A DNA stretch of 37,990 bases from Bacteroidaceae bacterium (GTDB lineage Bacteria; Bacteroidota; Bacteroidia; Bacteroidales; Bacteroidaceae). Position numbers and translations under genes: made by a program. Below are positions 1 to 37,990 of the stretch, piece after piece (the stretch's first letter is position 1; each line of letters opens with the position of its first letter). The DNA lies in NCBI GenBank assembly GCA_024680695.1, contig JAILBW010000128.1, forward strand, positions 1 to 37,990, given 5' to 3'. The notes beneath the pieces are model-generated. The model worked only from the letters and a program-made list of their open reading frames with translations, was not told the DNA's origin and ran no database searches.

Positions 1-501
1 TATAACTATAATTATATTAACTTATTGTAATATAATAATTTACTATCTCCTCTCCCGCGCGAAATCCGCCCACGGTGCAGAAAAATGGACTGTCCTTTGT
101 CTCAATTGTCACGCAACGTGGAAAAGCCCTCGCTGCCGGCAAGAGAAAGTGTCCGCTTTTTTCATACACAAACCCGTGAAAAAGCAGCAGATTTTGCATT
201 TTGCATTTTGCAAATAGAATTTAGTACACAGTTCCGTCCGTCGCACCTTCGGCGCTGTTTCCGTTGTGTGCTGGTAGCAGGGGCAGTCTTGGACAAACCA
301 AGCGCCGCATGCGTCGAGCGGCCTCTGCCTGTGGCCTGCCACCCCTTCGGCGTTTAATCTTTCCTCTCGCTTACTCGCAGCCTTAAATCTGAAAAAATCG
401 CCTAATGAAAATGCGTCAAAAAGTGGCTAAATTGGGCAAAAATGATCCCCTTTTGAGGGGGCATTAGAAAACGGCCAAAGCGATACGATACTCCGAAATA
501 T

Positions 502-1137
502 TTACACCTCACCAACTTTTACGTATTCGTTCAGGATGGCATAGACGGTAAGGGCAGAGAGGGAACGGAGACCCGTCTTCTCCTGAATGTTTCGGCGGTG
601 AGTGATAACGGTGGTAGGGCTGATGTGGAGCTGCTCGGCAATCTCCTTGTTGATGAGACCCTTCACCATCAGGACAAGTACCTCAATCTCGCGAGGCGAG
701 AGGTCAGGTTGTCGCAGAGCATCGGCATCGTGGCGCCGAACGTGAGGAAAGCAGGGGCCGTGGAACGACTCGTCGGCGCGCCGCTCGCCATGATGGCCAC
801 CAAGCTGGCGGAGGCGGAGTACCTGCTGGATGAGCGAATGTTCGTCCTGCGACACATCAAGTACCGGAACTCCCAGCGCCCGAGCCTGTTCAACACCCTG
901 AACCAGAAGTACAACGCGATGGCCGAGTTGTCGGAAGAAATTGACCTGAGAGAAATAGATGTTGCCCGACACAAAGTAGTGGACGAAGGCGAACGGAGTG
1001 TCCTGCATCAGTTCGGAAAAGGAACGGAAACAGCGCACTTGCACCTCAGGCAGAAGGTCGTGGAGCAAGGACTTCATGCCAATGCAGGTAAGTGTATTTG
1101 CATCAATAACTGCAAGTTCTATTTCGCGTTTTTCCAT
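502..1137 (-). CDS. LuxR-family HTH transcriptional regulator with a degenerate receiver-like N-terminus
   Basis: C-terminal LSPREIEVLVLMVKGLINKEIAEQLHISPTTVITHRRNIQEKTG is a classic LuxR/GerE HTH. The ORF track runs to 1335, but the internal start MEKREIELAVIDANTL (1137) fits the fold and a TACCTTTG box just upstream on the minus strand. Confidence 0.85.
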   Translation of the reverse strand: MEKREIELAVIDANTLTCIGMKSLLHDLLPEVQVRCFRSFSELMQDTPFAFVHYFVSGNIYFSQVNFFRQLGHRVVLLVQGVEQARALGVPVLDVSQDEHSLIQQVLRLRQLGGHHGERRADESFHGPCFPHVRRHDADALRQPDLSPREIEVLVLMVKGLINKEIAEQLHISPTTVITHRRNIQEKTGLRSLSALTVYAILNEYVKVGEV

Positions 1138-1159
1138 CACACAACTTGTTTTGCGAGAG

Positions 1160-1167
1160 CAAAGGTA
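1160..1167 (-). promoter_or_regulatory. Putative Bacteroidota -7 box (TACCTTTG) for the LuxR-type gene
   Basis: Plus strand CAAAGGTA, i.e. minus strand TACCTTTG, ~23 nt upstream of the proposed ATG. Confidence 0.5.
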
Positions 1168-1474
1168 CGGATAAGTGAGCGAAAACGCAAATTTATTTGC
1201 AGTTTTCCGAACGAAAGTACCTTCGACGAAGTCAGAGGTACGGATAAGTGAGCGAAAATACAAATTTTGGAGCAAACACAAAGAAATGCGGGCATTTGTT
1301 TGTTGAGTCGCGACAAAATTCGACCAGCTGGTCAAATTTATTTGCAGTTTTCTTCAACGCCTACTTTGTAGGCAGAAGCGGCAGAGCCGAGCGCCGAACG
1401 AGAGCACCTTCTTCAACACCCGCAAGCGGGCAGAAGCGCCGCAAAGCGTCGAGCGCGACGAAGTCAGAGGTACG
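1163..1474. repeat. Mosaic of short direct repeats upstream of the LuxR-type gene
   Basis: AGGTACGGATAAGTGAGCGAAAA at 1163-1185 and 1236-1258; CAAATTTATTTGCAGTTTTC at 1188-1207 and 1333-1352; CGACGAAGTCAGAGGTACG at 1224-1242 and 1456-1474. Confidence 0.85.
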
Positions 1475-1566
1475 CTTTTCCTGCAAAAAAGTGTTCTATT
1501 CGTCCGAAAAGGATGCGAACTTCACAAGTGGCAGGCTCAGAATTTGGAAATATAAGATAATTGCAT

Positions 1567-1574
1567 TATCTTTG
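1567..1574 (+). promoter_or_regulatory. Putative Bacteroidota -7 box (TATCTTTG) for purM
   Basis: TTG, ~20 nt spacer, TATCTTTG, then ATG at 1602. Confidence 0.5.
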
Positions 1575-1601
1575 CAGCCGAATTAGTTTAGCCCGACCGA
1601 A

Positions 1602-2768
1602 ATGAGCAACCAACGTTACATGCTTCGCGGCGTAAGTGCCGCAAAGGAAGACGTACACAACGCAATAAGACACATCGACAAAGGCATCTTTCCGCAAGCC
1701 TTCTGCAAGATAATTCCCGACATTCTGGGCGGAGACCCGGCATACTGCAACATCATGCATGCCGACGGAGCCGGCACGAAGTCGAGTCTGGCCTATTTGT
1801 ATTGGCGCGAGACAGGAGACCTCGGGGTGTGGAAAGGCATCGCACAAGATGCGCTCGTGATGAACACCGACGACCTGCTCTGCGTGGGAGCGGTGGACAA
1901 CATCCTTGTTTCCTCGACCATCGGACGGAACAAGATGCTCATCCCCGGCGAGGTGATCAGCGCTATCATCGAGGGAACCGACGAGCTGATGAAGGAAATG
2001 CGCCAGATGGGCATCGGCATCTACGGCACCGGCGGCGAGACGGCCGACGTCGGCGACCTGGTGCGCACGATTATCGTTGACAGCACAGTCACCTGCCGCA
2101 TGAAGCGGAGCGACGTCATCGACAATGCCCGCATCCGTCCGGGCGACGTCATTGTGGGACTGAGCAGTTCGGGACAAGCCACCTACGAGAAGGAATACAA
2201 CGGAGGCATGGGGAGCAACGGACTCACCAGCGCCCGCCACGATGTCTTCGCGAAATACCTAGCCGAAAAGTATCCCGAGAGCTATGACCATGCAGTGCCC
2301 AAGGAACTTGTCTATAGCGGCACTTGTCGCCTGACAGACCAGATAGAAGGCTCGCCGCTGACGGCAGGCAAACTCGTACTCTCCCCCACCCGCACCTACG
2401 CGCCGGTGATCAAACGACTGCTCGACGAAATGCGCCCACACATTCACGGCATGGTGCATTGTACGGGCGGGGCTCAGACGAAGGTGCTGCACTTCGTGGG
2501 CGACGCCTGCCGCGTGGTAAAGGACAACATGTTCCCAATACCGCCACTGTTCCGCACCATACAGGAGCAGAGCGGCACCGAATGGAGCGAGATGTACAAG
2601 GTGTTCAACATGGGACACCGCATGGAGATCTACGTGACACCCGAGGATGCCGAGAAGGTGATTGCCATCAGCAAGAGTTTCAACATCGATGCACAGGTAG
2701 TGGGACACATCGAGGAGGGCAAGAAGAGCCTGACCATCAAGAGCGAATACGGAACATTTGAATATTAG
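1602..2768 (+). CDS. purM: Phosphoribosylformylglycinamidine cyclo-ligase (AIR synthase)
   Basis: HADGAGTKSSLAYLYWRETGD, DALVMNTDDLLCVGA, GGETADVGDLVRT, VGLSSSG; PurM/AIRS-type protein. Confidence 0.85.
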   Translation: MSNQRYMLRGVSAAKEDVHNAIRHIDKGIFPQAFCKIIPDILGGDPAYCNIMHADGAGTKSSLAYLYWRETGDLGVWKGIAQDALVMNTDDLLCVGAVDNILVSSTIGRNKMLIPGEVISAIIEGTDELMKEMRQMGIGIYGTGGETADVGDLVRTIIVDSTVTCRMKRSDVIDNARIRPGDVIVGLSSSGQATYEKEYNGGMGSNGLTSARHDVFAKYLAEKYPESYDHAVPKELVYSGTCRLTDQIEGSPLTAGKLVLSPTRTYAPVIKRLLDEMRPHIHGMVHCTGGAQTKVLHFVGDACRVVKDNMFPIPPLFRTIQEQSGTEWSEMYKVFNMGHRMEIYVTPEDAEKVIAISKSFNIDAQVVGHIEEGKKSLTIKSEYGTFEY

Positions 2769-2816
2769 ACACTCCCTCATCCTCCGGGAAGCAAGAGAGG
2801 GGAGGAACGCAATACG

Positions 2817-3023
2817 ATGATGAGAGAAATCAAGAACTACGCCACTCGCGACTGGGTCCGCCAAATGGGCCTCATGATGTGCTACATGACATTGCTCATG
2901 GCTTGCTTCCGCTGTGCTCTGGCTGGCAAATGGCTCTTCGCGGCAGGCTTCCTGCTGGGAGCGGTCGGATGGATCATCCTCTACATCATCGATATGCGAA
3001 AAATAGAGGAGAAGAACAAATAA
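2817..3023 (+). CDS. Small membrane protein (68 aa, two predicted TM segments)
   Basis: MMREIKNYATRDWVRQMGLMMCYMTLLMACFRCALAGKWLFAAGFLLGAVGWIILYIIDMRKIEEKNK; co-directional between purM and prfA. Confidence 0.6.
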   Translation: MMREIKNYATRDWVRQMGLMMCYMTLLMACFRCALAGKWLFAAGFLLGAVGWIILYIIDMRKIEEKNK

Positions 3024-3035
3024 GGAGAGGACAAT

Positions 3036-3140
3036 ATGTTGGAATACGTGATAATAGGAGTCTTGCTCGTCGTCATGGTGCTCGCATGGTGGCAATATGT
3101 ACAGACACTCCGTAAAAGAAAGAGACATGGCAGAAAGTAA
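3036..3140 (+). CDS. Candidate 34-aa single-TM microprotein overlapping the prfA start
   Basis: Read directly from DNA (below the ORF track cutoff): MLEYVIIGVLLVVMVLAWWQYVQTLRKRKRHGRK*; preceded by AAGGAGAGGACAAT; overlaps prfA ATG (3127) by 14 nt. Confidence 0.45.
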   Translation: MLEYVIIGVLLVVMVLAWWQYVQTLRKRKRHGRK

Positions 3141-4239
3141 TAGCCTACTCGACAAACTGGATGGCATCGTGAGCCGTTTCGAAGAAGTCAGCACCCTGAT
3201 TACCGATCCGGCCGTCATTGCCGACCAGAAGCGCTATGTCAAGCTGACGAAGGAGTACAAGGATCTGGGCAAGATTGTCAAGGCCCGCAAGGAATACATG
3301 GGCTGCCTGCAGAATGTGGCAGACGCCAAGGAGATGCTGGCCATCGAGGACGATGCCGAGACCAAGGAGATGCTGCGCGAGGAAATGGCCGAGAGCGAGA
3401 AACGCATCCCCGAACTGGAGGAAGAGATAAAGTTGCTGCTCGTCCCGGCCGATCCCGAAGATGAAAAGAACGTCATCATGGAGATACGCGGAGGCACAGG
3501 CGGCGACGAGGCCGCACTCTTTGCCGGCGACCTCTTCCGAATGTACAGCAAGTATATCGAGGCAAAAGGATGGAAGATGGCCGTGAGCAGCTATAGCGAA
3601 GGAGCTGTGGGCGGATACAAGGAAATTATCTTCAGCGTGACGGGCGAAGGGGTGTATGGCATATTGAAATACGAATCGGGAGTCCATCGAGTGCAGCGCG
3701 TTCCCGTCACCGAGACTCAGGGCCGAGTGCATACCAGCGCAGCCACAGTGGCCGTCTTGCCCGAGGCCGAGGAATTCGACGTCGAGATTAACGAGGGCGC
3801 CATCAAGTGGGACACCTTCCGCAGCAGCGGTGCAGGCGGCCAGAACGTGAACAAGGTGGAGTCGGGAGTGCGCGCTCGCTATATGTGGCGCAACCCGAAC
3901 ACCGGCGTCGAAGAGGAGATACTTGTGGAGTGTACCGAGACTCGCGACCAGCCGAAGAACAAGGAACGGGCTCTCGCGCGCCTGCGAACATTTATATATG
4001 ACAAGGAGCACCAAAAATACATCGACGACATCGCAAGTAAGCGAAAGACGATGGTATCGACCGGAGACCGCAGCGCAAAGATACGCACCTACAACTACCC
4101 GCAGGGACGCATCACCGACCACCGCATCGGATACACCATCTACAACCTGGCCGCCTTCATGGACGGACAGATACAAGACTGCATCGACCACCTCATCGTG
4201 GCCGAGAATGCAGAACGGCTAAAAGAATCAGAACTGTAA
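3127..4239 (+). CDS. prfA: Peptide chain release factor 1
   Basis: GGQ motif in RSSGAGGQNVNKVESGVR; PVT tripeptide in RVQRVPVTETQGRVHTSAATVAVLPE; start MAESNSLLDKLDGIVSRFEEV. Confidence 0.93.
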   Translation: MAESNSLLDKLDGIVSRFEEVSTLITDPAVIADQKRYVKLTKEYKDLGKIVKARKEYMGCLQNVADAKEMLAIEDDAETKEMLREEMAESEKRIPELEEEIKLLLVPADPEDEKNVIMEIRGGTGGDEAALFAGDLFRMYSKYIEAKGWKMAVSSYSEGAVGGYKEIIFSVTGEGVYGILKYESGVHRVQRVPVTETQGRVHTSAATVAVLPEAEEFDVEINEGAIKWDTFRSSGAGGQNVNKVESGVRARYMWRNPNTGVEEEILVECTETRDQPKNKERALARLRTFIYDKEHQKYIDDIASKRKTMVSTGDRSAKIRTYNYPQGRITDHRIGYTIYNLAAFMDGQIQDCIDHLIVAENAERLKESEL

Positions 4240-4260
4240 GGACATAGCATTGCAGGCGAT

Positions 4261-4503
4261 ATGGGACTGTTCAAAGATATCAAAGGAGAATGGACGTGGA
4301 GCAGCGTCAGGAATTCGTTTAAGATGCACTGGCCGGACCTTCTTGCCGTGTTCATCGCAGGTTTCCTGACACCACCCTGCCTGGAGAGAATGGAAAAGGC
4401 AGACAGCACACCCATGTTCTTCCTTGTCTGGATTGCAGTTCTCCTGCTTGCCAGTATTGTGATAGGCTTAGCCATGGGAATTAAAAGAAAGATAAAGGTA
4501 TGA
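4261..4503 (+). CDS. Small membrane protein (80 aa)
   Basis: [80 protein letters not shown]; stop overlaps pyrF start as ATGA. Confidence 0.6.
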
Positions 4504-5330
4504 CGAGACAAGAGTTAGTAGCAAACATACGAAGCAAGAAGAGTTTCCTTTGCGTCGGCCTTGACACCGACACAAAGAAGATACCCACACATCTGCTGAA
4601 GGAAGATGATCCCATCTTCGCCTTCAACAAGGCCATCATCGATGCCACGGCTCCCTACTGCATCGCCTATAAGCCAAACCTGGCTTTTTACGAGGCTTTC
4701 GGCGTAAAAGGTATCATGGCTTTCGAGAAGACAGTGAAGTATCTGAAGGAGCACTATCCCGACCAGTTCATCATCGCAGACGCAAAACGTGGCGACATCG
4801 GCAACACCAGCAAGATGTATGCCCGCACATTCTTCGGCGAGTATGATGTAGATGCACTGACCGTGGCGCCCTACATGGGAGAGGACAGCGTGACGCCCTT
4901 CATCGAAGGATACGAAGGAAAGTGGGTTGTCCTTCTGGCCCTGACCAGCAACAAGGGCTCGTTTGACTTCCAGCTCACAGAGGATAAGAATGGTGAACGG
5001 CTCTTCGAGAAGGTCATCCGCAAGAGCCGCGAATGGGGTAACGACGGAAACCTGATGTACGTCGTAGGCGCAACAAGGGGCGAGATGTTCCAGGACATTC
5101 GCCAGGTTGCACCTAATGCATTCCTGCTCGTACCCGGCATCGGTGCCCAGGGCGGAAGCCTCGAGGAGGTGTGCAAGTATGGCATGACCGAGGACATCGG
5201 CTTGCTGGTCAACAGCAGCCGCGCCATCATATATGCCGACAACACAGAGTACTTTGACAAGGTGGCAGCCGAAAAGGCACACGAAGTGCAGCAACAAATG
5301 GAAATTGAATTAGACAGACATGGAATTTAG
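4500..5330 (+). CDS. pyrF: Orotidine 5'-phosphate decarboxylase
   Basis: [58 protein letters not shown]. Confidence 0.93.
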
Positions 5331-6396
5331 TGCAGAAATGATTGCCGGCTTGGTGCAAGGGACCGTGGAAGGTGACCCCAAAGCCGTAGTGAATAACTTT
5401 GCTAAAATTGAAGAGGGACGCCCCGGATGCATCAGTTTCCTGGCGAATCCCAAATATGCTCATTACCTCTACGAGACAGAAAGCAGCATCGTGCTTGTCG
5501 CGCGAGACTTCAAACTGGAGGGAGAGACAAAGGCCACACTTATCCGCGTGGACAATCCCTACGAGACGGTTGCGAAACTGTTGCAAATTTACGAAAGCAT
5601 GAAGCCCAAGCGCACAGGCATCAGCGAACTGGCATTCATCGACCCCACAGCAAAGATAGGCGAGGGATGCTACATCGGTCCGTTTGTGGCCATCGCCGAG
5701 GGAGTGGAGATTGGCAGCGGCTGTGTGCTGCATCCGCATGTCACCATCGGACGGAATGCCAGTGTAGGCGCTGACACCGAGATTTATAGTAACGCTGTCA
5801 TCTACCACGACTGCCGGGTGGGCCAGCGCTGCATCCTACATGCCGGCTGCGTAATCGGCGCCGATGGTTTTGGCTTTGCACCGACGGAGAAGGGCTACGA
5901 GAAGATACCTCAGATAGGCATCGTCACCATCGAAGACGATGTGGAGATAGGCGCCAATACATGCATCGACCGCAGCACAATGGGCAGTACCTTCATTCAC
6001 CGCGGCGTGAAACTGGACAACTTGGTGCAGATTGCCCACAATTGCGAAGTGGGTGCGGACACCGTCATGTCGTCGCAAGTAGGCGTAGCCGGAAGCACCA
6101 AGATAGGAGAATGGTGCATGTTCGGCGGGCAGGTAGGCATCGCTGGACACGCCACAATACCGAACCGCACATTGGTAGGGGCACAGGGCGGTGTACCGAA
6201 CTCCGTCAAGAAAGAGGGAATGGCACTGCAAGGCTCACCCGCCATCGACGCCAAGACCTTCTGGCGTTGCAGCGCAGTATTCAAGAACCTGCCCGAAATG
6301 CGGAACGAAGTGAATCGCCTCACGAAACAGATTAAAGAACTGCAAGAGCAGATAGCTCTGCTCACCAACCCTGCACAATTGCAGGATAACTTATAA
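5320..6396 (+). CDS. lpxD: UDP-3-O-(3-hydroxyacyl)glucosamine N-acyltransferase
   Basis: Left-handed beta-helix hexapeptide repeats ([20 protein letters not shown]...), [41 protein letters not shown]. Confidence 0.93.
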
Positions 6397-6402
6397 CGAG
6401 AC

Positions 6403-7788
6403 ATGTTGAAACAAAACACTCTGAACGACAGTTTCTCGGTGAGTGGAAAGGGTCTGCACACAGGACTCCACCTGTCTGCCACCTTCCGACCTGCTCCCGA
6501 GAACCACGGATACAAGATTCAGCGCATCGACCTTCCCGGAAAACCGACCATTGATGCGGTGGCCGAAAATGTGGTGGACACACAACGAGGTACGGTGCTG
6601 GCACAGGGAGAAGCCCGATGCAGCACTGTCGAGCACGCAATGGCAGCCCTCTACGCGCATGGCGTTGATAATGTTCTCATCGAAGTGAATGGGCCCGAGA
6701 TACCCATTCTGGACGGCAGCGCTGCATGCTACGTGAAAGAGATACAGCGCGTAGGACTCAAGGAGCAGGATGCTCCCAAGGACTACTTTGTCATCACAAA
6801 GAAGATGGAGTTCCGCGACGAAAACAGCGGCGCATGCATTACCTTGCTGCCCGACGAGGATTTCTCCATCACAACCATGATCTCGTTCCAAGGCAAAGTG
6901 CTCAGCAGCCAGTTTGCCACTCTCGACCGCATGGACGACTTCGACAGCGAGATATCGGCAGCCCGCACCTTCGTCTTCGTGCGCGAGATAGAACCTCTGC
7001 TGATGGCTGGCCTCATCAAGGGCGGCGACCTGGACAACGCCATCGTCATCTACGAGAATCGCACCAGTCAGGAGAATCTGGACAAGCTGTGCAAACTCAC
7101 CGGGGCAGAGCCTCACAATGCCAACGAACTCGGATACATGCAGCACAAGCCGCTCGTCTGGGAGAATGAACCTGCACGACACAAGCTACTCGACATCATC
7201 GGCGACATGGCGCTCATTGGCCGTCCTATCAAGGGGCGCATCATTGCGACCCGTCCGGGCCATACAATAAACAATAAGTTCGCCCGCATCATGCGCAAGG
7301 AGATACGCAAGCACGACGTGCAGGCGCCGCGCATCGACCTGAACGCGACACCTTTGTTGGACGTGAACCAAATACGCCATCTGCTACCTCACCGCTATCC
7401 CATGCAGCTGGTGGACAAGGTGCTTGACATGAAGCCTGACAGCATCGTCGCAATGAAAAACATTACGAGTAACGAGCCCTTCTTCCAAGGGCATTTCCCC
7501 GAAGAGCCCGTGATGCCAGGCGTGCTGATCATCGAGGCAATGACACAGACTGGCGGACTATGGGTGCTCAATCAAATGGAAGAACCAGAACGATGGAGCA
7601 CATACATCCTGAAGATCGACGGCGTAAAGTTCCGGCAGAAAGTCACGCCCGGCGACACACTCATCTTCAAGGTGGAACCCCTCACGCCGCTCTCACACGG
7701 CATCATCACGATGCAAGGGTTCACCTTTGTGGGAGAGAACTGCATCGCCGAGGCTGTCGTCACGGCACAAGTCATCAAGAATAAATAA
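6403..7788 (+). CDS. lpxC/fabZ: Bifunctional UDP-3-O-acyl-N-acetylglucosamine deacetylase / 3-hydroxyacyl-ACP dehydratase
   Basis: N-terminal LpxC (TLNDSFSVSGKGLHTG, STVEHAMAALYAHGVDN, EIPILDGSA); C-terminal FabZ (LLPHRYPMQLVDKV, GHFPEEPVMPGVLIIEAMTQTGG). Confidence 0.92.
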   Translation: MLKQNTLNDSFSVSGKGLHTGLHLSATFRPAPENHGYKIQRIDLPGKPTIDAVAENVVDTQRGTVLAQGEARCSTVEHAMAALYAHGVDNVLIEVNGPEIPILDGSAACYVKEIQRVGLKEQDAPKDYFVITKKMEFRDENSGACITLLPDEDFSITTMISFQGKVLSSQFATLDRMDDFDSEISAARTFVFVREIEPLLMAGLIKGGDLDNAIVIYENRTSQENLDKLCKLTGAEPHNANELGYMQHKPLVWENEPARHKLLDIIGDMALIGRPIKGRIIATRPGHTINNKFARIMRKEIRKHDVQAPRIDLNATPLLDVNQIRHLLPHRYPMQLVDKVLDMKPDSIVAMKNITSNEPFFQGHFPEEPVMPGVLIIEAMTQTGGLWVLNQMEEPERWSTYILKIDGVKFRQKVTPGDTLIFKVEPLTPLSHGIITMQGFTFVGENCIAEAVVTAQVIKNK

Positions 7789-7808
7789 ACACCATAGCGA
7801 CACACACT

Positions 7809-8582
7809 ATGAGCAAAATCAGCCCTTTGGCCTACATACATCCCGAGGCCGTCATCGGAGAGAACTGTGAAATCGGTCCCTTCTGCTACATCGACCGAGG
7901 CGTAGTAATCGGAAACGACAATGTACTGATGAATAGCGTCACCATACTCTACGGCGCTCGCATCGGCTCTGGCAACATCTTCTTCCCTGGTGCCGTCATC
8001 AGCGCAATACCACAGGATCTCAAGTTTCAAGGTGAAGACACCACAGCCGAAATCGGAAACAACAACAAGATACGAGAGAACGTGACGATCAACCGAGGCA
8101 CTGCGGCCAAGGGAAGAACCATCGTGGGCAACAACAACCTGCTCATGGAGGGAATGCATGTGGCCCACGACGTGTTTATCGGCAACGGATGCATCATCGG
8201 CAACAGTACGAAACTGGCCGGCGAGGTAGTTGTAGATGACAATGCCATACTGAGCGCCAGCGTGCTCATCCACCAATTCTGCCGAATCGGAGGATACACC
8301 ATGGTGGGCGGCGGCACACGTTCCAGTCAAGACATCCCCCCTTATAGTATGATCGCACGCGACCCCGCAGCTTTCTGCGGACTAAACACCGTCGGGCTGA
8401 GGCGGCGCAATTTCGACCGAGAGATAATCAACAACATTCATCAGGCTTACCAGATTATCCTGCAAGGCACAGGCAAGCTGAACGACCTGCTGACTCGCGT
8501 CGAACAGGAGATTCCCATGAGCCCGGAGATACAATACATCCTTGACTTCATCCGCTCCAGCAAGCGCGGATTCATCCGATAA
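7809..8582 (+). CDS. lpxA: Acyl-ACP--UDP-N-acetylglucosamine O-acyltransferase
   Basis: IHPEAVIGENCEIGPFCYIDRGVVIGNDN, DLKFQGEDT, TIVGNNNLLMEGMHVAHD, AFCGLNTVGLRRRNF. Confidence 0.93.
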   Translation: MSKISPLAYIHPEAVIGENCEIGPFCYIDRGVVIGNDNVLMNSVTILYGARIGSGNIFFPGAVISAIPQDLKFQGEDTTAEIGNNNKIRENVTINRGTAAKGRTIVGNNNLLMEGMHVAHDVFIGNGCIIGNSTKLAGEVVVDDNAILSASVLIHQFCRIGGYTMVGGGTRSSQDIPPYSMIARDPAAFCGLNTVGLRRRNFDREIINNIHQAYQIILQGTGKLNDLLTRVEQEIPMSPEIQYILDFIRSSKRGFIR

Positions 8583-8770
8583 AGGTGGGGTCTAAAAATT
8601 AAGCTTTGAGCTATGCTTAGGCTATTTTTGAGCAGATGTGACTTCAAGGCCGAAGAAGCGTAGCGAGCTATGGTTCCAGGAATTGGAGACACAGATGCCA
8701 AAAAGAGAAAGGCAAAGACAAAGATAATCCACCTGTTTTTTTATTATCAGAACACGCCTAAACAACTGCA

Positions 8771-9304
8771 ATGACTCTGAAACTCACTCTCTTCAGCCAA
8801 GAGGTCGAAGACTTCGTGCTGGAACTGAAACTCGATGCCGACGCCACCTTCTTCGAGTTGCACCGCCTGATTCAGGAGGCATGCCACTATGCCGACGGAC
8901 ACAACCATAGTTTCCTTATCTGCGATGAGGAATGGCGCATCCAGCAACGCATCCGGCAGACAGACACAGGCGACACAGCCATCGACGAGGACCTCTTTCT
9001 CATGGACGACACGCCGGTGAGCGACTTTCTCGAGGAGGAGGGACAGCACTTGGCATACGTCTTCGACCCAGAAGAGCAGCGATACTTTCTCATGGAACTG
9101 TCCGAAAACCTTTTCGGGCAACCACAGCCAAACCCGATTGTAAGCCGACGACACGGAAAAGCACCAGCTCAGTATCTGACAGACGAGTCGGAGATTACAA
9201 AGCCTGAGAAATCCGAGGAAACAGACAATACAGAGTTTTACGGAGACGAAGATTTCGACGAAGGCGAGATAGATCTTGAAGGTTTTGAAATAAGCGAGCA
9301 GTAG
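8771..9304 (+). CDS. Plasmid pRiA4b ORF-3-like family protein
   Basis: LELDADATFFELHRLIQEACHYADGHNHSFLICDEEW...LEEEGQHLAYVFDPEEQRYFLMEL; acidic C-terminus. Confidence 0.6.
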   Translation: MTLKLTLFSQEVEDFVLELKLDADATFFELHRLIQEACHYADGHNHSFLICDEEWRIQQRIRQTDTGDTAIDEDLFLMDDTPVSDFLEEEGQHLAYVFDPEEQRYFLMELSENLFGQPQPNPIVSRRHGKAPAQYLTDESEITKPEKSEETDNTEFYGDEDFDEGEIDLEGFEISEQ

Positions 9305-9310
9305 GCAGCC

Positions 9311-10231
9311 ATGACACTATTCGTCCTGTTGGGCCCCACGGCCGTTGGCAAGACGGAACTTGCACTGAAGATTGCCGACCACATAGGAAGTCCCATCCTG
9401 AACTGCGACAGCCGACAACTCTTTCGTGGAATGCGTATCGGCACAGCTGCGCCAACGCCACAACAATTGGAGCGCACCACACACTACTTCGTCGGTACGC
9501 TCGACCTGAGTGACTACTACAGCGCCGCAAGATACGAAGCCGACGCGCTCGACCTCATTCAACAGCTATCCGCAACACACTCAGCACTTTTGCTTTCCGG
9601 AGGCAGCATGTTATACATCGATGCAGTGTGCAAAGGGATCGACGACATCCCCACCATCGACAACGAGACACGTAGTTTCCTTCGCTCGCGCTATTCCACA
9701 GAAGGCCTGGCGCCACTGCTCGAGGAACTACGCCTCATGGATCCCGAATACTACCAGATTGTTGATCAGAGAAATACGCAACGCGTCATCCACGCACTGG
9801 AAATCTGCTATGCCACAGGGCGTACCTATACGTCATTTCGCACACAGAAGCATAAACCAAGACCTTTCCACATCGTCAAAATAGGACTTCAGCGCCCACG
9901 AGAAGAACTTTTTTCCCGCATCAACTGCCGCGTGGAGCAGATGATGGACGAAGGATTTCTGGAAGAGGCGAGGGCATTGCTTCCCTATCGCCATGAGAAT
10001 GCCCTCAACACCGTAGGATATAAAGAAATTTTTGCATACTTCGACGGAAAGATGTCATACATTGACGCAGTAGAACGCATCAAGAAAAACACGCGCGTTT
10101 ATGCCAAGAAACAAATGACATGGTTCCAAAGAGACAAAGAGATCAACTGGTTTCATCCGAATCAGGAGGCAGAGATACTTACTTTCGTAGGCAACACATT
10201 ACACGGCAGGGACATGAAGCAAAGTTTGTAA
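9311..10231 (+). CDS. miaA: tRNA dimethylallyltransferase
   Basis: P-loop [55 protein letters not shown]. Confidence 0.9.
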
Positions 10232-10372
10232 ACAATTTAACAGACAACCGCTGAAGGCAATTAAGTCTCACGCCAATGCACATTTGATGGCAAATGCTTG
10301 CGCAAATAACAAAGGAAAAATTTGTCCTTGGCAATAGAAATAATTGCAGCACCCCCCAATCTGCGCAAAAAA

Positions 10373-10651
10373 ATCGTTTTTTCAGCGAGATTCCCTTATT
10401 GCGTTATAAATATCTGTATATAAAAGTTTTACGTGGAGGGAGTTTGTTTTGAAACTCCCTTGAGATTCCCTTGAGATTCCCTCCCAAGCCATTAATGGTA
10501 CCACCTTTTTCCCCTTACACCGAGAAAGTCAGGGTGCTTAAAGGGAGTTTCGAGGGAGTTTCAAGGGAGTTTCAAAACAAACTCCCTCCACTTAATATAT
10601 TTATATCCAATGACTTGCAACGCATCAAGGGAGTCTCGCGCGAAAAATCAA
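10373..10651. repeat. ~280 bp imperfect foldback (long inverted repeat) with internal 11-bp iterations
   Basis: Core arms GTGGAGGGAGTTTGTTTTGAAACTCCCTTGAGA / TCAAGGGAGTTTCAAAACAAACTCCCTCCAC; outer arms AGCGAGATTCCCTTATTGCGTT / AACGCATCAAGGGAGTCTCGCGCG also complementary with mismatches; internal GGGAGTTTCRA units. Confidence 0.8.
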
Positions 10652-10689
10652 AAAAATGTAGAATCGAAATGAATGCGTCCGACAACAAT

Positions 10690-10842
10690 CTGCTTGCTGT
10701 CACACCGGCTCCTGCTTGCTGTCGTTCCGGCTCCTGCTTGCTGTCGTATCGGTTCCTGCTTGCTGTCGTTCCGGCTCCTGCTTGCTGTCGTTCCGGCTCC
10801 TGCTTGCTGTCGTATCGGTTCCAGCTTGCTGTTGTGTTTGTC
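10690..10842. repeat. 22-bp tandem repeat array (6 full copies plus a degenerate 7th)
   Basis: Units such as CTGCTTGCTGTCGTTCCGGCTC at 10690, 10712, 10734, 10756, 10778, 10800, then CAGCTTGCTGTTGTGTTTGTC at 10822. Confidence 0.92.
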
Positions 10843-11077
10843 AGTTTCAAAGCCAAGTCTAAAACCAACCTAAAGTATACAAAATAGCACACACTCCAGA
10901 CCATGCTGCGACTTGCAACTCGATGAGACAAGAAAAAGAGCCGGTCAACCTACTTTTAGAGCAGAAACAAGGGCAAGAAGGCACTTCTCTTGACGATTTT
11001 TCACCTTTATCTGTTAAATTGTGTTAATACTTTAAGGAAAAAAGTCCCCGACGGCACGGCGTTCTATAAAAAATACT

Positions 11078-11085
11078 TAAATTTG
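11078..11085 (+). promoter_or_regulatory. Putative Bacteroidota -7 box (TAAATTTG) for the FAS1-SusC-SusD operon
   Basis: TAnnTTTG match ~70 nt upstream of ATG 11157; no clear -33 TTG seen. Confidence 0.35.
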
Positions 11086-11156
11086 CTTTGTTAAGCGAGT
11101 AGAAATGTGAAAATCTTTAATGAAATTAAACAAATCAAACAAAAATAACCTAAATT

Positions 11157-14100
11157 ATGCGTATGAGAAAACGTTTCAACAACTGGAGCAGGTATTCATC
11201 ACGGATGATGTGCCTGTTGGCATCTTGTGGACTTCTGTATGCATGCGAGGATCCCTTCAAGCTTGACGACGAAAAGCCCGTCTGGCTGAACACCAGCATC
11301 TACCAAAGCCTGCAGGATGGCATCGACCGAGAACTTGACGACGGTTCCAAAGTGCATCTTACGTTTAACACGTATTTGCGCCTATTGGCCGACAAGGATG
11401 TGAATCCCGAGAACGTACGTCCGCTCAGCGACGTGCTGGATCGCACAGGTTCCAAGACCGTCTTCGTAGCTGACGACAAGGCATGGGAGGAATTCTTCAA
11501 GAAGAACGCCCAGCTGCCCGAGGCAGACCCCTGGCACTACGCCACAAGCTACGAGAACCTGAGTGTGGCACAGAAGAAATTGCTTATCCACACCAGTATG
11601 CTCAACAACTCCATCGTGATGGAGAACTTGGCCAGCAGCGAGGGTAGTGGCAACACACGCCCCGTGCGTGGCGAATACATGCGCCGCTACACGGACGTGG
11701 AAGTCACCGATACCGTATGCTGGGAGACGCCAGACAGAATCCCCTACAGCTACAGTAATGTGGACAAGGACTATTGGGCACGATTCCGTCCCGAGAACGA
11801 AGGCAACGGACTCTATCTGTTGAAGGACGCACACTCCTCCATGATGCTTCACTTCACGACGGAGCACATGTCGAAGAACACCGTGACGGACGAGGACTTC
11901 GCCATCTTCATGGGCAGGCCTCGCGTTACGAGCGACGTGCACATCTATGACGCGCTCCTCCGCGAGAAAGATGTTGTTTGCGAGAACGGTTATGTAAACG
12001 TGACCGAGAAGCCGCTCGTGCCGCTGGCCAACATGGCCGAGGTGATTCACAGCAACGGACGCACCAACATCTTCAGCCACATGCTCGATCGTTACTGCGC
12101 ACCGTTCTATACGCCAAACTTCACACTGCTCTACAAGAACATCATGAAGTCGCGCGGCGAGAAATGGGCCGACAACGACTCCATCTTCGTGAAGCGCTAC
12201 TTCTCCGACAATAGTTCCGGACACAGACCACTCGCTCAGGAGCCCGGCCCCAACGGAACATACAACCCCTACATGCCCTATAAGGACGACACCAGCAAGG
12301 ACATTATTCCTTCGCTGAAGTTCGACCCAGGATGGAACGAGTTCCGCGACGAGACGGACGTTGAGAAGGACATGGCTGCCATGTTCGTGCCCAGCGATGA
12401 TGCCCTCTGGACCTACTTCACCCAGGGTGGTGGTCTGCAGCTCATCGAGACCTATGCCAACATCAACAACGTGGCCAACCTCATCGCACTGAGACCAGGC
12501 GAGACCATCAGCCCCGAGGCATACGATGCACTCTACCGCGAAATCGACCAGATTCCTCTCGGTACACTTCAGGCCCTCATCAACATCATCATGCTCCGCT
12601 CCTTCGTGGGAAGCGTACCCAGCAAGATGACCAAGCTGCGCGACGACGCACAGGAACAGCTCTTCTACGCCGAGGATATCGACAAGATCGACACCTGCCT
12701 CCTGGCCTGCAACGGTGCTGTTTACATCATGAGCGACATCTACGGACCGGCCGACTACACCTCCGTAACATCGCCCGCATACATTAGTACTACTAATAAT
12801 ATTATAAAGTGGGCCATCTACAATGGTTCGTCTGGCACCGACTACATGGGACTTAACTACTACGCCTACCTGAAGGCCATGCAGAGTGAGTTCACATTCT
12901 TCCTGCCCAGCGACGCAGCCCTGCAGTACTACTATGACCCGACATCCTTCAAGAGCACCTCGAAGCGACTCATCCAGTTCACCTACCGCAACCAGGCATT
13001 CCCCATCAACTCGAAGTGTATCAACTACGACCCCGCTACCGGTGTCACCGGACGTGCCATTACGGGACAGGGTGCATCTATCCAGCAGCAGGAGATCACC
13101 AACCGTCTGAAGGATATCCTCGAGAGCCACACCATCGTGCACGACGGTACGAACCCCATCCACGGAGAGGATGAATATTTCTTGTCAAAGAACGGTAACG
13201 CCATCAAGGTGGCCCGCGACGAGAACGGAACCGTTACACAGGTTTGGGGAGGCTTCCAGCTCGAGAACCAGCGTCAGGGAATCTCCAGCGAGAATCCCGG
13301 CGTGGACACCTGCCTCGTGACCAAGGCATTCGAGAGCCTCAAGAACGGACAGACCTACATTCTCAACGCGCCGCTTATCCCCACATACCGAAGCGTTTAC
13401 AGCATCTTGACCGACGATGAGTGCTGGAAGGTGAAAGACAGCGTTCAGATGTACGTAGACGATCCCTACCTGCGCTTCTACGACCTGTGTGAGGTGGACG
13501 AGGAACTCATCTACGGATGCGGCCTTGTGGACATCAACCTGAGCCAAAGCGAACGTCGCAGCGCAATGAAGAAGTTCACCATTTTCGTGAACGACAACGG
13601 TCTGGACTACAACATCCAATTCTTTAACAATTATCGCTACACCGCATTCATCCCGACGAATGCCGCAATCGACAATGCAATCGCACACGGTCTGCCCACC
13701 TGGGACGAGATAAAGGCCGACTACGAGGCACATTGTAAGACAGAACGCGTATGGGATGCCGAACTCGGCGACTCGGTGGATGCACCGACCACCGAACTGG
13801 CAACTGCCACAGACAGCTTGCGCATCCAGGCCAAGATTCTCTACCTGACCAACTTCATCCGCTACCATTTCCTCGACAACTCAGTATTTGCTGACAACAG
13901 CACACTTCCAGAGGAAGAGTGGGTAACCTCCAGCTACGACCGCGACCTCGGTCTGTTCTGCAAGGTACACGTTGACCGCGTAAAGGAAGGCGGAAAGACC
14001 ATTCTGCGAGTATGCGACGATACGCACGCCTTCAATTCCTCTACGGGCAAATATGACGGTCCTCTCAACCATGTGATGATACCGACCGTTGGCGAACCCA

Positions 14101-14324
14101 ACGTCCTCGCACGCGACATCGTTTGCTCCAGTTCACCCATTGGCGTACCCATGTCCACCAGTAGCAAGCGAATCACTCTGGATGCCTCCAGCGCCTGTGT
14201 GATTCACAGCATCGACGCATGTCTGAACCATACAGAGCTGGGAGCCGACGGCAACCACAGCATCATCTGGGAGACACCCGCCAGTGCAAAGAGATATCTG
14301 GAGAGATACGCTATCCCCGATTAA
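11157..14324 (+). CDS. Large multi-domain fasciclin (FAS1) lipoprotein (1055 aa)
   Basis: Signal peptide with lipobox LLYAC; repeated FAS1 core signatures TVFVADDKAWEEF, AAMFVPSDDALWTYF, TFFLPSDAALQYY, TAFIPTNAAIDNA. Confidence 0.8.
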   Translation: MRMRKRFNNWSRYSSRMMCLLASCGLLYACEDPFKLDDEKPVWLNTSIYQSLQDGIDRELDDGSKVHLTFNTYLRLLADKDVNPENVRPLSDVLDRTGSKTVFVADDKAWEEFFKKNAQLPEADPWHYATSYENLSVAQKKLLIHTSMLNNSIVMENLASSEGSGNTRPVRGEYMRRYTDVEVTDTVCWETPDRIPYSYSNVDKDYWARFRPENEGNGLYLLKDAHSSMMLHFTTEHMSKNTVTDEDFAIFMGRPRVTSDVHIYDALLREKDVVCENGYVNVTEKPLVPLANMAEVIHSNGRTNIFSHMLDRYCAPFYTPNFTLLYKNIMKSRGEKWADNDSIFVKRYFSDNSSGHRPLAQEPGPNGTYNPYMPYKDDTSKDIIPSLKFDPGWNEFRDETDVEKDMAAMFVPSDDALWTYFTQGGGLQLIETYANINNVANLIALRPGETISPEAYDALYREIDQIPLGTLQALINIIMLRSFVGSVPSKMTKLRDDAQEQLFYAEDIDKIDTCLLACNGAVYIMSDIYGPADYTSVTSPAYISTTNNIIKWAIYNGSSGTDYMGLNYYAYLKAMQSEFTFFLPSDAALQYYYDPTSFKSTSKRLIQFTYRNQAFPINSKCINYDPATGVTGRAITGQGASIQQQEITNRLKDILESHTIVHDGTNPIHGEDEYFLSKNGNAIKVARDENGTVTQVWGGFQLENQRQGISSENPGVDTCLVTKAFESLKNGQTYILNAPLIPTYRSVYSILTDDECWKVKDSVQMYVDDPYLRFYDLCEVDEELIYGCGLVDINLSQSERRSAMKKFTIFVNDNGLDYNIQFFNNYRYTAFIPTNAAIDNAIAHGLPTWDEIKADYEAHCKTERVWDAELGDSVDAPTTELATATDSLRIQAKILYLTNFIRYHFLDNSVFADNSTLPEEEWVTSSYDRDLGLFCKVHVDRVKEGGKTILRVCDDTHAFNSSTGKYDGPLNHVMIPTVGEPNVLARDIVCSSSPIGVPMSTSSKRITLDASSACVIHSIDACLNHTELGADGNHSIIWETPASAKRYLERYAIPD

Positions 14325-14340
14325 ATAACATTATTGACTT

Positions 14341-17300
14341 ATGAAGAAAATATCTAAGCTTATACTGCTTGGGGTAGTGACCCTGATGGCACTCCCTGCA
14401 AGCGCACAGCAACGGCGTATCTCTGGAACTGTGTCGGACGATATCGATGTCCTGCCGCAGGCCACCGTTGTCGAGAAAGATAAAAATAACCGTATTGTAA
14501 GCCAGACCATCACCGATATGAATGGTAACTTCACCATGAATATCAAGGACCCGAACAATACGCTTATCATCAGCTACGTGGGCTTCAAGCCCTTCCAGTC
14601 AAAGATTGGTGCCAAGAGTGTATATAAAGTAGTACTCCAGGACAACAGCCGCACCATTCCCGAACTTCAGGTAACCGCAAAGGAGAAAGCACCCACCACT
14701 GGACTTGAGATTCCAGCCCGTGAGTACGCCGGTGCAGTACAGAAGTTCAGCATGGACGACATGGAAGGTCTCGCATTCGAGTCCGTAGACCAAGCCCTTC
14801 AAGGACAGATTGCCGGTCTCGATATCGTGCCCAACTCTGGTAACCTTGGTTCAGGAACGACGATGCGTCTGCGTGGTACCACCACCATCAATGGTGATGC
14901 CCAGCCTCTGATTGTCGTGAACGACCACATCTTCGAACTGCCCGACGACTTGAAGGACACTTACATCAACTTCGAAACCATGGACAACGAGGAGCAGTTC
15001 TCGACACTGCTTAACGTGAACCCCGAGGACATCGAGAGCATCACGGTGCTCAAGGATGCCGCTTCCGCAGCCAAGTGGGGTTCGAGAGGTTCGAACGGTG
15101 TAATCGAAATCAAGCTGCGCCGCGGACGTAAGGGCCCGACGAGCGTGTTCTTTAACTACAAGTTCAACGGCACATGGCAGCCCGACGGATACAAGATGCT
15201 GAACGGTGACGGATACACTATGATGCTCAAGGAGGCATACTACAACCCCCTGCAGGTGCCCACAAGCCTGCTCGAGCTCGACTACAACCAGGAGTATCCC
15301 TACGTATACAACCACTTCAGCCACAACACAGACTGGGTGGACGCCGTAAGACAGTTCGGTAAGGAGAACAAGTACTATGTCACACTCTCCGGTGGTGGTG
15401 AGAAAGCCCTCTTCCGCATCAGTGCCGGTTACGACAAGAGCACAGGTTCCATCATCGGACAGAAGCTCGACCGATTCACGACCTCCTCGGCCCTCGACTA
15501 CTGGGTGAGCGACCGAATCAAGTTCCAGAGCAACATCAACATGACGTTCACCACAAACAACAAGCACTACGTGGAGGGCGGAGGTAGTAGCGACATCCTC
15601 GGTCGCGCCTACAAGGCTATGCCGAACATGAGCATCTGGGAGTATGACGCACAGGGCATCAAGACTGGCAACTACTTCAACATGTTGCCACTCGCAGCCA
15701 ACTATGCAAGTGGTAGTATCTCCCGTCGTTCCAACAATGGTATGTACACATCGTACGACCTGGCCGACATGTTCTGGAATGGCAACCCCGTGGCACGCGC
15801 ACTCAACGCACGCAACAAGGAGAAGCAGTACAACCTGACTCCGCAGTTCAGCATCGAGTACAAGTTCCTCGGCACCGATAACGACCACCATCAGTTCAAC
15901 TACAAGGGCGACGTCCAGCTGAACATCTACAACACCAGCCGCGACATGTACTGCCCCAGCGAGCTGAAGCCCATGCCTTGGGTTTGGGGTGGCGACAATA
16001 CGACAGACGATCACAGCAACGAACGTAACTACGTGTCGAACTTCGAGTACAAGTCAATGGAGTTCACCACACGTCACGAACTGCTCTACTACTCGGCATT
16101 CAAGAACAAAGACCACAGCCTCAGCGCACTGGCCCGCTTCGAAATGTACACAGGTACCAGTAGCTCGCAGAACCTTGGTCTGTGGAACGTACCCGACCAG
16201 ATTACTGACCCGACCGTAGTAGCTCTGCTCCGCAGCGCATCGGCAAGCGAGAACGAATGGCGCAGCCACAGCTTCTTCGAGCAAGTACACTATTCCTACA
16301 AGGGTAAGTATTCACTCGATGCCAACATCCGTACCGACGGTAACACCGCATTCGGTAAGGGACACAAGTACGGACACTTCCCCTCGATCGGAGGTCGTTG
16401 GAATATCATCGACGAGCACTTCATGGACTGGAGCCGCGGCGTGCTAAGCATGCTCTCCTTCCGTCCCACATGGGGTATCACTGGTAACACCGGTACTGGC
16501 AGCTACAACCAGTATAACAAGTATGCTTCCCACGGCCACTACAACGGTCACTCTGTGATTATCCCCGAGAGCCTCGCACTGACTGAGCTCCGCTGGGAGA
16601 AGACACAACAGTGGAACCTCGGTTTCGACCTCGGCTTTGTGGACATCATCAACTTCAACTTTGAGGTTTACAACAAGAAGACCACCGACCTGCTGATGTA
16701 CGGTCTGACAATCCCAAGTGCCAACGGTTTCAGCAGCCTGGCAAAGGCCAATGCCGGTACGATGCGCAACAAGGGATGGGAGCTCAACGGCTCCACCAAC
16801 CGCATCCTGAAGATTGGCAAGTTCTCCATGAAAGTACGTGGCAACATTGCACAGAACTTCAACGAAGTGGAAGAGATGAACCCGCTGCTGCTCGAGTCGC
16901 TGAACGGCTCCGAAGCTTACCAGCCCAGCAACCTTGACTACAACAGGCGCGTACAGATTGGCAACGCACTGGGTTCCATTTACGGTCTGCGCTACAAGGG
17001 CGTATATCGCTACGACTACGACCATAACGGCTACACAGCAGCATCCATCAACTCCTACGGCTATGCCGAGGTGGACAACAGTGGTTACGGACCCGACAGA
17101 AACGGCAAACCCGATCACGACTACCCCATCAACACCGCAGCAGCAGCACTCCGTCGTGGCGACAAGAATGCTACATGCCCCATCGCATACGACGCCGATG
17201 GCAACATGCTGACCGATGCCAAGGGAATCCCCCTGCCAATGTACTATTGCTACAACGAGAGCTACCGTTATCAGTTCCAGGGTGGTGACGCTATCTACGA

Positions 17301-17871
17301 AGATATCAACCACGACGGACAGATCGACCGATACGATATGGTTTACTTGGGCAACTCGAACCCCAAGTGCAGTGGTGGTTTTGGTTTCACCTTCTACTAC
17401 GGACGCTTCTCCATCAACACGGGCTTCAACTTCCGTATGGGCAACAAGATCGTGAACATGGCACGTATGACCTACGAAAGCATGCGTAACAACGACAACC
17501 AAAGCTTTGCCACCACATGGCGCTGGCGCAAGAACGGCGACGGCAACGACGGTCCAGTTATCCCGCGTGCTTTGTCATCGAAGCTTGGCTTCCGCAGCTA
17601 CAACTCACTGCCCAGCGACCGCTACGTGGAGAATGGTAACTATCTGCGCTTCCAGTACCTTCAGGTGAACTACGACTTCAATCCTGCAAAGCTGAAAAAG
17701 TTCGGTGTCAAGACGCTCAAGCTCTTCGCATCGGTGAACAACATTTGGGTATGGACCAAGTACACGGGCGTGGATCCCGACGTTTCTCCCGGTGGTTTCA
17801 GCGTATGTATGGACAACAGCCGTACGCCGCGCTCCAAGTCATTCACATGCAGTCTTAACCTCGGCTTCTAA
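14341..17871 (+). CDS. SusC/RagA-family TonB-linked outer membrane protein
   Basis: MKKISKLILLGVVTLMALPASAQQRRISGTVSD carboxypeptidase-regulatory-like start; plug SVDQALQGQIAGLDIVPNSGNLGSGTTMRLRGTTTING; NPEDIESITVLKDAASAAKWGSRGSNGVIEI; C-terminal beta-barrel. Confidence 0.93.
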   Translation: MKKISKLILLGVVTLMALPASAQQRRISGTVSDDIDVLPQATVVEKDKNNRIVSQTITDMNGNFTMNIKDPNNTLIISYVGFKPFQSKIGAKSVYKVVLQDNSRTIPELQVTAKEKAPTTGLEIPAREYAGAVQKFSMDDMEGLAFESVDQALQGQIAGLDIVPNSGNLGSGTTMRLRGTTTINGDAQPLIVVNDHIFELPDDLKDTYINFETMDNEEQFSTLLNVNPEDIESITVLKDAASAAKWGSRGSNGVIEIKLRRGRKGPTSVFFNYKFNGTWQPDGYKMLNGDGYTMMLKEAYYNPLQVPTSLLELDYNQEYPYVYNHFSHNTDWVDAVRQFGKENKYYVTLSGGGEKALFRISAGYDKSTGSIIGQKLDRFTTSSALDYWVSDRIKFQSNINMTFTTNNKHYVEGGGSSDILGRAYKAMPNMSIWEYDAQGIKTGNYFNMLPLAANYASGSISRRSNNGMYTSYDLADMFWNGNPVARALNARNKEKQYNLTPQFSIEYKFLGTDNDHHQFNYKGDVQLNIYNTSRDMYCPSELKPMPWVWGGDNTTDDHSNERNYVSNFEYKSMEFTTRHELLYYSAFKNKDHSLSALARFEMYTGTSSSQNLGLWNVPDQITDPTVVALLRSASASENEWRSHSFFEQVHYSYKGKYSLDANIRTDGNTAFGKGHKYGHFPSIGGRWNIIDEHFMDWSRGVLSMLSFRPTWGITGNTGTGSYNQYNKYASHGHYNGHSVIIPESLALTELRWEKTQQWNLGFDLGFVDIINFNFEVYNKKTTDLLMYGLTIPSANGFSSLAKANAGTMRNKGWELNGSTNRILKIGKFSMKVRGNIAQNFNEVEEMNPLLLESLNGSEAYQPSNLDYNRRVQIGNALGSIYGLRYKGVYRYDYDHNGYTAASINSYGYAEVDNSGYGPDRNGKPDHDYPINTAAAALRRGDKNATCPIAYDADGNMLTDAKGIPLPMYYCYNESYRYQFQGGDAIYEDINHDGQIDRYDMVYLGNSNPKCSGGFGFTFYYGRFSINTGFNFRMGNKIVNMARMTYESMRNNDNQSFATTWRWRKNGDGNDGPVIPRALSSKLGFRSYNSLPSDRYVENGNYLRFQYLQVNYDFNPAKLKKFGVKTLKLFASVNNIWVWTKYTGVDPDVSPGGFSVCMDNSRTPRSKSFTCSLNLGF

Positions 17872-17885
17872 AAAACGATACGAAT

Positions 17886-19817
17886 ATGAAAAGAACGAAT
17901 ATATTCAAATACACCTGCTTGCTGGGTCTCTTCGCGGTGAGTACGACCTCATGCGAAGACTGGCTGACCGTCTATCCCCAAGACCGTGTGGTGGAAGAGC
18001 AGTTCTGGGAGGACAAGAACGACCTCGAGGGTGTGCGCTATGCGGCTTATCAGCACATGGCATCCACGGTCAACAAAATGGCATTGTGGGGCGACATGCG
18101 TTCCGATGTCTTCATCATCAACCCGAACACCAACAGTGCACAGGGCAGCAGAGACATGTATGAAGAAATCAAGCAAGGTATGCCCGACTCGAGTATGAGC
18201 ATCTTCCAATGGGGAGAGTTCTACACGACAATCAACTACTGTAACAAGGTACTCCAGCACGGCGAGGAAGTACTCGAAAAGGACAAACAGTTCACCACCG
18301 CCGAATGGCTTCAGATTCGGGCCGAGATGGTGGCCCTGCGCGCCCTGAACTACTTCTATCTGATACGCGCGTTCAAGGATGTACCCTACACCACAAAAGT
18401 CATCAACAACGACACGCAGATTGAAACCTTCGGACTCACCACGCAGTTGGACATCCTCGACTCTATCATCCTCGACTGCGAGAAGGTACAAGGCCAAGCT
18501 CGTAACCGCTTCGTCAGCAAACAGGACAGCAAGGGCATGATCACGAACTGTGCCATCTATGCCATGCTTTCCGACATGTACCTGTGGCGCGCCTCACTGC
18601 ATCAGGGACGCTTCGGCAAGAACTCCGCTGACACAGTTGCCGTGGATACCGGCCTCGTGGCCCACTCCGTCGTTGGCGACTATCAGAAGAGTATTGAATA
18701 TGCCGACAAGTCACTTGCCGCACTGGCCTATCAGAACCAGGAGGAAAGCAGTGGCACCTACAACTTCTCGCAGCAGAGGACCATCAACTTCGGCCTCGAG
18801 AACTGCGACATGGTGTACAATGACTTCGAAGAGGTTAGCTCCTCCAACGAGATCAACCCCAGACTTGAGGCTCAGAACAGCATCTTCTATGGAAGTGGCA
18901 TGTCAATAAACGGAATCACAAACGGCAACAGCATCGAAAGCATTTTCGAGTTGCAGTTTAGTCAGGGTGACAGCCGCAGAAACGATATCGTAAACAGCCT
19001 CTACGGATTTAACGACGGAACTCATCTTGCCGTCAGCCAGGAGGCATTCCTTGCCGCATACGCCAACAACGCCACCGAGCAGCAGTACGATTCACGTTTT
19101 TGGATTTCATGCACCGATCAGATCCGTACAGAATCAGGCAGCGGCAATTCGTCATCAGGAACAGTAGGCGGATTCTATTGCGTCAAGTACATGACACCCG
19201 AGGTAACGCTGACCGAAGGAGCAAACCGCGAGATCTACGTCACAGTAGAAGCTTACAGCTACCAGAACTGGATCGTCTATCGTATGACAGACGTGATGCT
19301 GATGAAGGCCGAAGCTCTGGCCTGCCTTGGCGGCACGGAAAACAACAACGAATGTAAGCGACTGGTGAATGCCATACACCGCCGTTCCTATTGCGACTTC
19401 AAGAACTACCGCGAAGTGGACACCGATATCAACAGCGGCACATACGGCAACGCACCTTCCACTGGTTCCGACCTCGTGAAGTTGGTAATGAACGAGCGCC
19501 AGATAGAGCTTATCGCCGAGGGCAAACGTTGGTTCGACCTCGTACGCTATGCCGAGCGCAACAGTGACAGCACCAAGGAATCGGCAGACGAGCGAGAGAG
19601 CACCGACGAGAAATTCGTAGGCGACGGACAGACAGGCGTTCAGAAGATGGTGAAAGACTATATGGAGGTCAGCGTACAGAAACTGGCCACCGTGCTGACC
19701 CACCGCTTCAAGAATCGCTACGGACTCTACTGCCCCATCTATTACATGGAGGTCAAGGCCAGCGACGGCAAGATCTTACAGAATCCAGTGTGGAACAAGT
19801 CGAAGTATGACAACTAA
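17886..19817 (+). CDS. RagB/SusD-family nutrient-binding outer membrane lipoprotein
   Basis: Lipobox STTSCEDWLTVYPQDRVVEEQFW; RAEMVALRALNYFYLIRAFKDVPY; ERQIELIAEGKRWFDLVRY. Confidence 0.93.
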   Translation: MKRTNIFKYTCLLGLFAVSTTSCEDWLTVYPQDRVVEEQFWEDKNDLEGVRYAAYQHMASTVNKMALWGDMRSDVFIINPNTNSAQGSRDMYEEIKQGMPDSSMSIFQWGEFYTTINYCNKVLQHGEEVLEKDKQFTTAEWLQIRAEMVALRALNYFYLIRAFKDVPYTTKVINNDTQIETFGLTTQLDILDSIILDCEKVQGQARNRFVSKQDSKGMITNCAIYAMLSDMYLWRASLHQGRFGKNSADTVAVDTGLVAHSVVGDYQKSIEYADKSLAALAYQNQEESSGTYNFSQQRTINFGLENCDMVYNDFEEVSSSNEINPRLEAQNSIFYGSGMSINGITNGNSIESIFELQFSQGDSRRNDIVNSLYGFNDGTHLAVSQEAFLAAYANNATEQQYDSRFWISCTDQIRTESGSGNSSSGTVGGFYCVKYMTPEVTLTEGANREIYVTVEAYSYQNWIVYRMTDVMLMKAEALACLGGTENNNECKRLVNAIHRRSYCDFKNYREVDTDINSGTYGNAPSTGSDLVKLVMNERQIELIAEGKRWFDLVRYAERNSDSTKESADERESTDEKFVGDGQTGVQKMVKDYMEVSVQKLATVLTHRFKNRYGLYCPIYYMEVKASDGKILQNPVWNKSKYDN

Positions 19818-19949
19818 ACCATTTCGACGACACACAAAAGTAGAGAACAGTAAAAGAATAAAATTGTCAATGCCTATCCTCTCGGATAGATATATCGGAC
19901 AACACGAAGAACAAAATCTCATCCGAAAGGAACAAACAACAGCAAAGAT

Positions 19950-21896
19950 ATGGCAAAAAGAAAATTCAACAAGTATCTCGGAACAATGACCATCGGTGCG
20001 CTCATCATGGCCACGCCCAGTTGTTCCGACTATGACGATCACTACTTTCCGACACTGGACGAAGAGGCCAACGCCACTGAGACCCTGTGGGAGAAAATCA
20101 GTACTGATCCCAATCTGACACGTTTTGCAGACATCCTGCAACACGCACAATACTACAAGGACGATACGCACCCCGTGGCAAACTACACGTATGCTGACGT
20201 CCTGAGTAGCGGACAGGTGTGCACCGTATGGGCTCCCGAAAACGACTACTTCACCGAGGAAGAGTACAAGAAATGGCTGGAAATGGCCAAGACCAACGGC
20301 TACAATCTGGAACAGCAGCTCGTACGCAACCACATTGCACTCTGGCGTCACAATCTCTCCGGTACTGAAATCGACACGATTAAGATGTTCAACAGCAAGA
20401 ACCTCATCTTCGACCGCGTTGAGGAAACGCTTGAAGGCGTGAAGATTAATCGGAAGAACATTCCAGCCCTGAACGGAGTACTCCATACACTGAAAGGCAA
20501 GACCCCGTTTGAGTACAACTTCTATGAGTATATCAAGTACAGCGGCGAACTGCCCCTGCTCCACGAATTCTTCATCGGCAAGGACACCACGTACTTCAAT
20601 CCTAATGCGAGCATCGAAGGACTGCCCGACAAGAACGGTAATCCGACCTACGTGGACAGCATCTACACCACAAGTAACCTGCTTATCAACAGCTACTCGT
20701 ATCTTCCCCGCACCAATCAGGAGAAGTACATGTCGGTACTGAAAGGTCTGGGAGGTGGCAGTAACATCCAACAGGAGGACTCCATGTACATCATGATTCT
20801 CCCCAGCGATGCCGCATGGACCGAGGCATACGAGCGCCTGAAGCCCCTCTACAACTACGCACCGACTTACGAGAACCGTAACAAAGGCAATGTTGGTACG
20901 ACTGAAACCATGAAGGACTACAATGTGGACTCGCTCATGGATCAGAACATCAAGATGGACCTCACCTATCCCCTGCTGTTCAACATCCACAAGCAGCCCA
21001 AGATTGGTGGATACGAGAACGGCACTCCATGGACATTGGAGACATTCATCGAGACGAAGGGCGACACGGCCGAGTACTTCTACAATACGTATGGAGATAC
21101 CATCCGCTCAAGCGAGGATTGGAACAAGACCGAACTGTTCAACGGCCAGCGTATAAAGATGAGCAACGGATACGCCTACAAGGTTGACAAGTGGGCATTC
21201 CCACTCGACTACTACATGGCTCCTGTGATTGTGGAAGTCACCGGTGGTGCCTACTACTACCAGTCGAGCGACAAGTACTACACTGGAACCGGCCAGACAA
21301 AGTCGTTCAGCAACTCGGGATTTGCTGCAGTGGCCGACAAGTATGGCAAGGTTAGCCGCGACAACTTCTATCTGATGAAGCCGAAGGGCACCACACATCC
21401 CAAGGGCGAGATCAAGTTGCATGGCAACATCCGTCTGACCCCCACGAACAAGAGCGACGTCACCGGACACTACGGAGAAGTGATGAGCGGCAAGTATGAT
21501 ATATATATCGTAATGGTTCCCTACTGGTACACCACTATTTCCGAAAAGGGTGAACTCGACTCGGTATTCTACGATTCGCTCTACGTCGACTCTGTTGCCG
21601 GCAAGTGCAAGAACAAGTTCAAAGTACAATTGCGCTACAACAACGGCGCAGCATCGGATGCCACCACCACAGCAGTCGAGATTGACTACGATGCCAAGAA
21701 AGTGGACACCATCAAGGTGCTCGAAAACTTTAAATTCCCCTATTCCTACAAGGACCTTCGCTTCTGCTATCCTACAATGATAGTACAGGGAAGCGCAACT
21801 TCGGCCAACCTGCGTAATGGCGGCTATATCCGCGAATTGTGCATTGACCAGGTAATCCTGCGGGGCAAGGAAGAGGACAGTGAACCCCAGTTGTAG
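19950..21896 (+). CDS. FAS1-domain lipoprotein with an uncharacterised C-terminal domain (648 aa)
   Basis: Lipobox ATPSCSDYDDHYFP; FAS1-like CTVWAPENDYFTEEEYKKW and YIMILPSDAAWTEAYERL; C-terminal ~230 aa beta-rich region. Confidence 0.7.
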   Translation: MAKRKFNKYLGTMTIGALIMATPSCSDYDDHYFPTLDEEANATETLWEKISTDPNLTRFADILQHAQYYKDDTHPVANYTYADVLSSGQVCTVWAPENDYFTEEEYKKWLEMAKTNGYNLEQQLVRNHIALWRHNLSGTEIDTIKMFNSKNLIFDRVEETLEGVKINRKNIPALNGVLHTLKGKTPFEYNFYEYIKYSGELPLLHEFFIGKDTTYFNPNASIEGLPDKNGNPTYVDSIYTTSNLLINSYSYLPRTNQEKYMSVLKGLGGGSNIQQEDSMYIMILPSDAAWTEAYERLKPLYNYAPTYENRNKGNVGTTETMKDYNVDSLMDQNIKMDLTYPLLFNIHKQPKIGGYENGTPWTLETFIETKGDTAEYFYNTYGDTIRSSEDWNKTELFNGQRIKMSNGYAYKVDKWAFPLDYYMAPVIVEVTGGAYYYQSSDKYYTGTGQTKSFSNSGFAAVADKYGKVSRDNFYLMKPKGTTHPKGEIKLHGNIRLTPTNKSDVTGHYGEVMSGKYDIYIVMVPYWYTTISEKGELDSVFYDSLYVDSVAGKCKNKFKVQLRYNNGAASDATTTAVEIDYDAKKVDTIKVLENFKFPYSYKDLRFCYPTMIVQGSATSANLRNGGYIRELCIDQVILRGKEEDSEPQL

Positions 21897-21914
21897 ATTT
21901 AACACCATACGACA

Positions 21915-24900
21915 ATGAAAGACAGAATTAGCAATACAATCCTGCACAAGGCATTAAGCACGAGCTTGTGTTTCATTCTGCTGTCCGGCCTAAGCATTGG
22001 CACGGCGTCGGCTCAGGATAACAACGAGAATGAGGAAAACGCCACGCGCATATATGCCAAGAAGAGAACGCAGACAAAGGAATATGAGATGAAGACCGTC
22101 GAGGGCGTCATCACCGACGATGCCACGGGCGAGGCTATGGGCGGCGTGCGCGTTCAAGCGTATGGCCTCGAAAACTACTCCGTGCTGACCGACGAAGACG
22201 GAAGTTACAAGATTGAAATTCCCACCTTCTCGGATGCTCTCTATGTTACCGTCGAAGGTTATCAGCCCCAGCAAATCGCAGTGAAGGACGGCAAAGCCGA
22301 CGGCAAACTGATCAGCACCCACTTCAACAGTTTCTACACGGAGGCTACCACCATCACGTCGCAGCGCACACTGAAACTTGACGAAACAAGTGGCATTACC
22401 TTCGAGAACGATCTGGAGAACAAGATGGCTGCCGACGTACACGCCATCAAGCGTAATGGCGTGCCTGGCATGGGTGTCTATATGAATATCCGCGGCGTAA
22501 ACTCCATCAACGCTAACTCCCAGCCGCTCATCGTGCTGGACGGAAACATTATCGACCCCCAGTACGACCGCACCACGCTCCACGAAGGCTTCTACTCGAA
22601 CCTCCTTTCCGGTATCGATCCCGAGAACATCGAGAGCGTACAGGTTCTGAAGAACGGAACAGCACTCTACGGCGCCAAGGGTGCCAATGGTGTCATCATC
22701 ATTACCACCAAGCGCGGAAAGAGCATGGCCACAAAGATTGGCGTGCGCATCTACGGCGGTGTGGAACTCACCCCGAAGAAACTTGATGTGCTCAACGGTG
22801 ACGAGTATTCCACCTATCTGTTCGATGTAGCCAGCACCGTGAAGGACTTCAAGGTGAGCAATATCAACAGCTACCGTTTCCTTGACAAGAGCCCCTCGAA
22901 CTACTACCTGAAGGTGTTCACCAACAACACAGACTGGCAGAAAGACATGTACCGCACAGCCATGACCCAGAACTACAAGATCAACGTGGAGGGTGGTGAC
23001 GAAATTGGTATGTATGCACTCTCGCTGGGATATGCCAAGGGCGAGAGCATAGGCAAGGGCACCGACATGGACCGACTGAACCTGCGCTTCAACACCGACA
23101 TCAAGGTGTTCAGCAAGGTTTCCACAGGCCTTGACATCGCTTTCAACCAGAATACGTACAACGTACTGGACAACGGCTGGAGCGAGGACTACTCGATGCA
23201 GAACATAGGTTCGACGAATGTACTGGGCCTCATACAGGCTCCGTTCATCAGTCCCTATGCTTACTACTACGACGAGACATCCACCGATCCCCTGTCCTCG
23301 AACCGTCTTGCCCTTTCGAAGGAATACAGCGGCAAGTATGCAGCGTCGGGTGGCACATGGATTCAGAACCCCTTCCGCTTCTCCAATTCGCTGAACACAA
23401 ACAGCAACCGCGTGAACGAGGCTCTGCGCAATCCATACTGGATACTCAAGAACGGACGTGGCAATAACAAGAATCACGCTCAGTTCACACAAATGGACCT
23501 GAACGTAAGCCCAAAGTACGAAATCAACAAGCACCTCTCCATTAGCGACCGCTTCAACTACAGTCTGGTGCGCAGCAATGAGAAGTACTTCCTGCCCATC
23601 GCCGGTACAACAGCCTATTTCCTTGAGGACCTGGGCGATATCACCAGCGTAGTAAGAACTCAGTTCGGCAAGGAAACCACCATGCAGAACGACTTGCGCA
23701 TCGACTGGAACAACATCTATGGTGCACACGCCATTGATGTGTTCGCCGGCTGGCGCTACAACAACTATTCGTACAGCTACAACTTCATGGGTGGTTACAA
23801 CAACGAAAACGATAAACTGCCCAATGTGAGCAAGAACATGCAGTATGTCAACTATGGCGGTACAAACGACAACTGGATTGACATTACATACTATCTCAAT
23901 GCAGCCTACAACTACAAGCAGCGCTACTTTGCAGAGTTCACCTTGAGCAGCCAAGCAGCCAGCAGATTCGGTGACAACACCGACGATGGATTCCAACTTG
24001 CAGGAGTAAGCTGGGGTGTATTCCCCTCGCTGCAGTTGGGTTGGGTGCTCACAAACGAGAAATGGTTCCAGACAGGCAAGGGCATCCAGTATCTGAAACT
24101 CACCGCCGGTGTGGACCAGAGCGGCAACGACGACCTCGACTACTACGCTGCCCGTACCTACTGGGAAAGCCAACGTGTAACTAAGAACACCGTTGGTCTC
24201 GTACTGAAGAACATTGAGAACAGCACCATCCAGTGGGAGACCACCACGAAGTACAACGTGGCACTCCAGGGAAGCTTCCTGAACAACCGTCTGCAGGCTG
24301 GTCTCGACCTTTTCTGGCACAAGACCGACAATCTGCTCACCATCAAGCAGCTTTCCTACATCTCAGGTATGGACAAATACTGGACTAATGACGGCCAGAT
24401 GAAGAACAAGGGCTTTGAAGCCAGCGTGAACGCTGCAATCATCAACAAGAAGAATTGGAAGTGGGAAGCAGGCCTCAGTGTAGGACACTATAACAACAAG
24501 GTGACCAAGTTGCCCGAAAACAATACGTTCGAAATCAAAGACGTGGACGGCGGCAACAGGCAGACCATCAATGGCTACACATCCGACGTCTTTGGTGATG
24601 CCAACGTACTCACGGCTGTAGGTCATGCAATGGGTAGCTTCTATGGTTGGCAGACCAATGGCGTATTTGCCAGCGACGGCGAAGCCAGTCAGGCCACGAC
24701 GGTGACTCGCAATGGCAACAACTACCTGAAGTATCCGACCGGACTGACCGAAGCAGGCAAGGAGTATTACAACTTCCAGGCCGGCGACGTGAAATTCATC
24801 GACCGCAACAACGACGGCGTCATCGACGATGCCGACAAGACGGTCATTGGTAATCCCAATCCCGACATCTACGGAAACATCTTCACGAGCCTCACTTGGA

Positions 24901-25358
24901 AGCACCTGCGCCTCGACGTAAACTTCAAGTACAGCCTCGGCAACGACATCTACAACTACCAGCGCTCCATCATCGAAGGCCTCAACACGACCTACAACCA
25001 GAGCAAGGCAACGCTGCGCCGCTGGACACATGAAAATCACGTGACCGACATGCCCAAGGTGTGCTACACCTACAGCGACGACTGGCGCAACAACGAACGT
25101 ATGTCCGACCGTTGGATAGAGGACGGAAGCTACTTGAAGTTGAAGAACGTACGCCTCACCTACAAACTCCCCTACAGCAACACATGGCTGATGGGTCTCA
25201 AGTTGTGGGGCGAAGCAAACAACCTCTTCACGGTGACACGCTATCTGGGCACAGATCCTGAGATGAGCCACAGCAACAACGTGCTCTATCAGGGCATCGA
25301 CACTGGTCTCATCCCCAGTGGCCGCAGCTTCAACGTGGGTGTTTCCATCAACCTGTAA
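21915..25358 (+). CDS. SusC/RagA-family TonB-linked outer membrane protein (second copy)
   Basis: VEGVITDDATGEAMGGVRVQAYGLENYSVLTDEDGSYKI; MNIRGVNSINANSQPLIVLDGNIID; DPENIESVQVLKNGTALYGAKGANGVIIITTKRG. Confidence 0.93.
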   Translation: MKDRISNTILHKALSTSLCFILLSGLSIGTASAQDNNENEENATRIYAKKRTQTKEYEMKTVEGVITDDATGEAMGGVRVQAYGLENYSVLTDEDGSYKIEIPTFSDALYVTVEGYQPQQIAVKDGKADGKLISTHFNSFYTEATTITSQRTLKLDETSGITFENDLENKMAADVHAIKRNGVPGMGVYMNIRGVNSINANSQPLIVLDGNIIDPQYDRTTLHEGFYSNLLSGIDPENIESVQVLKNGTALYGAKGANGVIIITTKRGKSMATKIGVRIYGGVELTPKKLDVLNGDEYSTYLFDVASTVKDFKVSNINSYRFLDKSPSNYYLKVFTNNTDWQKDMYRTAMTQNYKINVEGGDEIGMYALSLGYAKGESIGKGTDMDRLNLRFNTDIKVFSKVSTGLDIAFNQNTYNVLDNGWSEDYSMQNIGSTNVLGLIQAPFISPYAYYYDETSTDPLSSNRLALSKEYSGKYAASGGTWIQNPFRFSNSLNTNSNRVNEALRNPYWILKNGRGNNKNHAQFTQMDLNVSPKYEINKHLSISDRFNYSLVRSNEKYFLPIAGTTAYFLEDLGDITSVVRTQFGKETTMQNDLRIDWNNIYGAHAIDVFAGWRYNNYSYSYNFMGGYNNENDKLPNVSKNMQYVNYGGTNDNWIDITYYLNAAYNYKQRYFAEFTLSSQAASRFGDNTDDGFQLAGVSWGVFPSLQLGWVLTNEKWFQTGKGIQYLKLTAGVDQSGNDDLDYYAARTYWESQRVTKNTVGLVLKNIENSTIQWETTTKYNVALQGSFLNNRLQAGLDLFWHKTDNLLTIKQLSYISGMDKYWTNDGQMKNKGFEASVNAAIINKKNWKWEAGLSVGHYNNKVTKLPENNTFEIKDVDGGNRQTINGYTSDVFGDANVLTAVGHAMGSFYGWQTNGVFASDGEASQATTVTRNGNNYLKYPTGLTEAGKEYYNFQAGDVKFIDRNNDGVIDDADKTVIGNPNPDIYGNIFTSLTWKHLRLDVNFKYSLGNDIYNYQRSIIEGLNTTYNQSKATLRRWTHENHVTDMPKVCYTYSDDWRNNERMSDRWIEDGSYLKLKNVRLTYKLPYSNTWLMGLKLWGEANNLFTVTRYLGTDPEMSHSNNVLYQGIDTGLIPSGRSFNVGVSINL

Positions 25359-25406
25359 CCGCGATATCACAGACCACGCATAACAATGTCAATAAGATTA
25401 AAGATT

Positions 25407-27728
25407 ATGAAAAGAAGAACAATTATAAGTCTGCTGTTCCTCGGGATGGGATTGGGAATGATGACAACCTCCTGCGAGGACATGCTTACTCCCGACAGCG
25501 AACGTCATCAGTATGAAGTGGCCAAGGACACGCTTTACACCTACTGGGGTATTGTGAAGTCATTGCAGAACATCGCTGAACGTTATATAATTCTCAACGA
25601 ATGCCGTGGCGATATGGTAGGAGCAACCAGCAATGTCAGCGACACCATCACTGCCATTATGAGCTTCGGACAGGAACAATCCGACAAGTACGTGGATGGT
25701 TCCAGCATCTACCTGAACGCACGCGATTACTACCAGATCATCAACAGCTGTAATGCCTACATCGCCAGTTGCGACACGTTCCTCATGACCGGTATGGACC
25801 AGAAATACATGATCAAGGAATATGCCCAGGTGGAGGCGATCCGCGCATGGACATACATCCAACTGGTGAACGCCTATGGTACGGTGCCCTTCTTCACAAA
25901 ACCGATGCTCACCACCGACGATATCAACAAGTTCATGAAGAACCCCGCCCACCCCACCGTCGATGCAAGTTCGCTGGCCGACTCGCTGGCCGGACGTCTC
26001 ATCCCGATGGAGTATGTGGAATACTTCTACGGCTATCCTCAGTATGAGAGCTACAACGGCGTTTGCCACAGCACCAAGTGTATGTTCCCCGTAAGCCTTG
26101 TGCTGGGCGACCTCTATCTGCTCAAGGGTGACGACGAGTCATGCAAGAAAGCCGCACAGAGTTATTACGACTTCCTGAGCTATAAGTATGGTGGCCCCAT
26201 CTACGTGAACAGCTACTACAGTACAGGCAACTGGACTGAAGGAGAGGATGAGCCCTACTATCTCTATGTGGGCAATCCATTTGGCGAGACTGGTGCTCTC
26301 AGTCGCTACAACGAGTCCATCACCTGCATTCCCAGCAACAGAGGTAAACTCGACGGCAAGGTTAACGTCAGCGTGAGCCGCCTCTTCGGTTTCAATGCAA
26401 CCATGCGTGCCACCGGTAGCGGTGACCAGACATCTTCCAGCATTGGACTTAGTCTGAGCGACGACCGCGAGCTGATGCCCAGCAAGCAGTACGAGGCCCT
26501 CTGCGATTCCGTACCCTACGAAATCTACATCGGTCCAGCAACCGATCAGCTCGAAGTGCAGACGTACCCCGGCATCGGCGACACACGCCAGTCTTGGATT
26601 AACAACTCGGCGACGGGTCAGTCGTTCACTTTCCGCGTAGGCGAAGACACCAAGTATGGCAAGTTCGTGACCAAGCAGAACCCAGGAAGAGGCTTCACAG
26701 CCACCTATCCCATGGTGTACCGCAAGGCTACCATCTGGTTGCGCTATGCCGAGGCTCTCAACCGCGCCGGCTTCCCCAGCTATGCCTTTGCCATCCTGCA
26801 GAAGGGATTGTGCAACAACGATGACTGGTATCCCGAACAGCCTGCCACCTTCACGCCCTCGACCGACACGCTGTGGATGAGCAACAACGACTTCGTGAAG
26901 GCATATACCCATACGGGCGAGGACTATGCAATTAAGGACACCATGTGGGTATATGTGGATACCGTAATCTACAAGTATAACGAAGACTCAACCCTTATTG
27001 AGAAGGTGGCCGTCATCGCACCTGCCGCCTCCACCGTATCCCAGCAGGATGTCATCGATCAGATGCAGGCAAAGAAGGATGCCGGAACCATCGACACCTT
27101 CTACACCGCACGCCTGAACTATGTGGCAAAGTCGTACAACAACTATCCCGACGAGACCACACAGGCCATCTGCTATTTCCTCGACCGTCGCGAGGTGGTG
27201 AAAGCAGCTTCAACGCCCTACCTCAATTTCAAGACCGAGTATCTGAAAGGTAACACCGCCAGCTACAGTGTGTCTTGGAAGATGGACATGCTCAACAGAC
27301 AAACACACTCCGACCGTACAGGTTACATCGGCTCAACAAATCCCGATGACAATGTGACCGTCGGCATCCACTCGCGTGGTGCAGGTCGTCTGAGATATGA
27401 TGAGCGCAACAGCAAGTTCAACTACGTCGATATGGTAACCAAGAAAGTGAAGGAGAACCACAATGTCACCTTGACAAAGGAAGACATCTATAGTGGCACC
27501 TACGACGACTTTGTGAAGGAAGCTGTGGAAGACATCATCATCGACGAGATGGGAATGGAGTTGGCATTCGAAGGCACTCGCTTCTTCGACCTGAGCCGTG
27601 TGGCATTGCGCCGCAACGACCCGACCTATCTGGCAAAGCGCGTCGCAATGCGTAATGGTACTATGGACATGACGTTCTACAACTACCTGAGCCAGCCCAA
27701 GAACTGGTACCTGCCACTGCCGGAGTAA
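25407..27728 (+). CDS. RagB/SusD-family outer membrane lipoprotein (second copy, large)
   Basis: Lipobox MMTTSCEDMLTPDSE; YAQVEAIRAWTYIQLVNAYGTVPFFTKP; DEMGMELAFEGTRFFDLSRVAL. The start at 25407 (MKRRTII) is preferred over the upstream ATG. Confidence 0.88.
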   Translation: MKRRTIISLLFLGMGLGMMTTSCEDMLTPDSERHQYEVAKDTLYTYWGIVKSLQNIAERYIILNECRGDMVGATSNVSDTITAIMSFGQEQSDKYVDGSSIYLNARDYYQIINSCNAYIASCDTFLMTGMDQKYMIKEYAQVEAIRAWTYIQLVNAYGTVPFFTKPMLTTDDINKFMKNPAHPTVDASSLADSLAGRLIPMEYVEYFYGYPQYESYNGVCHSTKCMFPVSLVLGDLYLLKGDDESCKKAAQSYYDFLSYKYGGPIYVNSYYSTGNWTEGEDEPYYLYVGNPFGETGALSRYNESITCIPSNRGKLDGKVNVSVSRLFGFNATMRATGSGDQTSSSIGLSLSDDRELMPSKQYEALCDSVPYEIYIGPATDQLEVQTYPGIGDTRQSWINNSATGQSFTFRVGEDTKYGKFVTKQNPGRGFTATYPMVYRKATIWLRYAEALNRAGFPSYAFAILQKGLCNNDDWYPEQPATFTPSTDTLWMSNNDFVKAYTHTGEDYAIKDTMWVYVDTVIYKYNEDSTLIEKVAVIAPAASTVSQQDVIDQMQAKKDAGTIDTFYTARLNYVAKSYNNYPDETTQAICYFLDRREVVKAASTPYLNFKTEYLKGNTASYSVSWKMDMLNRQTHSDRTGYIGSTNPDDNVTVGIHSRGAGRLRYDERNSKFNYVDMVTKKVKENHNVTLTKEDIYSGTYDDFVKEAVEDIIIDEMGMELAFEGTRFFDLSRVALRRNDPTYLAKRVAMRNGTMDMTFYNYLSQPKNWYLPLPE

Positions 27729-27796
27729 AGAAGGACAAGACAAGCCCACGACTCCAACCCTCAAACAAGAGTTGGGAGTGTACAGAAAATCAAGTT

Positions 27797-27830
27797 GCAG
27801 GAGGTAAACACTGATGTGTTTACCTCCTGC
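27797..27830 (+). terminator. Perfect 15-bp stem hairpin downstream of the SusCD locus
   Basis: GCAGGAGGTAAACAC TGAT GTGTTTACCTCCTGC; ~70 nt after the SusD stop. Confidence 0.65.
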
Positions 27831-27905
27831 TTATTTACAAACAAAAGTAAATGCGGGAATGGGTAAGCATCCAACCCCTTTTTAGGTGTTCTCAGCATAA
27901 GTGTT

Positions 27906-27913
27906 TACCTTTG
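27906..27913 (+). promoter_or_regulatory. IS66 left-end -7 box (TACCTTTG)
   Basis: TACCTTTG 26 nt upstream of the ORF1 ATG (27940). Confidence 0.45.
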
Positions 27914-27939
27914 CGCCATGGAATCTAACATTAGAAGCT

Positions 27940-28311
27940 ATGGCAGTAAACGTTAAAGACATTGAGACGCTATGGAATCAGTATTCTGAAGATGGCGTAA
28001 AGCAAGGGATTTCAGTTGCCCAGTTCTTTGAATCGAATGGTGTTCCCTACCGCACGTTTGAGAAATGGTATAAGAAGAAATTCTCCAGTCCAGGCATTGT
28101 TGACTGTGTTGTATCAGAGTCCCCGGACAAGAAACTGGAGAATCCTGATGGTGTGCAGACAGTATCCGAGACAGCAGAGAATCGCAGAGAGGTGTATGTG
28201 TCGTACGTGAATATCGGCCTGAGTAATGGCGTGCGTATAGAACATCACAGGCTGAGTTACGGTGAGCTGGTATGTTTCATTAATAAGCTTCAGTCACTAT
28301 GTTCAGCATAA
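27940..28311 (+). CDS. IS66-family ORF1 (TnpA-like accessory protein)
   Basis: MAVNVKDIETLWNQYSEDGVKQGISVAQFFESNGVPYRTFEKWYKKKF, HTH-like; first ORF of the IS. Confidence 0.75.
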   Translation: MAVNVKDIETLWNQYSEDGVKQGISVAQFFESNGVPYRTFEKWYKKKFSSPGIVDCVVSESPDKKLENPDGVQTVSETAENRREVYVSYVNIGLSNGVRIEHHRLSYGELVCFINKLQSLCSA

Positions 28312-28649
28312 CCGGCGCGACGAAATTCAAGTTTATCCCCAACTACCGGGATATGCGTGGAGGGTATGACAAGCTTCACGGCGTGGTCTGTTCCCTTGCC
28401 GGACATCAGGAGGAAGGCACCGCCTACGTGTTTACGTCCAAGAACCAGAAGCTGGTGAAGATTATCCGTCATGAGCATAATGAGTGCCAGCTTTATATTC
28501 AGCGTTTCGACCATGGCATGAGTTTCGTAAGACTTGAGTTTACCGGTGACAAGCCGATGTATGTACTTGAGTGGAAGTACTTGACTGCATTGCTGAGCTG
28601 TCCGGTCATCAGGAGGATAGACTCGAGAGAAGCGAAATGCGGGGTATGA
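28299..28649 (+). CDS. tnpB: IS66-family accessory protein TnpB
   Basis: FKFIPNYRDMRGGYDKLHGVVCSLAGHQEEGTAYVFTSKNQKLVKIIRHEHNECQLYIQRFDHG is characteristic of IS66 Orf2. Confidence 0.88.
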   Translation: MFSITGATKFKFIPNYRDMRGGYDKLHGVVCSLAGHQEEGTAYVFTSKNQKLVKIIRHEHNECQLYIQRFDHGMSFVRLEFTGDKPMYVLEWKYLTALLSCPVIRRIDSREAKCGV

Positions 28650-28920
28650 GCGGCAGCACAGTATTTCCGGATGTTAAAAATACATAATTCCATGCTTTGG
28701 TTCAAAGCTAATTGATTATTCAAGATATTGACGTCCAGGTTGTTGCGCACGCAAAACCATTCGCCTTTGAAGCCTCGTAAGGCCATCTCTGACGTTGTGT
28801 CTTAGTGTGCCGTGTGGGATTGTATTACAAGGGACTCCGAGGGCCTTAAATGAATGTAAATACTTAGTGTACAGCGTGTTAAATAGTGTTTATCTTGTTG
28901 CAGATGCCGTGAAAGTTGCG

Positions 28921-28928
28921 TACCTTTG
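28921..28928 (+). promoter_or_regulatory. Internal IS66 promoter upstream of the transposase ORFs
   Basis: TTG (28898-28900), 20-nt spacer, TACCTTTG (28921-28928), ATG at 28949. Confidence 0.5.
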
Positions 28929-28948
28929 CATAGCAAAAGTTCCATATT

Positions 28949-29245
28949 ATGGCAGATCGGCATATAGACATAGAGCGCATGATAATGCAGGCCCATTACA
29001 AGCTGCAGCTGGAAGCAGAGGCATCGTCTATAAAGGGCGGACAATTGTCTGATATGGAACGTGAGGATTACCAGAAAAGGATAAATGACCTGCTTGATGC
29101 AGTCAGTACCCTGCTTGATTCGAACAGGGCGATGGGAGAGAAACTGGATAAGACCACTGCAGCCTATGACGACCTGAAGGCTGCGATTAAGCGAATGGAA
29201 AGCCAAACTGGTTCGGATTATCCTGAGCGTGAGCAGGCTCGGTAA
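28949..29245 (+). CDS. IS66-associated coiled-coil ORF (TnpC N-terminal-like)
   Basis: 98-aa charged helical ORF overlapping the transposase ORF by 17 nt in a different frame. Confidence 0.65.
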   Translation: MADRHIDIERMIMQAHYKLQLEAEASSIKGGQLSDMEREDYQKRINDLLDAVSTLLDSNRAMGEKLDKTTAAYDDLKAAIKRMESQTGSDYPEREQAR

Positions 29246-30797
29246 AATCAAGGCCAAGTATGAAAAGCTGGTTGGTGAACTAGCCATGCGCAAGCGTGAC
29301 AAGTATGGCAAGTGCAATGAGAAGCCGAAAGCCTCCACGTCCTCTGATAGCGGAACAGACAAGACGAAGGATGAAGATGAAGAGGACTACATCGAGAAGG
29401 GAAGCAAGAACGACACTCCGGCAGCCGATGATGATGTAGCCGAAGAAGTTGACAGCACAAGAACAGAGCCGCAGGAGAAGAAGCCTCGTGACCTGAGCAA
29501 CCGCCCTGAACACTATAGCACCATGCATGCGGATGTATGCGTAGTGCATGACTGCGACATCGACAGATTGGATGAGATGGGCCTCGAGTTTATCCGCTAC
29601 ACAAGACCAGTAGACCAGTTTGACCGTGTCAGCGTGACTCGCCAGGACAGATACCTGTACGCCTGGGTCCGTGACAAGAAGACCGGCAGGGAGTTTGCAT
29701 TCTTCGTACCCAAGTCAAGGGACGACGAGAAGCGTGAATGCGTGTTTGTCAACGAATCAAGATATGATGCTCCAAGTCTCGTGCCTCATACGAGTGCCAC
29801 CTATTCCATGCTTTCCGACCTTGGCGTAAACCGTTTCCAGTATGCACTTTCAAGCGGCCGTGAGATGTACCGCATGTGCAATGAGAAGATGAGCATGTGC
29901 AAGCAGAGCGTATTGAACTGGCTTGCCCGTGGTGCAGAGCTGCTTGAAGGCGGCAAGAAGTACATAAAGAAGATGCTGCTGAAAATGGGCACAAGCATCT
30001 ACTGTGATGAGACGTGGGTTTGGACCAAGGCCTTGATGCCCGATGGGACATACAAATATGTGAAGCGTTACATGTGGGTCATTGTCAATCTGACGACGAA
30101 GGTGTGCTATTATCTTTTCGGTCGCAGGAAGCGGAAGGTGATAGAGGAATTCCTCGGCGATTTCAAAGGAACGCTGATGACAGATGCCTACAATGCCTAC
30201 GCCTATTTCAGCAAGCTTCATGGATGTATACATGTATGCTGCTGGGCACATTTGAGGCGGATATTCTGGTCGGCGTTGAAAGACTATAATGATGAACAGG
30301 CCCAACAGTTTATAGACCTGATAGGCATCTTGTACAAGGTGGAGCTAGAGAGTATCCTTCTGCACCGTACGGAAGAGGAGGTCCTGACGGCCAGGAAACT
30401 GGAGTCAATACCCGTGCTCATCGAACTCGACCAGCGAGCGATGGCACTTTTATCCAAGATAAAGAGCAAAGAGGTGAAAGCCTCCAGTAAGTTGGAGCAG
30501 GCGTTGAATTACATGCGCAACAACTGGAGGGAACTGACAGCCTATAAGGATATCGGAAGTGTCTTAATCGACAACAATTGTTGCGAACGTGCCGTTCGTC
30601 CATTCACCAACCTGCGGAAGAGCTTTGGTGGCTTCAGCAGTGAGAGGGGTGGCGAGGTGGCAGCGGCATGGCTCACCTTCATAGAAACCTGCAAGCTCCA
30701 AAAGAAAGCAGCACTTGATTTCTTCAACGGCTTCTTTAAGATGGTTACCGAGGGCAGATGTGATTATGAGCTCATAGCCCAAGAGGCATTAGGTTAA
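29229..30797 (+). CDS. tnpC: IS66-family DDE transposase (TnpC)
   Basis: SIYCDETWVWTKALMPDG..., GTLMTDAYNAYAYFSKLHGCIHVCCWAHLRRIFW, NNWRELTAYKDIGSVLIDNNCCERAVRPFTNLRKSFGGFSSERGGEVAA. Confidence 0.93.
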   Translation: MSRLGKIKAKYEKLVGELAMRKRDKYGKCNEKPKASTSSDSGTDKTKDEDEEDYIEKGSKNDTPAADDDVAEEVDSTRTEPQEKKPRDLSNRPEHYSTMHADVCVVHDCDIDRLDEMGLEFIRYTRPVDQFDRVSVTRQDRYLYAWVRDKKTGREFAFFVPKSRDDEKRECVFVNESRYDAPSLVPHTSATYSMLSDLGVNRFQYALSSGREMYRMCNEKMSMCKQSVLNWLARGAELLEGGKKYIKKMLLKMGTSIYCDETWVWTKALMPDGTYKYVKRYMWVIVNLTTKVCYYLFGRRKRKVIEEFLGDFKGTLMTDAYNAYAYFSKLHGCIHVCCWAHLRRIFWSALKDYNDEQAQQFIDLIGILYKVELESILLHRTEEEVLTARKLESIPVLIELDQRAMALLSKIKSKEVKASSKLEQALNYMRNNWRELTAYKDIGSVLIDNNCCERAVRPFTNLRKSFGGFSSERGGEVAAAWLTFIETCKLQKKAALDFFNGFFKMVTEGRCDYELIAQEALG

Positions 30798-30994
30798 ATT
30801 GTATTAAAAACAAAAAATCTCCAATTTCTTTGGAATACTCAGAACCCCAGCAAATACTGGGGCTATGGCTCGTTGCCAAAAAGGGGTTGGATGCTTACGG
30901 GAATGGTAAAAATATGAATGGTAAACATTCGAGCAAATAAATGTGTAGATGCTATGAAAGAGGGGGCAGCAGAAAATGAAATTGGAAATGGCAC

Positions 30995-31031
30995 AAAAAA
31001 AAAGATTCACTATCTTCGCAGACGGTGAATC
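30995..31031 (-). terminator. Rho-independent terminator of the tRNA operon
   Basis: Minus strand GATTCAC-C-GTCT-GCGA-AGAT-A-GTGAATC followed by TTTTTTTTT; stem 31004-31031, T-tract 30995-31003. Confidence 0.85.
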
Positions 31032-31078
31032 AAATTAACCTTAAAAATCTAATACCATGAAAAACACTATTATCGTCG

Positions 31079-31153
31079 CGGTGCGTACGGGACTCGAACC
31101 CGTGACCCCATGCGTGACAGGCATGTATTCTAACCAAGCTGAACTAACGCACC
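31079..31153 (-). tRNA. tRNA-Asp(GTC)
   Basis: GGTGCGT acceptor paired with ACGCACC; anticodon stem-loop CATGC CTGTCAC GCATG; T-arm GGGTTCGAGTCCC. Confidence 0.95.
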
Positions 31154-31176
31154 ATCTTTTCAAAGAACCACACCTC

Positions 31177-31200
31177 CTCTGCGAGCGGCAAACGAGACTC
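31177..31200 (-). pseudogene. Partial duplicate of the tRNA-Gly 3' end
   Basis: 24-bp perfect repeat CTCTGCGAGCGGCAAACGAGACTC, also at 31232-31255 where it spans the tRNA-Gly 3' end. Confidence 0.8.
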
Positions 31201-31238
31201 AATGCTTTTTTGGACCTTGAGTCCGATTTTGCTCTGCG

Positions 31239-31311
<73 letters not shown>

Positions 31312-31321
31312 AGCCGCGTAG

Positions 31322-31404
31322 TGGGTAGAGATGGATTCGAACCACCGAAGGCGTAAGCCAGCAGATTTACAGTCTGCCCCATTTGGCCACTCTGGTATCT
31401 ACCC
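31322..31404 (-). tRNA. tRNA-Tyr(GTA)
   Basis: GGGTAGA...TCTACCC acceptor; anticodon loop CTGTAAA; extra variable arm (class II), 83 nt. Confidence 0.95.
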
Positions 31405-31425
31405 GGTTTGCTGACTACGCTGTGG

Positions 31426-31499
31426 TGACTCCTGCGGGATTCAAACCCACAACCTTTTGATCCGTAGTCAAATGCTCTATTCAGTTGAGCTAAGGAGCC
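31426..31499 (-). tRNA. tRNA-Arg(ACG)
   Basis: GGCTCCT...AGGAGTC acceptor; anticodon stem-loop TTTGA CTACGGA TCAAA. Confidence 0.93.
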
Positions 31500-31513
31500 T
31501 TCCATCGTTTCCG

Positions 31514-31588
31514 TGGGCGCTGACGGATTCGAACCGCCGACCCTCTGCTTGTAAGGCAGACGCTCTGAACCAGCTGAGCTAAGCGCCC
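31514..31588 (-). tRNA. tRNA-Val(TAC)
   Basis: GGGCGCT...AGCGCCC acceptor; anticodon stem-loop TCTGC CTTACAA GCAGA. Confidence 0.95.
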
Positions 31589-31639
31589 AAAACAGTCACA
31601 TTCTCTTACCACGCTAGGTAATGTTCTGTTTTGCGAGTG

Positions 31640-31668
31640 CAAAGTTACGCTATTTTTTTATTCCGACA
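31640..31668 (-). promoter_or_regulatory. Promoter of the tRNA operon
   Basis: Minus strand TTG (31666-31668), ~18-19 nt spacer, TAACTTTG (31640-31647), 52 nt upstream of tRNA-Val. Confidence 0.65.
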
Positions 31669-31868
31669 AAACATTTGCACCTTTTTTTTGAAAAATTTTG
31701 TTGTGGAACGTCAAAATGGGCAAAATCTACCAAATTCCCTGGCAAGTTAGGCTTCACGACAGAGATTATCACACATCAAACATGCATTTCGTCGGACAAG
31801 AAGGGCAACTGTGGCAAGGCTGACACGGAGCAGCGGCAGATGAAACATGGAATGAAAGGATTACTTGC

Positions 31869-32087
31869 GCGAAGAATCAGTTCAAGACAAGTGTGAGACA
31901 AGTGTTGACTAAGCGAAGAATCAGTTCAAACCAAGTGTAGGGCAAGTGTTGACTAAGCGAAGTACCTGTTCAAACCAAGTGTGAGACAAGTGTCGACTAA
32001 GCGAAGTACCTGTTCAAACCAAGTGTGGGGAAAGTGACAAATAAGCAGAGTCTCAGTCCGTCCCAAGTGTATGGCAAGTGACAACTA
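31869..32087. repeat. 44-bp tandem repeat array (about 5 copies)
   Basis: GCGAAGAATCAGTTCAARMCAAGTGTGAGACAAGTGTTGACTAA-type units starting at 31869, 31913, 31957, 32001, 32045 (last degenerate). Confidence 0.92.
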
Positions 32088-32269
32088 CGAATGAGGATAT
32101 GAGAAGAAACACGCAACAGACTATGGCACTAATGCCAATGCACATAATCCCAGCATTTTGCCATATCCTTTCCCACAATAAGGCGCACCAAGTGTAGACA
32201 AAAGATATGATTCGAACACCTGCAGGCGGATTCGCAGCCAATTCTTGCGGCGTTCTGCATCCTTTTTTG

Positions 32270-32277
32270 TATTTTTG
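32270..32277 (+). promoter_or_regulatory. Putative -7 box (TATTTTTG) for the M28 peptidase gene
   Basis: TTG (32245-32247), 22-nt spacer, TATTTTTG, ATG at 32302. Confidence 0.45.
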
Positions 32278-32301
32278 CATGCAAAAAGCAAAAGACACAA
32301 T

Positions 32302-33558
32302 ATGAGAAAGCTACTTTTGATGCTGCTGGCCATTGTCGCTATGCAGACGGGCGCTCAGGATATGGCGCAATACAAGCGGATAGTGAAAGCGCTCAGCTCG
32401 GCCAAATACCAAGGGCGCGGATATGCCCGCGACGGGGCCAACAAGGCCGGCAAGTTCCTGCAGAAAGAATACCAGAAGGCGGGCGTAGACGAAGTGATCA
32501 CACAACCCTTTCGTCTGGACATCAACACCTTCTGCGGCGCCATGGAGATGTGGGCCGACGGCAGGAAACTGCGAGCAGGCATCGACTTCTCGATGCGCGA
32601 GTACTCGCCAGGTGTGCATGGCCAGTTCCCCGTCTATCACGTAGATACGCTCAACTTCGATGCCGACCGCATGTTTGCCGACCTGGCAAAGCCCGAGTAT
32701 GCCAATTGCCTCGTGGCCTGCGAGTTCTGGTTCACCTATCGCCACCGCGAGGCCTTCTCCCGCTTGCAGAAAGAGGGCGAATGCACCAACGCCGGACTCA
32801 TCTACACTTGGCCGGCACCAATCAAATTCTTCAAAGCCTATGGCCATCGTGTAGTCGATAAGCCCATCATTTGGGTGACGCCCGAAGCCATCGAGGGTGT
32901 CAGGAATGTCCGAATGAACGTCGACAACAAGTTCCTGAAGGACTACGAATGCTTCAACGTTATCACAAAGGTCGAGGGCACCAGGCACGACAGTTGCTAT
33001 GTGTTCACGGCTCATTATGACCATCTGGGCAACCTGGGCAAGAAAATATTCTACGCCGGCGCGAACGACAATGCCTCGGGCTCGGCCGCCATCGTCACTT
33101 TGGCTGCCTACTACGCCAAGCACCGCCCCCCGTACGACATGTATTTCGTCGCCTTCTCGGGCGAGGATGCCAACCTTCGCGGCTCCACCTGGTTTGCCGA
33201 ACACCCCATCGTGCCGCTCAGTCAGGTCAAATACCTATTTAATATAGACATGATTGGCGACAACAACCCCGTCCAGTACTGCGAAGTGAGCGACGAAGGC
33301 ATGCGCGGCTACAAGCTCTTCGAGCAGATAAACGCTGGAAAAAAGTACTTCGAGAGCCTCCACCGCGGCGAGCTGGCGGCCAACAGCGACCACTACCCCT
33401 TTGCCACCCGCCACGTACCCTGCATCTTCCTCGAGAACGAGAAAGGCGATGCCTTCCAGTATTACCACACCATCTACGATACGTACCGCACCGTGCGCTT
33501 CGACAGCTACGAACCCGTCTTCCGCCTGGTGCGCGACTTTGTGGAGCAATACGAATAA
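32302..33558 (+). CDS. M28-family metallopeptidase, secreted
   Basis: Signal peptide MRKLLLMLLAIVAMQTGAQ; metal-binding signatures VFTAHYDHLG, GANDNASGSAAIVTLA, FVAFSGEDANLRGS, NSDHYPFA. Confidence 0.88.
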   Translation: MRKLLLMLLAIVAMQTGAQDMAQYKRIVKALSSAKYQGRGYARDGANKAGKFLQKEYQKAGVDEVITQPFRLDINTFCGAMEMWADGRKLRAGIDFSMREYSPGVHGQFPVYHVDTLNFDADRMFADLAKPEYANCLVACEFWFTYRHREAFSRLQKEGECTNAGLIYTWPAPIKFFKAYGHRVVDKPIIWVTPEAIEGVRNVRMNVDNKFLKDYECFNVITKVEGTRHDSCYVFTAHYDHLGNLGKKIFYAGANDNASGSAAIVTLAAYYAKHRPPYDMYFVAFSGEDANLRGSTWFAEHPIVPLSQVKYLFNIDMIGDNNPVQYCEVSDEGMRGYKLFEQINAGKKYFESLHRGELAANSDHYPFATRHVPCIFLENEKGDAFQYYHTIYDTYRTVRFDSYEPVFRLVRDFVEQYE

Positions 33559-33600
33559 ACGCTTATCATACAACCACATCGAACACTAAGCGACAACGAC

Positions 33601-34545
33601 ATGGAGCAGAAAAGGACCGAGTCGCACACATCGCCGCAGAAAGAAGCACAGCCTGATTGCACCGCACAGAGACAACGTCAGATATACGAAGTGACGCTGG
33701 CGGGCGGGGCTGTGAACGTATTGCTGCTGCTCTTCAAGTTCGTGGCCGGCATCGTGGGGCACAGCGCCGCGATGGTGGCCGATGCAGTCCACTCGCTCAG
33801 CGACTTCGTGACAGACATCATCGTCCTGGCCTTTGTCTATATCAGCGGAAAGCCAAAGGACAAGTCACACGACTACGGCCACGGCAAGTACGAGACCCTG
33901 GCGATGACCATCATCGGGCTGGCGCTGGTCGTTGTGGCCGTCGGCATTGTCTATGGCGGCACAATGAAGATTACGGCCTGGGCCAGAGGCGAACAGCTGC
34001 AGGCTCCCGGTATGCTGGCATTGTGGGCCGCCCTGCTGTCGGTGGTGCTGAAAGAGGGCGTCTTTCGCTACTCGATGCTGAAAGCCCGCCAACTACACTC
34101 ACAGGCCGTCGAGGCCAACGCCTGGCACCACCGCAGCGACGCACTCTCGTCCGTCGGCACAGCGCTGGGCATCGGCGGTGCCATCTTTCTGGGCCAGCGA
34201 TGGACGGTGCTCGACCCCGTGGCCTCGGTCATCGTGGGCCTGTTCATCGTGAAGGTAGCGCTCTTTCTGCTGCGCGACGGCATTGGCGACCTCACGGAAC
34301 ATTCGCTGCCCGACGAGGTGGAGACGGAGATACTGCAGCTGGCAGCCTCCATCGACGGGGTAGCACAGCCCCACGACCTGCGCACCCGCCGCATCGGCAA
34401 CCACTATGCCATCGAGCTGCATATCCTCATGGACGGCGACATTCCCCTGCGCGAAGCCCACGACAAGGCGTCGGAGGTAGAGGAACTGCTCAAGAGCCAC
34501 TACGGTGCTGAGACGCATATAGCTGTCCATGTCGAGCCGAAATAG
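33601..34545 (+). CDS. Cation diffusion facilitator (CDF) family transporter
   Basis: GHSAAMVADAVHSLSDFVTDIIVL, HDYGHGKYETLAMTIIGLAL, ANAWHHRSDALSSVGTALGI, cytoplasmic C-terminal domain. Confidence 0.92.
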   Translation: MEQKRTESHTSPQKEAQPDCTAQRQRQIYEVTLAGGAVNVLLLLFKFVAGIVGHSAAMVADAVHSLSDFVTDIIVLAFVYISGKPKDKSHDYGHGKYETLAMTIIGLALVVVAVGIVYGGTMKITAWARGEQLQAPGMLALWAALLSVVLKEGVFRYSMLKARQLHSQAVEANAWHHRSDALSSVGTALGIGGAIFLGQRWTVLDPVASVIVGLFIVKVALFLLRDGIGDLTEHSLPDEVETEILQLAASIDGVAQPHDLRTRRIGNHYAIELHILMDGDIPLREAHDKASEVEELLKSHYGAETHIAVHVEPK

Positions 34546-34566
34546 GCAAAACCACGCACGCTATTC

Positions 34567-34590
34567 ATTGCAGCATCACGATGCTGCAAT
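34567..34590. terminator. Perfect 10-bp stem hairpin downstream of the CDF gene
   Basis: ATTGCAGCAT CACG ATGCTGCAAT; no T-tract, so the terminator role is tentative. Confidence 0.4.
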
Positions 34591-34757
34591 TGCACGGTCG
34601 CGACGCTGCTATGAACGCTACGGGAAGAATTGAGGAAAAGAAAAGCCGGAAAAGTTTTTTTTGCCTCGGACGTCACCTTTTGCCTCGCCCGACTGTTATA
34701 TAGATGAAACGTTTCACAGACAGAACAGAAGTATAACAATAGAAAAAGAAAAGGAAA

Positions 34758-35216
34758 ATGGAAGATGTAGTTGCATTGTTAATTCCCATCGCTTGCGGAT
34801 GTGTGCTCCCCATCATGGCTATCTGGTTCGGCGTGCGACAGAAGATGAACGAGACCAACAAGCGCACCCAGATTATTCTGGCGGCAATCGAAAAGAACTC
34901 CGAAACGGACATCGAGGAACTGCTCAAGAAGATGACGCCCAAGCAGAAGCTACTCAAGGAGAAATTGCTCACGAAACTCCTGTGGGGTTGCCTGTGTGCC
35001 ATGCTCGGACTTGGGCTGATTGGGTTTGGCCTCTACCTTGGCTACGCCGGCTATGGCGGTAAAGACGACCCGATGACGGCTATCGGATTTGGCGTCACTC
35101 TGCTGGCCATCGGCATTGCCTTCCTTGTCAACTACTGCATCGGCAAGAAATTGCTGACCAAGGAAATGGCGGCGGAAGAGAAGGAGAAGGTTGAACGTGC
35201 GGAGATTAACGGTTAA
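34758..35216 (+). CDS. DUF6249-like membrane protein
   Basis: MEDVVALLIPIACGCVLPIMAIWFGVRQKMNETNKRTQIILAAIEKNSETDIEELLKKMTPK; three TM segments, immediately upstream of an ECF sigma factor. Confidence 0.65.
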   Translation: MEDVVALLIPIACGCVLPIMAIWFGVRQKMNETNKRTQIILAAIEKNSETDIEELLKKMTPKQKLLKEKLLTKLLWGCLCAMLGLGLIGFGLYLGYAGYGGKDDPMTAIGFGVTLLAIGIAFLVNYCIGKKLLTKEMAAEEKEKVERAEING

Positions 35217-35248
35217 CGGTTAACGGTTAGCTGTTAGAGAATTAGGGC

Positions 35249-35776
35249 ATGACGCGCGAAGATTTCATCACCCATGTTGAGCGCGAGCAGGAGGCACTCC
35301 GAGGCTTCTTGCTTGCCCTGTGTTGCGGCAACAAGGACGATGCCGACGACTTGGCGCAGGATACGCTGGTGAAGGCCTACCTATCCTCGGCCGGCTATCA
35401 GGACAAAGGCCGTTTCCGTGCCTGGCTCTTCACGATAGCCCACAACACATTCCTCAACCACAGGGCCAGCTGCCGCACGATGGCGAACATCGAAGAGGCG
35501 CAAACGCTCGCCAGCAGCACCTCGGCCGACGCCTCCTTCGCCCACCAGAGCCTCTACCTCGCCCTGCGCACCCTCCCACCAAAGGAGCGCTCTGCCATCA
35601 CCCTCTTCTACCTGAGCGGCTACAGCATCAAGGAAATCGCAGCGATTACAGCGACTTCGGAGGATGCCATCAAGAAACAGCTCTCCCGAGGACGCGAGAA
35701 ACTGAAGAAGGAACTGCAAATCGACGATCACTCTCCCAGCCTTTCCCAAGGGGGAGGAGCCAGGGGGACTGGATAA
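35249..35776 (+). CDS. ECF-type RNA polymerase sigma factor
   Basis: Region 2 NKDDADDLAQDTLVKAYLSSAGYQDKGRFRAWLFTIAHNTFLNHRAS; region 4 ALRTLPPKERSAITLFYLSGYSIKEIAAITATSEDAIKKQLSRGREKLKKEL. Confidence 0.92.
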   Translation: MTREDFITHVEREQEALRGFLLALCCGNKDDADDLAQDTLVKAYLSSAGYQDKGRFRAWLFTIAHNTFLNHRASCRTMANIEEAQTLASSTSADASFAHQSLYLALRTLPPKERSAITLFYLSGYSIKEIAAITATSEDAIKKQLSRGREKLKKELQIDDHSPSLSQGGGARGTG

Positions 35777-35888
35777 CTAAAGGTGAGGTCGCAAAAAGCG
35801 TCGAAGCAACCAAGGCTGAGCGCCGCTCCGAAATGAATAATTATTTAGGACACAGCTATATATTGAACATAGAATTTCTATCCGCCCT

Positions 35889-36293
35889 ATGGATTACGAT
35901 AACACATTAGAAGAGCTATTCCGAGCCCAGACGCCGCACTTCACGGACAGCGCCGAGTTCATGGCCCGCCTCACCAAACGTCTCGATGCCGTCGAGTATA
36001 TCCGCCAGCAGCAGGAGGCAACGCTCCGACGATACAAGATGGCGATTGTGGCGGCCTTTGTCGTGGGCATCATCAGCGGTGCCGCAAGCATCGCCTACAT
36101 ACTTTCCACGCCTGCCGACGCGCCCCTCCTCACTTTCCGAGTGCAGACGGGCATCCTGCTTTGGCTTTCCGCCCACTCGCGCCTCATCGTCGCCACCGCC
36201 CTCTCCCTGCTGACGACTCTCGGCATCATCAGCATCATCAGCAATATTCAGGACATCATGGGCATGCGCGCCAGCATGAGCCAAACGGCATAA
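35889..36293 (+). CDS. Membrane protein, possible anti-sigma/accessory partner of the sigma factor
   Basis: Soluble N-terminal helix followed by two TM segments; co-directional after the sigma gene. Confidence 0.55.
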   Translation: MDYDNTLEELFRAQTPHFTDSAEFMARLTKRLDAVEYIRQQQEATLRRYKMAIVAAFVVGIISGAASIAYILSTPADAPLLTFRVQTGILLWLSAHSRLIVATALSLLTTLGIISIISNIQDIMGMRASMSQTA

Positions 36294-36371
36294 GGGCCTC
36301 CGACAGCCGGAAAAACACTTTCATTATCATTTTTTTTTGTGCAAAAGCATGACTGTATAGCGCGAAATGTG

Positions 36372-36379
36372 TACTTTTG
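36372..36379 (+). promoter_or_regulatory. Putative -7 box (TACTTTTG) for the M15 peptidase gene
   Basis: TAnnTTTG match 85 nt upstream of ATG 36464; -33 element not obvious. Confidence 0.3.
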
Positions 36380-36463
36380 TAACGAGATACACAAAGGCGA
36401 GCAAGGTCGACCGCCCGCCGAATCTGATAATCAAAAGCACACACCAAAAACCCACACACAAGG

Positions 36464-37264
36464 ATGAACAAGACAAGACTTGGAGCGTTAATCGCCATCT
36501 CGCTTCTCGTAGGCGCCATCTGCGCCACAGCCATCATCATGCTTGGCAGGCGACAGAGTCAGACGATTGCAGCAGAACCAGTGACAGAAATAGCAAGTTT
36601 CGTGACGCTCACCGACGCGGTGCCCGACGCCATTCTGGAGATTCGCTACTACGGCACTTACAATTTCGTGGGCACCCGCATCGACGGCTACCAGCAACCC
36701 ACTGCCTTGCTGACTCGCGAGGCTGCCGATAGTCTTCGCGCCGTAAGCGACGAGGTAAAGGCGCTGGGTTATCGGCTGAAGATTTACGATGCCTATCGTC
36801 CGCAGCAGGGCGTGGACCACTTCGTGCGCTGGGCTGCCGACGTACCCGACACTCTGATGAAGCAGTACTTCTATCCCGACCTCGACAAGAGCGTACTCTT
36901 CGAGCAGGACTACATCATGGCCAAGAGCGGCCACACTCGCGGCTCCACCGTCGATCTCACCCTCTTCGACATGACGACGGAGAAGGAACTCGACATGGGC
37001 GGCACGTTCGACTGGTTCGGACCGGAGAGTCACCCCGATTTCTGCGGCAATCCCGAGACGGGCGAATATACGGGCGATAACAGCAAGAGCCCCACCGGGC
37101 GCTCCATCACCGCCGAGCAGTTCCGCCACCGCATGATTCTGCGCGAGGCGATGTTGCGCCACGGCTTCAAGCCCCTCGACAGCGAGTGGTGGCACTTCAC
37201 GCTGCGCAACGAACCGTTCCCCGACACTTACTTCAACTTCCCGGTCAAGCAGCTGGAGCGCTGA
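36464..37264 (+). CDS. M15-family D-alanyl-D-alanine dipeptidase (VanX-like)
   Basis: N-terminal TM/signal; LKIYDAYRPQQGVDHF; SGHTRGSTVDLTL (SxHxxGxxxD); SEWWHFTLRNEPFPDTYFNFPV (ExxH). Confidence 0.9.
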   Translation: MNKTRLGALIAISLLVGAICATAIIMLGRRQSQTIAAEPVTEIASFVTLTDAVPDAILEIRYYGTYNFVGTRIDGYQQPTALLTREAADSLRAVSDEVKALGYRLKIYDAYRPQQGVDHFVRWAADVPDTLMKQYFYPDLDKSVLFEQDYIMAKSGHTRGSTVDLTLFDMTTEKELDMGGTFDWFGPESHPDFCGNPETGEYTGDNSKSPTGRSITAEQFRHRMILREAMLRHGFKPLDSEWWHFTLRNEPFPDTYFNFPVKQLER

Positions 37265-37271
37265 ACAGACA

Positions 37272-37311
37272 CAGCAGGAGGGGGCGGACAAATGTCCGCC
37301 CCCTCCTGCTG
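37272..37311. terminator. Perfect 19-bp stem hairpin between convergent genes (bidirectional terminator)
   Basis: CAGCAGGAGGGGGCGGACA AA TGTCCGCCCCCTCCTGCTG, between the M15 peptidase stop and the convergent GH2 stop. Confidence 0.85.
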
Positions 37312-37320
37312 TATTTAACC

Positions 37321-37990
37321 CTACTTCACTGGCTTGACCATGTAACGGAATTTGTAGTTTTGGTAAGGCATGCGGTACTCCTTGCGCGGCCAAGCGCCCC
37401 AACTGTTGATGCCTCCCACGCCGAACTGACGTGCCTGCACCTGCAGGACGGTGAAGGGACGCGGAGTGAGGTCACCGCTGTGGTGCTGCGTGGCAGCCTT
37501 CTCGGGTCCGTCGTCGAGGTCGGAAGGCAGATAGTTGAGTGCGCTGCACTCCATCGGCGCATCCAGTGCCAAGAACGAGAGGCCCCGGCCCTGCTTGTCG
37601 GTCAGCGTCCAATAGCGCACATCGGTCTTGTTTCCGCTCTCCTGCGGACGCACGTAGGGCCAATACTGATCGGCCACCTTCTGGTGATAGACGGCAAGCG
37701 ACTGGCTGAAGTTGCGATCGATATAGTTCTCGATGGGGCCGCGGCCATAATAGGTTATCTCCGAAAGGCTTTCTGGCAACACCCACTGCTGGCCGAAGCG
37801 GAACATGTCGGGCATATCCTTGGCCTCCTTGTCGGCCTCGAGCTCCTGCTGCACAACCAAGAAGCCTCTGGCGTTGAGCGAATAAGAAATCTTCAGTACG
37901 GCCTTCACCTGCGGCATCTCGTACTCCACGTTGATGGACTGTACTTCTTTATTTACCGTCTGACAGTCAACCTTCTTCAGCTTCATCTCG
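37321..37990 (-). CDS. Glycoside hydrolase family 2 beta-galactosidase-like, C-terminal part (truncated by the window edge)
   Basis: LPESLSEITYYGRGPIENYIDRNFSQSLAVYHQKVADQYWPYVRPQESGNKTDVRYWTLTD matches the beta-galactosidase small-chain domain; continues beyond 37990. Confidence 0.85.
   Translation of the reverse strand, partial: EMKLKKVDCQTVNKEVQSINVEYEMPQVKAVLKISYSLNARGFLVVQQELEADKEAKDMPDMFRFGQQWVLPESLSEITYYGRGPIENYIDRNFSQSLAVYHQKVADQYWPYVRPQESGNKTDVRYWTLTDKQGRGLSFLALDAPMECSALNYLPSDLDDGPEKAATQHHSGDLTPRPFTVLQVQARQFGVGGINSWGAWPRKEYRMPYQNYKFRYMVKPVK

Follow-up and report, generated by a model that had tools for sequence, protein, structure and literature searches.

The window analysed here (37,990 nt of contig JAILBW010000128.1 from a Bacteroidaceae bacterium) includes a genuine six-gene FAS1/SusC/SusD locus at positions 11157-27728, which is conserved and represents an unusual form of SusCD/PUL locus. 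The identities and order of the genes, their conservation and the selection acting on them are shown by the analysis. On balance, the locus is likely to encode the core, in the outer membrane, of a machinery for glycan uptake that has two different SusCD transporters together with surface FAS1 lipoproteins. The six open reading frames (FAS1a, SusCa, SusDa, FAS1b, SusCb and SusDb) are all on the + strand, and the features of the locus are as follows.

11157..14324, + strand: FAS1a, putative lipoprotein of 1055 aa (Cys30); Pfam Fasciclin PF02469, 33.9 bits
14341..17871, + strand: SusCa, SusC/RagA TonB-dependent transporter of 1176 aa; OMP_RagA_SusC TIGR04056, 623 bits
17886..19817, + strand: SusDa, SusD/RagB lipoprotein of 643 aa; PF07980, 95.6 bits, and PF14322, 53.8 bits
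19818..19949, no strand: empty FAS1c slot of 132 nt; most relatives have 1-3 FAS1c genes here
19950..21896, + strand: FAS1b, putative lipoprotein of 648 aa (Cys25); Fasciclin PF02469, 22.9 bits
21915..25358, + strand: SusCb, second, divergent SusC of 1147 aa; TIGR04056, 555 bits
25386..27728, + strand: SusDb, divergent SusD of 780 aa; SusD_RagB PF07980, 44.5 bits
27797..27830, + strand: likely intrinsic terminator with a 15-pair stem, about 70 nt past SusDb, matched in a consensus scan only

Gene families were assigned with Pfam and NCBIfam profiles from matches above the curated cut-offs. These calls bear out the initial annotation, which had described six large co-directional genes in the order FAS1, SusC, SusD twice over; Fasciclin domains were found in both FAS1 genes, TIGR04056 in both SusC and PF07980 in both SusD proteins. 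FAS1b is the weakest call, at 22.9 bits against a Fasciclin cut-off of 22, but both in profile searches and as a structural model it clearly resembles FAS1 proteins. The flanks are likewise as first described, with miaA (identified by family profile) on the left and an IS66 element and five tRNA genes on the right. The window additionally holds an ECF sigma factor gene (35249-35776), 7.5 kb from the locus past the IS66 element and tRNAs, and, on the minus strand at the contig end, the end of a GH2-type β-galactosidase gene (37321-37986), more than 7 kb away. The intergenic gaps are 16, 14, 132, 18 and 27 nt in gene order. Judged from the signal peptide, the second Met (25407) is the likelier start of SusDb, and the last gap would then be 48 nt. 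A pattern scan gave no exact match to the Bacteroidetes-type promoter at the locus, and scans with the E. coli-type consensus found fewer promoter-like sites than in shuffled sequences.

The locus has two susC-susD pairs, at least one being expected of a PUL. The SusC proteins include the carboxypeptidase-regulatory domain (PF13715/PF13620), plug (PF07715) and barrel (TIGR04056) of SusC/RagA transporters. The nearest solved relative of both is the SusC homolog 8aa4 (E 6e-78 for SusCa), and both also match the SusC homolog 5t3r and RagA structures. Only four SusC genes in the genome score above the family cut-off, and two of them are at this locus.

Profile searches identified periostin and TGFBIp as the nearest solved relatives of the FAS1a and FAS1b families, and the FAS1 fold is present in the AlphaFold2 models of both proteins. 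The FAS1a model (pLDDT 84.8, pTM 0.75) was aligned by Foldseek over ~1000 columns, nearly its whole length, with the four-FAS1 chain of TGFBIp/periostin (PDB 5yjg, 5nv6; E 4e-15), with a low global TM-score. By eye, four FAS1-like motifs can be made out near residues 100-110, 407-420, 578-590 and 826-838. In the model, FAS1a consists of FAS1 domains in a chain, as in periostin and TGFBIp, and since the TM-scores are low, four is the number that we infer. The animal proteins differ in being components of the extracellular matrix that are not lipoproteins and have no transporter. FAS1 proteins of prokaryotes are described in a review as typically single-domain (PMC6032426). For the FAS1b model (pLDDT 87.7, pTM 0.83), FAS1 proteins ranked first (TGFBIp/periostin, E 6.5e-8), and carbohydrate-binding folds were also matched at E 6e-4 to 2e-3, namely CBM22 (6e-4), CBM61 (1e-3) and CBM35; these were placed in the C-terminal part from secondary structure, as the Foldseek output gives no query ranges. 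The model is suggestive of two FAS1-like segments followed by a CBM-like β-sandwich.

The lipobox Cys noted in both proteins by the initial annotation is conserved in the family alignments (C30 in FAS1a and C25 in FAS1b). By this residue and by their position, the FAS1 proteins are putative lipoproteins encoded with susCD, as are SGBPs. The CBM-like fold predicted for FAS1b is suggestive of a role of the FAS1 lipoproteins as glycan binders at the cell surface.

Relatives of FAS1a and FAS1b were found in 130 and 126, respectively, of the 201 genomes of the family, in each case in 16 of the 30 genera; these tallies include weak matches with E up to 0.001. A survey of gene neighbourhoods confirmed that the triplet is conserved, and the order FAS1a-SusCa-SusDa-(FAS1c)n-FAS1b-SusCb-SusDb, where FAS1c is a third FAS1 gene, is kept in nearly every sufficiently long relative with few permutations. 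The module also occurs in five further Bacteroidales families, and most of the relatives that have names come from MAGs of the rumen or gut, under the label Bacteroidaceae or Prevotellaceae. When architectures were read in six frames, the count gave 20 complete loci with seven genes and a single FAS1c, 13 complete loci with six genes including that of the window, two loci in which FAS1c is present three times and a few with a permuted order, and most others are truncated by the stretch examined; some contigs were obtained by two routes (e.g. L127 and L087), so that not every locus is independent. In comparison with the nearest relative (L086), dN/dS is 0.10-0.16 for all six genes (0.11 for FAS1a), as compared with 0.08 for miaA. 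These values indicate that the locus is under purifying selection and, as judged from sequence, very likely functional.

The two halves of the locus had been described as a tandem doubling. This description was not upheld: FAS1a and FAS1b gave no significant BLAST match, SusCa and SusCb are 22% identical, and SusDa and SusDb share weak similarity in one stretch. A tree of 60 SusC rows, built by maximum likelihood, has all 32 SusCa rows on one side of a branch with support of 100, and the 27 rows labelled SusCb are likewise all grouped apart. One row with a SusCb label (L272) is placed with the outgroup on a long branch, and its label is doubtful. Each clade takes in several Bacteroidales families. 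A recent tandem duplication of the triplet is therefore ruled out by the divergence of all three protein pairs and by the separate SusC clades. By sequence comparison, the halves are ancient, divergent and distantly related, and are not copies of each other.

In relatives, SusDa and FAS1b are usually separated by one further gene, the seventh of the locus, which encodes the FAS1c lipoprotein and is present in 1-3 copies. FAS1c is ~700 aa long with a conserved lipobox Cys, and many members carry a C-terminal VYDNPxxPEDIW motif; one of the two FAS1c alignments contains a wrong-strand row (L023), of which the second is free. Inspection of the 132-nt gap between SusDa and FAS1b in the window revealed no FAS1c. 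The genome to which the window belongs has ~13 FAS1c relatives outside the locus, and these orphans also come up in a genome-wide scan for Fasciclin. Five FAS1c orphans adjoin genes for large secreted proteins, three of which (at L020, L021 and L023) have a T9SS-type C-terminal tail, as judged by eye. A separate FAS1b-FAS1a-FAS1c cluster that lacks SusC was seen in six loci (L105, L106, L161, L186, L191 and L199), often with a shortened FAS1c, and in L105 it adjoins a gene for a FISUMP-domain protein.

The initial annotation had also pointed to the lack of enzymes and regulators. This holds for the copy in the window, where no CAZyme gene lies between miaA and IS66 and no cognate regulator (HTCS, ECF/anti-sigma or SusR) adjoins the locus, but not for the family. 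GH43 and/or Glyco_hydro_cc genes lie within four ORFs upstream of 26 of the 38 FAS1c-bearing loci, as compared with none of the 24 that lack FAS1c, and an M6 metalloprotease gene is found within the same distance in 12 of those 24. The 62 loci are related by descent, and this pattern is an association rather than 62 independent events. The Glyco_hydro_cc enzyme of the relatives is of a T9SS-secreted type and is encoded directly upstream also in another family (L263). Near other relatives are genes for HTCS regulators (L261 and L270), GH43, GH127, GH95, GH35, GH2, GH31, arabinofuranosidase, GH16, SASA esterases and rhamnogalacturonan lyase. The enzyme families differ from locus to locus and so do not point to one particular substrate. 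Elsewhere in the genome of the window (83% complete), a search run without a positive control found neither of the relatives' two upstream enzymes; GH43 genes are present elsewhere in it.

A glycan ligand is favoured by the HTCS genes and the many glycan-enzyme genes near relatives. Judged from these neighbours, the ligand is probably an arabinose- or galactose-bearing plant glycan, pectic or arabinogalactan-like. In the proposed glycan-uptake system, whose surface location, complex formation, ligand class and direction of transport are all predicted, FAS1a, FAS1b and usually FAS1c would be surface lipoproteins in the glycan-binding or tethering role that SusE/F or SGBPs have elsewhere. FAS1b and FAS1c would each combine FAS1 domains with a C-terminal domain, which is predicted to be CBM-like in FAS1b, and the lipoproteins would keep the polymer or oligomer close to the transporters. 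Each SusD lid would then pass the ligand to its own SusC for import using TonB energy. In many relatives, the glycan would be cut by enzymes encoded alongside (T9SS-exported Glyco_hydro_cc, GH43 and others). Loci in the subclade of the window have neither FAS1c nor the enzymes, and so may import oligosaccharides that have already been cut, whether by neighbours or by enzymes whose genes lie elsewhere.

The initial annotation had suggested that the ligand could be a non-glycan or a host or cell-surface molecule. In this reading the SusCD pairs would import peptides or a protein-derived, host or cell-surface molecule, with capture or adhesion by the FAS1 proteins. The absence of a CAZyme and a regulator here would fit, as would the M6 metalloprotease gene directly upstream in half of the FAS1c-less relatives, and SusCb matches structures of RagA. 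However, the argument from missing enzymes is weakened because homologous loci carry genes for GH43, Glyco_hydro_cc, GH2, GH127, GH95, rhamnogalacturonan lyase and HTCS, the upstream GH43/Glyco_hydro_cc genes of most FAS1c-bearing loci among them. A non-glycan ligand is thus less likely than a glycan and, taken by itself, unlikely, though conceivable in the subclade of the window. Alternatively, the FAS1 proteins and large T9SS-exported proteins might form an adhesive surface layer or matrix, with the SusCD pairs serving in assembly or anchoring. The large secreted proteins beside FAS1c orphans and the existence of the SusC-less cluster are in line with such a role, but SusC and SusD belong to importer families and hydrolase and HTCS genes lie near relatives, which makes it very unlikely. 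It is highly improbable that the locus is a decaying relic of an ancestral one from which FAS1c and the enzymes were lost in this lineage. The slot is empty, the upstream enzymes are absent and an IS66 element lies downstream, but all six genes are intact, are 78-89% identical to those of the nearest relative and have dN/dS values near that of miaA, a selection pattern that largely rules out decay.

How the two pairs are related in function bears on the preferred glycan-uptake reading. They may be independent systems that import different ligands and have separate FAS1 partners, which is compatible with glycan uptake and somewhat unlikely. Each triplet is complete, both the SusC and the SusD sets are strongly diverged and 132 nt separate the modules; yet the pairs are kept together in the same order in nearly all sufficiently long loci across families. 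It is doubtful, if conceivable, that SusCa-SusDa and SusCb-SusDb form one obligate heteromeric transporter with the FAS1 lipoproteins, in which FAS1c would be an interchangeable subunit whose orphan copies have spread through the genome.

No characterised system of the same composition was found in the PDB or in the literature searched, which left most subscription journals outside, and this agrees with the initial annotation. PDB profile searches with FAS1a, FAS1b and FAS1c returned no SusCD-associated FAS1 protein from Bacteroidota, and the literature yielded no described SusCD/polysaccharide utilization system with FAS1 lipoproteins. In Bacteroides thetaiotaomicron, the utilisomes for levan and dextran are SusCD dimers with two copies of each component, including an SGBP and a GH (PMC7618045). 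Like the locus in the window, they combine a SusC TonB-dependent barrel with a SusD lid and with surface lipoproteins whose genes lie alongside, but they are built on one SusCD pair, whereas the locus here encodes two divergent pairs. In addition, the utilisome SGBP has Ig-like and globular domains (PMC7618045) instead of FAS1 domains, and the copy in the window encodes no GH. The SusCDE complex of Flavobacterium johnsoniae is similar in having an accessory surface lipoprotein with SusCD, but this is SusE, and the text of the paper does not mention fasciclin or FAS1 (PMC12611786). RagAB of Porphyromonas gingivalis (PDB 6sli, 6slj) is a SusC/SusD-type pair that matches SusCa and SusCb in sequence, but it is a single pair with a peptide ligand, and no FAS1 partner was matched in the PDB.

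The enzymes that are missing here adjoin the loci of relatives, and the reading of a SusCD locus from a single genome can therefore mislead. Several families of gut Bacteroidales share a module of two co-conserved SusCD transporters and multi-FAS1 lipoproteins. If these form one complex, the view of SusCD machines as single-pair would be revised, and bacterial FAS1 chains would gain a testable role. Such a heterodimeric utilisome, if true, would contrast with the published levan and dextran utilisomes on one SusCD pair (PMC7618045).

In the window, the right flank of the six-gene locus, past IS66 and the tRNAs, includes two further features:

35249-35776, ECF sigma factor
37321-37986, end part of a GH2-type beta-galactosidase, cut off by the contig end

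On the other side, the intergenic stretch between miaA and FAS1a (window 10680-10830) contains repeated, GC-rich short words (CTGCTTGCTGTCG...CCGGCTCCTG). Similar words seem to be present in further intergenic regions of the same genome (loci L020, L021, L023 and L025).

Many of the loci without FAS1c encode, immediately 5' of FAS1a, an M6 metalloprotease that bears a T9SS-type tail (L136, L137, L139-L142, L158, L188, L190, L202 and others). Six of the fetched loci (L105, L106, L161, L186, L191 and L199) carry a FAS1b-FAS1a-FAS1c cluster without SusC, which in L105 is adjoined by a FISUMP-domain protein. In the window's genome, the stretch matched by the FAS1a search at G000:C192 includes internal stop codons.

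The same genome carries approximately a dozen scattered FAS1c orphans, i.e. relatives of FAS1c located away from the six-gene locus (L015-L025). Several of these lie next to genes for large secreted proteins that bear T9SS-type tails and have LamG, M26_N/GLUG-like or CotH neighbours. In some genomes of the same genus, FAS1c has at least 18 matches.
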